From an uncultured Flavobacteriaceae bacterium (GTDB lineage: Bacteria; Bacteroidota; Bacteroidia; Flavobacteriales; Flavobacteriaceae): 64,000 nt of DNA. Position numbers and translations under genes: made by a program. Every line of letters begins with the position of its first letter. Position 1 is the first letter of the stretch. Shown here one piece after another: positions 1-64,000 of this stretch. The notes below the pieces were generated by a model, which saw only the letters and a list, made by a program, of their open reading frames with translations, ran no database searches and was not told the origin of the DNA. The stretch is from positions 1 through 64,000 of the forward strand of contig CALHGE010000020.1 in assembly GCA_938029725.1 (NCBI GenBank), in the 5' to 3' direction.

Positions 1-102
1 CTTGCATTGGGGTTTCTTTTTAGATATTCATTACATTTATATGCAAACCTACAGTAAAACCAGCGTGGTAAGCATTAACAAAACCCTCAAACAATAACAC
101 TC

Positions 103-219
103 ATGACAGGCTTTAATATTGTAATGGTTATTGCGGTCATCCTCTTTGCTAGGTTAGGCGTTCGGCTATTTACTAAATGGCAAGAATTAAAGAAAGGCAC
201 TTCAGACAAAACAGACTAG
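103..219 (+). CDS. Possible 38-residue single-pass membrane protein
   Basis: An ATG-to-TAG reading frame of 38 codons. Residues 4-17 form a hydrophobic helix (start MTGFNIVMVIAVILFARLG), followed by a basic and polar tail ending KGTSDKTD. The hydrophobic-then-charged layout is typical of small bacterial membrane proteins. It lies 42 bases before the DUF6090 gene on the same strand and could be transcribed with it. I recognise no family, and a frame this short can arise by chance. Homologues conserved next to DUF6090 genes would be the best support. Confidence 0.35.
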   Translation: MTGFNIVMVIAVILFARLGVRLFTKWQELKKGTSDKTD

Positions 220-261
220 CTCAATAAATGAAAGTCAGTAAAGAAAACCAAACCAATACCA

Positions 262-1047
262 ATGATTAAAATCTTTCGAAAAATTCGTCAAAACCTTCTT
301 TCAGAAGGCAAGACAACCAAATACTTTAAATATGCCATTGGCGAAATTATCCTTGTGGTTATTGGTATACTAATCGCACTTTCAATTAATAATTGGAATG
401 AGAACAAAAAAGAGCGTGCCCAAGAACAAGAACTGCTCATACAATTACAGTCAGAATTTCAAAGTAATTTAGAACAACTGGACCAAAAAACTGATTTGCG
501 AAATCAGATGATTTCAGCATCATTACGATTACTTCAGGCTATTGACGAGCCAGAAACAAGAAATTCAGATTCTATAGTAAAATACATATCGCTCACAGCG
601 ATAACTCCAACGTTCGACCCAATCGTTAATGATATTAATAGCTCTGGAAGAATACAGTTACTGCATAACTCTAGTCTAAAAGAGAATTTAGCCCGATGGA
701 CAAGCGAAGTCATACAAGTTACCGAAGAAGAGGAAACCTGGCTTTTCATTAGAGATAATAAATATATGCCGATACTATCGCAAAGTGGTATAACAAGAAA
801 TCTATTAAATAAATATTGGAAAGACAATGTTAGTGGATCTTTTCATTTAGATGTAGGTACCAATACCGAATTTGATTTCGGAAATTCAAAAAAGGAGATT
901 CCTATCTCAGCTATTTTAGATGGAGTTCAATTCGAGAGTCATGTAGCACAATGTGCAACATTTGCTAAGCTAGCAAATAGTCAAGCAGTTAGTTTACGAA
1001 AAAGAATTGTTGAAATATTAGACTTAATAGAACAAGATTTAAACTAA
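262..1047 (+). CDS. DUF6090 family membrane protein
   Basis: 261 residues. The N-terminus (MIKIFRKIRQNLLSEGKTTK, then KYFKYAIGEIILVVIGILIALSINNWNE) is the hallmark of the DUF6090 family common in Flavobacteriaceae: a basic amphipathic segment, one membrane helix at about 25-45 and the INNWNE motif. A coiled-coil stretch rich in Glu/Gln/Lys follows (about 48-85), then a soluble alpha-helical domain probably in the periplasm. The function of the family is unknown. The next gene starts 13 bases downstream, so the two are probably cotranscribed. Family call is firm; role is not known. Confidence 0.85.
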   Translation: MIKIFRKIRQNLLSEGKTTKYFKYAIGEIILVVIGILIALSINNWNENKKERAQEQELLIQLQSEFQSNLEQLDQKTDLRNQMISASLRLLQAIDEPETRNSDSIVKYISLTAITPTFDPIVNDINSSGRIQLLHNSSLKENLARWTSEVIQVTEEEETWLFIRDNKYMPILSQSGITRNLLNKYWKDNVSGSFHLDVGTNTEFDFGNSKKEIPISAILDGVQFESHVAQCATFAKLANSQAVSLRKRIVEILDLIEQDLN

Positions 1048-1060
1048 TGATTTAAAATCT

Positions 1061-1486
1061 ATGAACGACGTCAAAACAAATTTGAGAATTATGCTCGTTG
1101 TAGTTTTGATATTTATCTGCAATAAACTTTTTTTAAGACCCTATATTCTTGAAAACGATTTCTCGGAGTTTCTAAACATTTTTGTATTGTCATTCCCCAA
1201 TCTATGTGAAGCACTAATTGGAGGCTTACTACTGACCAATATAGGTCTATTTGCTAAACACAAATTTCTAAAAACACCTTCGAATATAACGGAAAATCAT
1301 ATCTATCTCTTTGCTGTTCTGGTTACTGCAATGTACGTATTGCTTCAGGAGTTCAAAATCCACAATCTAGGGGGTACTAATTTCTATGACCCATTCGATG
1401 TGCTTTTCTCTGTGATAGGATTGATTATAGTATCTTTCAGATTATGGTACCTCAAACCCGCTATCTCTTTTGATGAAAAACCTTAA
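1061..1486 (+). CDS. Small multi-pass membrane protein, unrecognised
   Basis: 141 residues with four probable membrane helices (about 8-26, 38-64, 80-97 and 112-130), a basic N-terminus and a short polar C-terminus. I do not recognise a family. The segment YDPFDVLFSVIGLIIV before the last helix resembles the final helix of small VanZ-like or DUF2809-like membrane proteins, but the resemblance is too weak to name it. It sits 13 bases after the DUF6090 gene and 52 bases before a membrane-bound cyclase on the same strand, so all three may form one unit concerned with the membrane. Confidence 0.6.
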   Translation: MNDVKTNLRIMLVVVLIFICNKLFLRPYILENDFSEFLNIFVLSFPNLCEALIGGLLLTNIGLFAKHKFLKTPSNITENHIYLFAVLVTAMYVLLQEFKIHNLGGTNFYDPFDVLFSVIGLIIVSFRLWYLKPAISFDEKP

Positions 1487-1538
1487 AAATAGATCAGTGA
1501 TAGTATTCATTCATACGTGGAATTCAATAAATTAAGTT

Positions 1539-2630
1539 ATGCTATCACCGACATATCAAAGAAATCTCCTCAAAATACTTCCCTTCGGAGTAATCTGTCT
1601 TGTTTTTGGGATTATCTATGCCTTAGTAGTAGAGGGCGTATTGGGTAATCACCCTACGTTTCCATCTACTGGAATTCCCTATGTTTTTGATATAGCTGTG
1701 CCAGGTATAGGCGGATTGTTAGTAGGCTTATTCATAGGGGTAATAGAAGTCTTAATTCTTAGCAAATGGTTTCGGAACACTAGTTTCCTTAAAAAGATAA
1801 TCTTCAAGACGGCTATATACATTGTGATTTTAACGAGTTTCATTTTTCTTATTACAATCATTGGCCAAGCCTATCTAATGGGATTCAGCCCTTTTGACGA
1901 AAGGGTTTTGAATCGCGCACTCATTTTTTTGCCCAATTTCTCTTTCTGGTCTTTGATGATTTATGTTTCGGCAGTCATTGGCGTTGGCTTGTTCTACGCC
2001 GAGGTAAGTGATAACATAGGTCAAGGTGTACTACTTAATTTTTTTACAGGAAAATACCATCATTCTAAAGAAGAGGAGCGAATTTTTATGTTTATCGACA
2101 TGAAATCCTCCACTACTATAGCAGAGAAATTGGGGCATGTTCAATATTTTAAAATGCTTAAAGAGTACTACGCTGATTTATCATTGCCTATTGTCCAGTA
2201 CGGAGGTGAGATTTATCAATATGTGGGTGATGAACTTGTGATCTCCTGGAGAAAGAAGAAAGACAAGTTTAATACCAATTCTTTAGAATGCTTTTTTGCG
2301 ATGAAGGAAAGTCTTAGTAATCAGTCTTTAAAATATGAATCTAAATTTGATGTAGTACCAACTTTTAAAGCAGGTATTCATGTAGGCAATGTTACAACCG
2401 GTGAAATTGGTGTTATAAAAAAGGAAATTATTTTTTCAGGGGATGTTTTAAATACAACTGCGAGAATTCAAGGATTGTGCAACAGTTATAACGTAGATTT
2501 GCTGGTATCTGAAAAACTAATAAATGCCTTAAACTTAAGCGCGTATTTTCAAATCCAAGCTTTGGGGGAAACAGAATTGAGAGGCAGGAATGAAAAAATA
2601 AACTTGTATACGGCTAGCATTAAAGCTTGA
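1539..2630 (+). CDS. Membrane-bound class III adenylate/guanylate cyclase
   Basis: 363 residues. The N-terminal ~155 residues hold four hydrophobic helices (about 13-30, 48-72, 85-110, 128-152), so the protein is anchored by a membrane module. The C-terminal catalytic domain (about 180-363) carries the class III signatures: metal-binding Asp187 in MFIDMKSST, Asp231 in IYQYVGDE, the AGIHVGNVTTGEIG loop and the transition-state Asn/Arg stretch LNTTARIQGL. The usual purine-specifying Lys (four residues before Asp231) is Gln and the partner position is hydrophobic, so nucleotide specificity (ATP or GTP) cannot be read from sequence. This four-helix plus cyclase layout is frequent in Bacteroidota. 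It likely makes a cyclic nucleotide in response to a membrane signal. Confidence 0.85.
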   Translation: MLSPTYQRNLLKILPFGVICLVFGIIYALVVEGVLGNHPTFPSTGIPYVFDIAVPGIGGLLVGLFIGVIEVLILSKWFRNTSFLKKIIFKTAIYIVILTSFIFLITIIGQAYLMGFSPFDERVLNRALIFLPNFSFWSLMIYVSAVIGVGLFYAEVSDNIGQGVLLNFFTGKYHHSKEEERIFMFIDMKSSTTIAEKLGHVQYFKMLKEYYADLSLPIVQYGGEIYQYVGDELVISWRKKKDKFNTNSLECFFAMKESLSNQSLKYESKFDVVPTFKAGIHVGNVTTGEIGVIKKEIIFSGDVLNTTARIQGLCNSYNVDLLVSEKLINALNLSAYFQIQALGETELRGRNEKINLYTASIKA

Positions 2631-2758
2631 AGTAAGACCGCGTGTGATGTGTTACAAACAGAAAGGGCACAACTCATTATCAAGTACATATTAGAAAATT
2701 TTTGCGATACCAATGTGTCGATTCTATATAATCTGAACTATAGCAACAAACTTAATAA

Positions 2759-3358
2759 ATGAAAATAAAAATTCTAAAATCAAATTTTCAACTTGAAAAC
2801 GACCGGGTTTTACTTGTTCCCTTTGATAATGAAAGAAATGAAGAACTCAAAGACATCATTTTCGATAAAGAGATTTGGCAGTTTATGGGTATGAATGTAA
2901 CGAACGAGCAGGGCTTAAAAAACTACATCGCAAAAACGATTAAAGATAAAAACAACCGCCTTTGTTATCCTTTTCTAATTATCGATAAGGAAACTGATCA
3001 AGTTGCAGGTTGTACGAGATACGGAAATGTACATACGGCAAATAAAAAATGCGAAATTGGCTGGACCTGGTATGGAACGGAGTTTCAAGGTACCGGTTTA
3101 AACAAAGCTTGTAAGTATGAATTATTAAAGTTCGGGTTTGAAAATATCGGATTTAAAAGAATACAGTTTAGTGCTGATAAAGAAAACTTACGATCACAAA
3201 AGGCGATAGAAAAATTAGGTGCGAAGAAAGAAGGTGTTTTTAGAAATAATTACGTCGCTGCAAACGGAGATAGTAGAACTGACGTGTATTATAGCATCAT
3301 AAAAGAAGAATGGAATTCAATTAAATCTGAAATTTTTCCGGAATTTTTAACCTATTAA
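2759..3358 (+). CDS. GNAT family N-acetyltransferase (RimJ/RimL type)
   Basis: 199 residues of the GNAT fold, RimJ/RimL-like branch (Acetyltransf_3). Visible signs are the beta-4 segment CEIGWTWYGTEFQGTGLNKACK, which contains the acetyl-CoA pyrophosphate loop (Q-G-T-G-L-N), and the later KRIQFSADKENLRSQKAIEKLG, where the N-x-x-S-x-x-A-I-x-K-L-G motif is characteristic of the family. It would transfer an acetyl group from acetyl-CoA to an amine of a protein N-terminus or small molecule; the substrate is not predictable. It is separated from its neighbours by more than 35 bases on each side and may be its own unit. Confidence 0.88.
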   Translation: MKIKILKSNFQLENDRVLLVPFDNERNEELKDIIFDKEIWQFMGMNVTNEQGLKNYIAKTIKDKNNRLCYPFLIIDKETDQVAGCTRYGNVHTANKKCEIGWTWYGTEFQGTGLNKACKYELLKFGFENIGFKRIQFSADKENLRSQKAIEKLGAKKEGVFRNNYVAANGDSRTDVYYSIIKEEWNSIKSEIFPEFLTY

Positions 3359-3396
3359 AAAAGCATAATATAAGGCTCCCAAGTTAGGGGGTTGTT

Positions 3397-4554
3397 TTGT
3401 CGAAAACAAATAACAAATTGATTCAACCTGACATACTAAGATTACGAAAAGAACTTCATCAAAACCCAGAACTATCTGGTTTTGAATATGAAACTGCAAA
3501 ACGAATCCGTAGTTTTATTACAAAGCATCATCCAACTTCCATACTAGAAAACTTAGGAGGTACAGGTTTGGCGGTAATTTATAAATTTCCTAAAAAAGGA
3601 ACTTCTATTACTATTCGATGCGAATTAGATGCGCTACCTATTCAAGAAGAGAATCAATTTGTCCATCGATCAAAAACAAAAGGTGTATCCCATAAATGCG
3701 GTCATGATGGTCATATGGCCATCGTTTTAGGCTTAATTTTTTGGTTAAAAGAGCAAGAATTTGATTCGGGAGAAATTATTCTATTATTTCAACCCGCTGA
3801 AGAAAACGGAGAAGGAGCACATCGGGTAGTACAAGACGAAAGGTTTAAAAACTTAAAAACCGATTATGTGTTTGCCCTTCATAATATTCCCAAAGAACCA
3901 CTGCACAGCATTTTACTAATGAATAAAGGATTCTCGGCCGAGGTTCAAAGTTTTATTATAAGAGTAAAAGGAAAAGAATCTCATGCAGCAGAGCCAGAAA
4001 ATGGTAGAAACCCGGCATTGAGCTTGTCTGAGATGATATCAAAGTTATCAACTCTTGAGATTGTAAATCCTGAGGATAAAAATTTCACTTTGATAACGCC
4101 TGTACATCTCCATATGGGGCAAAAGGCTTATGGTATTTCTCCAGCCAACGGAGAATTACATTACACCATGCGCACGTGGAGCGGAGAAAACATGTCTGTT
4201 TTAAAAATTAATGTAAATGCGGTTGCTCAGACGATATACCAAAAATATGAACTCTCACATGAGATAGAATGGTTAGCGTATTTTCCAGCTTCTGCCAATG
4301 ATATGGAAAGTAATAAGTACGTTGAAAAAGCAGCTAAAGAGAATAATTTCGGTATCATAGAAAGACCATATCCTTTTAAATTTGGAGAAGACTTCGGTTG
4401 GTTTTCAAAAGAGTATAAAACTGCAATGTTCGGATTAGGTGCAGGAATAGACACTCCGGGATTACACAATGCTGATTACGATTTTCCAGATGAAATACTA
4501 GAAACAGGAATTCAAATGTTTAAATCAATAATTTTAAATATCTTGAAAGAGTAA
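3397..4554 (+). CDS. M20 family amidohydrolase (hippurate/aminoacyl hydrolase-like), TTG start
   Basis: 385 residues of the M20D metallopeptidase family (amidohydrolases such as hippuricase and N-acetyl-L,L-diaminopimelate deacetylase). Motifs include LRKELHQNPELSGFEYET near the N-terminus, metal ligands in SHKCGHDGHMA (about 94-104), the acidic pair in FQPAEENGEGA, a later His in VFALHN, and a final His in the TPGLHNADYDFPDE motif. It hydrolyses N-acyl amino acids using two metal ions. An in-frame TAG stands 12 bases before the TTG, and no ATG or GTG occurs before the conserved N-terminal motif, so TTG is the only usable start unless there is a sequencing error. The DUF2200 gene follows 24 bases downstream. 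Confidence 0.9.
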   Translation: MSKTNNKLIQPDILRLRKELHQNPELSGFEYETAKRIRSFITKHHPTSILENLGGTGLAVIYKFPKKGTSITIRCELDALPIQEENQFVHRSKTKGVSHKCGHDGHMAIVLGLIFWLKEQEFDSGEIILLFQPAEENGEGAHRVVQDERFKNLKTDYVFALHNIPKEPLHSILLMNKGFSAEVQSFIIRVKGKESHAAEPENGRNPALSLSEMISKLSTLEIVNPEDKNFTLITPVHLHMGQKAYGISPANGELHYTMRTWSGENMSVLKINVNAVAQTIYQKYELSHEIEWLAYFPASANDMESNKYVEKAAKENNFGIIERPYPFKFGEDFGWFSKEYKTAMFGLGAGIDTPGLHNADYDFPDEILETGIQMFKSIILNILKE

Positions 4555-4578
4555 AAAAGGCATTATAGAACGAAAAGT

Positions 4579-4944
4579 ATGAAAGATACTAGCCATCATG
4601 ACGGGCGTATTGCAAACATGAAATTCTCCTCAGTCTATCCGCATTACGTGGATAAGGTGGAAAAGAAGGGGAGGACTAAAGCAGAACTACATCAAGTGAT
4701 AGAATGGTTGACTGGTTTTGATGAACAAAAATTACAAGAACTCATTGAAGAACAAGTGGCCTTCGAAAACTTCTTTCAGCAGGCTACATTAAACCCCAAT
4801 GTTCAGCTTATTAAAGGTGCTATCTGCGGTTATCGGGTAGAAGAAATCAAAAATAAATTGACGCAACAGGTGCGGTATTTAGATAAGTTGGTAGATGAAT
4901 TAGCTAAGGGACGAAAGATGGAGAAGATTTTTCGATCTATTTAA
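4579..4944 (+). CDS. DUF2200 family protein
   Basis: 121 residues matching the DUF2200 family over its whole length: the opening GRIANMKFSSVYPHYVDKVEKKGRT, the middle VIEWLTGFDEQKLQ, and the ICGYRVEEI segment towards the C-terminus are the conserved blocks. Small cytoplasmic protein of unknown function, widespread in bacteria as a single-copy gene. It may be cotranscribed with the amidohydrolase that ends 24 bases upstream. No catalytic residues can be proposed. Confidence 0.88.
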   Translation: MKDTSHHDGRIANMKFSSVYPHYVDKVEKKGRTKAELHQVIEWLTGFDEQKLQELIEEQVAFENFFQQATLNPNVQLIKGAICGYRVEEIKNKLTQQVRYLDKLVDELAKGRKMEKIFRSI

Positions 4945-4999
4945 GCGGACCTAAATTAGGTGAATTTCGCCACAGTATTTTTCCGACTCGGTTGACTAT

Positions 5000-5392
5000 T
5001 TAACCATCTTGATTTTGCAATTTTACGGTATTCTTTTTACCTAAAATTTCAATAATCCAATAAATAAGTTTTCCTATTCCACCAACAAAAACAAATAAAA
5101 GAATCCATACAACGAGTGCATTACCTTGTTTTAAGTTTTGATTTTGTACTGCATGCATTATATAGAAAATTAGACTACCAAGGCTAGTGAAAAGCATTAG
5201 AAGCAAGAAAATGAAGAAAACGCCCATACCTGCAAACATTGATGCAGGTGGCATTCCGTCGCTAGAATTTTCTAGCTCATGCAAATTGCCTATCATACTA
5301 AAAATGAAAATGAAATAAGTGATAAAAAAAAGAACGAACATAATGATAGGTCCGATCGCGAAAAAGCCTTGCCAGAATTTGTTGTGCAACAT
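5000..5392 (-). CDS. Small membrane protein with PLDc_N-like C-terminus
   Basis: 130 residues with three hydrophobic helices (about 10-33, 52-80 and 92-113). The last part, LVVWILLFVFVGGIGKLIYWIIEI, resembles the PLDc_N two-helix motif (short helix, Gly-rich turn, helix with a Tyr-Trp pair) seen in many small Gram-negative membrane proteins. The middle loop carries SSDGMPPASMFAG. No enzymatic residues are present. The gene heads away from the CIA30 gene in the same direction, with 43 bases between them, so cotranscription is possible. Function unknown. Confidence 0.65.
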   Translation of the reverse strand: MLHNKFWQGFFAIGPIIMFVLFFITYFIFIFSMIGNLHELENSSDGMPPASMFAGMGVFFIFLLLMLFTSLGSLIFYIMHAVQNQNLKQGNALVVWILLFVFVGGIGKLIYWIIEILGKKNTVKLQNQDG

Positions 5393-5435
5393 GTTTTTAA
5401 TTTTTTATATAAGGTTAAAAATGACTGATAGTATT

Positions 5436-5966
5436 TTATAGGAGTTTGAGGTAGTCTATTTCCAAAGCAAAATTCTCTTGTTTTTTATTTCCAATAAGAA
5501 TAGCGATTTCAGATAATTCTTGTCCTTCATAGTTTGGAAGGTCTAACTTACGGCCTCTAAATGCAGGATACATCTTGTCAAAAGTGATGTTTATCGTTTC
5601 CCATTCTCCACTTGTTTCTATATTGACGATATATGAATACCGCTGCGATCTGTCTGCTTTTACTCGAAACTGATACGACTTGCCATCTCCTTTCACCCTT
5701 ATTTCTATCTGGCTATATGCTGAAACTTCTAAGGTTTCAAAGGCATAACGAACTGATGAAAATCCGCCATTATTTTCTAACGAGACTTTTCCATTAAAGA
5801 GACCGTGACCTTCTTCATTGACGGAGAATTGTGCTTGAGAAAGCCCACCCATCACTCCATCATTAACCACACGCCATTGGTCAATATTAGCATCTGTACT
5901 AAAATCAAATAAGATGGTGTTGTTCATAAGAAATATGAATAGAAAGAATTGAATTATAGGGTTCAT
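5436..5966 (-). CDS. CIA30 family protein
   Basis: 176 residues with the NADH:ubiquinone oxidoreductase intermediate-associated protein 30 fold (CIA30, a galactose-binding-like beta-sandwich). The diagnostic sequence is FDFSTDANIDQWRVVNDGVMGGLSQ near the N-terminus, followed by NNGGFSSVR and GDGKSYQFRVKAD. A hydrophobic N-terminal stretch (about 3-16) suggests export or membrane attachment. In eukaryotes the family assists complex I assembly; in bacteria the role is not established. The start codon is the only ATG close to the conserved domain. Confidence 0.88.
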   Translation of the reverse strand: MNPIIQFFLFIFLMNNTILFDFSTDANIDQWRVVNDGVMGGLSQAQFSVNEEGHGLFNGKVSLENNGGFSSVRYAFETLEVSAYSQIEIRVKGDGKSYQFRVKADRSQRYSYIVNIETSGEWETINITFDKMYPAFRGRKLDLPNYEGQELSEIAILIGNKKQENFALEIDYLKLL

Positions 5967-6027
5967 TAAATTGTAAGATACAATATAATCAAATCGGGTG
6001 GCTTTTTTCTATAAGGAGCGACTCTAA

Positions 6028-6387
6028 CTATTTCTTTTTACTGCTCTTAGCAAAGGGATTAAAATCTAAACACAGTTGTATCCAGTAATTCAGGTCATCA
6101 TCTAAATCGATGCCATTTTCAGTTATAAAAACATAGCCTTTCATCGAGCGACCCGTAAAATTCATTTCGCTACAATACTTTTTGGTCAAGGCTTTTTCAT
6201 ACGCATCTAGGCCTACTCTTGCCATCAAGAGCGAGGCGTTTGTTTTTTTGTCAAGATGCATTCCGAAACACATTTTATCACCGACCATAAAACAGAGGCC
6301 GCCCATCATTTTTTTTTCAGAGAAAGAAACGAATTTCTCTTTCAATAGTTGTCGAACTCTATCCGCTAAAAATTCATCGTATGCCAT
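6028..6387 (-). CDS. TfoX/Sxy N-terminal domain protein
   Basis: 119 residues made of a TfoX_N domain: LADRVRQLLKEK, then KKMMGGLCFMVGDKMCFGMH (the G-G-L-x-F and G-D-x-x-F-G core) and a C-terminal half with FTGRSMKGYVFI. In gamma-proteobacteria full-length TfoX/Sxy promotes competence with CRP, but stand-alone TfoX_N proteins are widespread and mostly uncharacterised, so a competence role should not be assumed. The lysine-rich tail KSSKKK could help nucleic acid contact. Probably a single gene: 61 bases from the CIA30 start and 59 bases from the TIM-barrel stop. Confidence 0.85.
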   Translation of the reverse strand: MAYDEFLADRVRQLLKEKFVSFSEKKMMGGLCFMVGDKMCFGMHLDKKTNASLLMARVGLDAYEKALTKKYCSEMNFTGRSMKGYVFITENGIDLDDDLNYWIQLCLDFNPFAKSSKKK

Positions 6388-6446
6388 TGTGTGACCTTTT
6401 AGTGTATTGTTTTATGGCGATCTGCCAAATTAAAGCGGGAATTTAA

Positions 6447-7388
6447 TTAATCTAAACTTGCCCAAACCTTTTCAATTAAAGATTTTGTGGCTTTTATACC
6501 TTCGGGTTCTTCCATATTTTCTCCTTCAAACTCAATGCCAATATGTCCCTCAAAATCAGACCTTTTGATTATGTTTAGAAGTTTAGGATACTCAATAACG
6601 GTTTCATTACCATTGGAATCAAAAGCGTAAGATTTTGCGCTAACGCCCTTTGCATATGGTAATAATTCAGTAAGACCTTCTTCAGGCTGATAACTAGTAC
6701 TGCAGTTTTTACTTGTTTCTGTGCTTCCCCATTCCGCAGTGAGGCACCAGTTACCGAAGTCGGGTAGCGTGCCTAAAAATGGATTATTGATCATTTTTAT
6801 GATACCCGTAATAAAGCTGGCGTTAGAGGTGTGTAAGCCATGATTTTCTATAAGTATATGTATATTTTCTTCGGCAGCATATTCGGTTAACCTGCCCAGG
6901 CCATCTGTTAATGAGGCTTCTAATTCATCGAGACTGCCATCACCAAAGGCATTTACGCGAATAGAATGACAGCCCAATAGTTTAGCCGCATGTATCCATT
7001 TGTAATGAGCTTCGATTGCTGTTTTTCTTTTACCAATAGCTTTGTCACCTAGCTTTTCTTTCTCATCCACCATCATAATTAAGCTTTCAACACCAATATC
7101 AGAAGCTCTTGTTGCCATTTCTGCCCAGAATTTTTCGTTCGTTGCATTTTCTGTATAGAATTGATTCACATATTCTACTGCTGAAATACCGTAGTCATTT
7201 TTAGCAATGTTAGCGAATTGAATAGGATCTAATGTTTTATCAAAAAAAGCACGGTTTAAAGACCATTGCGCCAAAGATATGTTAGGCATGTTGTTTTTGG
7301 TTTTGTTAACACAAGCATACGAAAGAGGCAGTGAAATGGCTGAAGCCGCAAGTGCTGTTTTTTTTATAAATGTTCTTCTACTTTTCAT
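6447..7388 (-). CDS. Exported sugar phosphate isomerase/epimerase-like TIM barrel (Tat signal)
   Basis: 313 residues from the ATG at 7388. This start gives a Tat signal (MKSRRTFIKKTALAASAISL), ending near Tyr-Ala-Cys, which may be a weak lipobox. A longer version would overlap the preceding gene. The mature part is an AP-endonuclease-2-type TIM barrel (xylose isomerase-like), with FANIAKNDYGISAVEYVNQFY early, ILIENHGLH (metal-ligand Glu and His) and GIEFEGENMEEPEGI near the end. Such proteins isomerise or epimerise sugars or inositols, but exported Bacteroidota members have no defined substrate. It lies 11 bases after the GH113-like gene, so the pair probably acts on related carbohydrate. Confidence 0.82.
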   Translation of the reverse strand: MKSRRTFIKKTALAASAISLPLSYACVNKTKNNMPNISLAQWSLNRAFFDKTLDPIQFANIAKNDYGISAVEYVNQFYTENATNEKFWAEMATRASDIGVESLIMMVDEKEKLGDKAIGKRKTAIEAHYKWIHAAKLLGCHSIRVNAFGDGSLDELEASLTDGLGRLTEYAAEENIHILIENHGLHTSNASFITGIIKMINNPFLGTLPDFGNWCLTAEWGSTETSKNCSTSYQPEEGLTELLPYAKGVSAKSYAFDSNGNETVIEYPKLLNIIKRSDFEGHIGIEFEGENMEEPEGIKATKSLIEKVWASLD

Positions 7389-7399
7389 TTCAACAAATG

Positions 7400-8770
7400 T
7401 TAAGGAGTGTTCTTGGAATTTTTTCCAAACCATGTAGCCAATACATTTTCTGCAGGCTTGAAACGCGGAGAAAAATCAAGATTAGTTTTGGCACTTTCTT
7501 CCATTGTTCTGTTATCCCACTGCCAAATGTATACTCCTGAAAACCAGGGTTGGTGCCAGGTATGACGAAACAATGCTTCATATGCTAATTGTTGTGTTTG
7601 GTCAGATTTTTTTTTGGTGATAATACCTAAAAATTCAGTCCATTCCCATGGTTTAATTGTAGCATCGGCATCACTTCTATACCCTACCTCTGTAAATAGA
7701 ATCGGTTTCTCATATTTTTTATGGAAGGCCTCTAAAGCAATCAAATGCTTTTTCCATCCTTTTTCAATGGTTGCCAAATCAGGATTTTTCATTTTTGTCA
7801 ACGGAAAATAGGCTTGTATGCCAATGTGGTCAAGCTTATTCCAAAATGAAACATGTTCATATTCGTCATACCAGTTTGCTGCATACGTAAGCTCACCGGT
7901 ATAAATTTGCCTTATTTCGTCAATAAGACTTTCCCATTTTTTAGGCTGTTTTTTGATCGAAGTTTTTAGTTCTGTTCCCACACAGAATAATTCCGTTTTT
8001 GTTTCCTGTGCTATTCTAGCATAACGTAACATATTCTCGCGATAAGATTCGAACCATGCATCCCATTCTTCGGTATTATCTAAGGTAATATTGGAGCGCC
8101 ATCCATCGTTCATCCATAAATGTGGTTTTAGTTGTACACGAATTCCCTTTTTATGTAAATCATTAATTGCTCTTATATGGCTGGAATCTCTTCGGGTGTA
8201 TTTATTTGGATCATCAGGTACATCAACTAATTTGGTCTTTTCATCTTTTTGATATAAAAAAGGGATGACTGCCACCCATTCCACATTGGCACGAACCAGA
8301 CTATTTATAGCTTCAGTATTATCTTCAGACCAGCCAAAAACACTCATTCCACGGTGTTTTTTGTCAATTTCGTATAAATTGTTGACGACACCACTTTCGT
8401 TCATTACAGAAGTATCCCACTCAAACGAATACCATTCATTAGTATTAGAATATGCAAGGGCCTTATAACCTATAAAAATTAAAAATATGGGGAGCGCAAA
8501 ACGAAACGAGACCCGTTTCAATAAGATATTTTTTCCTTTCGAACGATAAATTTTAATAAAATAGCGAATAGTTAAAAATAACAGATAACATAAGGCGAAA
8601 ATAACATGAAAGCTAATTAGAAATCGGTTACTAGAAGCAATTTCAAAAAAGAAGTTAGCGCTATCAAGTAAATTGCGATCCCCACGGCTTATGAGCAGAG
8701 TAATCACAACAAACGTGATAGCCCATAAAAGAACATAGACCGCTATAAAATGTTTGATTTTGATCTTCAT
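7400..8770 (-). CDS. Membrane-anchored GH113-like glycoside hydrolase
   Basis: 456 residues from the ATG at 8770, two bases after the PaiB stop; a TTG six bases further upstream would create an overlap and is less likely. Three N-terminal membrane helices (about 8-29, 52-74, 90-108) precede a TIM barrel of glycoside hydrolase family 113. Key elements are MSVFGWSEDNTEAINSLV, LKPHLWMNDGWRS, the presumed acid/base Glu in LFCVGTELKTS and the presumed nucleophile Glu in ILFTEVGYRSDA. Known GH113 members are beta-mannanases. The multi-helix anchor is unusual for a hydrolase and implies action at the outer face of the inner membrane. Family call is good; substrate is inferred. Confidence 0.82.
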   Translation of the reverse strand: MKIKIKHFIAVYVLLWAITFVVITLLISRGDRNLLDSANFFFEIASSNRFLISFHVIFALCYLLFLTIRYFIKIYRSKGKNILLKRVSFRFALPIFLIFIGYKALAYSNTNEWYSFEWDTSVMNESGVVNNLYEIDKKHRGMSVFGWSEDNTEAINSLVRANVEWVAVIPFLYQKDEKTKLVDVPDDPNKYTRRDSSHIRAINDLHKKGIRVQLKPHLWMNDGWRSNITLDNTEEWDAWFESYRENMLRYARIAQETKTELFCVGTELKTSIKKQPKKWESLIDEIRQIYTGELTYAANWYDEYEHVSFWNKLDHIGIQAYFPLTKMKNPDLATIEKGWKKHLIALEAFHKKYEKPILFTEVGYRSDADATIKPWEWTEFLGIITKKKSDQTQQLAYEALFRHTWHQPWFSGVYIWQWDNRTMEESAKTNLDFSPRFKPAENVLATWFGKNSKNTP

Positions 8771-8772
8771 AT

Positions 8773-9387
8773 TCAATTGTCCGTATTTTGTTTTTTCATG
8801 GCATCAGCCACCGCTTTAGAACTTGCATCGCGTTCTTCAAGTTCTGAAATAATTTTCGGATGATCATGTTCGCGACCTTGCGAAAGTTTATAAGTTGCTT
8901 GAATATCTTCTATCTTTATTTCGAACCCTACCACACCTTTAATCTGCCGCATTGTTTTAGATGACATATCACGAGAAGAAACCGGCTCTTTTGAACCTGC
9001 TTCATATTTGTCAACCAATTTATGTAGCGATTCTAATAAAGCTGCTTCCGTTTGAATTTTTAGAGTTCCGTACACATGAACTGCAATATAATTCCATGTG
9101 GGCACTTCTTCTTCGATGTACCATGAGGAAGAAACATAGGTATGAGGACCGTTGAAAATGCAAAGTACTTGAGTATTTTCTTCAAAATATTGCCATTGTG
9201 GATTAGCTTTAGCAATATGACCTACTAGCATATCATTTCCGTCTGAATCCGCATCTAATTCTAAGGGAATATGAGTGGCCCAAGGTTTGCCATCGACTTG
9301 ATTTACCAAAATTCCAAAGCTATTATTCTTTACAAAATCTTTGATTTCGTCGATGTCTTCGTTTTTGTAGTGAGAAGGAATAAACAT
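8773..9387 (-). CDS. PaiB-type FMN-binding protein
   Basis: 204 residues of the PaiB family (FMN-binding split-barrel, annotated as negative transcriptional regulator after Bacillus PaiB). Full-length match: MFIPSHYKNED at the start, FGILVNQVDGKPWATHIPL, VLCIFNGPHTYVSSSWY, VPTWNYIAVHVYG and KGVVGFEIKIEDIQATYKLSQ. The domain resembles pyridoxamine oxidase-like flavoproteins and probably handles a flavin or haem-like cofactor; direct DNA binding in this lineage is uncertain. First gene of a probable minus-strand operon with the GH113-like hydrolase and the TIM-barrel protein. Confidence 0.9.
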   Translation of the reverse strand: MFIPSHYKNEDIDEIKDFVKNNSFGILVNQVDGKPWATHIPLELDADSDGNDMLVGHIAKANPQWQYFEENTQVLCIFNGPHTYVSSSWYIEEEVPTWNYIAVHVYGTLKIQTEAALLESLHKLVDKYEAGSKEPVSSRDMSSKTMRQIKGVVGFEIKIEDIQATYKLSQGREHDHPKIISELEERDASSKAVADAMKKQNTDN

Positions 9388-9927
9388 AGGTGTGATTATA
9401 TAGGTTGTACAATTTAACGATTAAGGCTTAGATTGTGGCCAGAAAACCAAAGGATATCTCAACCAAATTCACTTTAAACTTTAGATTAAGAATGTTATGG
9501 GCGCACTAAAATTTAAGAAGATAGCGCAGGAATAACAAAAGGTTTTGTCTTTTTTAAGCTTTTTATAAGCCAAGTGAAATTTTATAGAGATGCAAGGGGG
9601 GCGACCTAAACCATTCGAATAGCATTTGGCCAATCTAATGCTAGAAGGCAAAAGAAAGGAAAGTAAGTTGTTTTGAAAAATTGGTATTCGTTAAACTTGA
9701 GACTATAATCTTTCGTGTCGTAGGAGTAGCGGAATAAAAGTATTTCAACTGAATCAAACCCGGTTGAGATAATTTATTTTCTCAGGTCAATTTTGTAGGA
9801 TATCAAAAACGAATAAAAATAGGGTAATCTGCTAAGACTTGATTCTAGGCCAAGAATTAAATCTTAGTAGATTACTTCCTTTGAAAGCCAATGAAACAGC
9901 TCTTTTTAGCTGTGTTATTAGATTTCT
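9388..9927. other. Intergenic region, 540 bases
   Basis: This stretch lies between the 5' end of the PaiB gene and the 3' end of the helicase gene, both on the minus strand. It should contain the PaiB promoter, but I see no convincing TAnnTTTG box, strong hairpin or conserved reading frame. A plus-strand frame overlapping the helicase 3' end is the antisense of the Arg/Asn-rich tail and is not a gene. Confidence 0.5.
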
Positions 9928-11232
9928 TTACGAATCACTGTCTCTACGTCGGCTATTTCCACCGCCACTATTTCTATTAGTATTTCGTGTTCTATTTTTG
10001 TTGCGATTCGCATTTCCAGACCCGCTGTTGTTTCTAGATTGATTATTTCTCGGTTTTTGTGAAGGTCTTCTTACTGCTGTTTCTTGCTCAGAAGCCTCAT
10101 CCATAAATGGGTGTTCTCCTAACCTAGGTACTTGTTGTTTTATGAGCTTTTCAATATCTCGTAAGTAAGGTCGTTCTTCTGCCATACAGAATGACAATGC
10201 AATACCGCTAGCATTGGCACGACCTGTTCGCCCGATACGATGCACGTAGGTTTCAGAGACATTTGGTAAATCGTAATTGACCACTAAAGCCAAATCTTCA
10301 ACATCAATACCACGTGCAGCAATATCTGTAGCCACTAGTACTTTTAATTTACCTTCTTTAAAAGCACCTAAGGCTTTTTGCCTTGCAGCTTGTGATTTAT
10401 TTCCGTGAATAGCAGCAGAGCGTATGTCTGCCTGTTCTAGCTTTTTAACAATTTTATTAGCGCCATGTTTCGTCCTTGAAAAGACAAGCACAGAGTCATT
10501 AGGTCTTTGTTCAAGTAAATGAACCAAAAGCTTAGGTTTGTTTGCTTTGCTAACAAAATAAATACCTTGTTCTACTTTTTCTGCCGTCGCCTGCTCTGGC
10601 TTTATGGTGACTTGTTCAAACTCACCTAACATTTTACGCGACAATTCCACTATGCTTTTTGGCATGGTAGCTGAAAAGAATAGTGATTGCCGTTTGGGAG
10701 GTAGTTTGGCGATAATTTTTTTGATATCGTGAATAAAGCCCATATCCAACATTTGGTCAGCCTCATCGAGCACAACAAAATCTAAATCTCGAAAGGAGAT
10801 AAACCCTTGGTTCATTAAATCAAGTAATCGACCCGGAGTGGCAACTAATATATCCACGCCAGCTTTCAATGCATTTACTTGCTTACTTTGTTTTACACCA
10901 CCAAAGATTACAGTGTTTCTCAGTCCTGTATGTTTGCCGTAAGCGGTAAAACTTTCTCCTATTTGAATGGCTAATTCACGGGTAGGAGTAACTACCAAAG
11001 CTTTTACTTTTCTCGAGTGCTGTCTTAGGCTAATGCCTTCGTACAAATGATGTAAAATAGGAATGCCAAAAGCTGCGGTTTTTCCGGTTCCAGTTTGTGC
11101 TACACCTAAGAGGTCTTTGCCTTGGAGTAAAATCGGAATTGCTTGTTCTTGAATAGGAGTAGGGTTGGTATAGCCTTCATCTTGAAGTGCTTTAAGAATA
11201 GGCTCTGCGAGCCCGAGGTCTTTAAATGTCAT
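9928..11232 (-). CDS. DEAD-box RNA helicase, RhlE-like
   Basis: 434 residues with the complete set of DEAD-box motifs in order: [14 protein letters not shown] and Q motif [10 protein letters not shown], Walker A AQTGTGKT (about 39-46), [17 protein letters not shown] in [19 protein letters not shown], then [25 protein letters not shown] and HRIGRTGRA. The C-terminal ~55 residues are a low-complexity tail rich in Asn, Arg, Ser and Gly, usual for RhlE-type helicases that bind RNA nonspecifically. It unwinds RNA duplexes with ATP, probably in ribosome maturation or cold adaptation. A single gene, with its own likely -7 promoter box just upstream. Confidence 0.93.
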
Positions 11233-11248
11233 ATAAATTTATAAGCTA

Positions 11249-11256
11249 CAAAGGTA
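11249..11256 (-). promoter_or_regulatory. Putative -7 box of the helicase promoter
   Basis: On the minus strand the sequence reads TACCTTTG, a perfect match to the Bacteroidota -7 consensus TAnnTTTG. It ends 17 bases before the helicase ATG, which implies a leader of roughly ten bases. No clear TTG -33 element lies at the usual 19-21 base spacing, so this rests on one element only. Confidence 0.45.
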
Positions 11257-11450
11257 CGTTTTAACTATGGATTAAGGTGCCGAAGCGTTAAACAAAAACA
11301 AATCGAGTGCTGCTTAGTCACAACAAGAACAGAGCACATTACACTGTATTCGTGTCAGTTGACAACATTAAATAGTTGGAGTTGCTCCTTTCTCTTAGGT
11401 TTCTTTACGAACTTATTTTGTTTAACTAAATGTGCATTGCTTCCAATAAT

Positions 11451-12434
11451 ATGAAAATACTTCAAAAAACCAGTTTTGTAATTTTATTTGGGTTAGCAGC
11501 TTCTTTTATTCGAGGTCAAGATCAACCACCAGTAGTTACAGGAACTGGCGATCAAGTCTATTGCCCCGGAGCTTCGGTTTCAATTGCAAATAGTATAAGC
11601 ATTACAGATCCAGATGATACGACCACCACGGCTGTTTATATTCAGATTTCAGGGGGCTATAGCAATGGTGAAGATTTGTTGACGCTAACGGGGAGCCACC
11701 CCAATATAAGTTCAACATGGGAACCCGTTCAAGGTGAATTAACTTTGCTTGGTCCGGCAACATATATTGAGTTTGAAGCTGCTATTCTTGCGACAGAATT
11801 CTCTTCTAACTCAGCAAGTCCGTCAGGTACGAAGCAATTTTCTATTACTGTTGGTGAAGCTAATTTTTTACCTAATACGGGGCATTATTATGAATTTGTT
11901 TCAGACCCAGGTATTAGCTGGACAGCCGCTGAAACTGCTGCTAGCGGTCGCACTTACTTTGGTTTACAGGGTTATTTGGTAACTTTAACTACACAAGAAG
12001 AAGCTGATTTTTCAGGTGCACAAGCTAGTGGATTTGGCTGGATTGGTGCAACTGATTTGGCTGTTGAAGGCGAATGGCGATGGGTTACTGGACCCGAAGC
12101 TGGTATTCAATTTTGGCAGGGCAGGTCAAACGGTACAGAGTTGACTTATGCTAATTGGAATGGAGGAGAACCAAACAATGTTGGCGGCGGCGGTGAAGAC
12201 TACGCTCATATAGCGGCAGCTTCGGTGATTCGTGGCGGTGCACCAATAGGGGCCTGGAATGATTTACCCAATGCAGGTGGTGGAGGTGCGTATGCTTCGC
12301 AAGGATATGTAGTTGAGTATGGCGGTATGCCAGGTGATCCTACGTTAAATATTACGGCAACCACTGCTATGTCTCTGAGTTTATGCCCAATAATTACGAA
12401 TAGGAGAATTACCCATCGAATAAAGAGAAATTAA
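11451..12434 (+). CDS. Secreted C-type lectin domain protein
   Basis: 327 residues from the ATG at 11451, preferred over an upstream ATG 21 bases earlier because it places the signal peptide (KILQKTSFVILFGLAASFIRG) at the very N-terminus. Residues about 25-130 form a beta-rich region with SISITDPDDTTTT, like cadherin-type or gliding-associated repeats. A C-type lectin domain covers about 140-300: GHYYEFVSDPGISWTAAE, YLVTLTTQEE, FGWIGATDL, GEWRWVTGPEAG, the EPNN carbohydrate/calcium motif, and AWNDLPN. The protein probably binds glycans at the cell surface. It ends at ITNRRITHRIKRN without the long type B T9SS sorting domain common in relatives; it may be truncated or a short form. Confidence 0.8.
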   Translation: MKILQKTSFVILFGLAASFIRGQDQPPVVTGTGDQVYCPGASVSIANSISITDPDDTTTTAVYIQISGGYSNGEDLLTLTGSHPNISSTWEPVQGELTLLGPATYIEFEAAILATEFSSNSASPSGTKQFSITVGEANFLPNTGHYYEFVSDPGISWTAAETAASGRTYFGLQGYLVTLTTQEEADFSGAQASGFGWIGATDLAVEGEWRWVTGPEAGIQFWQGRSNGTELTYANWNGGEPNNVGGGGEDYAHIAAASVIRGGAPIGAWNDLPNAGGGGAYASQGYVVEYGGMPGDPTLNITATTAMSLSLCPIITNRRITHRIKRN

Positions 12435-12451
12435 ATAGCTTTATGACTGCA

Positions 12452-14002
12452 CTATAAACCAGCTATTGCTGCTTCTGCACAACGTTCACCATCCATAGCA
12501 GCTGACACAATTCCGCCTGCATAACCACCTCCTTCTCCACAAGGAAATAAACCTTCAATTTCGGGATGCTCAAGTTTTTCATTTCTAGGAATATTTACGG
12601 GTGATGAGGTACGTGACTCAACGCCAACAATATTAGCTTGAGCGGTATAATAGCCTTTCATTTTCTTTCCGAATTCTGCAAAACCCGATCGTAATCGGCT
12701 GCCTATTAGTTTAGGAAGCAGCGAATGTAGTGGTGTAGAATTCAAACCAGGCTGGTAAGAAGTAGGGTTGAGGTCTGCAGATAGTTTCCCCTCTACAAAA
12801 TCTGTTAGGCGCTGTGCTGGAGCAGTTTGTGTTCTTCCGCCTGAAGTGAAAGCCAAGCGTTCCAAATCCTTTTGATATTCCAAACCTCGTAATTCTCCGA
12901 ATTTTTCATATTTGTATAAATCTTCATCAGCATTGATTTCTACAACAATACCCGAATTGGCGTATAAATTATTTCTTTTGGAGGGAGACATCCCATTCAC
13001 TACAACTTCTCCAGCAGCCGTTGCCGCAGGAACAATAAACCCACCAGGGCACATGCAAAAAGAATACACCCCACGTCTTTTTGATTGGTGTACCATGCTA
13101 TAGGCCGCAGCCGGAAGCAATTCGTTGCGGTCTCCTCTGCAATGGTATTGAATCGAATCAATGATTTGTTGCGGGTGTTCTACCCGAACACCCATTGCAA
13201 ATGACTTCGCTTTCAAGGCAATTTTCTTTTTTTGTAACAGGTAAAAGATGTCACGAGCGGAATGGCCAGTGGCAAGAATTACGCGTTGAACTTCCATTTC
13301 TTTTGATTCATCTAAAACAATGGCTTTTAATTGATTAGCCACAATTTTAAAGTCTGTTACTTTCGTATTGAAATGTACTTCTCCACCATATTCAATAATT
13401 GTTTCTCGAATGTTTTGAACAATTTTTGGTAGTTTGTTCGTTCCGATATGTGGGTGAGCATCGATCAAAATTTCTTCAGTCGCGCCGTGATGTACAAGGC
13501 TTTCAAAAACACGTCGCACATCACCTCTTTTTAAGCTTCTGGTGTATAATTTTCCATCAGAGTATGTGCCTGCACCACCTTCACCAAAGCAGTAATTTGA
13601 ATCTTCATTTACGATATGATCTTGATTAATCGCTTTTATATCACGACGACGTTCTTGAACGTTTTTGCCCCGTTCTAGAACAATGGGCTTGTAGCCGAGT
13701 TCGATGCAGCGCAGGGCGGCCCACATTCCTGCAGGGCCAAAACCAATAATATGAATAGCTTTGCCTTTAGAAACATCTTTGTAGTCGAAAGTATACTCTT
13801 TTGTGGAAGGCATGGGTTCGTTGATGTAGACTTCTAACTTGTAGTTAAAGTAAATACTCGGCTTACGGGCATCAATGGATTTGCGAAGTACTTTAATTTG
13901 AATGTCATTTTCTGCAACACCCAAATATTTAGCAGTTTTTCTTTGCAGCCCTAACTGGCTTTCTTCTTTTAAGCTTACCCGTAATTGGATGTTTCTTATC
14001 AT
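12452..14002 (-). CDS. FAD-dependent dehydrogenase of the COG2509 family
   Basis: 516 residues. An N-terminal ~75-residue ferredoxin-like region (RVSLKEESQLGLQRKTAKYLG) precedes the FAD-binding Rossmann motif HIIGFGPAGMWAALRCIELG and LERGKNVQERRRDI. Then come the family-specific SNYCFGEGGAGTYSDGKLYTR, LATGHSARDIF, the Cys-containing FCMCPGGFIVPA, and the final SPVNIPRNEKLEHPEIEGLFPCGEGGGYAGGIVSAAMDG. This is the uncharacterised NAD(P)/FAD-dependent oxidoreductase family found in most Bacteroidota; the electron donor and acceptor are unknown. The gene converges with the lectin gene, whose stop lies 18 bases away, so it is independent. Confidence 0.9.
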   Translation of the reverse strand: MIRNIQLRVSLKEESQLGLQRKTAKYLGVAENDIQIKVLRKSIDARKPSIYFNYKLEVYINEPMPSTKEYTFDYKDVSKGKAIHIIGFGPAGMWAALRCIELGYKPIVLERGKNVQERRRDIKAINQDHIVNEDSNYCFGEGGAGTYSDGKLYTRSLKRGDVRRVFESLVHHGATEEILIDAHPHIGTNKLPKIVQNIRETIIEYGGEVHFNTKVTDFKIVANQLKAIVLDESKEMEVQRVILATGHSARDIFYLLQKKKIALKAKSFAMGVRVEHPQQIIDSIQYHCRGDRNELLPAAAYSMVHQSKRRGVYSFCMCPGGFIVPAATAAGEVVVNGMSPSKRNNLYANSGIVVEINADEDLYKYEKFGELRGLEYQKDLERLAFTSGGRTQTAPAQRLTDFVEGKLSADLNPTSYQPGLNSTPLHSLLPKLIGSRLRSGFAEFGKKMKGYYTAQANIVGVESRTSSPVNIPRNEKLEHPEIEGLFPCGEGGGYAGGIVSAAMDGERCAEAAIAGL

Positions 14003-14364
14003 AGGGCAAAATTAGTGGAATTTGTGAGATAATACCGAAGCTGTCTTTCTAAAGAATTTTAGCATCTTATTTTTTGTTTTTTTTAGATTTTCATTCTAAA
14101 GAAATTGGAATTAATAATTGCTGACCATTTGCAATACACTAAGAGAGTTCAATGCTTTTGCTGCCATTTACAAGGCTTGGATAACAAGGCCTTAATTTTT
14201 TTAAGGCTATTTTATCAGTCAAGAGGCTAGTTGAATTCTTGTCTAAACTTGTTTTAGCTGAATAAGAGGGATTTCGGAAATCGCATTGGTATAATAGAAT
14301 CTTATTACATATATTTGGGTAATAGTCAAATAGTTACTCCCCCAGCTGTTCCAACCACAAAAAA
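14003..14364. other. Divergent intergenic region, 362 bases
   Basis: Lies between the divergent COG2509 flavoprotein and FIST genes and must contain both promoters. The right half holds a good two-element promoter for the FIST operon, listed separately. For the flavoprotein, a TAATTTTG box is present on the minus strand at 14007-14014, but it is so close to the ATG that it would give an almost leaderless transcript. No reading frame or strong hairpin is apparent. Confidence 0.5.
14286..14317 (+). promoter_or_regulatory. Putative promoter of the FIST-cyclase operon
   Basis: TTG at 14286-14288, a 21-base spacer, then TATATTTG at 14310-14317. This fits the Bacteroidota primary sigma factor consensus (TTG, 19-21 bases, TAnnTTTG) at both elements. 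The predicted transcription start is about 40 bases before the ATG of the FIST gene. It is the best promoter I can see in the window. Confidence 0.6.
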
Positions 14365-15561
14365 ATGAAAACTAAAATAGGTATTGGTTTTAGCAACCAA
14401 ACAGTATCCGAAAAAGCAGGAAAAGAAGCGGCTGAGTTAGCCCTTATAAATGGAGGTATAGAGACCCCAGATTTTGCTCTTATTTTTAGCGGAGGTAAAC
14501 ATGATCCTCATGATTTTTTGAAGGGTGTAAATCAAGTTTTACCAAACGTTTCAAAGGCTGGTGGCTCATCATTTGGTATTATTACTGATGATTTTATTGG
14601 TTATGATGGTTTTGAAGTTGGCGTCACCGTTTTTAGTTCAGACAATATCCGTTTTCAATCATTTACTGCCGGCGATCTCAATAAAGATGAATTCGCAACG
14701 GGTGAGATTTTAGGAAAAAAAATCAAGGAAGCTGTTGCAGATGATTCGCAGGGTTTATTTGTATTTTATGATTCCAGTAAACAGCAAAACCCACCAATGC
14801 TCAATTTTGCAACGCCTCTTTTTGCGGCTTTAGAAAAACACTTACCAGCAGAACTTGTGGTCGCCGGAGGCGGGTTTTTGGCTGATATGATGTTAAGTTC
14901 ATGCTATCAATACATAGATAACGAAGTGTATACTCAGAACGCTATTGGAATTTTAATGTCAGGAAATTTCACTATGGACGTAGCCATATTGCATGGTTGC
15001 CAACCCTGTAGCGATTATATAACGGTAACAAAAACAGACGGTCCTGTAGTTTTAGAAATTGATAATGAACCAGCATTGGAAGTGCTTGATGAATTACTTG
15101 GTGCCAATCACGGAATCGATTTTAAAGACTTTGCCATGAATGTTACCTTGGGTGTAAATAGAGGGGATAAATTTGGAGAGTTTAAAGAAAGTGATTACGC
15201 CAATAGACTTACGTTAGCCGTTGATGAAGAAAAAAAAGCCTTGATCATGTTTGAACCAGATCTGAAAGCAGGAAACGAGGTGCAATTAATGAGGCGTAGC
15301 TTGGATCCTAAATATGTAACAGAAGCGATTGCTACTTTAAAAAAGAATGTATCAAACCCTTCTTTTGCCTTTTATATTGATTGTGGAGGTAGGGCCAAGC
15401 CTTTTTCTGGGGTTGGTTTTGAAGATGCAGACGAAGTTAAAAAGGGATTAGAAGGTATTCCGCTGGCTGGGTTTTATTCAGGGGTAGAAGTAGCTAAAGT
15501 GGGTAAGAATTTACAGGCCCTTGATTGGACAGGTGTTTTATGTTTATTTTCTGATTTATAA
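14365..15561 (+). CDS. FIST-domain sensory protein
   Basis: 398 residues covering both halves of the FIST module. FIST_N (about 20-215) contains ALIFSGGKHDPHDFLKGV, GGSSFGIITDDFIGYDGFEVGVTVFSS and VAGGGFLADM. FIST_C (about 220-385) has PALEVLDELLGANHG, KAGNEVQLMRRSLDP, the Cys-containing FAFYIDCGGRAKPFSGVG and a C-terminal PLAGFYSGVEVAKVG. FIST is a predicted small-ligand sensor (proposed for amino acids) usually coupled to kinases or cyclases. Here it is encoded 10 bases upstream of a class III cyclase, which suggests that it controls that cyclase as a separate subunit. Cytoplasmic: no signal peptide or membrane helix. Confidence 0.88.
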   Translation: MKTKIGIGFSNQTVSEKAGKEAAELALINGGIETPDFALIFSGGKHDPHDFLKGVNQVLPNVSKAGGSSFGIITDDFIGYDGFEVGVTVFSSDNIRFQSFTAGDLNKDEFATGEILGKKIKEAVADDSQGLFVFYDSSKQQNPPMLNFATPLFAALEKHLPAELVVAGGGFLADMMLSSCYQYIDNEVYTQNAIGILMSGNFTMDVAILHGCQPCSDYITVTKTDGPVVLEIDNEPALEVLDELLGANHGIDFKDFAMNVTLGVNRGDKFGEFKESDYANRLTLAVDEEKKALIMFEPDLKAGNEVQLMRRSLDPKYVTEAIATLKKNVSNPSFAFYIDCGGRAKPFSGVGFEDADEVKKGLEGIPLAGFYSGVEVAKVGKNLQALDWTGVLCLFSDL

Positions 15562-15571
15562 GAATTAGCAA

Positions 15572-16897
15572 ATGAGTTCTTCGGCACATAACGAATCGGC
15601 ACAAAAGGAAATAGATTACTATAAAGCTAGACTTAAGAAGCTCACAAGTTCTTATATGACCTTAGAATATAGGAATGCTTCCTTGGCTAAAGATGTCTTA
15701 GAGATGAGTGAAGGCCTGAGGGTAATTTCTCAACTACAAGATAGAAATGATTCAAACCTTACACTAGAAGAACTCCTCGATACGCTTACCGAAAATATCA
15801 ATATTCGGCTAAAAATGGATGTAACCTTGTTACTTATTCCGAAAAGCGAAAAGAACCGCTCCTACAAGCCAAAGTTTATTAAAGCCTTTAATGGCTATAA
15901 TAGTGATGTGATATCACAAAAAAGCATATTCTTTGCTGCTGACTTTATAGAAAGTAAATCTTTTATTATAAGTAATAATAGTGAAGAGTATTCTGATTTT
16001 ATTGCTGAAATAAGACAGGTTTTAGAGATAGACCACTTTATTTTATGCCCTATTATTAATACGGATGAAATAATTGGGTACATATTTACAGGAAGAAGAA
16101 CTCAGCTCTTGCAAACCGGTACAGGCTTAGTATCATATCATCATAATATTCTTGAGGCTATAAGTAGTGTTATCTCGGCCTTAAGAAGCCAAATTGATCG
16201 CAATAAAATCTTGGAAAAGAAAGTTGCAAAAAGAACAGCCGATTTACATAAAGAAAAGGAAATCAGCGAAAAATTATTACTGAATATTCTTCCTTATGAA
16301 ACGACTATTGAACTTAAGAAAAATGGGTTCGCAAAAGCTAAAGATTATAGTGTTGTCACCGTACTTTTTACTGATTTTGTAAATTTCACAACCTACAGTG
16401 AAGGCCTAAATCCCCAAGAATTAGTTGCAGAAATTGATTTTTATTATAGCGCTTTTGATACTATCGTAAGTAAATATAACGTTGAAAAAATTAAGACGAT
16501 AGGTGATAGTTATATGTGTGCGGCAGGTTTACCGGTTAAAAACTTTACCCATGCTTCAGATGCCGTAAATACCGCATTGGATATTCGTGATTTTGTGCAG
16601 AAAACGAAAGTAGACCGGATAAAGCAGAACAAGCATTTTTTTGATATTAGAATTGGCTTAAACAGTGGCCCTGTAATAGCAGGAATAGTAGGTATAAAGA
16701 AGTTTGCTTACGATATATGGGGAGATACAGTAAATATAGCGTCGCGGATGGAATCTAATTGCGAGCCAGGTAAAATCAATATCAGTAAAGCCACCTATAA
16801 ACTAGTTCAAGAAGATTTTGACTGTACACATAGAGGTGTTATAGATGTTAAAAATAAGGGGCTAATAGACATGTATTTTGTAGAAAGATTCAGTTAA
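15572..16897 (+). CDS. Adenylate cyclase with coiled coil and GAF-like region
   Basis: 441 residues. An N-terminal coiled coil (about 5-50) is followed by a GAF-like region (about 60-205), a second coiled coil (about 208-235) with the kinase-like linker KEISEKLLLNILPYETTIELKKNG typical of soluble cyclases, and the catalytic domain (about 255-441). Metal-binding Asp268 is in LFTDFVNF and Asp312 in KTIGDSYM. Lys308 and Asp381 (FAYDIWGD) are the adenine-recognising pair, and the Asn/Arg motif is VNIASRME, so this one should make cAMP from ATP. It is translationally close to the FIST gene (10-base gap), implying a FIST-sensed cAMP signal. Soluble, probably a homodimer. Confidence 0.9.
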   Translation: MSSSAHNESAQKEIDYYKARLKKLTSSYMTLEYRNASLAKDVLEMSEGLRVISQLQDRNDSNLTLEELLDTLTENINIRLKMDVTLLLIPKSEKNRSYKPKFIKAFNGYNSDVISQKSIFFAADFIESKSFIISNNSEEYSDFIAEIRQVLEIDHFILCPIINTDEIIGYIFTGRRTQLLQTGTGLVSYHHNILEAISSVISALRSQIDRNKILEKKVAKRTADLHKEKEISEKLLLNILPYETTIELKKNGFAKAKDYSVVTVLFTDFVNFTTYSEGLNPQELVAEIDFYYSAFDTIVSKYNVEKIKTIGDSYMCAAGLPVKNFTHASDAVNTALDIRDFVQKTKVDRIKQNKHFFDIRIGLNSGPVIAGIVGIKKFAYDIWGDTVNIASRMESNCEPGKINISKATYKLVQEDFDCTHRGVIDVKNKGLIDMYFVERFS

Positions 16898-16988
16898 AGT
16901 TTGGTCTCATTTTTTGTAATGACTCTTCCGCAGGCTATGTTGAATAACGAACGAGCTTGATTACTAAATATGTATTTAAATTAAAACA

Positions 16989-19208
16989 ATGAGCCAATTT
17001 AATTTTCCACGTATCAACTTTCATGGTAGCGTCTTATTAGACGTAGCAACAGCAAATAACGGTCGCTTTCATCCACTAAGCGTTTACGATCAAAATTCTG
17101 CATTACCATATTTTCCTCCAAGAGTGTATTTGATTAAGGACAAAGACATAGACCAAATTGAATACGTTAAGGAACACTGGCCTCAGTTTCCAGTAATAAC
17201 TGAGGGTGAAAAATTCTATGTGGAAATTACTCCGATTAGTAATGCAGATATATTCATTGACTGGGCCACGCATAACTTAGGTACTTATGATAAAGATGTC
17301 GAGTATTTAGGATTATACAAATACGCCGTATTAGCTTCTTATAAAATCACAGACGAATCACCTAACTGGATACAGCCAGGGTACTGGAATTATTTTGGTG
17401 ATATGAGCGTTTTTACAGAAGATGTTCGTATTACTGGGGTACAGTTGCCAAACGGAACTGGTGTGAACACATGGACACCTGGTGATACAAACGGTTGTCC
17501 TCCTGTTTTATCACAAATGTTGGGTACATCTCTTTCCTTTCACACTGATTTTTTTGCTGAAAACCCAAGATCATCTGCTGTTTTTTGTGATGTAGACAGT
17601 GAAGGGCAGACCTGTACGCAATTGTTTTACGGAAAAGCTGGAATTTATGACGATTCTAACGGGCAGAAACGCACGTTTTTTAATGGAAAACCTTGTAAGT
17701 CTACTTTTAATTGGATGACTTTAAGTAAAGTACTGAATTGGATGGACCCAAGTCTAACACCAATAAGCGGTGCTACTTATTTTTATTCCACTATTGATTT
17801 GACCAATACAGATGAAAAGAGTCAAAATTATATAGACCCAGAACTACAAGCTATATTTGACAGGTATGCAGGAGAAAATGTTACGGCATTATCCATGAAA
17901 ATATCGGTGCATGAAGTATATGAAGTTCATAACCCTGATTATACTAAAATGCCTACCAAAGGAATAGGAAATAGCCGTACGAAAATGCCTAAAAACCCTG
18001 CTCGTGTTGCATTTTCAGGTTCAATCTGTCCGTATGTAGCAGGCGATATGAAAACAAATACCATTGCGCGTATTCTGAAAAATCCTCCCGAAATAAACAT
18101 CCCAATAATTAATACGGATAATAAGATTAAGGTTCCGCCTGTTAAAGAAGGGTTGCAATTTGTTCAAAATAAATTAAAATTACCTGATACGGTACAACTG
18201 CCTCCTGTATTTCTTCATCGCGATGAGAAGAATAACTTAATTTCATTAGATATGATCAATACCATTCCGGAATATGGTACTGATTTGGGTAACCCATATC
18301 CTTACGGTGGCGACACCTCTATTCCTCCATTTACTAAATTTGAGAATTACGATTTTGGGGTATTGAGTCTCTATTTTATTCCCGACGGAAGTACTAAACC
18401 AACTCTAGTAGGCCGTATAAATCATAATGATGATTATAATTACGAGAAATTTATAAGTATTGGCGGGGTTTTTAACTTTTACCGGGCGGATATAGAAGCG
18501 CTTGAAAAAGGCTCATTTTATTTGAGCACGCCAGACGGCAAAAAAATCGTAGAAGAGGATAAATATCTTATTGTATCCGATCAGCAAGGGTCTTATGCAG
18601 AGCAAAATCAAAGTCTAGCAGAAGGGTATATGTCAGATGGCTTACCCAAAGGACCTGTGCTCATTAGAGCTTTTAAAAGAGGTATTCCGGTCAAAAAGGA
18701 AGATAATCTTCAAGGGTGGGTGCAGACTATAAATTTAGCGGAAGGTTCTGTTACTGAGGCAACTATTCAAATTTATGATGGTATGTCATTTCAATATGCG
18801 GTAGACAAAGCAGGGTGCATTATGTATGCCTTCGCAGCTACTCGATCGCAGCTCGTAGCTTCTGATTTGAGTGAATTTTTATATTTTCTCTCTAACGGTT
18901 ATTTTATAACCTCACGTGTTTTAGAGTATAGTACAAAACTTCAAAATTTATTAGCCCAACCTACCATAGCATTTCAAGATATTTATGAAAATGTATTGGT
19001 CAACTACCATACGGTATTGCCAATTATGGCCGTTATTTTACCCTTTGATGAAAAAACTTGGAGTGAGAATTGGGTGTTAACAAGAATGTGTCAAATGATA
19101 GACGAAAAAAGCTGGGGTGGTCCTATGTATATGCCAGTAACGAGAGAACTTTCTACGCAGCAAAGGCAGCTCCTGCAAAAATGGGCAAAGCAAATTCAAA
19201 GTAGCTAA
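16989..19208 (+). CDS. Large protein of unknown family
   Basis: 739 residues, no signal peptide or membrane helix. I do not recognise a characterised family. The N-terminus (FPRINFHGSVLLDVATANN) is distinctive: a Phe/Pro-Arg opening, then a beta-strand-rich region with many Trp, Tyr and Gly (about 1-270). The middle part (about 330-480) holds short beta-rich blocks such as RVAFSGSICPYV, and the C-terminal 110 residues look alpha-helical with a helix-loop end (ELSTQQRQLLQKWAKQIQ). Eight or so Cys residues are scattered. It follows the cyclase by 91 bases and precedes the kelch lipoprotein by 11 bases, so it is probably paired with the latter. No reaction can be proposed. Confidence 0.75.
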   Translation: MSQFNFPRINFHGSVLLDVATANNGRFHPLSVYDQNSALPYFPPRVYLIKDKDIDQIEYVKEHWPQFPVITEGEKFYVEITPISNADIFIDWATHNLGTYDKDVEYLGLYKYAVLASYKITDESPNWIQPGYWNYFGDMSVFTEDVRITGVQLPNGTGVNTWTPGDTNGCPPVLSQMLGTSLSFHTDFFAENPRSSAVFCDVDSEGQTCTQLFYGKAGIYDDSNGQKRTFFNGKPCKSTFNWMTLSKVLNWMDPSLTPISGATYFYSTIDLTNTDEKSQNYIDPELQAIFDRYAGENVTALSMKISVHEVYEVHNPDYTKMPTKGIGNSRTKMPKNPARVAFSGSICPYVAGDMKTNTIARILKNPPEINIPIINTDNKIKVPPVKEGLQFVQNKLKLPDTVQLPPVFLHRDEKNNLISLDMINTIPEYGTDLGNPYPYGGDTSIPPFTKFENYDFGVLSLYFIPDGSTKPTLVGRINHNDDYNYEKFISIGGVFNFYRADIEALEKGSFYLSTPDGKKIVEEDKYLIVSDQQGSYAEQNQSLAEGYMSDGLPKGPVLIRAFKRGIPVKKEDNLQGWVQTINLAEGSVTEATIQIYDGMSFQYAVDKAGCIMYAFAATRSQLVASDLSEFLYFLSNGYFITSRVLEYSTKLQNLLAQPTIAFQDIYENVLVNYHTVLPIMAVILPFDEKTWSENWVLTRMCQMIDEKSWGGPMYMPVTRELSTQQRQLLQKWAKQIQSS

Positions 19209-19219
19209 AAATAATAAGC

Positions 19220-20704
19220 ATGATCAAAACACAATATATAAATGTATTTTTCTCCGTCTGTATAGTAGTACTAATGTTTGGCTGTAAAGAAAGAACTAGT
19301 CAGAAGACAGAAACCAGTAATACCGTGCAACTTCTTGTTTCTTCACATTTAGAAAATGTAAAAAATAATGTAGCGGTACCAGATCTATTTCAGATAAGCG
19401 TACAAGAAGCAATTTTGAATTTTAAAATTCCCGCTATTCAAAGTGCAGCGGTTGCCAATTATAATGGTAATTGGGTATTCATTGGTGGAAGAAAAGAAGG
19501 GTTGCACAGTATGGATAATGACCCGCCAGCTTTTGAGAAATATAGAGCAAATGACTCTATTTGGGTAGTGAATATGAAAAGTGAGACGAGTATCGGAGTT
19601 CCTGTTCCTAGCCTATATGAAAGAAACCTAAGTGCAACCAGTCAAGAACATTATCAGGTAGCTGATAAATTATATATCGCTGGCGGTTTTACTGTTAAAG
19701 ATACTTCTGCGGTAAGTGATTGGACTTCTGATATGTTTTTTGAAATAGATATTCCATCGTTAATCGATTATGTAATTAACAATGGAACAACACCTTTAGA
19801 ACAAGTGTTTACCAAAGTCATTCAAAATCCTTTTGTACAGGTAACTGGCGGTGAAATGATGGTTGTAAACAATCATTTTTACATTATAGGGGGTCAAAAT
19901 TATACGGGTGCATATATTCCAGGTAATACAGGTAAATATACCAATTCGATTAGAAAATTTAACCTAACCAAAAGCAATAACCAATGGACATTGAGCGATA
20001 CCTTAACACTTTTAGATAGTGAAAACTTACACCGGAGGGATTTTAACATGACCGAAACAGTTATGTATGGTAATGATTCTATAGGTGCCGTAATTTATGG
20101 TGGGGTATTTACCAAACAAGAAATGGCCTTTAGGAACCCTGTTTATATCAACGGTTTGGTGTCGGGTAAACCATCTATTGAGGTAGATACTACCTTTCTT
20201 CAAAAAACGAATCTCTATAGCGGCGCAAAGATTCAGGCGGCTATGCTTTTTAATGACAAGGGTTGGCTTTATAATCACACTACTTTTTTAGGGGGCATTT
20301 CCTATATGACACTCAAGCGAAGTGCTGATAGTTTAGTGGTTCCAGATGCTGGAGATGAGCTGCCTTTTTCCAATTTAATTTCCTCTTTTTTGACTGATGG
20401 GGAATTTTATTCCATAGAGAAAGTACAGCTACCGCCAAATGAAACCTTACCTACATATTTAGGTACGAATGCTGCTTTTATCGCAACAGATGGGTTTGCT
20501 CTTTATGGGCATCCTGAACTGTTGGATTTAAATAAAATTTTCGTGAATTCAGATGTCAATCAACCAGTTTCTATTGGTTATATGTTTGGTGGTATTGCAT
20601 CACCTGTTCCGAACACTTTTACCCCAAACGGGCATATGAGTACCGCAGTTAATAAAAAACTGTATGAGGTATTTATGACTATGAAGCTGCCAGAAAGCGA
20701 GTAG
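19220..20704 (+). CDS. Kelch-like beta-propeller lipoprotein
   Basis: 494 residues. A lipoprotein signal (VCIVVLMFGC, with the Cys at residue 22) is followed by a short Ser/Thr linker and then by repeated kelch-like blades: GNWVFIGGRKEGLHSM, DKLYIAGGFT, NNHFYIIGGQNYTGAYIPG, GAVIYGGVF and a C-terminal IGYMFGGIASP. The Ile/Phe-Gly-Gly signatures mark at least five blades, so a six- or seven-bladed propeller is likely. It should sit in the periplasm or at the outer membrane and bind a protein or glycan. The gene starts 11 bases after the unrecognised 739-residue protein; the two are likely partners. Confidence 0.72.
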   Translation: MIKTQYINVFFSVCIVVLMFGCKERTSQKTETSNTVQLLVSSHLENVKNNVAVPDLFQISVQEAILNFKIPAIQSAAVANYNGNWVFIGGRKEGLHSMDNDPPAFEKYRANDSIWVVNMKSETSIGVPVPSLYERNLSATSQEHYQVADKLYIAGGFTVKDTSAVSDWTSDMFFEIDIPSLIDYVINNGTTPLEQVFTKVIQNPFVQVTGGEMMVVNNHFYIIGGQNYTGAYIPGNTGKYTNSIRKFNLTKSNNQWTLSDTLTLLDSENLHRRDFNMTETVMYGNDSIGAVIYGGVFTKQEMAFRNPVYINGLVSGKPSIEVDTTFLQKTNLYSGAKIQAAMLFNDKGWLYNHTTFLGGISYMTLKRSADSLVVPDAGDELPFSNLISSFLTDGEFYSIEKVQLPPNETLPTYLGTNAAFIATDGFALYGHPELLDLNKIFVNSDVNQPVSIGYMFGGIASPVPNTFTPNGHMSTAVNKKLYEVFMTMKLPESE

Positions 20705-21024
20705 CTTTATTTGATTCTATTAACGAGAACTTACCCGCTATTTGGTAATACCTATATTAAACAGGGTGAAAAGCGCAATAATCAGAAAACGAATAGCTAA
20801 GTTTTCATAGATGAGATTTAGTAAAAGGCCACAGAGCGATAGAATTAAAACAGTTTTTAATTCGGATGGTTCAATTAAGCTAGATACTTAGTAATACTTC
20901 GGTAGTAATGTTGGACAACCTTCTGCGTAGGCGAACTTGGTTTTTTAACCGGAGCGCTTGTAATCTCTTTTTTTATACTTTGACCGGTTTGTCTATACTA
21001 GTACGAGGCTAAGGCTTTATAGTA
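20705..21024. other. Convergent intergenic region, 320 bases
   Basis: Lies between the 3' ends of the kelch lipoprotein gene and the HD gene. I see no convincing intrinsic terminator, repeat or reading frame. Confidence 0.5.
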
Positions 21025-21627
21025 TTAGGTCTTTAATTTGTTCCTAAGCTCATCCAATTTAATCATTTTACCCGACGAACGGTTTTTTTTAGCAAAAGCG
21101 GAATGGTAGCAATGGCTTTCTAAAAAAGAGATTTGAAGTTTCAACCATTCCTCATCGGTTTTAACTACTTTGTAATACAGAAATTCTTCATACAATTTGA
21201 TACTCAGGGTATCATAATCATCTCTGCCAAGATAATCTAAATCTGCATCTGCTAAAATTTCTTCATAAAAAGTCGTTGGGTTTTGTGGCACTTTGGTAGC
21301 CCTCATCATTCCTTTTACAGTAGCTATTTGCCGTTTATTTAAAACGTTTTTGAAAAAGGGCTCGACTTCTATAATACCTAGTTCTTCATGGTCGGTTGGC
21401 GAAATCAAATAGCCAATATCATGACTTATAGCAGCAATGCGAAGTAAATCTGCATTGTCTTTATCTATAGCATAATGGTCAATATACCTATTGCAAATAT
21501 TGGCTACATCAATAGTATGCGATATGCTATGATAGCTTAGATGGTCGGGCCATCTTTCTTTCATATACGAGAGAATGTCAAAACATAGTTTTGGATAGCG
21601 TTCTTTATTTTGTAAATCAACAACCAT
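21025..21627 (-). CDS. HD-domain phosphohydrolase
   Basis: 200 residues with an HD domain. Metal ligands are visible in SYHSISHTIDV (first His), AAISHDIGYL (the His-Asp doublet) and the following DHEELG. A later Asp in ILADADLDYLGRDDYD completes the usual pattern. Proteins of this size and layout hydrolyse nucleotides or cyclic nucleotides, but the substrate cannot be read from sequence. Given three cyclases in the window, cyclic nucleotide turnover is possible but unproven. Single gene, divergent from the GH130-receiver fusion across 375 bases. Confidence 0.85.
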   Translation of the reverse strand: MVVDLQNKERYPKLCFDILSYMKERWPDHLSYHSISHTIDVANICNRYIDHYAIDKDNADLLRIAAISHDIGYLISPTDHEELGIIEVEPFFKNVLNKRQIATVKGMMRATKVPQNPTTFYEEILADADLDYLGRDDYDTLSIKLYEEFLYYKVVKTDEEWLKLQISFLESHCYHSAFAKKNRSSGKMIKLDELRNKLKT

Positions 21628-22002
21628 TCTAGGGAAACCTTACATTTTAGAAATTAGTAAAAAAGATTAAGAGTTCAATTTACGGTTTATAGTACAAATA
21701 AGCGTTCTATTTTAGATACTACTCTAGGTTTTTTTAACTTTTAATAAGGTTTTAGTTTATAGCTACACAGCTGGGCTCCTTCTCTAAAGCTCGCTTATTA
21801 TTGGATGTTTCTGATCATTCAGAAAAACAAGAAAAGTTCAATAATAAACACTGCAGAAAACTTTGTATGAGAGCGCTAAAATTGAGTTTATTTGTTTTTT
21901 TTGACTCTAAAAAAGAAAATAAACTGCTATTTTTCGTAAGTATATATACGATTAAACGCATTAATAACGTTGTATATTCTTACAAACTAAATATTTTATC
22001 AA
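21628..22002. other. Divergent intergenic region, 375 bases
   Basis: Contains the promoters of the HD gene (minus) and the GH130-receiver gene (plus). TATTTTTC at 21928-21935 is one mismatch from TAnnTTTG and could be the plus-strand -7 box. A 73-codon plus-strand frame here has no family features and overlaps the next gene; I do not accept it. Confidence 0.4.
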
Positions 22003-23871
22003 ATGGCCATTACTATAAATAGACTTGAAAATCACTTTCATCCGGATCCAAAAAGAGTTATTGTTCGCTTTTTTATGCCCGGAGGTGAGTCTAGGGCAAA
22101 GAAAATAATAAACAGAGTAATAGCATTGAGTGAAAAAGATGCAGCACAAGTCTTGAATCAAACCTTACGCGATTTTAGCAATCGTCATCGAAATATCACT
22201 CGGGTTTTCTTTGACCATTATGAAAAAGTCACCTTTTTATTTGATGAGCTAGATTATAATCCGGTTCATATTTCTGACGAAAGAAAATTGTTAATAGGTG
22301 CTTATTTTACGCATGAATATTCAATTGAATCTGCCGCTTTTTTTAATCCTTCAATTGTAGATGATCCAGACCAATCGCATCTTGAAACCGGTCAAAAAAG
22401 AGTAATCGTTAGCTTTCGAGCTACAGGCGAAGGTCATGTTTCTTCAATAGGTTTTAGAAGCGCCATACTCGATAAGAATAATAAATTTGAATTTAGCTCG
22501 GTAAGTAGGCTAGTTGATGTGGCAGAAACTATTCAGTTGCATCAATATCAAAAGAAAGATTTCGTTCAAAAACTGGGCGATATGAAGTTGGCAGATGTTG
22601 ATGCCATAGATGAGATAATCGCAAACCTGAATGAAACTTTTCTTTTTAGAGAACTGTTGCATAACATAAATCAGTTCGAAAATAAGAATGAAATTACCGT
22701 TGCGAATAACAAGGTTTTACATGCCATTAAATTTATCGCAAACGCACAATATGAAATTCGGTTCTCCTTAGATACTGCAGTTAGTGAGCGTGTTATTTTT
22801 CCAGTAACTGATGCGGAGAGCAACGGTATTGAAGATGCCAGATTTGTTAAGTTCACTGAGGATAATGGTGATATAAAATACTATGCCACTTATACCGCCT
22901 ATAATGGCTTTGTTATTTTACCTCAACTTATCGAAACAACTGATTTCTATACCTTTAAAGTGATACCGATTTATGGTCAAAATGCACAAAATAAAGGAAT
23001 GGCATTATTTCCAAGAAAAGTAAACGGTAAGTATGCCATGCTTTCAAGACATGACGGTGAAAATAATTACATCATGTTCAGTGATCAAATTAATAACTGG
23101 GATAATGAAGCTACTTTGATTCAAGAGCCAGAATTTCCTTGGGAATTTGTACAATTAGGAAACTCCGGATCACCAATAGAAACAAGTGAAGGTTGGTTGG
23201 TAATCACACATGGGGTAGGCGCTGTACGAAGATATGTTTTAGGTGCTATTTTACTTGATTTGAATGACCCCACCAAAGTTTTGGCTACGCTTAAAAACCC
23301 AATGCTTTCGGCTAATGAAACAGAGCGGGAAGGTTATGTTCCTAATGTTGTTTATTCATGTGGTTCAATTTTGCATAATGATAACATCATTATACCTTAT
23401 GCTATGAGTGATACTAGTAGCGGTTTTGCCCATGTATCACTTGAAGAAGTACTTGATAACTTAACTTTTAAACACGGAAAATCTAGGTCAGTCAATTCAG
23501 GAAGTAAAAAGAAAATACTCTTAGTCGAAGATGACAAAGTCAGTGCTTCCATTTTAAACAAAATATTACTCGAAGATGGTTATGAAATTTTTCACGCCCC
23601 GGATGGGTTACAGGCTATTAATGAACTAAATAAAAAGGATTATGATTTAATATTATCTGATATTCGAATGCCAAATTTAGATGGATACCAGTTGCTAGAG
23701 TTTATTAAAGATCAAGCCATTGAAACCCCAGTTGTATTCATCAGCACTTTCAGTACTGATGAAGATGAAATTAAAGGACTGGAATTAGGAGCGGTTGAAT
23801 ATATTAAAAAACCAGTAAAAGGTGATGTTTTAAAACTTCGGTTAAAGAATATTTTACAACAAGTTAAATAG
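22003..23871 (+). CDS. GH130-type mannoside phosphorylase domain fused to a response-regulator receiver
   Basis: 622 residues in two parts. Residues 1 to about 490 form a GH130 five-bladed propeller of the long Bacteroidota type: DPKRVIVRFFMPG, then E277-D278-A279-R280 (the family usually has EDPR), KGMALFPRKVNGKYAMLSRH, GNSGSPIETSEGWLVITHG, and EGYVPNVVYSCG near the end. GH130 enzymes phosphorolyse beta-mannosides. Residues about 503-622 are a complete receiver: acidic pocket in LLVEDD, phosphoacceptor Asp553 in LILSDIRMP, Thr/Ser switch in VFISTFST and Lys603 in KKPVKGD. No DNA-binding domain follows. The fusion is uninterrupted in frame. It is convergent with a GT4 glycosyltransferase, a typical GH130 partner. 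Confidence 0.85.
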   Translation: MAITINRLENHFHPDPKRVIVRFFMPGGESRAKKIINRVIALSEKDAAQVLNQTLRDFSNRHRNITRVFFDHYEKVTFLFDELDYNPVHISDERKLLIGAYFTHEYSIESAAFFNPSIVDDPDQSHLETGQKRVIVSFRATGEGHVSSIGFRSAILDKNNKFEFSSVSRLVDVAETIQLHQYQKKDFVQKLGDMKLADVDAIDEIIANLNETFLFRELLHNINQFENKNEITVANNKVLHAIKFIANAQYEIRFSLDTAVSERVIFPVTDAESNGIEDARFVKFTEDNGDIKYYATYTAYNGFVILPQLIETTDFYTFKVIPIYGQNAQNKGMALFPRKVNGKYAMLSRHDGENNYIMFSDQINNWDNEATLIQEPEFPWEFVQLGNSGSPIETSEGWLVITHGVGAVRRYVLGAILLDLNDPTKVLATLKNPMLSANETEREGYVPNVVYSCGSILHNDNIIIPYAMSDTSSGFAHVSLEEVLDNLTFKHGKSRSVNSGSKKKILLVEDDKVSASILNKILLEDGYEIFHAPDGLQAINELNKKDYDLILSDIRMPNLDGYQLLEFIKDQAIETPVVFISTFSTDEDEIKGLELGAVEYIKKPVKGDVLKLRLKNILQQVK

Positions 23872-23951
23872 GTATAGTGGCTTCATTTAAAAGTTGTCGC
23901 CAAACATTTTAGCTTAAAAAAAATAGTGATTTGATTTAAACTTTCAAAAAT

Positions 23952-23981
23952 AAAACGCCTAGCATTTGCTAGGCGTTTTTC
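23952..23981. terminator. Bidirectional intrinsic terminator
   Basis: Stem CGCCTAGC/GCTAGGCG with an ATTT loop, flanked by A and T runs, so it can act on both strands. It lies 80 bases after the GH130-receiver stop and immediately after the outermost truncated glycosyltransferase copy. The core CCTAGCATTTGCTAGG is identical to that of the terminator behind the intact glycosyltransferase, so it was duplicated with the gene end. Confidence 0.85.
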
Positions 23982-23985
23982 GTTT

Positions 23986-24262
23986 ATAGTATTCGCTTTT
24001 TAAAGTCTTGTTAGTTTTGTCAGCCTTCAGTAAAAAGGTATTGTTCACCAGGTCTTCGTGAGAGGTGAAAAACTGATTTAACGGAGCTGATTCAATCTTG
24101 GTTTGCCAAAGGTCTAGATAGTCTAGTACACCTGAAATAGTGTTTTTAACAGCTTTATTAATATTAACACTGGTAGGTTCGTCATCCGTATCACAAGCGT
24201 TAAATTCAGAATCATACACTGTCAGTAGTAAATGAGTACCACTCTAAAATCAGTTGGATGTT
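23986..24262 (-). pseudogene. Decayed copy A of the GT4 glycosyltransferase 3' end
   Basis: On the minus strand this encodes a diverged copy of the last ~85 residues of the GT4 gene to its right. Matches include LWQTKIESAPLNQFFT against VWQTEIESAPLNQFFT, and VYDSEFNACDTDDEPTSVNIN against LYDDESKGCCDGLELTSINRN. The part upstream of VYDSEF contains TGA and TAG codons at positions matching Trp and Leu of the intact protein. A GTG-initiated 86-codon frame is open across the rest, but it lacks a start region of its own and is best seen as a gene remnant. It keeps a duplicated terminator at its end. Confidence 0.8.
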
Positions 24263-24285
24263 TACAATGTTAGAGGTATTCGAGT

Positions 24286-24545
24286 TACGTCGTCTTTGCA
24301 AGCCTAGCAGCTGTTAGTGAAACCTTGTTTTACAGAGGTGTTTGTCTGTTGTGAGAAACTGATTTAACAGAGCTGATTCAATTTTGATTTGCCAAACGGA
24401 TAGGTAGGAGAGTACATGTGAAATAGTGCTTTTAGCACCTTCATTACGATTAATACTGGTAGGTTTAAATCTATCGTAACGCACTTTAAGTTCATCGTCA
24501 AATACGGGCAGAACTAAATCATTCGTACCCCAAAATCAGTTGAAT
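24286..24545 (-). pseudogene. Decayed copy B of the GT4 glycosyltransferase 3' end
   Basis: A second truncated copy, closer in sequence to the intact gene than copy A: the minus strand translates to TSINRNEGAKSTISHVLSYL and then SVWQIKIESALLNQFLTTD. The same Trp codon that is TGA in copy A is also TGA here, and both copies begin at the same place in the gene (about residue 678 of the intact protein). The duplicated terminator is missing on its downstream side. No start codon or promoter is evident; it is a relic or an unexpressed cassette. Confidence 0.8.
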
Positions 24546-24564
24546 ATTTAAAATTTTTAAAAAC

Positions 24565-24592
24565 AAAAAGCCTAGCATTTGCTAGGCTTTTA
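24565..24592 (-). terminator. Intrinsic terminator of the GT4 gene
   Basis: Stem AAAAAGCCTAGC/GCTAGGCTTTT with ATTT loop, ending 17 bases beyond the glycosyltransferase stop. On the minus strand it is followed by a T-rich run. Its core is shared with the terminator at 23952-23981. Confidence 0.85.
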
Positions 24593-24608
24593 TTTATAGG
24601 TATTCGGG

Positions 24609-26900
24609 TTATGTCGTCTTTGCAAGTCTATCACCTGTAAGTGAAACCTTGTTTTCTATCAGGTTTTCATCTGTGGTGAAAAACTGATTTAACGGAGCTG
24701 ATTCAATCTCGGTTTGCCAAACGGAGAGATAAGATAGTAAATATGAAATAGTGCTTTCAGCACCTTGATTACGATTAATGCTAGTAAGTTCCAAACCATC
24801 GCAACAACCCTTAGATTCATCGTCGTATAATGGTAATAGTAAATCATTATTACCCAAAAACCAGCTAAAAGCAATATGCATTTTGCTATAATAGCTAGTA
24901 TCTTTTAATACTTCAAATGCTTTGCTATATAACATCACCATAGCCATGGTGTCAATGGGCTGTTGACCGTTACTTGGTAAGGTTTCACCTTTATAGCCCC
25001 ATGAATTACCAATTAAAGATAATCTGTCATTTACACAGGTTTTTTTGTCTAAAAACGTAGTGCTTTCATGGGCTACTTTATAAAAGTCCTTATCTTTTGT
25101 AAGCTCGTAAGCATGCCAAATTGCCAGGGGTAACATGGCATTATCATAACTTAGAACAGGCTCAAACCATTCCCAGTTTTCACTACTTTCATCTTTATAT
25201 TGTTGAATTAATTTTGAAGTTAGTGATCGCATGGTATGAATTACCCGCTCATTATCAGGGTATCTTTTGAGAAAATGATACAGGCCTAAAATTGTGCTAG
25301 CTATTGCCCTAATCGATCGTATTTCCTCAAAATTTTGATAAGATTTAAAAAAAACATCTTTGGCAAATTGGAAATGACTGTCATTCGGTGCTAATCGTAT
25401 GAGATAGCCCATCGCCCAAATTGTTCTTCCGAATGAATCTTCAGAGCCTGTTTCATCTAAAAACGATTTATCAAAAGACATATCATTGTGGAAATAACCA
25501 TCATCTTTTTGCATTAATCTAATGTATCGTAAATAGGTGTCTACGAGTTTAGATGAATTCGTGTCTACCTCTAATTCCGTTGCTTTTAAGACTAGAATTA
25601 AAGCGCGAACATTATCGTCAAGGCAATAGCCTTCTTTGTAGTCTGGTATGGAGTAGTTTGCGTGTTCTAGAATTCCAAAGTCATCAGTGAGTCTTTTGAT
25701 ATGGGTCATTTTAAAAACGGGGAGGGAAGTAATTTTATGGTTTTGTAGCGCTGATTTTTCAGGATTGTAACCTTGCATCACTTTGTCGAGCATGGCATGA
25801 TACACCGCTCCAATATTATTCCAGTAGAGTTCTTTTCCATAGGAGAACGCTTTGGACTTTATTTGCGCAATCTCTTTTGGATTATCTAGCAGATTACATA
25901 CTGTTTTGGCTAAATCTTCACTGTCACCAAATGCAAAAGTTTTACCTCTACCATTTTCAAGGAGTTCTTTAGCATGCCAAAAAGGGGTTGAAACTATGCA
26001 AGCTCCAGCGCCCATGGCGTATGAAATCGTTCCGCTTGTAATTTGCGCCTCGTTCAAATATGGAGTAAGGTAAAGGTCTAATTTTTGTAAAAAAGTTTTG
26101 AGATCTTCTTCATCAAAAAAACCATCCTCAAAAACTAGGTTTTCTGAGACATTGTTCGCTACAGCAAGTTGTTTTAGATAATCGCGATATTCTTCTCCTG
26201 AGTCTTTTTTTACATTTGGATGTGTTTGCCCCATGACAACATAAACCACATCAGGATGCTCTTCAACTACCTTTGGTAAAGCATTGATTACGGTCTCTAT
26301 TCCTTTACTACGGCCTAAGAAACCAAAAGTTCCCAATACTTTTTTGCCTTTATAGTTGAATTTTTCACTCTCCGATTCAACATTTGAAAAATCAGGAACA
26401 CCGTGCTGTATAAGCGCTATTTTTTGTTTTGGTATTTGATAAATGGTATGAAGAAATTCTACAGCAAGTTTACTCATGACCACCATCTTTTGTGATAGTT
26501 CGCCCATTTTTTTAATAATATGACGCTCGTGATAGCTTGGGGTGTTAAGAACAGTATGTACCGTGGTTACAATCGGAATTTTAAGCTGTTCCATAAAGCC
26601 CAAAACGAATGCACCGCTTTCTCCACCGTAAATTCCAAACTCATGTTGAATGATGCAAACATCAGCGTTACTTGCATTAATTGCTTTAGCTGCATCTATA
26701 TATTCGGTCTGAATTTGTTGGTTAATGGTGTGTTTTACAATTGCGGGATATTTGTGCTCTTGAAAGCCGTTTTCCATGGCAACCACAAAAACTTCAGAGT
26801 CTTTTGAATTGGAAGCTATGATTGCTTCTGCGAGGTTTGCGGTAAATGTGGCGATGCCACAACGTCTGGGTAAGTAATTGCCGAGTATTGCTACGTTCAT
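24609..26900 (-). CDS. GT4-family glycosyltransferase with large C-terminal helical domain
   Basis: 763 residues. The N-terminal GT-B module (about 1-385) has the GT4 opening AILGNYLPRRCGIATFTANL, IIQHEFGIYGGESGAFVL, VTTVHTVLNTPSYHE, IQHGVPDF, GTFGFLGRSKGIE, and the donor-binding region with YAMGAGACIVSTPFWHAKELLENGRG. Residues about 395-763 form an alpha-helical toroid-like domain (HANYSIPDYKEGYCLDDNVRA, GRTIWAMGYLIR, ENWEWFEPVLSYDNAMLPLA, GNSWGYKGE), common in this Bacteroidota glycosyltransferase type. It probably transfers mannose or a related sugar to a cytoplasmic glycan. It converges with the GH130-receiver gene; GT4 and GH130 genes are often neighbours. Its 3' end is duplicated twice downstream. 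Confidence 0.88.
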   Translation of the reverse strand: MNVAILGNYLPRRCGIATFTANLAEAIIASNSKDSEVFVVAMENGFQEHKYPAIVKHTINQQIQTEYIDAAKAINASNADVCIIQHEFGIYGGESGAFVLGFMEQLKIPIVTTVHTVLNTPSYHERHIIKKMGELSQKMVVMSKLAVEFLHTIYQIPKQKIALIQHGVPDFSNVESESEKFNYKGKKVLGTFGFLGRSKGIETVINALPKVVEEHPDVVYVVMGQTHPNVKKDSGEEYRDYLKQLAVANNVSENLVFEDGFFDEEDLKTFLQKLDLYLTPYLNEAQITSGTISYAMGAGACIVSTPFWHAKELLENGRGKTFAFGDSEDLAKTVCNLLDNPKEIAQIKSKAFSYGKELYWNNIGAVYHAMLDKVMQGYNPEKSALQNHKITSLPVFKMTHIKRLTDDFGILEHANYSIPDYKEGYCLDDNVRALILVLKATELEVDTNSSKLVDTYLRYIRLMQKDDGYFHNDMSFDKSFLDETGSEDSFGRTIWAMGYLIRLAPNDSHFQFAKDVFFKSYQNFEEIRSIRAIASTILGLYHFLKRYPDNERVIHTMRSLTSKLIQQYKDESSENWEWFEPVLSYDNAMLPLAIWHAYELTKDKDFYKVAHESTTFLDKKTCVNDRLSLIGNSWGYKGETLPSNGQQPIDTMAMVMLYSKAFEVLKDTSYYSKMHIAFSWFLGNNDLLLPLYDDESKGCCDGLELTSINRNQGAESTISYLLSYLSVWQTEIESAPLNQFFTTDENLIENKVSLTGDRLAKTT

Positions 26901-27570
26901 TGAGTTATTTTTTATTAATGTAATGTAAGTTAAATCTTACTTAATTATAAGTATAATTCAACAACGCGCCTACTTGTGATTTATTGCAATACTGATGTAG
27001 AAGCATTACAATTGTAATGTGCAATCAAAATAAAGAATTTGTAAAATTGATCGGTGTAATGCTTCCTAAAAATTAGCTATTGATGAATAGCTGAAGCGGT
27101 TTTGTGAAGTTGGCATTTTTGAAATAGAATAACTTCTTTACCATTTAATAATACAAGAGTGCGAGGTGAAATTTACATGTCGTAGCGTAAGACCTAAACA
27201 GTAAGTTTCATACGTTGCTAAAGAATTTAACCTTAACATACAGCTGCCTTTATGAATAGGTATTGGAAGTAAGGAAAAGCTACTATTTTTTTAGACGACT
27301 ATATGTTTTCAAAAAAGCACATATCGATATCTCTTTTTCCTTTTGCGTTTATCTTTCCACTATAGTCGAACTTGAATACAGGGTTGTTCTTGGGGGGGTT
27401 ATGGGTGTTCTGAGAGCTATTACTTTAGGGCCTTGAAAGGTTTAAGTTTTAGGGTTTCGTTCTTAGGATTGCTTTCTGATTTGGTCACATGCGTTACGGA
27501 TTTTGAATGCCAACTTAAATGTAATTTACTATGGATAGCTGCGCTAATAAAAAAGTGTAGTAGGGTATAA
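26901..27570. other. Intergenic region upstream of the GT4 gene, 670 bases
   Basis: Contains the glycosyltransferase promoter region with the palindromes listed separately (26925-27025). The remainder, up to the TerB-like gene, shows no credible gene: a 71-codon minus-strand frame overlaps the next gene out of frame and has no family features. There is a G-rich patch near 27392. Confidence 0.5.
26925..27025. promoter_or_regulatory. Cluster of palindromes upstream of the GT4 gene
   Basis: Three separate inverted repeats within 100 bases upstream of the GT4 ATG. They are GTAAG-N6-CTTAC (26925-26940); AATTATA-AG-TATAATT (26943-26958, perfect 7-base arms); and CATTACAATTGTAATG (27004-27019, a perfect 16-base palindrome), which is bracketed by ATTGCA (26983-26988) and TGCAAT (27020-27025). 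Such symmetry is typical of operator sites for dimeric regulators. No regulator can be assigned; AT-rich DNA makes short palindromes common, but the 16-base one is unlikely to be chance. Confidence 0.4.
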
Positions 27571-27933
27571 TTAATAGATGATGTTATCCAATATCTTACT
27601 AAGATTACGCTCGGCCATTTGGAATTTTCCGTCACATGAAAATACTTCGCGAGTTTCCTTTTTAAGCTCGGAGAGCTCCATATGAGAATATTCTAGTTTT
27701 GCAACGGTATCTGATATCTTTGTCAAGCTAGTATCTTCATCGTCATAGCTAATTTCTCGATAAAGACGCGCAAAGGTTTTTGATGATGTTCTTGACTTGA
27801 TAAGATCGAGTTCCTCTAAATCCTCAATCGAATCTGCCTTGGCACACAGCAATAGGATGTAAATTTTTAATTCAGTTTTTGACCAATGTGTTCGCTTTTT
27901 GTTCATTTTTTTAGAAATTTTCTTGGTTTCCAT
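27571..27933 (-). CDS. Possible TerB-like small protein
   Basis: 120 residues from the ATG at 27933 (an upstream TTG is in frame but less likely). Basic N-terminus, then WSKTELKIYILLLCAKADSIEDLEELDLIKS, an alpha-helical region with alternating acidic residues that resembles the TerB/tellurite-resistance-like helical family found in flavobacteria, including the later LSELKKETREVF and AERNLSKILDNIIY blocks. The usual metal-binding acidic pattern is not clearly conserved. Cytoplasmic. Function unknown; the family assignment is tentative. Confidence 0.6.
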   Translation of the reverse strand: METKKISKKMNKKRTHWSKTELKIYILLLCAKADSIEDLEELDLIKSRTSSKTFARLYREISYDDEDTSLTKISDTVAKLEYSHMELSELKKETREVFSCDGKFQMAERNLSKILDNIIY

Positions 27934-28364
27934 AATTTCTGTGTTGATTTTCTCCAAATAATGGTCAGTTTGGAAATTTTAAAAGGGTGATGCCTATTTT
28001 TATCAATGATAAAAATTTATTTTTTATGCGTATCACGGCCACTTTTTTAATAGCTACTCCTATTTATTGGCCTAATTATTTTTGAACCCTGCAATGCATA
28101 GCAGCTCTTTCTTTGAACGACCCTGCATTGCTGCACTAAAGTCACCGCCGCGGCATTTTTGAGCGTTAAAACACTCGTATTAGGCCTTACTCCGTTTGAT
28201 GAACTATTCCAACCTATCCTTGTAATCTTAAAAATAGGAAGGGGTCGTATTCATAGCAGTTTGTTAGTTTGGCCCTTAAATCAAATAAACCGAACGATGT
28301 GCCCAATTTTAACCTGTTGTTGCGTAGCTTTCTCCGCTGCTCTTCAGAATCTATCATTGCTATT
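27934..28364. other. Intergenic region, 431 bases
   Basis: Lies upstream of the TerB-like gene and downstream of the SnoaL-like lipoprotein gene (both minus). A plus-strand 89-codon frame here overlaps the 3' end of the lipoprotein gene and has no family features. Nothing else is supported. Confidence 0.45.
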
Positions 28365-28874
28365 CTATTTGTTCTTTTTAGAGGCGTCTATCTCTTGTAT
28401 TCTGGCCATATATTCCGATAAATTATAGTACCCATGCTCTTCAACTATTTTACCGTTTACAATCTGTACTGTTAAATGGACGGGGATTATCAGTTCTTTA
28501 TTACTTGCAGCCATAGTGCCTTTCCAGTCTCCCCAAAAGTTCACCCAAATTTCTCCTTCATCATCGATAACTTTTTCGTAGAAAGCATCCTTGTCGAATT
28601 TGTATGAAGAGGTATTTGCCAAAATACCTCTTAGCGTTTTGTTTATTTCTTTTGCGGAAAGTGAAATGTCTTTGGTCGTATTGTGGTGTAATTTTGCTGT
28701 ATCAGCGTAATGACTAAGCCAACTTTCCCATTCGCCTTTTTCATAATCAGCCACCAAGGATTTGACCAGTTCTATTTCTGATCCGGTTGTTGCATAGCGT
28801 GTGGGTCTATGTTCCTTACAAGACGCACATAAGCTTAGTGTTAGAAAGATTCCCATTACAGCTGTTTTTTTCAT
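28365..28874 (-). CDS. SnoaL/NTF2-like lipoprotein
   Basis: 169 residues. Lipoprotein signal FLTLSLCASC with Cys19. The mature part has the NTF2-like cone fold features: SEIELVKSLVADYEKGEWESWLSHYADTAKLHHNTT at the N-terminal helix pair and first strand, AKEINKTLRGIL, GEIWVNFWGDWKG and the closing LIIPVHLTVQIVNGKIVEEHGYYNL. Such proteins are often annotated as nuclear transport factor 2 family; without catalytic residues, a ligand-binding role in the periplasm is the most that can be said. Divergent from the TPR-kinase gene across about 210 bases. Confidence 0.82.
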   Translation of the reverse strand: MKKTAVMGIFLTLSLCASCKEHRPTRYATTGSEIELVKSLVADYEKGEWESWLSHYADTAKLHHNTTKDISLSAKEINKTLRGILANTSSYKFDKDAFYEKVIDDEGEIWVNFWGDWKGTMAASNKELIIPVHLTVQIVNGKIVEEHGYYNLSEYMARIQEIDASKKNK

Positions 28875-29082
28875 GATTTCTTATGATTTACTACCGTTCT
28901 GATTTAGTTGTTTTCATAGATGGCTAAAAGAATTGATTTTTATACGGATTAAGAATCCAAGAAGGACGAAAGCCTAGTTTTACTGTCCGAATACCTCGTT
29001 TTATTTACCAAATAGATTTTATTATAATTGTTGTATCTTTTCACTATACTCATTTTCCCTCGGTGAGAACCTAGACTTTAAA

Positions 29083-31044
29083 ATGAGCAGCTATTTATTG
29101 AAGGCGATTATTATTTGCAGCTTTTCTACTATGAATTGCACTGCACTTGTTGCCCAATTTATAGATCTTTCCCGTGAAAATTCGTACAAAAAAGTTTTCG
29201 TTGAGACCGATGATTTTGATCTTAGCTATTTAGATATACTTGAGCAATCGTATACAAAGGCCAAACCTGAGTCTATTAAATTTTCGATGCTTAATGACCT
29301 TGCCTATTACTGGCATACTCGAAATCTCGTAAAAGCGCTAGCTTTTGCCGAAAAAGGCCTTGCCCTTACCAAGCAAAAAAAAGACACCTTGTGGCATGGA
29401 CGATTTCAGATAACCCAAGCCTCCATTCTATTGCGCATGGAAAAACTTTATACTGCTGAAGCAACATTAGAATTGGCCAAAGTTAAAGTTAGCGAAGGAG
29501 ATCTTCCTTTTCTCTATACACAGTTGGGTTATGTTTACGAACGACGAGGAGAATTAGATACAGCAGCTGATTACGCGTTAGAATCATTAAACTTGGGTAT
29601 GAAAATTGGTGATAAAAAAGCCGTGGCTCTTGCGAATAGTGATTTCAGTAATCTGTTTTGGAAACAATCTAAATTTCAAACGGGCCTTGAATATGGACTC
29701 AAATCACTCGAAATTTTTGAAGAATGGGGTGTCACAGACTTGGATTACGGATTTACACTTTATGTAGTTGGCAACAATTATTTGGCATTAGGAGAACATC
29801 AGAAAGCACTTCAATACTACAAACATTCCATTAGTATTGGCGAACGTTATGGGTTTTATAACAATTTAAGTGATGTGTATATTTCCTTGGTTGATCTTTA
29901 TGGAGAATTGGAGGAGTATGAAAAGGCAGATGAAGCAGGAAAAAACGCTCTAAAATATGCAGATTTACTTGAAAATGAATTCATGATCATGCGGTCTTGG
30001 CTATCAATAGCTAAGCTTCAAAATATGCAAGGTGCGTATATTTTAGCCATTGAAAGTATTCAAAAGAGCATCCGTATTGCTTCAGAAGATTTTGGAGATA
30101 AATATTACCTAAGTCAGGCATATCAGACCTTAGGAAAAGCATATGCTGGAAATCATAATTATCAAGAAGCCTATACCGCTTTTGCCCAATATGATACTTT
30201 GAAGAACATGATTTTTACTGCAGAAGCAGATCAACGTACCTCGCTTTTGCAAACCGAATTCGATGTGGCCAAAAAAGAAGGTACTATACTTTCTCAAGAA
30301 ACGCGAATTAAAAGACAAAGCTACCTCCAAACCTTACTTATCATAATTGCCTTTCTCTTGTTTTTACTTCTTTTATTGGCATACAAGGCAATTCGAAATA
30401 AATTTAAAATCAACATCTTATTGCGCAAGCAAAATAACGAAAAGGAGTTTTTACTAAAAGAAATCCACCACCGGGTAAAGAACAATCTAGAAGTTGTTTC
30501 CAGTCTATTGTCGCTTCAGTCTGCTCAAATTGATGACCCCAATGTATTAGGTGCTATGCAAGAAAGCCAACACCGTGTTCAAAGTATGAGCATGATTCAT
30601 CAAAAATTATACATGGGCAAGAACTTGGCTACAATTGAAATGAAAGATTACTTCGAAAATCTGAGTGCATTTATTGTTGGTGCTTACGGTGTGCAGACAA
30701 GGGTAAGCGTAACGGTTGCTATGGAATCATTTGAACTGGATGTTGATTCAGCAATACCGATAGGTTTAATTGTCAATGAGTTAATCACAAATTCTCTGAA
30801 GCACGCATTTCCTGACGGAAGGTTTGGAAAAATCCAAATCACCTTGAAAAAAACGGGTACATTACTTCAACTAGACGTGATTGATGATGGTGTAGGGCAA
30901 GTAATTGCTACTGGGGCTACTGGAAAAGGTTTCGGTTCGCACCTTATTGCACTTTTGACGAAGCAATTGGATGGCAAGATGGAGCTCAACACTCATCGGG
31001 GTACTTCAGTCTCTTTTAAATTTCAATTCACTAAGGCAGCATAA
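29083..31044 (+). CDS. TPR-domain sensor histidine kinase (HisKA_2)
   Basis: 653 residues. Signal peptide (about 1-26), then a periplasmic array of tetratricopeptide repeats (about 50-400) such as YTQLGYVYERRGELDTAADYALESL and YVVGNNYLALGEHQKALQYYKHS, a membrane helix (about 415-435), a HisKA_2 dimerisation domain with LKEIHHRVKNNLEV (H462-H463) and a HATPase domain with IPIGLIVNELITNSLKHAFPDG and GKGFGSHLIALLTKQL. This TPR-TM-HisKA_2 design is common in Bacteroidota. It is read together with the LytTR regulator: the kinase TAA overlaps the regulator ATG (TAATG), so they are translationally coupled and are presumably partners. Confidence 0.92.
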   Translation: MSSYLLKAIIICSFSTMNCTALVAQFIDLSRENSYKKVFVETDDFDLSYLDILEQSYTKAKPESIKFSMLNDLAYYWHTRNLVKALAFAEKGLALTKQKKDTLWHGRFQITQASILLRMEKLYTAEATLELAKVKVSEGDLPFLYTQLGYVYERRGELDTAADYALESLNLGMKIGDKKAVALANSDFSNLFWKQSKFQTGLEYGLKSLEIFEEWGVTDLDYGFTLYVVGNNYLALGEHQKALQYYKHSISIGERYGFYNNLSDVYISLVDLYGELEEYEKADEAGKNALKYADLLENEFMIMRSWLSIAKLQNMQGAYILAIESIQKSIRIASEDFGDKYYLSQAYQTLGKAYAGNHNYQEAYTAFAQYDTLKNMIFTAEADQRTSLLQTEFDVAKKEGTILSQETRIKRQSYLQTLLIIIAFLLFLLLLLAYKAIRNKFKINILLRKQNNEKEFLLKEIHHRVKNNLEVVSSLLSLQSAQIDDPNVLGAMQESQHRVQSMSMIHQKLYMGKNLATIEMKDYFENLSAFIVGAYGVQTRVSVTVAMESFELDVDSAIPIGLIVNELITNSLKHAFPDGRFGKIQITLKKTGTLLQLDVIDDGVGQVIATGATGKGFGSHLIALLTKQLDGKMELNTHRGTSVSFKFQFTKAA

Positions 31045-31778
31045 TGATAAAAGAAACGATACGTATACTAGTGGTGGAGGATGACATGATCATCGGAGCA
31101 AATATTTCTTTGCAGCTCACGAATTTGGGGTATGAGATTACGGGTATCGAATCTAGAGGAGAAGAAACCATTAGTCATGTCAGAACGAACAGGCCTGACC
31201 TTATATTGATGGATATTCAATTGAAAGGGGTTTTGAGTGGTATTGACACTGTTAAGGCAATTCAGAAATTTTGTGATTTACCTGTAATTTACCTTACTGC
31301 CAATAGTGATGAAGTCACTTTTAACAAAGCCAAAGAGACTCGACCTCAAGCATTTATAGCAAAACCATTTAACAATTTAGAATTACAGCGAACTATTGAA
31401 TTGGTTATAAATCAGATAGACGAAAAGAAAAACCTACCAAAGTCAATTCAAGAAATAGAAGTACTAGGTGATCGTATTTTTGTACGGCACCATGGCAAGA
31501 TGGAAAAAATTCTTTTAGATGATATTCTTTTTATTGAAGCGGATCGAAATTACTGCACCATAGTAACCGATAACCGTAATTTCACATTAACCAGCACGCT
31601 AAAAGCTATGGAAGAAAAGCTTACTAAAAGCCATTTGATTCGCATACATCGTTCATATATGGTGAATATCTTGAAGTTAGATATAGTAGCAGACCATCAT
31701 CTCGAAATTAATCGAAAAGTGATACCGCTTGGTAAATCGTTTAAAGAACTACTTCTCAGTCGTATTCAAACCATATAG
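31044..31778 (+). CDS. LytTR response regulator
   Basis: 244 residues. Receiver domain (about 5-125) with the acidic pocket in VVEDD, phosphoacceptor Asp57 in LILMDIQL, switch Thr in IYLTANSD and Lys in FIAKPF. A LytTR DNA-binding domain (about 150-244) follows: DDILFIEADRNYCTIVTDNRNFTLTSTLKAMEEKL and FIRIHRSYMVN-like LIRIHRSYMVNILKL, IPLGKSFKELL. LytTR domains bind paired 9-base direct repeats. It shares one base with the upstream kinase gene and should be phosphorylated by it; target genes are unknown. Confidence 0.93.
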   Translation: MIKETIRILVVEDDMIIGANISLQLTNLGYEITGIESRGEETISHVRTNRPDLILMDIQLKGVLSGIDTVKAIQKFCDLPVIYLTANSDEVTFNKAKETRPQAFIAKPFNNLELQRTIELVINQIDEKKNLPKSIQEIEVLGDRIFVRHHGKMEKILLDDILFIEADRNYCTIVTDNRNFTLTSTLKAMEEKLTKSHLIRIHRSYMVNILKLDIVADHHLEINRKVIPLGKSFKELLLSRIQTI

Positions 31779-31954
31779 AACTTTCTAAAATTATTCCTAG
31801 TCTAATTGCTTTGGTAATTAAAAGAGCTGTTTCGGACAGTATTACTTCACCGTCGTCCTAAATTAATTGGTATTAACTCATTTAATTTATAACATCACAA
31901 CCTAGTTCGAAATCCCTGAAACCACTAGCTGTTTAACCAATAAAAATAATTATA

Positions 31955-32731
31955 ATGAAAAAAGTACTGATTTTTGGAGTAGCGCTTATGATTGGGTTTT
32001 CTGCTCTGGCACAAGAAAAACTATTTCTCACTTTTGAGTTTATGAAAGTGGATAATGAACAAGAAAGTGCGTATATGGAAACCGAAAGTTTATGGCAGAA
32101 ACTTCATGAGGCACGGGTAAAAAAAGGAGATATCATAGGATGGGATCTTTGGGCTTTGCGTCCTGGAGGTGAAGATCAAGGCTTTCAATACTTAACGGTA
32201 ACACTCCATAGCGATCCGGTTAAGATGATGGAAGGGGGCGGTTTTCAGGAAGCTTTTGCTACTGCTTTTCCAAACATAACAGATAAAGAACAGGAAATCA
32301 TGGATGCGACTGCAAAAACCAGAGACTTGGCGGTTCGAATATATGCCGAACAAATTTCAAGTACTACGGGTGAATTTGATATGCCAATTGGTACGATAGC
32401 ATTGATGGATATGATGAAAGTCACTATGGGTAATTATAGTGCTTACGAAAAGGCAGAAGATGAAGTCTTTAAAGCACTACATCAAAAAGCTGTAGATGCA
32501 GGGGGTAAAGCAAGTTGGGGCTTGGTTCGATTCATCTCACCAATGGGTAGTGACACCTATGCCTCTCATATGACGGTCAACATGTTCAATACGGTTGAGC
32601 AAATGCTAAATCAAAGTATAAATTTTAGTGAAGGTATGACCGCTGATCAGACGAAGTTAATGCAAGAAGGTATTGCGGCTAGAGATATGAAGTGGGTATA
32701 TATGGCCAGATTGATTAAAAAAGTACGTTGA
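31955..32731 (+). CDS. Secreted protein with two-fold internal repeat
   Basis: 258 residues, signal peptide MKKVLIFGVALMIGFSALAQ with cleavage after Ala-Gln. The mature part has two similar halves: FMKVDNEQESAYMETESLW with WDLWALRPGGED in the first, and MMKVTMGNYSAYEKAEDEV with WGLVRFISPMGSD in the second, each ending in a strand with a TV motif. This suggests a tandem ferredoxin-like (dimeric alpha/beta barrel-like) fold. I do not recognise a named family; such domains often bind small ligands. The gene follows the LytTR regulator by 176 bases and may be one of its targets, but this is only a guess. Confidence 0.7.
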   Translation: MKKVLIFGVALMIGFSALAQEKLFLTFEFMKVDNEQESAYMETESLWQKLHEARVKKGDIIGWDLWALRPGGEDQGFQYLTVTLHSDPVKMMEGGGFQEAFATAFPNITDKEQEIMDATAKTRDLAVRIYAEQISSTTGEFDMPIGTIALMDMMKVTMGNYSAYEKAEDEVFKALHQKAVDAGGKASWGLVRFISPMGSDTYASHMTVNMFNTVEQMLNQSINFSEGMTADQTKLMQEGIAARDMKWVYMARLIKKVR

Positions 32732-32771
32732 AAATAAGAGCAATACAAGTTTAGTGTTTTTTATGTAAATG

Positions 32772-32803
32772 AACCTATAGCTCCATGGCTGTAGGTTTTT
32801 TAT
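32772..32803. terminator. Intrinsic terminator between convergent genes
   Basis: Stem AACCTATAGC/GCTGTAGGTT (one wobble pair) with a short loop, followed by a T run on the plus strand and preceded by an A-containing stretch on the minus strand. It ends the secreted-protein gene and may serve the cyclase gene from the other side. Confidence 0.7.
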
Positions 32804-32833
32804 TTAGAAGAATAGTACAAGGTTTTACTATTC

Positions 32834-34519
32834 TTATTTATTTGTCATTGACTCGACACCTTTCCAGCCTTCTTCAAGCTCTTGCGTAATAAGCGTGGCA
32901 GATTTATTTAAGAAAAGCTTCGCGGTCTGGTCTTGTTGGTTCAATTTGAAGATTTGTTGAAAGGTAACTGCAGCCATTGCAAATTCTCTGTTGAGGTAAA
33001 GATCAAGTCCTTTTTGAAAAGAGCCAGTAGTATTTAACTTATGCTCGAGCAACTTGGGTTGATCTCCATTAATACACTCATACAAGTCAATAGGTTTCCG
33101 TTTTCCTTTTACTTTCACCGCACCTAAATATCTGAAATCAAAATCAGCGGGGTTTTCTAATTTTTTCTTGCAGTTGTCCGTAAGTAAGATTGACGTACCA
33201 TAGTGTTTGGAAAGCCCTTCAATACGTGCAGCCGTATTTACAGTATCTGAAATAATCGCAGCATCTAATCGATCACTGTCACCAGTAATACCCATAATCA
33301 GCTTGCCGTTTTGCATTCCTACGCCAATTTTAACTGGTAGCCTTTCTTTTAGCGCACGCTCTTTGTTGTATTCCTGCAAAGCTTTGTGCATCTCTACTGA
33401 AGCTCTCAGTGCACTTTGTGGTCCTTTTGGAAATAAAGCCATAAAACCATCGCCTAGATATTGCATAATAAAACCGGCATTTTTCCTTACAATGGGCCCC
33501 ATACGGTTATTAAAGCCGTTGACGAATAAGAAGTTGTCTTTGGGTGATAAACCCTCAGAAATGCTTGTAAATCCTCTAATATCAGCAAAGACTACGGTAA
33601 CTTCTCTTTCCGCCAAATCGCCTAAAGAAACTTCTGTAATTTTTGCTTTCCCTAAGGATTTTATGAACTCTGATGGCACAAATTTTTGACTGGCATCGTG
33701 TATCTTTCGAATGGCCTCTTCTCGATCTTGAACTTCTTTAAGACCCTTTTGATACAAGTGAGCACTTTCAATCGCAGAAGAGGACTGTAGGGCGATTGTA
33801 GTTAATAATTTTAACTCAGCGGCGGTATATTCTATTTCATCTTCATGACCAAGAACCATAAGGCCCAAGGTGCGGTGTTTTACCTTTAGCGGCGCGTACA
33901 TTGCCGCTTTAAGATGTCTTAAGGCCGGGTTTTTTACTACCCGTTCTTTTGGAACAATTGCCGACGTGCCTTTTTTAATAAGTTCTTTTAAGAGTTCTTT
34001 TTGTTTGTCAATATTGGTTTGACTGTTTGGGTTGTTTCCAAATTGTGCAATTTCAAGCACCTCGTCCTTATCAGCATCATACATTAAAAATAAACCATGG
34101 CTTGTATTGATAATCTGAACGGCTTCCTGTAGTGCGACTTCTGCAATAGATTCTGCGTCAATTTTTTCGGAAATCATCTCGCTTAAGCCATAAATCATAT
34201 TGATTTCACGATACAAGCCTAAAACTTCCTTACCAATTTTCTTTTTCTCCCATTCTTTTTGAAATAGTAGTTTTATGGTTTCGAAAATATGGAGTGCATT
34301 TGCGTCGCTGTAGTAAAATGTAGCTAAGGTTGCCTCCTGGTATTCAAGAATTACAGAATTTACAAAAGCACCGCGATCACCCCATAATAGCAATTGATTA
34401 CTATCTTCTATACAAAAGTCAGCATTAAATTTTTGCGACAAGGTTTTTAACAATGCTTTTGATGCATTGTCTCTTTGCAAAATTGATTTTAAGGCTTTGA
34501 GTGAAGTGCTGTGGTTCAT
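32834..34519 (-). CDS. GAF-domain class III cyclase
   Basis: 561 residues. N-terminal helical region (1-100), GAF domain (about 105-255) with VALQEAVQIINTSHGLFLMYD and MYAPLKVKHRTLGLMVLG, linker, then a class III cyclase domain (about 300-475) with Asp313 in VVFADIRGF and Asp357 in IMQYLGDGFMALF, followed by IGVGMQNGKLIMGITG and VNTAARIEGL. The purine-contact Lys position is Gln and the partner is Ala, so ATP or GTP use is open. The C-terminal ~80 residues look helical (TPR-like). It is third in a minus-strand set behind the propeller kinase and a single-domain receiver (13-base gap), so it is a likely output of that phosphorelay. Confidence 0.88.
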   Translation of the reverse strand: MNHSTSLKALKSILQRDNASKALLKTLSQKFNADFCIEDSNQLLLWGDRGAFVNSVILEYQEATLATFYYSDANALHIFETIKLLFQKEWEKKKIGKEVLGLYREINMIYGLSEMISEKIDAESIAEVALQEAVQIINTSHGLFLMYDADKDEVLEIAQFGNNPNSQTNIDKQKELLKELIKKGTSAIVPKERVVKNPALRHLKAAMYAPLKVKHRTLGLMVLGHEDEIEYTAAELKLLTTIALQSSSAIESAHLYQKGLKEVQDREEAIRKIHDASQKFVPSEFIKSLGKAKITEVSLGDLAEREVTVVFADIRGFTSISEGLSPKDNFLFVNGFNNRMGPIVRKNAGFIMQYLGDGFMALFPKGPQSALRASVEMHKALQEYNKERALKERLPVKIGVGMQNGKLIMGITGDSDRLDAAIISDTVNTAARIEGLSKHYGTSILLTDNCKKKLENPADFDFRYLGAVKVKGKRKPIDLYECINGDQPKLLEHKLNTTGSFQKGLDLYLNREFAMAAVTFQQIFKLNQQDQTAKLFLNKSATLITQELEEGWKGVESMTNK

Positions 34520-34532
34520 GCTTGAAAACTGG

Positions 34533-34910
34533 CTAATTGTTCAGAATATCTTTAGCAATGGTCAACATTTCATCTGGATCAAAAGGTTTAGTCATATACT
34601 TATTGGCGCCCATATCTAATCCTTTTTGGCGATCAACCTCTTGCCCTTTGGCAGTTAATAAAATAATATAAACTTCAGATAAATTCAATTCTTTTTTTAC
34701 TTTGTAACATACTTCCATACCATTCATTTTCGGCATCATTACATCTAGAAATACCAAATTGGGTTTCTCCTCTTGAATAATCCTCAAAGCTTCTTCTCCA
34801 TTTTCCGCAATAAGTAATTCAACACCATCATCCTCTAAATCTTCGAGTGTTTGCTCAATGAGCATTCTGATATGGGGCTCATCGTCAACAATTAGTAATT
34901 TTTTAGTCAT
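34533..34910 (-). CDS. Single-domain response regulator
   Basis: 125 residues, a receiver domain only: acidic pair in LLIVDDEP, phosphoacceptor Asp56 in LVFLDVMMPKMNG, Thr86 switch in IILLTAKG and Lys108 in YMTKPF. No output domain, so it acts as a shuttle or binds a partner protein, as CheY or Spo0F do. It lies 30 bases downstream of the hybrid kinase gene and 13 bases upstream of the GAF-cyclase gene, which makes transfer from the kinase to this receiver and then control of the cyclase the natural reading. Confidence 0.93.
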   Translation of the reverse strand: MTKKLLIVDDEPHIRMLIEQTLEDLEDDGVELLIAENGEEALRIIQEEKPNLVFLDVMMPKMNGMEVCYKVKKELNLSEVYIILLTAKGQEVDRQKGLDMGANKYMTKPFDPDEMLTIAKDILNN

Positions 34911-34940
34911 ATCTTTTTTTTAATTCAATTGGCTGGTCTT

Positions 34941-37900
34941 CTACTCATAAATGAAGAACATCACATTCTCCATTCCTTTTTGGACTTTTAAATCTTTAAT
35001 AAAGTTTTTATCTTCGTTATGCACCGAATTTAACATGATAATGTCTGGCATTGCTTCAGTTGCGGTTTCCAGCAGGTTATCTGTATTGGCTTCAAGTACT
35101 TTGTATCCTCTAGCGCTCAAAACCTCTGTCAAGGTCTTTACGGCTGATGCATCTTCATCTACGACCAGTACTTTCTTTTTTGAAACACCTTGTTCGAGCA
35201 GTTCCTCTACTTCATGAAATAATTTTTCAGTATCAATAGGTTTGGTTAGGTAGCGATCTACTCCAATTCTCAAACCACGTTCTTTATCCTCAACAATCGA
35301 TAAAATAATGATAGGAATATCCATTGTGGCAGGATCGTTTTTTAATACCGCCGCAACATCAAACCCATTAATTTCTGGCATCATTACATCTAGAATAATA
35401 AGATCTGGCTTTTCTAGCCGCACCATGTCCAATGCAGCCTTACCATTGGCTGCTTCGCGCACGTGGTAACCTGTATCGGTCAATTCTTGTCGTAACAATG
35501 ATCGTATAGGCGTATCATCATCAACCACTAAAATTGTGGCTTTGCCATCTGGTTTTTGCTTAGAACTATGGCTTATCTGTTTTTTGAGACTTTTAACAAT
35601 ACGATCGAACTGTATGGGCTGTTGCTCGCTAATTTCTCCTAAAATAGGGAGGGAAAAGAAGAATGAACTACCAACATTAAATTCACTTTTCATCCAGATG
35701 ATTCCACCATGATGTTCAATTATCTCACGACAAATGGGAAGCCCTAACCCCGTGCCTTGGGGTTTATCGGTTAAGGTATCACCAGCCTGTCTAAAACGTT
35801 CAAAAATCTTGTGACGATCTTCTTCTGCTACGCCGATACCCGTATCTTGAACTTCAAAAATAAGCTGTCCTTTATCCTGATAGGCTTCTATACTTACCGT
35901 TCCTTTATCGGTGAATTTAACCGCATTAGACAGCAGATTGATGATCACCTGAATCAACTTATCTTCATCTGCTTTGATGATGGGCAGATCTTGAGGTATG
36001 TTTTTCTTTAAAACTAAGTTTTTTTGCTCAAATAGGGCGGAAGTAGCTGCTATACCTCTGTGAATGACATCTTGTAGAAAAACGGGTCTCATATTCCATT
36101 CCATCTTGCCTGATTCTATTTTAGCAAGATCAAGCACGTCATTAATGAGATTGGTCAAACGTTCGCCTTCAGAGACCACCACATCTAAATTCTCGCTCAC
36201 TTGTTTCATAGTGCGCTTTATTTTTTGGTCATCTACAGTTACTGCAGGAAAAATTCGATCTTCCAAACGTTTGCGAATGATTTTAGCAAAGCCTAATACA
36301 GAGGTAAGGGGCGTTCTAAGCTCATGACTTACTGTAGATAGAAAGGCACTTTTTGCTTCGTTTGCATCTTCTGCCTTTGCTTTCGCTTCTTTAGCCTCTT
36401 CGTATAACTCCGCATTATGCAAGGCAATACCAACGTTTATTGCGATTGTTTTTAGAAGGTTTTTATCTTGCTCATCGAACCTGCTTTCTTGCTGAATACT
36501 CTGTACGCTCAACACCCCAATAACTGAGTCTTCGACAGGAATAGGAACACCCAAATAAGAAACGGCCTGCTTACCCGTATGTTTAACCCCTATTTTGTCG
36601 TAGGCTGCATTAATATCTGCATCTTTATTATGTAATAAAGATTCTCCAGTTTTAATGATTTGCGAGGTCAAGCCTTGACCGTAGGTCATGGGTTCCATCG
36701 TATCACCATCTTGGTAAGGGAAGTTGATAATGTTCGTGTCTGAATCTAGAATGGCCAAATAAGTGATGTCTGATTTAAAGAGCTTTTTCATCTCATCGCC
36801 TACCAATTGAATCAAATCATTTAATTGCAATTTTTCTGTTAGTGCTTGGCTTACTTGATTCACAGTAGCCAATTCATTCATACGTTGATTGGCTTCTTTA
36901 GTGCGTTCTTCGACGGTGTCTTCTAACACTTTTTGCTGGTTGAGTAGAATTTTAGTGCGTGCTTTTACTGAAAAGTAAATAAAACCTAAAATGCCTAAAG
37001 CATAAAGAGCATATGCCCACCAGGTCTTGTACCAAGGAGAAGTAATTGAAAAAGAAACTAACGCCTCTTCTGAAATATCTCCGTAGACATTCTTAGCCTT
37101 AACCTTAAAACTATACTCTCCCGCAGGTAAATTAATGTATTCCCTTGACGCTGTTTGAGCCCACTCAGACCACTTGTCATCCAAGCCCCACAATTGTGTG
37201 CTATATTGCATTTCTTTCTGGCCTATAAAAAGAGGTGCTGCGTAACTTAAGGTCACCGAATTCTTGTCAAATGGTATACTCAGTTTTTCTAGGAAATCGA
37301 TATTACCACCATATACTAATGAATCTCCTGTGATAGTCATTTTTCTGATGTTCACCTTGAAGTCAGGAATAGTTGGTTTTTCTAACATACCCTCATACCT
37401 AGTAACACCATCTGGACCGGAAAACCAAACTACCCTAGATCCATCTGATTTAACATCCTCAGGATATATAGTGTAAACACGCGTATTTTTGAGCTCTTTA
37501 AAGACTTCAGAATTTACCTCAAAATCTCCCTCAGCATTCTTTTCGGCAAACATGACCCCTGACCCTACATTGAACCAAAATGTTCCATCTTTACCTAAAT
37601 TAGATGAAGAACCCGGGTCCTTCCAATCAATATACTCTTCAAAAAAGAACTTTTTCTTCTCAAAAATATTTTTAGCAGCATTAAATACATACGTTGCTTT
37701 GGCTTCAACAGCAAACACCCCTATTTCAGTATCGCTTTCAAATATCTCTACAAAAGATTTTGGTAAACCTTTAGTTTCGTCATACAGGATATATTCTGAA
37801 TTGTCCAAATCTAATTTACCCTTACTATACTTTGGAATAATTTTTAATATTTGGCCTTCAGGACTTGTATTCATCCATAAGGCACCATCTTCCTTTTCTA

Positions 37901-39314
37901 TAATACTACCACTCCCGAGTATTGCTTTACTTGTGCTTGATTCTTCTTCAAATTGTTGAGTATCCTCATTAAAATATAAACTTATTAACCCTTGTTGGTG
38001 CTCCACGAAAATTCGGTTACTATCCTTTTTTGATTGCGTAGTAATTCTTGCCCTCAAATCATAGTTTACACTTTCTCTCACATAACTAAAAGTCTTGTCC
38101 TTTATCTCTAGGAAACCCATCCCGTTCGTAGAAGTGTATAATCTATTTCTAAACTCAAAAAAATTACCTCCTTGTCCGAAAACTCCCGGAATTTGAACAA
38201 TAGTATTTGTATTTTCATCAAAATATGCAATACCAGTATTAGTACTTAAATACAATATGTCATTGTGTCGATAAACTGTAAAAACAGCCGTTTTGAGCCC
38301 CATGCTTGAGTCTAAAACCGTAAAGCTAGAGTTTAAATTTACACTGCTTATACCATTAAAATGCATCATCCATAACACCCCCCTAGAATCTACATGAACA
38401 TAATTCACTGTACCGTCTGGTAGGCCATTTGCAGTTGTAAACCTTTGAATTAGTTTTCCATCATGACTTATAATGTAAGCGCCATCACTTCGTGTATTCA
38501 AAACATAACGACCATCCTTTAATGCAGCTCCTGGCAAGTATAGTTCCCCCTTTACCAGTTCATCGATTTCCGTTTTAAAGGGAGTAAAGTTGGTGCCATC
38601 GTACAAATAAAAACCTTGGGTTCTGGTTCCTACAAGAACCTTATCATCGTAAGGAAGCATTGCATATATACGTTCACTAGCAAATTGTTCTCCATTGGGC
38701 ACCAATTCAAAGGTATCGTCATCTTTGAGGACACAAAGCCCCCTGTCCCATATTCGTAAATAATAGGTATTATTAACAATATTACCAACATGATATCCAT
38801 TCTCAGAAGTTATTACTTTCATAGCTTTCCCATCCCAACAAAAGAGCTTGAATTCTGTTCTGAAAATTACTCTTCCTTTGTAATAGTCTATCTCCCAGAC
38901 ATCCGCAAAGCTTTTGTGCTCTTCCGGAACTTTGTCCATCAAAGAGACGTAAGTCATTTTCCCAGATTCTGAAGGAGCCAGATAACCAAATTCCCCACCA
39001 CCGCCAACATGTATTACACCTTCTTTATCTTTGGCAAAACTTCGCGTTCCAAAACCAGGCACTTCAATCAATTGCCAGTTTACTCCATCATACTGCAAAA
39101 CACCTTGGCCGTTTGCAAAATACATGAAGCCATTATTATCTTCTAAACCCCACCAACTAATTGGGTCACCGCCATACTCCTGGTATTTGTAAGTGGTTAT
39201 TTCCGGACTACCTACTTTTTCTTGAGCTTGAAGCGGTGTAAGAAAGAGAAAAAGGGATATTACTAAAACTACGCGCGTAGCTTTTTGAAAAAAAAGATTG
39301 TTTCGTTTCAACAT
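34941..39314 (-). CDS. Hybrid sensor kinase with two-component propeller and two receivers
   Basis: 1457 residues. Signal peptide (1-30), a large periplasmic region of Reg_prop blades forming two propellers (about 35-670, e.g. GLPDGTVNYVHVDSRGVLWM), Y_Y_Y domain (about 700-765, EYINLPAGEYSFKVKAKN), membrane helix (about 770-790), coiled coil, GAF (about 825-970), HisKA with His997 in STVSHELRTPL, HATPase with DTGIGVAEEDRHKIFERF and GTGLGLPICREI, receiver 1 with Asp1309, and a short C-terminal second receiver (about 1380-1457) where the phosphoacceptor is Asn1429. Unlike typical hybrid two-component sensors of polysaccharide loci, it has no AraC domain. Outputs are probably the downstream single receiver and cyclase. 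Senses a periplasmic, possibly glycan, signal. Confidence 0.92.
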   Translation of the reverse strand: MLKRNNLFFQKATRVVLVISLFLFLTPLQAQEKVGSPEITTYKYQEYGGDPISWWGLEDNNGFMYFANGQGVLQYDGVNWQLIEVPGFGTRSFAKDKEGVIHVGGGGEFGYLAPSESGKMTYVSLMDKVPEEHKSFADVWEIDYYKGRVIFRTEFKLFCWDGKAMKVITSENGYHVGNIVNNTYYLRIWDRGLCVLKDDDTFELVPNGEQFASERIYAMLPYDDKVLVGTRTQGFYLYDGTNFTPFKTEIDELVKGELYLPGAALKDGRYVLNTRSDGAYIISHDGKLIQRFTTANGLPDGTVNYVHVDSRGVLWMMHFNGISSVNLNSSFTVLDSSMGLKTAVFTVYRHNDILYLSTNTGIAYFDENTNTIVQIPGVFGQGGNFFEFRNRLYTSTNGMGFLEIKDKTFSYVRESVNYDLRARITTQSKKDSNRIFVEHQQGLISLYFNEDTQQFEEESSTSKAILGSGSIIEKEDGALWMNTSPEGQILKIIPKYSKGKLDLDNSEYILYDETKGLPKSFVEIFESDTEIGVFAVEAKATYVFNAAKNIFEKKKFFFEEYIDWKDPGSSSNLGKDGTFWFNVGSGVMFAEKNAEGDFEVNSEVFKELKNTRVYTIYPEDVKSDGSRVVWFSGPDGVTRYEGMLEKPTIPDFKVNIRKMTITGDSLVYGGNIDFLEKLSIPFDKNSVTLSYAAPLFIGQKEMQYSTQLWGLDDKWSEWAQTASREYINLPAGEYSFKVKAKNVYGDISEEALVSFSITSPWYKTWWAYALYALGILGFIYFSVKARTKILLNQQKVLEDTVEERTKEANQRMNELATVNQVSQALTEKLQLNDLIQLVGDEMKKLFKSDITYLAILDSDTNIINFPYQDGDTMEPMTYGQGLTSQIIKTGESLLHNKDADINAAYDKIGVKHTGKQAVSYLGVPIPVEDSVIGVLSVQSIQQESRFDEQDKNLLKTIAINVGIALHNAELYEEAKEAKAKAEDANEAKSAFLSTVSHELRTPLTSVLGFAKIIRKRLEDRIFPAVTVDDQKIKRTMKQVSENLDVVVSEGERLTNLINDVLDLAKIESGKMEWNMRPVFLQDVIHRGIAATSALFEQKNLVLKKNIPQDLPIIKADEDKLIQVIINLLSNAVKFTDKGTVSIEAYQDKGQLIFEVQDTGIGVAEEDRHKIFERFRQAGDTLTDKPQGTGLGLPICREIIEHHGGIIWMKSEFNVGSSFFFSLPILGEISEQQPIQFDRIVKSLKKQISHSSKQKPDGKATILVVDDDTPIRSLLRQELTDTGYHVREAANGKAALDMVRLEKPDLIILDVMMPEINGFDVAAVLKNDPATMDIPIIILSIVEDKERGLRIGVDRYLTKPIDTEKLFHEVEELLEQGVSKKKVLVVDEDASAVKTLTEVLSARGYKVLEANTDNLLETATEAMPDIIMLNSVHNEDKNFIKDLKVQKGMENVMFFIYE

Positions 39315-39877
39315 GTTCCTAGTTTGGTTTGGTAATCGAAAATCGCTATTGAGGGAAGATGTTGATTTTCAGCTTTCTAAAAATAGGTAATTATTCACAA
39401 AAAAAATGATCCACCATCGTAAATTCTCTTTTTTGATTTTTTTTTAAAAGGATTTTCCGATAAAAAAATGAAACAAGTACTACGAAAAGGCCTAAAACAG
39501 AATCCGAATAGGGTCATGGACACACTTAAACTTAAAGATAGCTATGATTGAAGCTAAGGGTCTAGCTTGTTAAAAAGTTCTTCTTAAGGCGAACCTCATT
39601 TAAACGATCTCAAAAATATGCTACCAACACTTTGTTATAATCAATTTGATCTTCTTGTAAAGGCAGGGTAATTTCATTTCTATTTTCGATGGGGTTTTAG
39701 TGGTGGTCTTTTTTATCGGTTTGGTTGTCTTATAAAATTACAGTCCGTCCGCTAAATGCTACAGTTCAGTCTTTCTTTTTTCTTTTAAAGAAGGTATCTC
39801 CTCAAATTTGTGGAACAATCAAAAACGAAAGCTAACAGATTTCTGATTTCTCGGAAATATAATTAAAAGTGGCAATT
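39315..39877. other. Divergent intergenic region, 563 bases
   Basis: Separates the hybrid kinase (minus) and the TPR-like/LytS operon (plus) and must hold both promoters. CAAATTTG at 39804-39811 is one mismatch from the plus-strand -7 consensus and lies about 65 bases before the ATG. No gene or strong hairpin is visible. Confidence 0.4.
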
Positions 39878-40501
39878 ATGAAAAAAGTAATGAGCATTTT
39901 AGTACTATTCGTATCAACGATGACTTTCGCTCAAGACCAGTTTGACAAAGGAATGCAAAAAGCATTTCAACTATGGGACGAAGGCGAAACGATAGAAGCG
40001 TCTAATATGTTCGAACGTATATCTAATGCCGAAATGGGTAATTGGCTTCCCTACTATTACGTGTCTTCAATAAACACTATCGCTTCTTTTGGAGAAAAGG
40101 ATAAAGAAAAACTAAAACAACAATTAGAGAAAGCACAAGAGTTTATCGATGTAGCAAAAGCAATAGCTCCTAATAACCCCGAAATATTAGTGCAGCAAGC
40201 CATGATTTATACCGCTTATATTGCTTTTGATGGAGCGGCTTATGGAATGACCCTTTCTGGAAAAGTAGCTGCTTTATACGCGAAAGCTGCCCAGTTGGCA
40301 CCAAACAATCCTAGAGTAGTATTCTCAAAAGCAGAATGGGATATGGGTTCAGCGGCCTACTTTGGTCAAGACACCGCACCTTATTGTAAAGATGTAGAAC
40401 GTTCACTAGAACTTTTTAATACCTTTAAGGCTGAATCAGATTTTCATCCGAATTGGGGGAAAGATAGAGCGCAAGCTACTTCTGAAAATTGTAAAAAATG
40501 A
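39878..40501 (+). CDS. Exported TPR-like helical protein
   Basis: 207 residues from the ATG at 39878 (a GTG nine bases earlier is in frame but would precede the signal peptide oddly). Signal peptide KKVMSILVLFVSTMTFAQ. The mature part is alpha-helical with repeat-like pairs of helices (FQLWDEGETIEASNMFERI, FIDVAKAIAPNNPEILVQQAMIYTAYIAF, LYAKAAQLAPNNPRVVFSKAEW), as in TPR or Sel1-like folds. Likely periplasmic. Its TGA overlaps the ATG of the LytS-type kinase by four bases (ATGA), so the two are translationally coupled, and it may be the sensor partner of that kinase. Homologues preceding LytS kinases are common in flavobacteria. Confidence 0.8.
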   Translation: MKKVMSILVLFVSTMTFAQDQFDKGMQKAFQLWDEGETIEASNMFERISNAEMGNWLPYYYVSSINTIASFGEKDKEKLKQQLEKAQEFIDVAKAIAPNNPEILVQQAMIYTAYIAFDGAAYGMTLSGKVAALYAKAAQLAPNNPRVVFSKAEWDMGSAAYFGQDTAPYCKDVERSLELFNTFKAESDFHPNWGKDRAQATSENCKK

Positions 40502-41844
40502 CAAAAGAACGTTTTTTAAAAGAGCTTTTTAGGGCTTTTATAGTAGGCACATTAATCTGGTTCGGATTTATGGCGTACTACTATTTTAACGATGTGGCGA
40601 GATTTGAAGCCATGGTAGAAAATTCTTGGGAAGAATATTATACCAATCTCATATTTTCTACAATCCTCTACATGGCAAACATGTCTTGGTTTTTGTTTCT
40701 TTTGAAAAAATGGGACCACTTTATCTACACCTTTAAACGCATGTCTATTGCTTTGCTGGGTAACGTAGTAGTAACTTGTATTGGAGTTTTTATGGCTCAA
40801 ATTATCATCTTCACTATTTTTTTTAATAAATCGATTCAATGGATTTTAGCCTCCCAATCTTTTACAGAACATTATCTGCAGGCCATATTTATAGTAATCG
40901 GGATCACTTTAGCTTTCTACGCTGTATACTATTATAGATACCGTCAAGAAAACAAGGTCAAGGAGCAAAAAATCATAGCAACTACAGCTTCTGCTAAATT
41001 CGATGCCTTAAAAAATCAATTAGACCCTCATTTTTTATTCAATAGCCTGAATGTGCTCACAAGTCTTATTGAAGAAGACCCGTATCAAGCACAGAAGTTT
41101 ACGACTTCTCTTTCGAAGGTATATCGTTATGTTTTAGAGCAAAAAAATAAAGATTTGGTCTCCGTCGATGAAGAATTGCAATTTGCAAAAACCTATGTAC
41201 GGCTTTTAAAAATGCGGTTTGAAGATAGTATTGTATTTGAAATTCCGGAAAAGAGCGAATACCCTGAGGCAAAAATAGTACCATTATCGCTGCAATTGCT
41301 TTTAGAAAACGCAGTGAAACACAATGTAGTGACGCCAGAAAAACCTCTTCATATCAAGGTTTTTGAAAAAGATGGAATGTTACATGTAACGAACAATTTA
41401 CAAGAAAAACAAGTGGTGAAAAAGAGCACCGGTGTTGGTTTACAGAACATTCAGCAGCGCTATGCTATTTTAAGTAACAAGCAGGTGCAGATAGATAAAA
41501 CGGCTGCTGAATTTAGTATTCAATTGCCGATGCTTAGTAAGCAGATTTCCAGAAAAGAAACCCAAAAAGAATACCTAGAAGATAAGCTTTACGAAAAGGC
41601 CAAAGAACGTGTTGAACACATTAAGGGCTTTTATGGAAATCTAATGTCGTATTGCATTGTGATACCCTGCCTAGCTATTCTAAATTATAATACAACAGAT
41701 TTTCCTTGGGTTTTATTTCCTGCAGGAGGCTGGGGCTTTGGGGTAATAGGACACGGTATGCAGGCCTTTGGTTACAATCCATTATGGGGTAGACGCTGGG
41801 AAGAGAGAAAGATGCGGGAGTATATGGAGGATGAAAATTTTTAA
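40498..41844 (+). CDS. LytS-type sensor kinase with C-terminal 2TM domain
   Basis: 448 residues. Four N-terminal membrane helices (about 12-32, 47-66, 82-106, 125-147), then a His_kinase domain with phosphoacceptor His178 in LKNQLDPHFLFNSLNVL, and a short HATPase with LLLENAVKHNVV and STGVGLQNIQQRYAIL. An additional C-terminal module (about 362-448) is a 2TM domain: KLYEKAKERVEHIKGFY, two membrane helices around YCIVIPCLAILNYNTTDFP and LFPAGGWGFGVIGHGM, and the end WEERKMREYMEDENF. The kinase is thus anchored on both sides of its catalytic core. Six further 2TM genes follow it, then the LytTR regulator, which is its expected substrate. Confidence 0.92.
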   Translation: MTKERFLKELFRAFIVGTLIWFGFMAYYYFNDVARFEAMVENSWEEYYTNLIFSTILYMANMSWFLFLLKKWDHFIYTFKRMSIALLGNVVVTCIGVFMAQIIIFTIFFNKSIQWILASQSFTEHYLQAIFIVIGITLAFYAVYYYRYRQENKVKEQKIIATTASAKFDALKNQLDPHFLFNSLNVLTSLIEEDPYQAQKFTTSLSKVYRYVLEQKNKDLVSVDEELQFAKTYVRLLKMRFEDSIVFEIPEKSEYPEAKIVPLSLQLLLENAVKHNVVTPEKPLHIKVFEKDGMLHVTNNLQEKQVVKKSTGVGLQNIQQRYAILSNKQVQIDKTAAEFSIQLPMLSKQISRKETQKEYLEDKLYEKAKERVEHIKGFYGNLMSYCIVIPCLAILNYNTTDFPWVLFPAGGWGFGVIGHGMQAFGYNPLWGRRWEERKMREYMEDENF

Positions 41845-41865
41845 TAGTATGGAACGAAAGCGTAC

Positions 41866-41892
41866 AGGCTTCCCTTATTGGGAGGCCTTTTT
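41866..41892 (+). terminator. Intrinsic terminator between kinase and 2TM array
   Basis: Stem GGCTTCCC/GGGAGGCC (one wobble pair) with a TTATT-type loop, followed by TTTTTGATTTT. It lies 21 bases after the kinase stop and before the first stand-alone 2TM gene, so array expression is at least partly independent of, or attenuated relative to, the kinase. Confidence 0.75.
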
Positions 41893-42049
41893 GATTTTAT
41901 AGAAATACTTAGTTTGCTAGAACACAGCTTTGTTTTGAACCTTACAATTCAGCGTCAAAAAATGACAACTCGGAAAGCTTCTTTTTCAAATATTCTACTT
42001 TCTTGAGATATTTGTAGTGTCATTAAGAAACAACTAAAAAAAACATATT

Positions 42050-42328
42050 ATGGAAAATTTAAACGATTCTAAGTATAGAAAAGCAAAAGAAAGAATAGGG
42101 GAAATCAAATCTTTTTACTCGCATGTATTTACCTATGTAATTGTAATGTCGCTTTTGGTGATTATAAATTATAACACAACAGATTTTCCTTGGGTGCTTT
42201 TTCCTGCGATCGGTTGGGGTATTGGTTTATTGAGCCATGGTTTGGGTACATTTGGGTACAACCTTATTCTGGGTAGAAATTGGGAAGAACGAAAGATTAA
42301 AGAGCTTATGGAAAGTAATGAGTTTTAA
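42050..42328 (+). CDS. 2TM-domain membrane protein 1
   Basis: 92 residues, essentially only a 2TM domain: KYRKAKERIGEIKSFY, helix 1 (about 22-40), the loop YNTTDFPWVLFPA, helix 2 (about 52-72), then NWEERKIKELMESNEF. The helix-loop-helix part is almost identical to the kinase C-terminus, at DNA level as well, so the two come from a recent duplication. Probably an inner-membrane protein with both termini in the cytoplasm. It may bind the kinase 2TM domain. There are 206 bases between kinase and this gene, with a terminator, so it likely has its own promoter. Confidence 0.88.
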   Translation: MENLNDSKYRKAKERIGEIKSFYSHVFTYVIVMSLLVIINYNTTDFPWVLFPAIGWGIGLLSHGLGTFGYNLILGRNWEERKIKELMESNEF

Positions 42329-42416
42329 GAATTCATATCTTTAAAACACAAAGAAATTTTCAAATAACCAGAACTTGAATCGGATACCGAAATCAGTTCA
42401 ATATAAAAAAACCATC

Positions 42417-42716
42417 ATGTATAACATAGAAGACGAAAAATATAGCAGAGCTAAAGATAGGGTTGTAGCGCTTAAAAAGTTTTACAACAGTTTAGCGTCA
42501 TATGCCTTTACAATTACCTTGTTAGCGAGTATAAATTATTACGTAAATGAATGGAGTTATGCTTGGTTTCTTTGGGCTGCATTTGGCTGGGGAATCGGAC
42601 TAGCTTTTAAAGCGGTAAAGCTTTTGGGAATGAATCCGTTTTTAGGAAAGAATTGGGAAGATCGCAAGATACAAGAGTTTATGAATGAAGATACTGACAC
42701 AAAACGATGGGAGTAG
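42417..42716 (+). CDS. 2TM-domain membrane protein 2
   Basis: 99 residues from the ATG at 42417; an upstream in-frame TTG would add 14 residues not shared with relatives. 2TM domain with KYSRAKDRVVALKKFYNS, two membrane helices (about 25-42 and 50-70), LLGMNPFLGKNWEDRKIQEFMNED at the end. Shares the start and end signatures with the kinase C-terminus and the other members of the array. Probably inner membrane, with cytoplasmic ends. Function unknown; a role in tuning the kinase is inferred from context. Confidence 0.85.
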   Translation: MYNIEDEKYSRAKDRVVALKKFYNSLASYAFTITLLASINYYVNEWSYAWFLWAAFGWGIGLAFKAVKLLGMNPFLGKNWEDRKIQEFMNEDTDTKRWE

Positions 42717-42751
42717 AAATTAATTTAGGTATTCTTTTGAAATACAGTTAA

Positions 42752-43114
42752 ATGAAAAGCATTATGGAAACAAATACTAGAAATAAAAAACAACGGGCCG
42801 AAGAGCGTCTCAAAGCACTAAAAGCCTTTTACACACACTTAACAATTTACCTCTTAGTAAATACTTTTATTACCCTTGTTAAGATGTACCATCATATGAA
42901 CAACGGAGCTACTATTTTTGAAGCAATCTGGAATTTTGAGACATTTGTGGTTTGGTTTTTCTGGGGTATAGGCTTAGCCGGTCACGCCGTTAAAGTGTTT
43001 TCCTTTAATCCGTTTTTTAGCAAAGATTGGGAGAAGCGACAGATCGAAAAATATATGAATGAAGAGTTAACTGAAGCTGAAAAATATAAAAAACTAGGTG
43101 ATGACAGATCATAA
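42752..43114 (+). CDS. 2TM-domain membrane protein 3
   Basis: 120 residues. The 2TM signature is present but more diverged: KQRAEERLKALKAFYTHL, a longer loop between helices (VKMYHHMNNGATIFEAIWNFET), FVVWFFWGIGLAGHAVKVFSF in helix 2, and DWEKRQIEKYMNEELTE at the end. Its last 14 bases overlap the start of the next 2TM gene, so translation of the two is coupled. Start ATG at 42752; an ATG four codons later is also possible. Confidence 0.85.
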   Translation: MKSIMETNTRNKKQRAEERLKALKAFYTHLTIYLLVNTFITLVKMYHHMNNGATIFEAIWNFETFVVWFFWGIGLAGHAVKVFSFNPFFSKDWEKRQIEKYMNEELTEAEKYKKLGDDRS

Positions 43115-43430
43115 ACAATCAAAATACGAACGCGCTCAAGAAAGGGTAGTTCAATTAAAAAAATTCTATAATCACGCGGTGGTATTTGTAATCATTAATA
43201 CCTTACTTATTCTTTTTAGAAATCACTTTAGAGTAACGCTTATTAGCGAAGAAGCTTTCGGAAGCCCTGATTTTTTAAAGTGGATAGATTGGAATGTATT
43301 TGGTACCACAATAGTATGGGGCATTATTCTAGCTTTTCACGCCTTAAAGGTGTTTGGCAATATACAGGTGTTGGGTAAGAATTGGGAGGAGCGAAAGCTG
43401 CAAGAGTTCATGAATGAAGACGAAGAATAA
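43101..43430 (+). CDS. 2TM-domain membrane protein 4
   Basis: 109 residues from the ATG at 43101 (a GTG directly before it is in frame). 2TM domain with KYERAQERVVQLKKFYNHA, two helices (about 20-35 and 68-88) separated by a long loop that contains RVTLISEEAFGSPDFLKW, and KNWEERKLQEFMNEDEE at the end. It overlaps the previous gene by 14 bases. The length of the inter-helix loop varies among the members, which could tune the sensing surface on the periplasmic side. Confidence 0.85.
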   Translation: MTDHKQSKYERAQERVVQLKKFYNHAVVFVIINTLLILFRNHFRVTLISEEAFGSPDFLKWIDWNVFGTTIVWGIILAFHALKVFGNIQVLGKNWEERKLQEFMNEDEE

Positions 43431-43470
43431 AGTAGGAACTAACACAGAAGGGTTTTAAACGACAAATGTG

Positions 43471-43735
43471 ATGCTAAATCCAATAGAGCATAGGGAGCGC
43501 GCTAAAAAAACGTATTAATGCTATGGAATATTAGTATGGGTTGCTACCCTTGTATAGTGCAGCCACTGCCATGATAGTTTTACTGTCAGGCCCCATAGTA
43601 TGCTGGGCTTTCTTTTTTGTTCAAGGGATGAATTTATTCCTCCAAAAAACGAATCTCATCAACAGCCGGGAAGAACGGCAATTTCGAAAGTATATGGAAA
43701 AGGGTAAAAAATCAGAAGTAAAAATTACATACTAA
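43471..43735 (+). pseudogene. Decayed 2TM-domain gene
   Basis: Starts ATG at 43471 with NPIEHRERAKK, then an A7 run (43504-43510) where removal of one A would continue the frame as RINAMEY, followed by an in-frame TAG at 43532-43534. The remainder reads YGLLPLYSAATAMIVLLSG, a second helix, and REERQFRKYMEKGKK, which matches the conserved 2TM end. The first helix region is shortened. So it carries a frameshift, a stop and a deletion. The 3' part remains open and its TAA overlaps the ATG of the next gene by one base (TAATG), which shows that the gene once sat tightly in the operon. Confidence 0.8.
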
Positions 43736-44085
43736 TGGAAGAGCGCGAGCAGCAATCAGAAAAATATATCAAAGCCCAAATGAGGGTGAAGCAGATAAAA
43801 CAATTTTATAGACACTTAAAAGTATATCTAGTGGTCAATATTCTATTTTTTGTCGCTAAATTTAGGTTCATTGCTTTTTTTAATGAACAGGGTATTCAAG
43901 ATGAAGGCTTTTATTCATGGATAGCATGGAATGCTATTTTATGGGGTATTGGCTTATTTGTGCAGTGGGTCTATGTTTTTAAATGGCAAAAACTCAAGCC
44001 TATTGTAATGAAAGATTGGGAGGCCAAACAAATGACCAAATTTTTAGAGGAAGAATATCAAAGAAACGCCACTAATAAAAAATAG
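43735..44085 (+). CDS. 2TM-domain membrane protein 5
   Basis: 116 residues. 2TM domain with KYIKAQMRVKQIKQFYRHL, two membrane helices (about 30-50 and 68-88) and KDWEAKQMTKFLEEEYQ at the end; it is the most diverged intact member. Its ATG overlaps the stop of the decayed copy by one base. The LytTR regulator gene follows 26 bases downstream, so this protein is probably cotranscribed with the regulator. Confidence 0.82.
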   Translation: MEEREQQSEKYIKAQMRVKQIKQFYRHLKVYLVVNILFFVAKFRFIAFFNEQGIQDEGFYSWIAWNAILWGIGLFVQWVYVFKWQKLKPIVMKDWEAKQMTKFLEEEYQRNATNKK

Positions 44086-44111
44086 ATTTTGATAAGAATA
44101 ATACGAAAAGT

Positions 44112-44867
44112 ATGAACGTAATTATAATAGAAGACGAGAAACCTGCAGCAAGAAGATTATCAAGGCTTTTAGCTGAACTTAATGTGGAGATCTCAACGAT
44201 GCTGCATTCCGTTGAGGAGGCTATCGATTGGTTTCAAAATAACAAACATCCTGATTTGATTTTTCTAGATATTCAACTTTCTGACGGACTCTCTTTTGAG
44301 ATTTTTGAAGAAGTAGAAGTGCGTAGTGCTATCATTTTTACTACGGCCTATGATGAATATGCCTTGCAAGCTTTTAAATTAAACAGCATCGATTATCTTT
44401 TGAAACCGATAGATGATGAGGACCTGGAGGCAGCTGTTAAAAAATATCGATTGCTAAAACCCGAGCCTCAAAAACTTGCTTTAGATTTTGAAGACATCAA
44501 AAAATTATTGGTCAATCCGATAGAGCGGGAATACAAAAAACGATTTACGGTCAAGGTAGGGCAGCACCTTAAAATTATAAATGCAGATGAGGTGGAATGT
44601 TTTTATAGTGAAAACAAAGGTACATATGCTGCTACTTCTGATGGACGAAATTATTTATTAGACACCACTTTAGAGAATTTGGAAACAGAATTAGAGCCTA
44701 AAATTTTCTTTAGGGTGAGTCGAAAATTCTATATCAATATTAACCATATCAAAGACATCATTTCATATACAAATTCACGCCTTCAAATTAAGGTTAATCA
44801 TTATTCTGAGCAAGAAATAATTGTAAGTAGAGAAAAAGTAAGAGACTTCAAGTTATGGTTAGAGTAG
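44112..44867 (+). CDS. LytTR response regulator of the LytS-type kinase
   Basis: 251 residues. Receiver (about 1-115) with IIIEDEKPAARRL, phosphoacceptor Asp53 in DLIFLDIQLSDG, Thr in IIFTTAYDEYALQAF and the Lys of YLLKPIDDEDL, which is the LytT/AlgR type. The LytTR DNA-binding domain (about 145-251) includes RFTVKVGQHLKIINADEVECFYSENKGTYA, RKFYININHI and IIVSREKVRDFKLWL. In flavobacteria this regulator type is the usual partner of LytS-like kinases. It closes the 2TM array, 26 bases after its last member; possible targets include the array itself. Confidence 0.93.
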   Translation: MNVIIIEDEKPAARRLSRLLAELNVEISTMLHSVEEAIDWFQNNKHPDLIFLDIQLSDGLSFEIFEEVEVRSAIIFTTAYDEYALQAFKLNSIDYLLKPIDDEDLEAAVKKYRLLKPEPQKLALDFEDIKKLLVNPIEREYKKRFTVKVGQHLKIINADEVECFYSENKGTYAATSDGRNYLLDTTLENLETELEPKIFFRVSRKFYININHIKDIISYTNSRLQIKVNHYSEQEIIVSREKVRDFKLWLE

Positions 44868-45170
44868 GTTGATTTAAATTATTGAATGCTAAATATTTAA
44901 GTATAACTATAGATTTTTCTTATACTGGCTTTTTTGAATAGAATCAATATAATTTAATTCATAAAAATTGCCTAAGCTAAAGCTACAGAATACGATTGAA
45001 TAAATCAAGTTTTGATCGCCTTAAAAAGAGCACTAAATCGAAACAAAGTACGGCCTTGATTTTAGTAGTGCTACTCGAATAATCTAGCGTGTAATTGCAT
45101 TTCTTTAGGCGCTTGATTTAACAGCTTGCGTAAAAAGTAGCTACACTTTTTATGTTGGCACTTTGATGAT

Positions 45171-45207
45171 CTATTTTGTTTTTTTGTTTTTTTGTTTTCC
45201 AAAATAG
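45171..45207. repeat. Inverted repeat around a T-rich tandem repeat
   Basis: Perfect 8-base arms CTATTTTG and CAAAATAG enclose about 21 bases made of GTTTTTTT units. In RNA it would form a hairpin with a U-rich loop; on DNA it could be a slippage-prone site. It is about 80 bases upstream of the doubtful 71-codon frame. Confidence 0.6.
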
Positions 45208-45284
45208 TATGAACCAATTGGAAAGTAAAGAATACTAGGTTTTCACCTTTAGGTGTATGATAGAACTTTGCGCAAGTATTTTAT

Positions 45285-45500
45285 ATGCCATTAGGCTTCT
45301 TTGTGTTTTCAAAGAGTCGTGATTATTTCGTGATGCGGTATGTGGTAATTACCGCTGCTCTCTTTTACGTATGCATGCTGCTCGATGGAGATTTTTTTTG
45401 CGCTACTGCTTGGATAATTTCTGTTGGAGCACTTCTTATGGCTTTAAAAATTTCTGAGGAGGAAATTATTGGGTACTTGTTTTTAGGAAGGGCTTGTTAG
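45285..45500 (+). CDS. Doubtful 71-residue membrane protein
   Basis: An ATG-initiated frame with two hydrophobic stretches (about 17-33 and 41-54) and a short acidic segment before the end (ISEEEIIGYLFLGRAC). Membrane-like composition is the only support. There is no family resemblance, no nearby promoter box and no operon context. It may be chance, since AT-rich DNA often encodes hydrophobic frames. Confidence 0.25.
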   Translation: MPLGFFVFSKSRDYFVMRYVVITAALFYVCMLLDGDFFCATAWIISVGALLMALKISEEEIIGYLFLGRAC

Positions 45501-45592
45501 CGGTATTGGTTACCTAGGTATACTAGGCAGCTCATGATTAGAAGAGAAACTTACTCAAATCAATTCATTCAGTTTTAGAGGTTCTGTTGGTG

Positions 45593-46777
45593 CTATTTTA
45601 CGCGATTATCATCAAAAGATGAAGGCAATAATTTAGGAATCAATTTGATGAAAATAGGAAGTAAAACGGCCCCGCCAGGTAGAATGAAAATGGCCAGAGA
45701 TGGAATCGTTTTAAAAATATCAATAAGTTGATTTTGTACTTTTTTCTTTTCTTCGCTACTTAAGTCTTGAACAGTTGATTTTGATATAAGGCTAACTAGC
45801 TCTTTGCTTTCCAGAAGCTCTTTTTGTAGGCGTTTGCTATTTCGTAAGATAAGCTTGTTTACAATTTTCAACATGCTATCATAGAACTGTACCGCAAGGT
45901 TCTTATCTTTAAGAAAAGGAATTATTTCTGCATTTCGGTCAAAGAAGGCGGCGATCTCTTCAAGAGAACGGGTAATTTGTTTTTGATCAAAACCTAAATC
46001 TTTACCGATGCCGAAAATAAACTCCGATTCTTGATATTCTAAAGATTGGTCTTCCCAAACAGTTAAACAGGCCATATCTAAGAAGTACTGATTTTCCCAA
46101 GGAGAAAAATTATTCAATAATTTTTCACGATATGAACCATCAAAATGTTCTTTCTCTGTATCAATAAAAGTTAGAGAAGCTTCAAACAACTGCGCTAAGC
46201 GTTCATCGTTTTTATTCTTTTCTCTTGAGCTTAAGGCATGATAGGTAATGTTAATTGCTATATATTCTAAATTTTGAGCGTAGTCGCGAATGCCTTCTGG
46301 TTGCTGTAAATAGCGCTTAAATGTAAGCACATCAATAAACAATAATGAATTTGTAATTATACTATTAAAGGTCTTGCTGATAAGGTTATCTGCCAAGTAT
46401 ACTCTAGAATCAATCAGCTTTTCAAGCTGTGATGAGGTTTTGCTACCTGTTAGAATTTTATTAAAAAAAGAAATATCGCCTAGGTTAAGGTCCTTGTAGA
46501 ATTGAAAAATCTTCTCTAAGAAAACAGTGAAATTGGTAGTGTTCTGTTGAAGAGCGTAAGTTTTGTATAGCGCTGAAAGCAAATTGATTTTTGCTTTCTC
46601 GTCTTCGGAAAGCGTGTGTGCTGTCTCTATAGCTCTAGATACCTTTATATTTACGCCATAAACGAACCCAGTTTTCTTTAATTCGCTATAAATTTTTTGA
46701 AAGTCTTCAGAAGTCCCCGTATCGTTACTTACGGATGCTCCAAATTTATTAATCCAGCCTGATGCCGATGGGTTCAT
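45593..46777 (-). CDS. LETM1-related protein
   Basis: 394 residues of the LETM1-related family found in Bacteroidota (annotated elsewhere as LETM1-related biofilm-associated). A helical N-terminal 300 residues, including SGWINKFGASVSNDTG and a middle DMACLTVWEDQSLEYQESEFIFGIGKDLGF, leads to the LETM1-like end: QNQLIDIFKTIPSLAIFILPGGAVLLPIFIKLIPKLLPSSF. In mitochondria LETM1 proteins affect cation exchange and translation, but the bacterial branch has no proven mechanism. A CAAAAATA on the plus strand at 46799-46806 (TATTTTTG on the gene strand) is a plausible -7 box, 21 bases before the ATG. Confidence 0.85.
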   Translation of the reverse strand: MNPSASGWINKFGASVSNDTGTSEDFQKIYSELKKTGFVYGVNIKVSRAIETAHTLSEDEKAKINLLSALYKTYALQQNTTNFTVFLEKIFQFYKDLNLGDISFFNKILTGSKTSSQLEKLIDSRVYLADNLISKTFNSIITNSLLFIDVLTFKRYLQQPEGIRDYAQNLEYIAINITYHALSSREKNKNDERLAQLFEASLTFIDTEKEHFDGSYREKLLNNFSPWENQYFLDMACLTVWEDQSLEYQESEFIFGIGKDLGFDQKQITRSLEEIAAFFDRNAEIIPFLKDKNLAVQFYDSMLKIVNKLILRNSKRLQKELLESKELVSLISKSTVQDLSSEEKKKVQNQLIDIFKTIPSLAIFILPGGAVLLPIFIKLIPKLLPSSFDDNRVK

Positions 46778-47261
46778 AGGTGTAGTTCTTCAAAAAGCCA
46801 AAAATAAAGTAAAAGTAGGATATATGATACATCTATTCTTCAGTTTTCGTCAGGTTACCATTGTTGTGGAAATCGTGTAGAACATAGTAAAACCTCTCTT
46901 TTTTAGCCAGTTATAGGTGGTGGAATGTGGTTGGTTAGGTGTTTTTTGAGGTTTGCCCTAGCGAAGTAATAGGTCTTGATTTTCTGTAGGAAATTCATAG
47001 GGTATTCATTAAACTTATTCATTATTTTCACCATTCTGAAATACCCCAAGTGTTACAGAGTTTATATTTAGTTTAACCAAAATCATCCTTAAAGCCCCTG
47101 TAAGTATGGACTATTTTTTATTCTTCCTATGGATTTCAGTTATGCTATTTTTTTTCCTTCGAATTGTTTTTGCTAAAAAACGTTTGCAGCGAAGTCTCAA
47201 ACCTAAAAAGTAATTTTTCAAGTAGTTGTTTTGAGTAAGCTCTGCGAATTATAAAATTTTC
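46778..47261. other. Intergenic region, 484 bases
   Basis: Separates the 5' end of the LETM1-related gene and the 3' end of the exporter gene, both minus. Holds the LETM1 promoter region and, on the plus strand, a 35-codon membrane frame listed separately. Confidence 0.5.
47106..47213 (+). CDS. Possible 35-residue membrane protein
   Basis: ATG-to-TAA frame of 35 codons: MDYFLFFLWISVMLFFFLRI, followed by the strongly basic tail VFAKKRLQRSLKPKK. One membrane helix and a positive cytoplasmic tail fit a small integral membrane protein with its N-terminus outside. It lies alone on the plus strand, 48 bases from the 3' end of the exporter gene. No family known to me. Chance cannot be excluded, but the amphipathic layout and clean ends favour a real gene. 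Confidence 0.4.
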   Translation: MDYFLFFLWISVMLFFFLRIVFAKKRLQRSLKPKK

Positions 47262-49502
47262 TTAAAGTAGTTTCCGAATTAGTACAGGTAGTAACAAGAG
47301 GTCTAGTACTAGCGCCGCTAAGAGCGTAAAGCTTACCAACAGACCAATAGTGATACTTGGTGCGTGTATGGAGAATAGCAGCGCCATAAATCCAAAAAAT
47401 AGCGAAAGTGTAGTTATGACTAAGGCTCTTCCGGTTTCTGCGAATGTGATTTCTAATGCCTCTTCTTTGGTGTGGCCGTCAGAACGACTCACTTTATACC
47501 TGCCCAAGAAATGAATAGTGTCATCTACTGCGATGCCGAAAACAATAGCGAATACAACTGAAATAGTAGCTTCAAGTGGAATACCCAAAAAGCCTAAAAG
47601 GGCTGCTGCAAAAAATAAGGGAAGGATGTTTGGTAATAAAGAAATTAGTAAAAGTTTCAAATCTCTAAAAAGTAAAGCCATGATTATAGCGACTAAAAAT
47701 GATCCCATTAAGAGCCCGTTTATCAAACTCTCACGAACATAGAAGGAGTTTTTGTCCAATAGAATACCGGTGCCTGTCAATCTGAATTGAACTTTAGTAG
47801 TATCTGTTTCGAGGGCAAGAAAGCTATTTAATTCAGCATATACCTGAGTTATACTATCTAATCCGACATCAAGAACTTTTGACGTAATCCTTGATTTTGT
47901 TTCATCAGCATTGACAAATTTCCTAAACTGTTTACGAGCTAATTTTTTTACTTCCATGCGGTAGGTTTGGAATTCTTTTTCGCTTTCTGGCAAAACAAAA
48001 TAGGCTGATTTGTTCAGGTTGTTGGCTTTGTTTAAGCCCTTGTAGAATGCATTGGCTGATTGTACATTTCTAATCTCAGGAAAGGTTTTCATCTTCTGTA
48101 CAACCTTTTCTATCTCTTTGGCGATAGCAAAATCAGTTACTTTATGGTTTCCTTTTGTTCTTACGGCGACTTCCAAAGGTCTGAAGCCCGCATAGTTCTT
48201 CTGAAAAAACTCAAAATCATTCGCAATGTCACTATTGACTGGGAAGCTGTTTTTAATCTGATAGTTGGTATTTATTTTAGTGATTCCTAAGATGCAGAAT
48301 AGTCCAAAAACTAAACTCCCTAATAAAATACTTCGTGGGTATTTCTTGGTGAAACTATTCGTAGCGAGCAGTTGTTTCGACCAGGCGTTAGCGTTTTCAT
48401 TTTTCGGTAACAAGTATTTATTATCAATCAATAATAACAAAGCACAAGTAAAGAAAACGATGGTTATAAATGCGGTGAGCACACCTATGGCTGCGTTCAA
48501 GCCAAAGCCGCTAACACTGGTTGATTTTGAGGTTAATAGTGATGCAAAACCTATTGATGTGGTTACTGAAGTAAGTAAAGTGGAAACACCTACTTCTTTC
48601 AATGTTAGGCGCATAGCCTTCTCCTTTTGAAGTCCTTTCTTGATTTTACTGAGGTAATCATCCATGATGTGAATGACATCTGAGGTGCCAACAATAAGGA
48701 GTAGAATAGGGTAGAAGGCAGCTAATGCGGTAAGTTCAATTCCAAGGAGAGATAAAGTACCCATAAAAATTATTAATGCCAAAAATATGGAGGCTAGGGC
48801 TACGGCAATTACTGTAATTCTGCGGTAGACCAAAAATAAAACCAGAAAGATCAATACCGATGAGGCAATAGTGGTAACGGTGAGTTCGCGTTTTTGCATA
48901 GCAATCAATGCTTCATAGAAAAATGCACGACCCAGTAAATGATAATTTTCGAATCCGCCTTTAGCTAACCTGCTGCGTACCGCGGTTAAAAGTTCTTGAC
49001 CTTGGTTGTAATTTAAGCCATCTTCTGTTTCCAAAACAAGAACTAATGACTGTGCTTTTTCGTCAATAAGGGAGTTGATGAACAAATCATCTTCTTGTAT
49101 TTTTTTCCAATTTTTAGAGAACTGCGTACTATCTTTTCGATTGATAACTGGTAATCGTGTATAGCTTAGTGCTGATTTTATAGGGTAAAAAAGTGTAGTT
49201 ATAGATTGATTTTCAGTTACGTATGGAAAATTATTGGCATCGATAGAGATCTGATGAAATTCGTTTAGAAAGTCTGTGTCAAAAACCGAGCCTTCGCGTT
49301 CTACAGCAATCAAAAGAAAATTATCGTCAGTACCAAAGTCCTTTATGAACTCTTGGTAAAACTCTAAATCTTCATCACCTTCAGGAAAAAACTGACTAAA
49401 ATCAAAAGAAAATTTGAGGTTCGATAAAAGGAAGGTAGAAATAATTCCTAAGCTGATAAAAACTCCTATGATAGGTTTCTTGAGCGCAAAGAGTTTTAGC
49501 AT
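47262..49502 (-). CDS. RND/MMPL-family exporter
   Basis: 746 residues with the duplicated RND topology: helix 1 (about 8-28), a periplasmic domain (about 30-205), five helices (about 207-360), helix 7 (about 392-408), a second periplasmic domain (410-585) and five final helices. Signature motifs are ILLLIVGTSDVIHIMDDY in the first half and FGIAVDDTIHFLGRYKVSRSDGHTKEEALEITF in the second; the acidic residues of these helices drive proton coupling. MMPL members move lipids or hydrophobic molecules such as hopanoids or carotenoid-like compounds. No fusion protein or outer-membrane partner is encoded alongside. Substrate unknown. Confidence 0.9.
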   Translation of the reverse strand: MLKLFALKKPIIGVFISLGIISTFLLSNLKFSFDFSQFFPEGDEDLEFYQEFIKDFGTDDNFLLIAVEREGSVFDTDFLNEFHQISIDANNFPYVTENQSITTLFYPIKSALSYTRLPVINRKDSTQFSKNWKKIQEDDLFINSLIDEKAQSLVLVLETEDGLNYNQGQELLTAVRSRLAKGGFENYHLLGRAFFYEALIAMQKRELTVTTIASSVLIFLVLFLVYRRITVIAVALASIFLALIIFMGTLSLLGIELTALAAFYPILLLIVGTSDVIHIMDDYLSKIKKGLQKEKAMRLTLKEVGVSTLLTSVTTSIGFASLLTSKSTSVSGFGLNAAIGVLTAFITIVFFTCALLLLIDNKYLLPKNENANAWSKQLLATNSFTKKYPRSILLGSLVFGLFCILGITKINTNYQIKNSFPVNSDIANDFEFFQKNYAGFRPLEVAVRTKGNHKVTDFAIAKEIEKVVQKMKTFPEIRNVQSANAFYKGLNKANNLNKSAYFVLPESEKEFQTYRMEVKKLARKQFRKFVNADETKSRITSKVLDVGLDSITQVYAELNSFLALETDTTKVQFRLTGTGILLDKNSFYVRESLINGLLMGSFLVAIIMALLFRDLKLLLISLLPNILPLFFAAALLGFLGIPLEATISVVFAIVFGIAVDDTIHFLGRYKVSRSDGHTKEEALEITFAETGRALVITTLSLFFGFMALLFSIHAPSITIGLLVSFTLLAALVLDLLLLPVLIRKLL

Positions 49503-49812
49503 TTGAAAGAATTGATGTGCATCTTGGTCTACAAATTTACCAATTGACAGGGAGTTTATAGGTGAATTTTCTTTGAAAATATAATCATTTTGAATAGTGC
49601 TCTCTGCAGAGTAACTCTAGAATGAATTTCGCCTAGCAAGGGAAACAGGGGGCTTTTGTAAACTAGCTCTAGAATTTTTTTTTAGTATCGCTAAGTGCTA
49701 TTGGTTAACTTTTTGGTTGAGCAATAGGTGATTAAACGCTTCTTTTATAGGAGTAGATCTTATTTTTTTTGAATAGATAAGCTTGAGAATTAAGAATCAA
49801 GGGTTATTTATT
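49503..49812. other. Intergenic region, 310 bases
   Basis: Upstream of the exporter gene. CAAATTTA at 49532-49539 reads TAAATTTG on the gene strand and could be the -7 box, 29 bases before the exporter ATG; no -33 element is evident. No gene is supported. Confidence 0.45.
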
Positions 49813-50442
49813 CTAAATGCTTACTATTCCTTTAGGGCTTTTTATAAGTGCCTTAAGGCTAACCTCAGTAGCAGGTCTGATATCAATGCTATAGTTAAGA
49901 GTTTGAAAAACACCTTCGAACATTTCGGGCTTTGGATGTGTGCCATAAAACGCTAACAATTCACAAGCCATTTTAGGTAGTAATTCTGAAGGGTGTTTTT
50001 CAGTCGCACTCCAATCCAAAATAAAAGGGAGTATCTCAACTTCAGGAGCCGGTAAAGGCATAATTAATTCCCATTGCAATAAAGAACCATCAGCTGCATT
50101 TCTAGAACCCCTTCTTATTTCTCCCATATGAGGATTGTATGTTCTTAGAATTTTTGCATCTGGTTTAAGGCTGTCTGACCTCAAGGCCCAACGGGTAATT
50201 TGATTTTTTGTAAGTTGGTCAACGCCCATCCATCTCGGTTTGACTATTTCTGTATTGGAGTCATCTGCAGCCAGCAATTCAAGGTAAATTGAGTCATTCA
50301 AATTAATGAGAGCGTTTTTGGTTCCGAAGGTTTTATGGTATCCACCAAGAACCGGTCGAACACCTAATTTGTTTTCGAATTCGGTTATGGCCTCCTCTAA
50401 GTTGGAGACGGTATATACGATATGGTCGATTTTTCTCTTCAT
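49813..50442 (-). CDS. VOC-superfamily glyoxalase-like protein
   Basis: 209 residues. It begins IDHIVYTVSNLEEAITEFENKLGVRPVLGGYHKTFGTKNALINL, the beta-alpha-beta-beta-beta unit of the vicinal oxygen chelate fold in its Glyoxalase_3 variant, with His4-region metal ligand and a later Glu in IYLELLA. The second half is a diverged repeat (LQWELIMPLPAPEVEILPFILDW). Such proteins are metal-dependent and act on a range of small molecules; no substrate is predictable. It is divergent from the receiver gene at 50539, with 96 bases between. Confidence 0.85.
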   Translation of the reverse strand: MKRKIDHIVYTVSNLEEAITEFENKLGVRPVLGGYHKTFGTKNALINLNDSIYLELLAADDSNTEIVKPRWMGVDQLTKNQITRWALRSDSLKPDAKILRTYNPHMGEIRRGSRNAADGSLLQWELIMPLPAPEVEILPFILDWSATEKHPSELLPKMACELLAFYGTHPKPEMFEGVFQTLNYSIDIRPATEVSLKALIKSPKGIVSI

Positions 50443-50538
50443 GACCTTGAATTTTAATTGTCGTAAAGATATGTAATTGACTTTATTGGCATTGACATTA
50501 ACATTCAGTACATTGCCTCATGCATTTTAATTAAGAAT

Positions 50539-50934
50539 ATGACGCCAACAGTTTGGATAATAGATGATGATTTGGTTTCTCAATTTGCTACAGAATATTG
50601 CATTCGACAGGCAAACAGTATGGCTATTGTAAAGAGTTTTGATAAGGCCTCGGAAAGTCTTAAAACCTTTCAAGAGTGCATTGCGAATGATAAAGGAATT
50701 CCTCAAATTATTCTATTAGATTTGGTCATGCCTGAAATGGATGGTTGGAAATTTTTGAGCGAAATTGAGAAAATGGTAGGATGGGAAGATAAGGTCAATG
50801 TCTATATTATTTCTGCTTTTGCAAAAAGTAAAGATAGAGAGCTTGCTAAAAGTCATCGATTAGTTCATGGTTATTTTGACAAACCGCTTTCCAAAATTAG
50901 CGCTGATAAAATTTTTAGTTCTGTAAAGATTTAA
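50539..50934 (+). CDS. Single-domain response regulator
   Basis: 131 residues, receiver only: VWIIDDDLVSQFATEYCIRQ with the acidic pocket, phosphoacceptor Asp61 in IILLDLVMPEMDGW, Ser/Ala switch in YIISAFAKS and Lys115 in YFDKPLS. It belongs to the subtype common in Bacteroidota with longer segments after helix 1. There is no kinase nearby, so it is an orphan; its partner could be encoded elsewhere. No DNA-binding domain, so output is by protein interaction. Confidence 0.92.
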   Translation: MTPTVWIIDDDLVSQFATEYCIRQANSMAIVKSFDKASESLKTFQECIANDKGIPQIILLDLVMPEMDGWKFLSEIEKMVGWEDKVNVYIISAFAKSKDRELAKSHRLVHGYFDKPLSKISADKIFSSVKI

Positions 50935-51492
50935 AGAAACTAGGCTTTGCAGCAAATGGGTGGTAGTTTCTCAAATTGTATAATCTCCAAGAAAGAAAAA
51001 TCACTTCCAAATCACCTCGTTCAACTAGTGCAACGAAACACGATTATAAACAGTAATGATACCTTTTCGAAAGCTAAGCACCCAGAGAATATCTGAGATA
51101 CTCGTTCCTCGCTAGGGCTTTGCTTTGAGAATTCAGGAGCATTCAAAAGTGATATAATGCCCGATGTGGAGGGTTAAATAGTATTCTCATCTAATTTATT
51201 AGGCTCAAATTTAAATATATTTGGGTTTACTGCTTAAGTAAAACCAAGCGCTATAGCAATCCATACAGAAAGATCTAGTTGTATTTTTATTAAAATGGTT
51301 ATTCATCCAAACCATTTCTATTTGTTCTTGTTTTAGGTAGGGTAAAATGCTGTTTTTAACTATAATATAATAGCGATGCTAATGACTACTTTCCGAAAAT
51401 TACCATTCATTTTCTTTTTTGAACTACAATCGGCTTAGGTGTCAAAATACTTTTGTACTTCAATTTATTAGGAACGAATTCATATCTAAAAC
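50935..51492. other. Intergenic region, 558 bases
   Basis: Before the SDR gene. It holds two TAnnTTTG boxes: TATATTTG at 51216-51223, next to an inverted repeat TTTACT-N5-AGTAAA (51226-51242), and TACTTTTG at 51448-51455, which is the better placed for the SDR gene. No gene is supported. Confidence 0.45.
51448..51455 (+). promoter_or_regulatory. Putative -7 box of the SDR gene
   Basis: TACTTTTG matches TAnnTTTG exactly and lies 37 bases before the ATG. The nearest TTG upstream (51419-51421) is 26 bases away, longer than the usual 19-21, so only the -7 element is convincing. Confidence 0.4.
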
Positions 51493-52242
51493 ATGAACAA
51501 AAGAGCATTAATTATCGGCGGAAGCAGTGGTATTGGAAAAGCAACTGCAGAGAAACTTTTAAACGAAGGTGCTGAAGTGCATATCGTAGGAACTAATGAT
51601 AGTAAACTAAAGACTTTTAAAAATGAAGCTTTCGGTAGCTTGACCACGCATAAGGTAGATATCACGAATAGTGGTGAAATTGAAGCTCTGAATAGCACCA
51701 TTAGCGGTTGGGATAACCTAGATTATTTGGTGAATGCATCAGGTATTTTTGTGCCCAAGCCTTTTCTAGACCATAGTCTGTCCGATTATGATTCGTACAT
51801 GAACTTGAATCGTGGGTTCTTTTTTATAACACAAACAGCAGCGAAGAAGATGGCAGTTAGCAATGGTGGTTCAATTGTAAATGTGGGTTCAATGTGGGCA
51901 AAACAAGCTATAAAAGCAACACCATCTTCTGCTTATTCTATGCAAAAATCAGGTTTGCATTCTTTGACACAGCACTTGGCGATGGAATTAGCAGATTTGA
52001 AAATTCGTGTGAATGCCGTTTCTCCCGCTGTTGTTGAAACCCCTGTTTACGATAGTGTTTTTGGAGGAAAACAAAAAGCTCATGAGGCATTGCAAGATTT
52101 TCATAGCTTTCATCCTATCGGTAGATATGGAAAGCCAGAAGATGTGGCGAATACAATTGCCTTTTTACTCTCTGATCAGGCATCATGGATTACTGGTGCT
52201 ATTTGGGATACAGATGGGGGTGTAATGTCAGGAAGAAACTAA
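51493..52242 (+). CDS. Short-chain dehydrogenase/reductase
   Basis: 249 residues of the classical SDR family. NAD(P)-binding [10 protein letters not shown] at about 9-18, NASGIF in the middle, catalytic Ser in IVNVGSMWA and the Tyr-x-x-x-Lys in [10 protein letters not shown], then [20 protein letters not shown] and the C-terminal [16 protein letters not shown]. It oxidises or reduces a hydroxyl/keto group with NAD(P)H. It lies 41 bases before a flavin amine oxidase-like gene and an AraC regulator; the three may be a small catabolic or detoxification operon. Confidence 0.92.
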
Positions 52243-52283
52243 TTCTATCTAAGAATCTGTACTTTTACCGCACTTTATAACTT

Positions 52284-53336
52284 ATGCACAAGAATTTTTC
52301 AAAGTATATTATCGTTGGAGCCGGCTTATCAGGACTCACATCTGCCTATCAATTAGAAAAAGCTGGAGAAACCGATTTTGTGATTCTCGAATCACGAGAC
52401 AGAATGGGGGGGCGTATTCACACAAACGACGGTATTGATTTTGGAGCCACCTGGTTTCAGACACACCATCATAATGTTTTAAAGTTATTGGATGAGCTAG
52501 GGGTCTCAAAATTTCATCAATATAGCAAAGGCAGAAGCGTTTTAGTGTATAGCACTATGGCTCCTGAGCATTATTTTGAGAGTGACCCAAATACGCCCTC
52601 GGCTTTCCGTATTGCAGGAAGTTCTTCTGAATTGATTCAGAAGTTGGCTTACGCTCTAAAAGATAGAATTCACTTACAAACGGTAGTATCCGGAATTTCT
52701 GAGATAAACAATACCGTTTCTGTTCAGACAGACAAGGGTGTTTTTACTGCAGAAAAAGTAATTGTTACCATTCCACCTAAAATTGCCACGCGTATTGAAT
52801 TTAAGCCAGCGCTATCTGAAGTGTTAACTCGAGCAATGGATAGCACACATACTTGGATGAGTAATGCGATGAAAGTTGGCATGACTTTTAGACTTCCTTT
52901 TTGGCGCGATAAAAACTTGTCAGGTACGGTGATCGGGCAAGTAGGAGCGGTTACCGAGCTCTACGATCATAGTAATGCCGAAGAAAACAGCTATGCCTTG
53001 ATGGGTTTTTTAAATGAAGGCTTACGCGACCTTAATGCTGAAGATAGAAAAAAACGTGTTCTAGAGTATCTCATTACATATTTGGGAGAAGAGATTGGAG
53101 CGTTTCTAACTTACGAAGAAAAAGACTGGTCGCAAGATTGGAATACCTCCTGCGAGTCGATTAAATCAGTATATATGAGTCCGTCTTATGGGAATCCCGT
53201 TTTTGCAGAAAGCTATATGAACAATAGATTAGTTTTCTCAGGAGCTGAAACGTCTCCATTATACGGCGGTTATATGGATGGTGCTATTTATAGCGGTCTT
53301 ATAGCTGCTCAAAAAGTTTGTGAGAAAATAGAATAA
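52284..53336 (+). CDS. Flavin-dependent amine oxidase-like protein
   Basis: 350 residues. The FAD dinucleotide-binding motif IIVGAGLSGLTSAYQLEKAG and LESRDRMGGRIHTNDGIDFGATWFQ mark the flavin monoamine oxidase/phytoene dehydrogenase-like group. The C-terminus carries the matching FAD segment VFSGAETSPLYGGYMDGAIYSGLIAA. Shorter than typical monoamine oxidases (about 450 residues), so the substrate domain is reduced. It oxidises an amine or related compound and passes electrons to oxygen. Starts 41 bases after the SDR gene and ends 26 bases before an AraC regulator that may control both. Confidence 0.88.
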   Translation: MHKNFSKYIIVGAGLSGLTSAYQLEKAGETDFVILESRDRMGGRIHTNDGIDFGATWFQTHHHNVLKLLDELGVSKFHQYSKGRSVLVYSTMAPEHYFESDPNTPSAFRIAGSSSELIQKLAYALKDRIHLQTVVSGISEINNTVSVQTDKGVFTAEKVIVTIPPKIATRIEFKPALSEVLTRAMDSTHTWMSNAMKVGMTFRLPFWRDKNLSGTVIGQVGAVTELYDHSNAEENSYALMGFLNEGLRDLNAEDRKKRVLEYLITYLGEEIGAFLTYEEKDWSQDWNTSCESIKSVYMSPSYGNPVFAESYMNNRLVFSGAETSPLYGGYMDGAIYSGLIAAQKVCEKIE

Positions 53337-53362
53337 TTTCTACTAAGTTTCCTGAAATAACT

Positions 53363-54244
53363 ATGAAACACCCGAAGCAAAAAATAGAACAATACCATTT
53401 GCATAAAGCACACCCTGAAAAGTTACAGTTCGAGGTGTACGATTTGAATATGTATCGTAAAAAAAGCGGTGATAAATCGGCAGTGCCACATTCACATAGT
53501 TACTATCAAATTATATGGTTTTTTGAAGATGGAGGAACGCATGATGTGGATTTTAAATGCTTCGACATTCAAAAGAATACTCTGCTTTTTATTAGCAAAG
53601 ACCAAGTACATGCTTTCGATGATAATCTAGAAATTAAGGGCTGGTTAATCCATTTTAATGAAAGTTTTTTTATGCATTCTGATGTGGATATATTCTTAAA
53701 GTATAACTTATTTAATTCTCCTCAAAATCCTTGTTATTCAATTGGTAATGAATTAGTAGAAGTGGGTTTTTCTTATATTTCGCTAATACAAAAAGAATTG
53801 ACCAAACGAGAAAGTTTTGGAAGCGAAGATGTGATTCGATTTTTATTAAAATCATTCTTAATTAACCTAGAGCGCGTTCATAGAAAAAGCGTAGATCAAC
53901 GTATTGAATTGACGAGCCAATATGAATTTCAGTTTTATAAGTTTAAGGATTTGCTGGAAGAAAACTACGCCAAAAACCTTTCGGTACAAAGCTATGCCGA
54001 ACAGCTATTTGTTTCTTCAAAAACCCTCTCGACCATTACTAAAAGTATGGTCAGTAAATTGCCTTCACTACTTATTTCTGAGCGTGTCATTTTGGAAGCG
54101 AAACGCCTGTTGCGATTCACCACTTTACAAATAAGTGAAATTGCTTTTCGATTAGGCTTTGATGACGCCTCCTATTTTGTTAAATATTTTAAAAGACATA
54201 TGGATATTTCTCCAAGTGCTTATAGAAGTGCTACCACCAACTAA
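53363..54244 (+). CDS. AraC-family transcriptional regulator
   Basis: 293 residues. N-terminal cupin-like effector domain (about 30-170) with VPHSHSYYQIIWFFEDGGTHDVDF, and a C-terminal double helix-turn-helix (about 195-290) with LSVQSYAEQLFVSSKTLSTITK and EIAFRLGFDDASYFVKYFKRHMDISPSAYR, the AraC hallmark. It responds to a small ligand and likely activates neighbouring genes. It lies directly after the SDR and amine oxidase genes on the same strand and 108 bases upstream of a small lipoprotein gene that has its own -7 box. Confidence 0.92.
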   Translation: MKHPKQKIEQYHLHKAHPEKLQFEVYDLNMYRKKSGDKSAVPHSHSYYQIIWFFEDGGTHDVDFKCFDIQKNTLLFISKDQVHAFDDNLEIKGWLIHFNESFFMHSDVDIFLKYNLFNSPQNPCYSIGNELVEVGFSYISLIQKELTKRESFGSEDVIRFLLKSFLINLERVHRKSVDQRIELTSQYEFQFYKFKDLLEENYAKNLSVQSYAEQLFVSSKTLSTITKSMVSKLPSLLISERVILEAKRLLRFTTLQISEIAFRLGFDDASYFVKYFKRHMDISPSAYRSATTN

Positions 54245-54316
54245 TATTTTGATTCAACTTTCCTTTTTTTACCAGCAAAAGTATATTTCTCACTATTTCT
54301 TGGCGCTATTGGCATA

Positions 54317-54324
54317 TACATTTG
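54317..54324 (+). promoter_or_regulatory. Putative -7 box of the small lipoprotein gene
   Basis: TACATTTG matches TAnnTTTG exactly and sits 28 bases before the ATG. The nearest TTG (54300-54302) is only 14 bases upstream, so the -33 element is not convincing; an activator such as the adjacent AraC protein could compensate. Confidence 0.45.
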
Positions 54325-54352
54325 TATTTCAATAATCTATAAAACAAGAAGA

Positions 54353-54802
54353 ATGAAAAAAACACTAAAAAATTCGAAAATGCTTGCCTTTGCATTAATT
54401 CTATTAACTGCAATTAGCTGTAACACGAGCCAGAAAAATGAAAAAACAATCGCTTTAAATGATATTTCAGAACCGATTTTGGATACAAAAAACGACAAAG
54501 TAGAAGCAAAAACTGGCGCTTATTTACAAATTACATTAAAGGTTTCGAATGAGAATAGACCAGCTGCTGCAGGGGTCTATTTAAAGTATAAGAAACCTTT
54601 CTTAAATCAAATTGATGGTGCAAGCTCAAAAGATTTGATCATGCGTGCTGAAGATGTACAAGTGTTGCATGGTTTCGAAACGGAGATGCAAGCAAAAGCA
54701 TATCTTTCTACCGAGCTTTTTTCAAAAGATATTGTGGGTGAATTAGGGCCATTATTGGCAGCAGATCCTGAGGTACGTATATATTCAGTATTTGAAGAGT
54801 AG
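54353..54802 (+). CDS. Small lipoprotein with ABM-like domain
   Basis: 149 residues. Lipoprotein signal ILLTAISCNTS with Cys23. After a short polar linker, TGAYLQITLKVSNENRPAAAGVYLKYKKPFLNQIDGASSKDLIMRAEDVQVLHGFETEMQAKAYL has a ferredoxin-like strand-helix-strand pattern resembling the dimeric alpha/beta barrel group (ABM/DUF1330-like). A periplasmic or outer-membrane anchor with a ligand-binding domain. It follows the AraC regulator gene and is a plausible target of it. A strong terminator follows. No named family. Confidence 0.7.
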   Translation: MKKTLKNSKMLAFALILLTAISCNTSQKNEKTIALNDISEPILDTKNDKVEAKTGAYLQITLKVSNENRPAAAGVYLKYKKPFLNQIDGASSKDLIMRAEDVQVLHGFETEMQAKAYLSTELFSKDIVGELGPLLAADPEVRIYSVFEE

Positions 54803-54824
54803 GTTTTCGATACTCCTGTAAACT

Positions 54825-54857
54825 AAAAAAAGCTGCTCATTGAGTAGCTTTTTTTTT
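54825..54857 (+). terminator. Intrinsic terminator of the small lipoprotein gene
   Basis: Stem AAAAAAAGCTGCTCA/TGAGTAGCTTTTTTT (one wobble pair) with a minimal loop, followed by a run of eight T. It begins 23 bases after the lipoprotein stop. The A run on the left makes it usable from the other strand too. Confidence 0.85.
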
Positions 54858-54900
54858 CACCCTAAGCTTCTCGTCTTAGAATAAGCTACTATTTTAAATA

Positions 54901-54960
54901 CTACTATACTACTATACTACTATACTACTATACTGCGATTGTGCGGATTGTGCGGATTGT
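54901..54960. repeat. Two adjacent short tandem repeats
   Basis: CTACTATA is repeated four times (54901-54932), followed directly by a 9-base unit GCGGATTGT present twice plus a shortened first unit GCGATTGT. It lies between the 3' ends of the convergent lipoprotein and alcohol dehydrogenase genes. Unit lengths not divisible by three show that it is non-coding; copy number could vary between strains. Confidence 0.85.
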
Positions 54961-54965
54961 AGGCC

Positions 54966-55979
54966 CTAAAATTGAATGGCTGTTTTACCAATAGTTTTTC
55001 CAGATTCTTGCAACTTATGGGCTTCCTTTAGGTTCTCAACTGTAAACCCAAGTAGGGTAGTGGTTAGCGTTGTTTTTAAAATTCCTTCGTCTATCATATC
55101 TGCTACTTGATTTAGAATTTGATGTTGTTTCTCGATATCTTCCGTAGTGAACATCGATCTTGTGTACATAAATTCATAAGAAAATGTAACACTCTTGTTT
55201 TTGAGAACATTCAAGTCTAGAGGCGCAGTGCTTCCTGTAATGGAAACAATATGGCCTTGTGGTTTAATGATTTCTGCAGCCAATTCCCAATAGCCTTTTA
55301 AGTCAACAAAATCAAGAATATAGTTTACTTCAGCATGACCAATTTTCGCTAGTTCTGCTTTCAGATCATGGTGATTTACTACGAAATCTGCGCCTAAAGA
55401 TGTACACCATGCTGCAGATTCAGGTCGCGACGCCGTGGCAATTACGGTCAGCCCTGCTAGTTTTTTGGCCAGTTGAATAGTTATAGAGCCAACACCGCCA
55501 GCACCAGCCAAAATCAAAACTGTTTTTCCTTTATCTTTTTCTGGGTCAATTTTGATACGGTCAAAAAGAGACTCCCATGCTGTTAGTGTAGTAAGTGGCA
55601 TCACAGCTGCTTGCGAATGGGTTAAGCTCGTTGGTTTTTTTCCAACAATGCGTTCGTCGATTAATTGATATTCCGCATTGCTACCACTTCGAGTTAGGTC
55701 ACCGGCATAATAGACCTGATCACCAATTTTAAATTTAGACGTTTTATCACCCACTGCAGTTACGGTACCTGAAGCATCCCAGCCTATGATTTTGGGCTCG
55801 TCTAGGATGGTATCTTTTGCTGTGTTTTGTCTGATTTTATAATCTACAGGATTCACCGAAATTGCTGCTATTTTAACTAAAAGGTCGTACCCAACAGGAC
55901 TTGGTTTTTTTGTTTCAAATTCAATAAAACTATTTTTTTCTGATATGGGGAGCGATTGCTTAAATCCGATTGCTTTCAT
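54966..55979 (-). CDS. Zinc-binding-type alcohol dehydrogenase (quinone oxidoreductase-like)
   Basis: 337 residues of the MDR superfamily, close to the ZADH/quinone oxidoreductase branch named zinc-binding alcohol dehydrogenase family protein. GroES-like N-terminal part with PVDYKIRQ and IIGWDASGTVTAVGDKTSKFKIGDQVYY; nucleotide-binding motif VLILAGAGGVGSITIQLAKKLAG and LGADFVVNHHD. The catalytic-zinc Cys-His pair of true zinc enzymes is absent, as usual for this branch. It probably reduces a quinone or enone with NADPH. Stands alone. Confidence 0.9.
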   Translation of the reverse strand: MKAIGFKQSLPISEKNSFIEFETKKPSPVGYDLLVKIAAISVNPVDYKIRQNTAKDTILDEPKIIGWDASGTVTAVGDKTSKFKIGDQVYYAGDLTRSGSNAEYQLIDERIVGKKPTSLTHSQAAVMPLTTLTAWESLFDRIKIDPEKDKGKTVLILAGAGGVGSITIQLAKKLAGLTVIATASRPESAAWCTSLGADFVVNHHDLKAELAKIGHAEVNYILDFVDLKGYWELAAEIIKPQGHIVSITGSTAPLDLNVLKNKSVTFSYEFMYTRSMFTTEDIEKQHQILNQVADMIDEGILKTTLTTTLLGFTVENLKEAHKLQESGKTIGKTAIQF

Positions 55980-56214
55980 ATATCTGTATTTATACTATGA
56001 TTTTTATAGGAGTAAAATAAGTATAGTTCAAATTAGAATTTTAACGAATGCATACCCTAAAAGCAGAAAATTCCTTAGTTATTCAAATGGAATATTCCGC
56101 ATTATATGTGAAAAATAAAAAAATGATATTCAACTATCAGTCCGCTTTTTAAGTAACCTGAAATTGCTTCAATGACTGATACTACTGTGTTTTTTTACCG
56201 TTTTTGCAGTCGTG

Positions 56215-56511
56215 TTAGTTTTCAATCTTCTCTATCATCTCCTTGAATAAGCCTAATAAAAATTTTAGTTTTCCGGGGTCACCCGCAGCGCTAAATTTTT
56301 GATTCTCAATTTTGACACCATACCAATCTTGTTTTCCATTTTCGTTAAGTATCCATTGAATATTAATATTAGCTATAGACGTATTCGAGATGTCAATTTC
56401 GACCTCCCACCCTGGATTGTCTAAAGTGGTTATTTGAATAACCTCACCATGTTCCCATTCCCCGTCGCAATTACCCTTGAACCAATTCTGTATCCAGTCT
56501 AACATTTCCAT
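56215..56511 (-). CDS. Orphan immunity protein, Imm53 family
   Basis: 98 residues from the ATG at 56511 (an ATG two codons later is also possible; a longer frame extends upstream but would add a hydrophobic segment foreign to the family and would run into the SOD terminator). The sequence MLDWIQNWFKGNCDGEWEHG, then ITTLDNPGWEVEIDISNTS and a C-terminal DWYGVKIENQKFSAAGDPGKL is the Imm53 pattern. Such immunity proteins neutralise polymorphic toxins. No toxin gene is encoded next to it in this window, so it may protect against foreign toxins or be a relic of a lost pair. Confidence 0.78.
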   Translation of the reverse strand: MEMLDWIQNWFKGNCDGEWEHGEVIQITTLDNPGWEVEIDISNTSIANINIQWILNENGKQDWYGVKIENQKFSAAGDPGKLKFLLGLFKEMIEKIEN

Positions 56512-56550
56512 TTCTATATGGTGATTAAAATTTATTTTTTGATGAGAAAA

Positions 56551-56583
56551 CAAAAATAAAGCCACCCAAAGGCAGCTTTATTG
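56551..56583 (-). terminator. Intrinsic terminator after the Cu/Zn SOD gene
   Basis: Perfect 8-base arms AATAAAGC/GCTTTATT, followed on the minus strand by a T run. It starts about 20 bases after the SOD stop and precedes the Imm53 gene, so the two minus-strand genes are separate units. Confidence 0.75.
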
Positions 56584-56603
56584 TATGTTAAAATCCTTTT
56601 TTT

Positions 56604-57206
56604 CTACTGAATAATTCCTGTGCAACTTACACGCTTACCGGCAGCACCACTAGGCTGAGATGTGAAATCGTCTACGCCTTGGTGAACGATGACGGCTTTA
56701 CCAAGAATATCTTTTGTAGCATCTTCACAGCCCATGCACCATTCGTCTGTAGCAAACTCTACGGTGGCTAGGCCTTGTGCATCAGCTTTAAAATTACCAA
56801 TATCACCTTTGTGATATCCTTCTTCGGCTCCCCACTTACCATGAGGTGTACTTGTTGGGTTCCAATGACCACCTGTAGATTTTCCATCTGCTGATGAGCA
56901 ATCTGCTTTGTCGTGAATATGAATCGCATGTTCTCCTTCTGAAAGACCAGATAACATTGCCCTCATACTCACTTTTCCATCTGCTTCTGTAAAAAAAACG
57001 GTTCCTTTTACGTTGCTGTCGCTTTTTGGTTCCATCATAAATTTGACAGTATTTACACTTTGCGCTATTTCTTTGGCAGCCTCTTTTATGTCATCGCCAG
57101 CCTCTTCAATAGTATCTGACGCCTTATCTGCTTCTTTCTTTGCTTCTTTACAGTTATAGGATGCTGCTATCAAAAGCCCCAATGCTGCTAATTTTATAGT
57201 TTTCAT
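56604..57206 (-). CDS. Cu/Zn superoxide dismutase lipoprotein
   Basis: 200 residues. Lipoprotein signal LGLLIAASYNC with Cys19, then an acidic-basic helical spacer (EAKKEADKASDTIEEAGDDI) and a Cu/Zn SOD domain (about 50-200). Metal ligands are seen in EGEHAIHIHDKADCS, GGHWNPTSTPHGKW, EGYHKGDIGN and VIVHQGVDDF; the disulfide Cys pair and active-site Arg are in ADCS and GKRVSCTGII. It converts superoxide to hydrogen peroxide at the cell envelope. Own promoter region and terminator. Confidence 0.92.
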   Translation of the reverse strand: MKTIKLAALGLLIAASYNCKEAKKEADKASDTIEEAGDDIKEAAKEIAQSVNTVKFMMEPKSDSNVKGTVFFTEADGKVSMRAMLSGLSEGEHAIHIHDKADCSSADGKSTGGHWNPTSTPHGKWGAEEGYHKGDIGNFKADAQGLATVEFATDEWCMGCEDATKDILGKAVIVHQGVDDFTSQPSGAAGKRVSCTGIIQ

Positions 57207-57342
57207 AAGTCTAATTTTTAGTTTTATTCCTAACCTTTGTCTTCGCCCAGCTTAACTTTGGTAGGAATTAGTTATTAAGATGAGGTGAAAGTTACGTAAT
57301 TATTGAGGTGAAGTCAAACCCCATTCAAAATGATTTTAAGAA

Positions 57343-57449
57343 ATCAGTTGGTAGTTTGCGATTAGTAGTTTGCAGCGGTCAGTTTGCCATTAGCAGTGAA
57401 CAGTTTATAATGAACAGTTTGTGAAAAACAATTCACAGTGATCAGTATG
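57343..57449. repeat. Degenerate tandem repeats around AGTTTG
   Basis: A stretch built of loosely repeated units around CAGTTTG (for example TAGTTTGCGATTAG, TAGTTTGCAGCGGT, CAGTTTGCCATTAGCAGTGAA, CAGTTTATAATGAA, CAGTTTGTGAAAA). It lies upstream of the SOD gene and just past the 3' end of the OsmC fusion gene. It looks like a decayed low-complexity repeat of the kind seen between flavobacterial genes, with no coding role. Confidence 0.6.
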
Positions 57450-57503
57450 CAATCAACAACAAACCATTTCAAGGATTAATAAGGCGTTGCTTAACGAAAA
57501 CCA

Positions 57504-58721
57504 TCAAAGATCTACTAAGGTAGTGATCACCTGAGTTGCACTATGTAAGGTTTTATGTACTGGGCATTTATCGGCTATTTGTAAAATGCGAGCGATTTGC
57601 TTTTCATCCAAATCACCGGTAAGCTTAATATCTCGATTAAAGGTGTCAATTTTGGCAGCATTATCCTCGCAATTCTCGCAGTCTTCGGCATGCGATTTTG
57701 AATATGACGTATGCACTTCGATATTCTCTAGGGGCCATCCTTTTCTTCGTACATACATTTGCACAGTCATAACTGTGCAGGCAGATAATCCCGCAGAAAC
57801 CAATTCATAGGGTGAGGGGCCGAAATCATTTCCTCCGAAGGAAACAGGTTCATCAGCATTCATATAGTGATTACCTACTTTCATGGCTGTTGTAAATCCG
57901 TCTTCACGGTCTAGACTGGCAACGACCTGATGTTTAGATTTCAAATTTGATGCTTCAGGAAGCGCTACATAACGTTGTGCCCAACCAGCTATAACTTCAC
58001 CTGCATAGACGGAGTCTTTTTTATCCATCAACAAATGATCTGCTCCATCTAAGGAAACAAAGCTCTTTGGGTGGCGTGCTGCAATATAGATTTCTTCTGC
58101 GTTTTTAATGCCAACTGTTGTGTCTTGAGGTGAATGCATCACCAACAAGGCTTTTCTAAGGTTCTTGGCAACTTCAGGAAGGGATTTCGACGCTAAATCA
58201 TCTAAAAACTGTTTTTTGATAGTGAAATCGCGCCCACTTAAATTTACTACCGCTTTTCCGGAAGTATTTATTTCTTCGATTCCGCTTTTAAGCAAGTGTG
58301 ATACATGATCAGGGTTTGAAGGAGCCCCAATTGTTGCTACGGATTTAATAGATTCAATTTCGGTTGCTGCAAAAATAACAGCGGCTCCACCAAGTGAATG
58401 CCCGACCAAAAGGGTAGGGGCTTGGTAGTTTTTTTTTAGATAATCAGCGGCAGCGATGAGATCTTCAACATTTCCTGAAAAATTGGTATCCGCAAAATCA
58501 CCTTCACTTTCTCCGAGTCCGGTAAAATCAAATCGCAAAACTCCAAAACCTTTTGAAGTCAATGCTTTGCCTATATTTTTTACTGCAGATAGATTCTTAT
58601 TACATGTAAAACAATGCGCAAAAATGGCGTAGTTATGTGGGTGCTGATTTACAGGAAGTTCTAATCTTCCCACTAAATTTTGACCTTCTTTATTCTGGAA
58701 AATAATTTTTTGCAAGCTCAT
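57504..58721 (-). CDS. Alpha/beta hydrolase-OsmC fusion protein
   Basis: 405 residues from the ATG at 58721; 17 further upstream codons are open but precede the conserved MSLQKIIFQNKEGQNLVGRLE start. Residues 1 to about 255 are an alpha/beta hydrolase with the nucleophile in LLVGHSLGGAAVIF, Asp in VMHSPQDTTVGI and His in GADHLLMDK. Residues about 265-405 are an OsmC domain with SAGLSACTVMTVQMYVRRKGW and ADKCPVHKTLHSATQV (the two Cys of peroxide-reducing OsmC). This fusion is a known arrangement in bacteria. It likely hydrolyses an ester or lactone and reduces organic peroxides. Confidence 0.9.
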   Translation of the reverse strand: MSLQKIIFQNKEGQNLVGRLELPVNQHPHNYAIFAHCFTCNKNLSAVKNIGKALTSKGFGVLRFDFTGLGESEGDFADTNFSGNVEDLIAAADYLKKNYQAPTLLVGHSLGGAAVIFAATEIESIKSVATIGAPSNPDHVSHLLKSGIEEINTSGKAVVNLSGRDFTIKKQFLDDLASKSLPEVAKNLRKALLVMHSPQDTTVGIKNAEEIYIAARHPKSFVSLDGADHLLMDKKDSVYAGEVIAGWAQRYVALPEASNLKSKHQVVASLDREDGFTTAMKVGNHYMNADEPVSFGGNDFGPSPYELVSAGLSACTVMTVQMYVRRKGWPLENIEVHTSYSKSHAEDCENCEDNAAKIDTFNRDIKLTGDLDEKQIARILQIADKCPVHKTLHSATQVITTLVDL

Positions 58722-58784
58722 AATAGATTGGATTAGTTTGGCTAAACCAATGGATACCAATGCAATCTGCAACTACCAATTGAT

Positions 58785-59495
58785 TTACTCTTTTATCTTT
58801 TTTCTTAAGTCGGTATTAAAGATGACTCCTATCTGCAAGCGATCAAAATTTGCTGTCGGAAAGTGATTTTTTAAATAACCAGCTTGAACACTTAGGTTTT
58901 CTGTAACGTTTATACCTAAAGCTGCATATAGTCTGTTTTGACCATATACACGATCTTGTAAGTTTAAGAAGATTTCGTCATAAAAGTTTAAGAAAAAGAC
59001 ATCTGTTAGTGGTAAAGTTATTTGCAAGCGATAACGTGCACGGTGCTGTGTTTCGCTTATGTCAAAATCTTTGTCCGTAATAAACCGTTGTTCTAAACGA
59101 TACCGGTGTTCAAACTTAAATTGTCCTACGGTATTCTTTAAAATCAATTGTTCAAAAATACGATGTTCTGTAATCTTACTATCTTCAACTTGACCGTCAC
59201 CTCCAACTAATCTAAAGTCTTCAAAAGTTGGGTCAGTGGAAATAAAACCATACCCAAAAGTTGCAATTGCATCTGGGTTAAGGTGATAATTAATACCTGT
59301 TCTTAAAAGCAGTTGATTGAAATTATTAGCTTGTTCAAAATAGCGTAATTGACCTTCAGTATGAATACTAAATTTATCTGATATTTTGTTAGTACCGAAA
59401 TACATGTACCATGAACCTAGTTGATCATCGCCAATTTCTTGTGCAAAGCTAGTAATAGTAAATAGCAGGGTAAGTAGTAAAATTATTCTTTTCAT
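58785..59495 (-). CDS. DUF2490 family outer-membrane-type protein
   Basis: 236 residues from the ATG at 59495, which gives the signal peptide KRIILLLTLLFTITSFAQ. A longer frame upstream only translates the intergenic palindromic repeat and is rejected. The mature part has the DUF2490 pattern: LGSWYMYFGTNKISDKFSIHTEGQLRYFEQANNFNQLLLRTGINYHL, RIFEQLILKNTVGQFKFEHRYRLEQRF and a C-terminal GINVTENLSVQAGYLKNHF. Alternating strands suggest a beta-barrel in the outer membrane. Function unknown. Confidence 0.85.
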   Translation of the reverse strand: MKRIILLLTLLFTITSFAQEIGDDQLGSWYMYFGTNKISDKFSIHTEGQLRYFEQANNFNQLLLRTGINYHLNPDAIATFGYGFISTDPTFEDFRLVGGDGQVEDSKITEHRIFEQLILKNTVGQFKFEHRYRLEQRFITDKDFDISETQHRARYRLQITLPLTDVFFLNFYDEIFLNLQDRVYGQNRLYAALGINVTENLSVQAGYLKNHFPTANFDRLQIGVIFNTDLRKKIKE

Positions 59496-59518
59496 AAATG
59501 GATAATAGTTTTTTAAAT

Positions 59519-59580
59519 TGTCAGGTTGAACGGCGTCGAGACCTAATGTCTCTAAGTTCTCGACTCCGCTCAAAGTGACA
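59519..59580. repeat. Imperfect palindromic intergenic element
   Basis: About 25-base arms: GTCAGGTTGAACGGCGTCGA on the left and, inverted, CTCGACTCCGCTCAAAGTGA on the right, matching at roughly 20 of 25 positions, with a short centre. It is bounded by TGTCA and TGACA. This resembles the dispersed GC-richer palindromes found between flavobacterial genes and stands out from the AT-rich surroundings. It lies between the S9 peptidase stop and the DUF2490 start and could form a hairpin in the transcript. Confidence 0.7.
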
Positions 59581-59590
59581 GTAATTGTAT

Positions 59591-61534
59591 TTAAATATCT
59601 GTTTCTTTTGTCATAGTATCGCCATCTTTTATTGGAATACCTTTATCTACTTTTAAATGGATGTCTAAAAATTTCAATGCTTCGCTATAGGCCTTGATTT
59701 GATTCTCTTTTTTAACAAAACCGTGACCTTCATCTTCAAACAATACATATGCTACTGGCACTCCATTTTTACGAACACCGGCTACAATTTCATCTGATTC
59801 TACTTGAAGCACACGCGGATCTTGCGCACCCTGTAATACGATCAATGGTTTGGTTACTTTATCCGTGTGAAATAATGGAGAAATTTCACGAAGACGAACA
59901 GAATCAGCACTATTCGGATCACCCAATTCTAAATACAAAGCTTCTTTTTGTGCTTCCCACCAGGGTGGAATACTACGAAGGGTACGAATCCAGTTGGTGA
60001 CACCAAAAAGGTTAACGCCAACGTCAAATTCTTCAGGAGTGAAGGTTAGGGCTGCCATGGTCATATAACCCCCATAAGAGCCGCCAATTATGCCGATTTT
60101 TTCTGCATCGATTTCTGGTTGAGATGCCAACCAATCTTTACCAGCAACACAATCTTTTAAATCTTTATCGCCATGGTTTAAATCATCCATTTGATAGAAA
60201 GACTTGCCATAACCGCTACTACCTCTGTTGTTAACTGCTAAAACGGCATAACCATGATTCACCATGTATTGCAAAAATGAATTAAACCCTTGTCGCGATT
60301 GTCCGCCCGGACCGCCATGTACCCAGACCATTGCCGGTACTTTCGTATCTGCTGATGCTTGATGTGGTAGGTAATAGATCGCGGGAATTTCTAATCCATC
60401 AAATGATTTGTATCGAATGACTTTCGCATTAACCAAATCTTGCGCTTGAATTTCATCGTTCAAGACATTAGTCAATTTGGTCTGTTCTTTGCTTTCTAGA
60501 TTATAAACATATAAGTTAGAAGGCGTATGTGAACCACCGGCATAGAAACGCATCGATTTTTCATCTCTTGAAAACCCTACGTTTGTAATATCCATTCCAT
60601 CAAAAGAAGGGAGATCAATGTTTTTGCCAGAAGCTACATCCATAACTTCGATGCTATTCTTTGCATCTTCATTAATATAAGTAACCTGATATTTTCCTTT
60701 TTCTGTAAAATATGAACCAACAATATCCCAACTTCTCGTCATTGTTTCTTCCGAAGTTTTATCCGCAATGTTATACTTCATCAATTTGGCAAACTCTTCG
60801 CCGTCATCAGTTGTATAATAAAGAAACTTTCCATCAGGTGAAAAATCTTCCGGACTATTTCCACTCTGATTGGTATTGATCTTCCTTATTGATTTGTCCT
60901 CCATTCCATAAAGGTGCAAATCGGCATCATTCGTATTAATTGGCTTTATCAGTGGTAAGAACTTTTTGTCTTTTGAAAGACCACCTAAGAAATAACCGTC
61001 ATTATTTTGGTATAGTAATTTTGACGTATAGGTTTCTAAATCCATTTCATAGAGGTCTGCAAAGCGCTCATCCCTTTTGTTTGAAGTGTAGAAAAAACCC
61101 TTCTTATCATCGGTCCATCCGTAAAAACTTGCTCTCTTGCCTTTATCGGGAGTCAAATCTTTATGGCTGCCATCGGTGTCGCGTAAGTAGATGTGATAGA
61201 TTTCATCTCCGTTGCCATCCATTCGAAAAAGCATGCGCTCATCATTAGGAAAATAAGAAATGCCGAAAACTGATGCACTATCTGATTGTGTAATAGGCAT
61301 CATTTCTCCGCCTGAACTAGGTACGGTATACATATTGTAAATGCCTGATCGATTGCTAGATATCAACATTTTCGATTTATCCGGAGAGAAGCTTCCGCCA
61401 CCAATGGCTTCGTTGTCCATCATTTGCTCGATGGTGTAGGTTTTCATAGTTTCCGCGATACTTGGTTCAGCGGGCTTTTGTTCTTTACAGCCCCAAATTA
61501 GAGCGATTGCAAATAGTACTGATAGTTGTTTCAT
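59591..61534 (-). CDS. S9 family prolyl oligopeptidase lipoprotein
   Basis: 647 residues. Lipoprotein signal LFAIALIWGC with Cys16. The N-terminal half is a beta-propeller with WD40-like/PD40 repeats (SPDKSKMLISSNRSGIYNMY, SPDGKFLYYTTDDGEEFAKL). The C-terminal catalytic domain (about 390-647) has GGPGGQSRQGF, nucleophile Ser486 in GIIGGSYGGYMTMAAL, Asp in QGAQDPRVLQVE and His in FEDEGHGFVKK. It cleaves peptides, often after proline or in dipeptidyl fashion. The next gene upstream on the same strand is the sortilin-like protein, 16 bases away, so they are probably cotranscribed. Confidence 0.92.
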   Translation of the reverse strand: MKQLSVLFAIALIWGCKEQKPAEPSIAETMKTYTIEQMMDNEAIGGGSFSPDKSKMLISSNRSGIYNMYTVPSSGGEMMPITQSDSASVFGISYFPNDERMLFRMDGNGDEIYHIYLRDTDGSHKDLTPDKGKRASFYGWTDDKKGFFYTSNKRDERFADLYEMDLETYTSKLLYQNNDGYFLGGLSKDKKFLPLIKPINTNDADLHLYGMEDKSIRKINTNQSGNSPEDFSPDGKFLYYTTDDGEEFAKLMKYNIADKTSEETMTRSWDIVGSYFTEKGKYQVTYINEDAKNSIEVMDVASGKNIDLPSFDGMDITNVGFSRDEKSMRFYAGGSHTPSNLYVYNLESKEQTKLTNVLNDEIQAQDLVNAKVIRYKSFDGLEIPAIYYLPHQASADTKVPAMVWVHGGPGGQSRQGFNSFLQYMVNHGYAVLAVNNRGSSGYGKSFYQMDDLNHGDKDLKDCVAGKDWLASQPEIDAEKIGIIGGSYGGYMTMAALTFTPEEFDVGVNLFGVTNWIRTLRSIPPWWEAQKEALYLELGDPNSADSVRLREISPLFHTDKVTKPLIVLQGAQDPRVLQVESDEIVAGVRKNGVPVAYVLFEDEGHGFVKKENQIKAYSEALKFLDIHLKVDKGIPIKDGDTMTKETDI

Positions 61535-61550
61535 AATTGTTTATTTTAAA

Positions 61551-64000
61551 TTAGTTCTCCATGTTAAAACTCTCGGTTTCTTTGAATGGGGAAACTTTCA
61601 AACTTTCAATTAATTCTCGATACGTTTTCCACTTGTCAGTGAAGAATGTATTCGTCTTGTTTAGCGCCTTTTTAAGATCTTGCTCGGCATAACTCATCAA
61701 ATCTTTTTCCGTTTTGGTAAGTCCAGTTTTTCTACTGCCAACATAGCTGCCAGCATTACCAATACGTTGCATGACATTAATGCCTGGGTTTCTTGTAATA
61801 CCTTGGCGCTTATCTTCTTTGCCAATATATAAAGCCATAATAGAATCAATTGCTTTGACGATAGCGCCGGAAGCTTTAATTTGATCTTTGTACTTCTTCT
61901 TATCCATTTCTTTCAATTCTTTGGAATATTTATTGGCGACATTTTTACTTTCAACCAGTTGCTTTACAGCATCAGCAGATGTCTGCATCATGGCAGCAAT
62001 TTTACTGGAAGCCTCATAAACGGCATTCGCTGAATTTGTATCTACTTTCAATCGAGGATCAGATTTTACAGTAATCATTGTTTCTTCAGTCTTATCACCA
62101 TAACTCATTCTTACCTTGTATATACCAGGTTTTACAATACGACCACCGCGCTCGTTTTTCCTTTTGCTGATTTTTCGAGACGCTCTATCCGGACCTTTCT
62201 CATCCATTCTCCAATAAATTCTATGGAATCCTGCTTTTTCTGGAGTTTTATATTTCAGCGTTCGGATGACTTTATCTCCACTTAAAAACTCAAACTGAAC
62301 AGAATCTTTTTTCTGAACTCCCGTTAGTTCCTTTTTATCATCGGATGCCTCATCCTCTTTCTTTTCACCATCTTTCTTTTCAGGAGTATCTGCTTTTTTC
62401 TTTCCTTCTTTGAGGTAATACGTGATCATCGCACCTAGTTTGCGATTTTCTGCATTGTACATACCGTCACCACCAAAACGACTTCCAGTAGGCTGCTGAA
62501 TGGCAGCTTGATATGCTGTAGGTGGCGTAAAAAGCTTCATGTCTGCATTAAGGATTCCCTTATTTGAAGCTAAAGCTCGTAACGGACGAATATCATCTAA
62601 AACCCAAGCAGCACGGCCAAAAGTGCCAATGACCAAATCATGTTCTCTTGGATGAATCACTAAATCTTTGGTAGAAACCGTTGGAAAACCTTCTGTCCAT
62701 TTTTGCCATGTGGCTGCTGCATCAAATGAGAGGTATAAACCGTCATCGGTTCCTAAGAACAAAAGATTGGCATTTTCAGGATCTTCAACAATTGATAAGG
62801 TGTAACTCTGTACGTCAGTGCCATCAACAATACGTTCCCATGTTTTACCATAATTTCTAGTACGGAAAGCATAGGGTGTGTAATTGAACCTTCGATAATC
62901 ATTCGCGATTAACAATGCCTCTCCTTTATTTTTGTTAGATGCTTTGATCTGTGGAATCCAACTTCCTGCAGGTAAACCATTAATGTTTTTCGTAACATCG
63001 ATCCAGCTAGTACCTCCATTTTGAGTATAGTGTACACGACCATCGTCAGAACCTGCCCAAAGCATATCTTTTTCGATAGGCGATGGTTCAACAACCAATA
63101 GGGTAGTATGATTTTCAGCTCCTGTTGCATCCATGCTCAATCCGCCACTCTCACTTTGCTTTTGCTTTTCAGGATCGTTTGTAGTTAAATCAGGAGAAAT
63201 AACTTCCCAAGTCAAGCCTTTGTCGGTGGTTTTGTGAACGAACTGACTTCCGAAGTATGCTGTACTAGTATCAAATGGATCTTGCCCAATTGCTGCATTC
63301 CAATTGAAGCGTAGTTTCGTGTCAGCATCTGGCGGTGTTGGGCGCACGATATAATTATTACCTGTAATATGATCATAGCGCTGCACAAAACCTTGCTGAC
63401 TCATCGTATAACCGTATTGTGAATTCTCTACATCTGGTACCACATCAAAGCCATCACCGAAACTGATTTCTTGCCAGTAGCTGTTGCGAATACCTTGGCG
63501 TTTCCAGACATAGGCAGGGCCTCGCCATGAGCCGTTGTCTTGCATGCCACCATACACATTATAAGGAAATTCATTATCTGTCGCGATATGATAAAATTGC
63601 GCTACCGGAATATTGCCAATAAAACGCCATGATTTACCACCATCTTTTGAAATATTAAACCCACCATCATTACCGTTCAGAATAAATTGTCCGTTTTCAG
63701 GATGTATCCAAAATGCGTGATGGTCAGGGTGAACACCATTGGTAACATCATTGCCATAAGCATTCATTAACTGCTTAAAATTTTTACCGCCATCTTCAGA
63801 TTTGTTAATGAATGTAAATACTGAATACACTCGATTTTCGTTTTGCGGATCTACATAAATTTCAGAATAGTAGAAAGGGCGATTTCCAATATCAGGTTTA
63901 TTATTAATCATTTTCCATTTAAAACCACCATCTTCAGATTTATAAAGAGCATTCTTCTTTGATTCGATTAATGCATATACCACATTTGGTTTTCCAGGAG
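61551..64000 (-). CDS. Sortilin/BNR-repeat propeller protein (5' end beyond window)
   Basis: The frame stays open to the window edge and the first visible residues (PGKPNVVYALIE) are mid-domain, so the N-terminus lies beyond the right end. More than 810 residues are visible. Repeated YKSEDGGFKW, NKSEDGGKNF, NISKDGGKSW, HKTTDKGLTW, HYTQNGGTSW and FRTRNYGKTW blades mark a VPS10/sortilin-like or BNR beta-propeller. A charged linker with EKKDGEKKEDEASDDKK follows, then a beta-sandwich and a helical C-terminus. Usually annotated as a glycosyl hydrolase or sortilin-like; no catalytic residues are evident, so a binding or scaffolding role outside the cell is likelier. Confidence 0.88.
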   Translation of the reverse strand, partial: PGKPNVVYALIESKKNALYKSEDGGFKWKMINNKPDIGNRPFYYSEIYVDPQNENRVYSVFTFINKSEDGGKNFKQLMNAYGNDVTNGVHPDHHAFWIHPENGQFILNGNDGGFNISKDGGKSWRFIGNIPVAQFYHIATDNEFPYNVYGGMQDNGSWRGPAYVWKRQGIRNSYWQEISFGDGFDVVPDVENSQYGYTMSQQGFVQRYDHITGNNYIVRPTPPDADTKLRFNWNAAIGQDPFDTSTAYFGSQFVHKTTDKGLTWEVISPDLTTNDPEKQKQSESGGLSMDATGAENHTTLLVVEPSPIEKDMLWAGSDDGRVHYTQNGGTSWIDVTKNINGLPAGSWIPQIKASNKNKGEALLIANDYRRFNYTPYAFRTRNYGKTWERIVDGTDVQSYTLSIVEDPENANLLFLGTDDGLYLSFDAAATWQKWTEGFPTVSTKDLVIHPREHDLVIGTFGRAAWVLDDIRPLRALASNKGILNADMKLFTPPTAYQAAIQQPTGSRFGGDGMYNAENRKLGAMITYYLKEGKKKADTPEKKDGEKKEDEASDDKKELTGVQKKDSVQFEFLSGDKVIRTLKYKTPEKAGFHRIYWRMDEKGPDRASRKISKRKNERGGRIVKPGIYKVRMSYGDKTEETMITVKSDPRLKVDTNSANAVYEASSKIAAMMQTSADAVKQLVESKNVANKYSKELKEMDKKKYKDQIKASGAIVKAIDSIMALYIGKEDKRQGITRNPGINVMQRIGNAGSYVGSRKTGLTKTEKDLMSYAEQDLKKALNKTNTFFTDKWKTYRELIESLKVSPFKETESFNMEN

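Follow-up and report, generated by a model that had tools for sequence, protein, structure and literature searches.

The solo 2TM proteins encoded behind a LytS-type histidine kinase in a marine flavobacterium are, in the reading that we favor with moderate confidence from sequence comparisons, accessory subunits of the kinase's membrane module that are specific to their position and would be made upon activation as feedback in an autoregulated LytS/LytTR system. The locus lies on the forward strand of a 64-kb window (the whole stretch of DNA analyzed) from a 3.8-Mb genome (Table 1). A functional tie between the solos and the kinase is supported indirectly by a conserved gene set, a natural fusion, a 2TM protein supplied in trans beside a kinase devoid of the domain, and shared candidate operators.

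Table 1. Features of the kinase–2TM locus, with positions in the window
Feature	Position	Strand	Basis or remark
LytTR-type operator 1 (candidate)	39741..39768	+	Upstream of TPR–kinase unit; TTTG box 39807-39810
TPR-like protein, apparent signal peptide	39869..40501	+	ORF; weak TPR matches below Pfam cut-off
LytS-type histidine kinase, C-terminal 2TM	40498..41844	+	PF06580 E 1.6e-25; PF13239 E 2.6e-26
Kinase 2TM domain	41593-41829 (kinase residues 366-444)	+	PF13239
Terminator-like hairpin, T tail	41866..41888	+	Between kinase and array
LytTR-type operator 2 (candidate)	41945..41972	+	Upstream of 2TM array; TTTG box 42011-42014
Solo 2TM protein A, 92 aa	42050..42328	+	PF13239 E 1.8e-29
Solo 2TM protein B	42417..42716	+	PF13239 E 1e-24; reading frame extends upstream to TTG 42375
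Solo 2TM protein C, longer loop	42764..43114	+	PF13239 E 4.3e-24; also open from ATG 42752
Solo 2TM protein D, overlapping C	43101..43430	+	PF13239 E 1.8e-21; also open from GTG 43098
2TM gene remnant	43431..43734	+	64-aa frame 43541-43735 left
Solo 2TM protein E	43735..44085	+	PF13239 E 2.4e-17; intact copy scoring lowest
LytTR-type response regulator	44112..44867	+	PF04397 E 3.6e-20; PF00072 E 2.3e-15

Gene set and domain arrangements

A sequence-only reading had described a kinase ending in a 2TM domain, five intact genes encoding little beyond that domain, one decayed gene, and a LytTR regulator closing the set, and its coordinates and gene set proved correct. Every intact member lies far above the curated cut-off of PF13239 (24.8 bits), with the five solos at 63.2 to 102 bits and the kinase at 91.9 bits, and 2TM is the sole Pfam match above cut-off in the solos. 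The frame left in the decayed gene has no Pfam match, but is identified as a 2TM remnant because a 2TM profile derived from the array and related sequences detects it. Of the sequence patterns that reading had assigned to all 2TM domains, the one at the end is present, by eye, in all six intact domains and the one at the start in five, the third solo (protein C) having K instead of Y at the first position. The kinase matches His_kinase PF06580 at 89.6 bits (cut-off, 25.2) and its core matches PDB entry 6swj; the GHKL ATPase part reaches 13.8 bits with HATPase_c_5, under the cut-off of 22, and, by eye, residues resembling its N and G boxes do not vary among 15 kinases. The regulator combines a receiver (57.2 bits) and a LytTR domain (72.4 bits). 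A PDB search with the solos returned no relative at E ≤ 1, and an Rfam scan of three loci returned nothing. The TPR-like gene, which overlaps the kinase gene by 4 bp and whose product begins with 19 hydrophobic residues, has a relative at the equivalent position in 60 of the 80 kinase loci; this gene, the two operators, and the terminator-like hairpin were absent from the sequence-only reading.

Six of the seven 2TM matches in the genome are inside the cluster, and only the cluster's kinase, among three LytS-type kinases, carries the domain. The seventh match, on another contig, adjoins a gene resembling, by eye, dihydrofolate reductase. In a scan for kinase relatives, a kinase–2TM gene with at least one solo was found in all 80 named loci and a downstream LytTR match in 78 of them, counts that overstate the independent evidence because related species are not independent. 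The comparison of copy number in related genomes, proposed by the sequence-only reading, gave one to six solos per locus across 79 further loci and the window, and none only in one truncated contig.

Two other arrangements tie the 2TM domain to the kinase itself. One locus (L051), from a single species, encodes a natural kinase–2TM–2TM fusion, the sole full-length match found in 299 genomes. In a second family (f7), seven loci have the order 2TM–kinase–regulator with 2TM as a separate gene; their kinases, 344-393 aa from stop to stop, are without 2TM, and a TPR-like gene precedes the unit in five of the seven loci.

Candidate operators and regulon

The operator core consists of two 9-bp direct repeats with a 12-bp spacer (21-bp period). 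With a position weight matrix trained on 92 sites from 80 of 81 scanned loci, excluding the window, operator 1 is the top site in 64 kb (score, 36.4; one mismatch to the strict pattern), followed by operator 2 (34.9; zero mismatches), and the third-ranked site scores just 2.0. Strict sites occur in 43 of 54 kinase–array gaps and in 51 of 81 stretches upstream of the operon, in none of 79 regulator genes or 79 stretches downstream of the regulator, and nowhere on the opposite strand of the kinase–array gaps; periods other than 21 bp gave 0-3 sites (0 or 1 in the gaps). The matrix found 138 sites in the 81 loci, 136 of them upstream of 2TM, TPR, TonB receptor, kinase, or DUF2141 genes, and 124 having a TTTG box at +66, whereas the reversed matrix found none over the same loci. 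Outside the training loci, a site is present in 71 of 72 loci, and in f7 a site scoring at least 18 with the same matrix is present in six of eight, with TTTG at +66 in only two of the six. Since LytTR-type operators precede both the operon and the array, the array appears to be an autoregulated output of its own LytTR regulator. The hairpin was considered as a general terminator between kinase and array and rejected: it recurs in another locus (L114), yet just 2 of 28 long kinase–array gaps contain one, so that it is clade-specific at best, and the 6-kb region holds three such hairpins against 3.9 expected in shuffles.

The operator layout invites comparison with the LytTR Regulatory Systems (LRS; HdrRM and BrsRM), a class distinct from two-component systems, in which a membrane inhibitor holds the LytTR regulator (PMC6193735). 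As described there, the LRS likewise have autoregulated membrane-protein operons whose promoters are closely preceded by repeats of equal length and spacing (PMC6193735), and such direct repeats lie upstream of the present operon. That the solos hold the regulator at the membrane in the same manner is nevertheless highly improbable: LRS regulators stand outside two-component systems (PMC6193735), whereas the present regulator has a receiver domain and adjoins a kinase, and the solos are similar to the domain carried by the kinase itself, with 2TM as their one Pfam assignment above cut-off.

Elsewhere in the same genome, on another contig, a TonB receptor and a DUF2141 gene carry the operator, and in some genera of the family it precedes DUF2807 proteins (Pfam was run on two). 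Clusters of micro-ORFs (~27-38 aa) have the operator upstream in only some cases: among 10 loci with copies (12 scanned), two have a site scoring at least 12 in the 400 bp preceding the first copy. LETM1-like and DUF4331-like neighbors were excluded from the regulon, having no upstream site in 66 and 30 loci, respectively. One genome (G018) retains an operator–DUF2141–TPR piece, but the 34 kb examined there show neither the kinase nor a 2TM gene nor the regulator.

It is conceivable, though rather unlikely, that the solos are the output of the system, protecting or remodeling the envelope at the inner membrane (cf. PspB/PspC and LiaI), and share only descent with the kinase domain. Their position behind the likely operator of the regulator fits such a role, as does the use of the same operator before DUF2807, a domain grouped under 'Toastrack' in a PSP study that connects it with two-component systems and membrane stress and, in some Firmicutes operons, with LytTR (PMC11237479). 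That study also draws LiaF as inhibitory feedback on LiaS (PMC11237479). In common with the LiaFSR and PSP systems described there, the present locus pairs a two-component system with small membrane proteins, and in some genera the operator that it uses also precedes DUF2807, but the operon encodes other protein families and LytTR replaces the REC–wHTH regulator. Among nine window proteins scanned, no PspA/LiaH, LiaF, or PspC homolog exceeded the Pfam cut-off; the sole PSP name was PspB on the TPR-like protein (13.0 bits; cut-off, 25.6). The kinase with a second, fused 2TM and the trans arrangement in f7 argue against a purely envelope-directed role, and an output role would be compatible with a partner role.

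Divergence of the solo proteins

The sequence-only reading had pictured the solos as interchangeable partners, a picture that the domain tree does not support. Of 305 2TM domains, only 9 have their closest relative in their own locus, and position labels on the tree require 54 changes, whereas 300 shuffles within loci required 89.6 on average and never fewer than 78. Position labels were used instead of iterated-profile classes, which had drifted (class A absorbed kinases of other genera). Because position is kept across genera, the paralogs look old and specialized rather than freely interchangeable; recent tandem expansion was ruled out, as the closest relatives sit in other loci. Solo A is the solo closest to the kinase's own domain, and a kinase domain is among its six nearest tree neighbors. 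Loop variation, another feature of that reading, was borne out as far as domain length is concerned, the median being 99.5 residues in the last solo (72 loci), 87 in the kinase (80 loci), and 89 in the first solo (80 loci). After correction for the kinase core and the regulator, comparison of the distance matrix of the kinase 2TM with those of the solos gave r 0.40 for the first solo, a value confounded by paralog class, and 0.04 for the last.

These data also bear on whether the array is neutral or close to neutral, a set of tandem duplicates retained by chance and decaying. The one remnant and the variation in copy number among loci would agree with this reading, which we consider scarcely credible in view of the orthology by position across genera, the solos' dN of 0.15-0.44 against a dS of 1.0-1.7 or saturated, and an operator of the array's own in 45 of 81 loci, accompanying more copies (mean, 3.93 vs 2.47 without it; kinship uncorrected). 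The solos have diverged more than the regulator, a further point for the envelope-directed output considered above.

Proposed mechanism and significance

LytSR, AgrCA, and BtsSR are LytS/LytTR-type two-component systems, and the present locus shares with such systems the PF06580 kinase, the receiver–LytTR regulator, and the 9-bp direct repeats with a 12-bp spacer, but differs in the C-terminal 2TM of the kinase and the array of stand-alone 2TM paralogs behind an operator. In the accessory-subunit reading, the kinase C-terminus bears one 2TM hairpin, to which the array would add position-specific versions in trans. The kinase would phosphorylate the LytTR regulator, which would bind the repeats upstream of the TPR–kinase and array–regulator units and activate both; the operators themselves are based on sequence and conservation. 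Newly made 2TM proteins may associate with the hairpin of the kinase, or take the place of that hairpin's partner in the dimer, and in this way reset kinase activity, with damping the most likely sign of the feedback, judged by analogy. The regulator may also drive the TonB-dependent receptor, the DUF2141 protein, and some micro-ORF clusters. More tentatively, we envisage an exchangeable module, in which the activated regulator would fill the membrane with graded, position-specific 2TM subunits that swap into or against the kinase hairpin, so that the sensor is rebuilt while signaling, and the regulator also drives the micro-proteins of ~27-38 aa.

In the open PMC papers searched we found no mention of PF13239, no 2TM with LytTR in Flavobacteria, and no autoregulated flavobacterial LytTR with a TonB-dependent receptor; the portions of that literature accessible to the search contained neither a partner role for the 2TM domain nor an account of a kinase–2TM array system. 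A LytTR/kinase pair with parallel mutations is described for F. johnsoniae (PMC10197871); it was set aside as probably another system because its adjacent locus tags leave no room for solos.

Kinases with accessory membrane proteins are already known. What distinguishes the present case is that the presumed accessory parts are paralogs of the kinase's own domain, occurring in conserved groups of one to six members behind the likely operator of the kinase's own regulator. Since they copy the kinase's tail domain and are apparently switched on by its partner regulator, the solos probably serve the sensor as adjustable subunits or as feedback components. The locus thus provides a system in which subunit exchange or feedback in a sensor can be studied by experiment and a testable function for the Pfam 2TM domain, for which we found none described, together with an operator and a gene list ready for a LytTR system present in at least 59 of the 80 Flavobacteriaceae genomes drawn.

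Gene set and occurrence among relatives

The sequence-only reading had associated a 2TM-bearing LytS-type kinase with stand-alone 2TM proteins (solos), a decayed copy and a LytTR regulator, and this association is borne out by reading frames and Pfam (2TM, PF13239). The domain is carried by one of the three LytS-type kinases of the genome, that of the window, and six of the seven 2TM matches in this genome lie inside the window cluster.

Features of the kinase-2TM locus and its 3' neighbour in the window
Feature	Position	Strand	Basis
Operator	39741		matrix score 36.4
TTTG box	39807
LytS-type kinase with C-terminal 2TM	40498-41844	+	reading frames and Pfam
Terminator-like hairpin between kinase and array	41866-41888	+	hairpin search
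Operator	41945		matrix score 34.9
TTTG box	42011
Five intact solo 2TM genes	starts 42050, 42417, 42764, 43101, 43735	+	reading frames and Pfam
2TM gene remnant	43431-43734	+	no match in Pfam scan; matched by profile built from the array
LytTR response regulator	44112-44867	+	reading frames and Pfam
LETM1-related biofilm-associated protein, convergent to regulator	45593-46777	-	NF040639, 526 bits

Of the genomes sampled, 73 of 80 in the window's family, 67 of 296 in its class and 25 of 118 in its phylum had 2TM matches; at least 59 of the 80 family genomes had a kinase-2TM. The comparison set comprised 79 kinase-2TM loci among the matches listed (one genome, G088, left out), or 80 with the window. 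Solos of ≥75 aa numbered one in 19 loci, two in 25, three in 17, four in 10, five in 3 and six in 5, the sole locus with none sitting on a truncated contig. A related LytTR regulator lay within the fetched stretch at 74 of the 80 loci and an upstream TPR-like protein at 60, a lower bound given the short stretches; DUF2141-like and TonB-receptor-like genes occurred at no fewer than 24 and 23 loci, respectively, mostly farther upstream than the TPR-like gene within these stretches. In a scan of named organisms (including Maribacter, Arenibacter, Flagellimonas, Robiginitalea, Lacinutrix and Flavobacterium), all 80 loci, which were the best 80 of 587 and biased to kinase-2TM by a query that included the 2TM domain, had a kinase-2TM and at least one solo; a downstream LytTR match was present in 78, in 74 of these at ≥240 aa.

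The 2TM domain is found beside the kinase in trans, on the kinase in cis, and doubled, as seen in a separate family (f7), in the normal kinase-2TM, and in a fusion from one species (L051), respectively. In f7, 10 of 61 genomes had a 2TM match, and seven loci have the order 2TM, kinase (344–393 aa stop to stop, without 2TM; Pfam applied to one) and regulator, with a TPR-like gene immediately 5' of 2TM in five of the seven and a TonB-receptor-like gene 5' of the TPR-like gene in two. An eighth f7 locus lies on a short contig, and two further matches are weak and without a kinase. The L051 kinase carries two successive 2TM domains in a single frame, the only full-length match of its type among those listed for 299 genomes, in which a diverged kinase-2TM-2TM could appear as two matches; the kinase of a congener is of normal length.

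A relative of the LETM1-related gene is present at 44 of the 80 kinase loci. The seventh 2TM gene of the genome (contig C49, 24924-25163; L087) stands alone directly before a gene that by eye resembles dihydrofolate reductase. At L094 and L095, Pfam shows 2TM and dihydrofolate reductase in one protein, with 2TM on the N-terminal side, and at L088-L090, L092, L093, L096 and L206 a gene of similar size follows 2TM. A membrane-tied dihydrofolate reductase is unusual.

Age and specialisation of the paralogues

In a tree of 305 2TM domains, which rests on 88 columns and has weak single branches, so that only change totals were used, the nearest relative lay in the same locus for nine domains. The kinase-versus-solo label changed 10 times, where 300 within-locus shuffles gave a mean of 69.5 (minimum, 59); position labels changed 54 times, with a shuffle mean of 89.6 (minimum, 78). 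Compared with two relatives, the solos have dN of 0.15–0.44 with dS of 1.0–1.7 or saturated, and the regulator dN of 0.05–0.06; the solos thus appear to evolve faster than the regulator yet seem constrained. Based on the few same-locus nearest relatives, the few label changes and these values, the array is read as a row of old, position-specific paralogues. The position labels leave the interchangeability of the solos, proposed earlier, unsupported.

Operators and the predicted regulon

A direct repeat stands in the kinase-array gap. Its strict form, CARYTCR-N14-CARYTCR, occurs in 43 of 54 such gaps of ≥60 bp and in 51 of 81 operon-upstream stretches; 11 of 81 kinase genes contain it, and none of 79 regulator genes or 79 stretches 3' of the regulator do; control periods of 17–20 and 22–26 gave 0 to 3 matches. 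LytTR operators have matching repeat length and spacing, according to PMC6193735. With a matrix built from 92 sites, the window left out, the next best window score after the two operators was 2.0. In 81 loci (1.18 Mb), 80 of which supplied all the training sites, so that the scan is not independent, 138 sites scored ≥22: 48 upstream of 2TM, 36 of TPR, 18 of TonB receptor, 17 of kinase and 16 of DUF2141 genes, one of a DUF2141-TPR frame and two unassigned, one of these preceding four identical micro-ORFs. The reversed matrix gave no site ≥22, and no site preceded LETM1-like, DUF4331-like or regulator genes in these loci. A site was also found in 71 of 72 fetched loci non-overlapping with the named loci, though still related to the training set, and sites ≥18 in six of eight f7 loci, two of them with TTTG at +66 from the operator start. 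TTTG stands exactly at +66 in 124 of the 138 sites, and this fixed distance fits a predicted activator upstream of a fixed promoter. The 45 loci with an operator before the array have on average 3.93 solos and the 36 without 2.47, kinship ignored. A hairpin similar to that of the window was seen in just one other of 28 long kinase-array gaps.

With at most one mismatch allowed, the pattern matched 75 times in the window's own genome and 19 times in the reversed control; the six best (28-base core) score 22.8–30.5 and the seventh 17.9. Two of the six are the window operators. Contig C13 has a divergent pair upstream of genes for a TonB receptor and a DUF2141 protein, and the remaining two, on contigs C22 and C36, precede or lie inside clusters of micro-ORFs. 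In part of the relatives, the kinase locus itself includes TonB receptor (26 of 81 loci) and DUF2141 genes (20 of 81); here they are away from it, yet operator-bearing. A perfect match exists in 38 of 40 family genomes, with 0–3 in the reversed control except in two genomes (66 and 20). At 20 further hand-picked places, 19 had a site ≥18, with TTTG at +66 in 13 of 21 sites. The genes that follow encode five TonB receptors and two DUF2141 proteins, assigned by profile, five DUF2807-like proteins (two of them examined with Pfam), two DUF4440-like proteins (one examined with Pfam, below its cut-off), one beta-lactamase-family protein and others.

On C22 (48854-49526; L212, L251), four micro-ORFs (37, 28, 28 and 34 aa) lie behind an operator (matrix score, 31.4). 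A similar leader stands ahead of the ATG in most of them, and the cluster closes with a terminator-like hairpin; those scanned had no match in Pfam or NCBIfam. Five further genomes of the genus (L252-L256) share the 28-aa type, which ends in WN-x-x-RR[YF]; it is tandemly repeated in some of them, and within the stretch read an operator was seen only at L252. A second, often tandem family of 37 aa, of type MKAS-x-x-RTATESKTGQYF...SKRAQWAQYRNFNR, is found on C36 (2019-2544; L247, L324) and in 12 of 100 family genomes, with identity down to about 40% (L123, L257, L259, L317-L328) and a LytTR-type operator at some clusters, not most. In another genome (G018, contig C8; L316, 10530-11341), an operator and a DUF2141 gene occur with a short piece of TPR, and the surrounding 34 kb that were read show neither kinase nor 2TM nor regulator; this may reflect loss of the system.

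A possible role for the 2TM proteins

At the sequence level, domain identity, conservation, fusion alongside separate encoding, and operators are demonstrated. We infer that the phosphorylated regulator would activate both units, and that the solos may associate with the kinase hairpin or compete with it, probably as a damping feedback. Because the putative ATPase domain sits between two membrane parts of the kinase, its position with respect to the dimerisation helices could shift when the C-terminal hairpin changes partner. The leading alternative is that the solos are envelope effectors, a role that could hold together with that of kinase partners. The set of kinase-2TM, solos and LytTR regulator is a real, widespread variant of LytS/LytTR signalling, undescribed as far as literature searches show.
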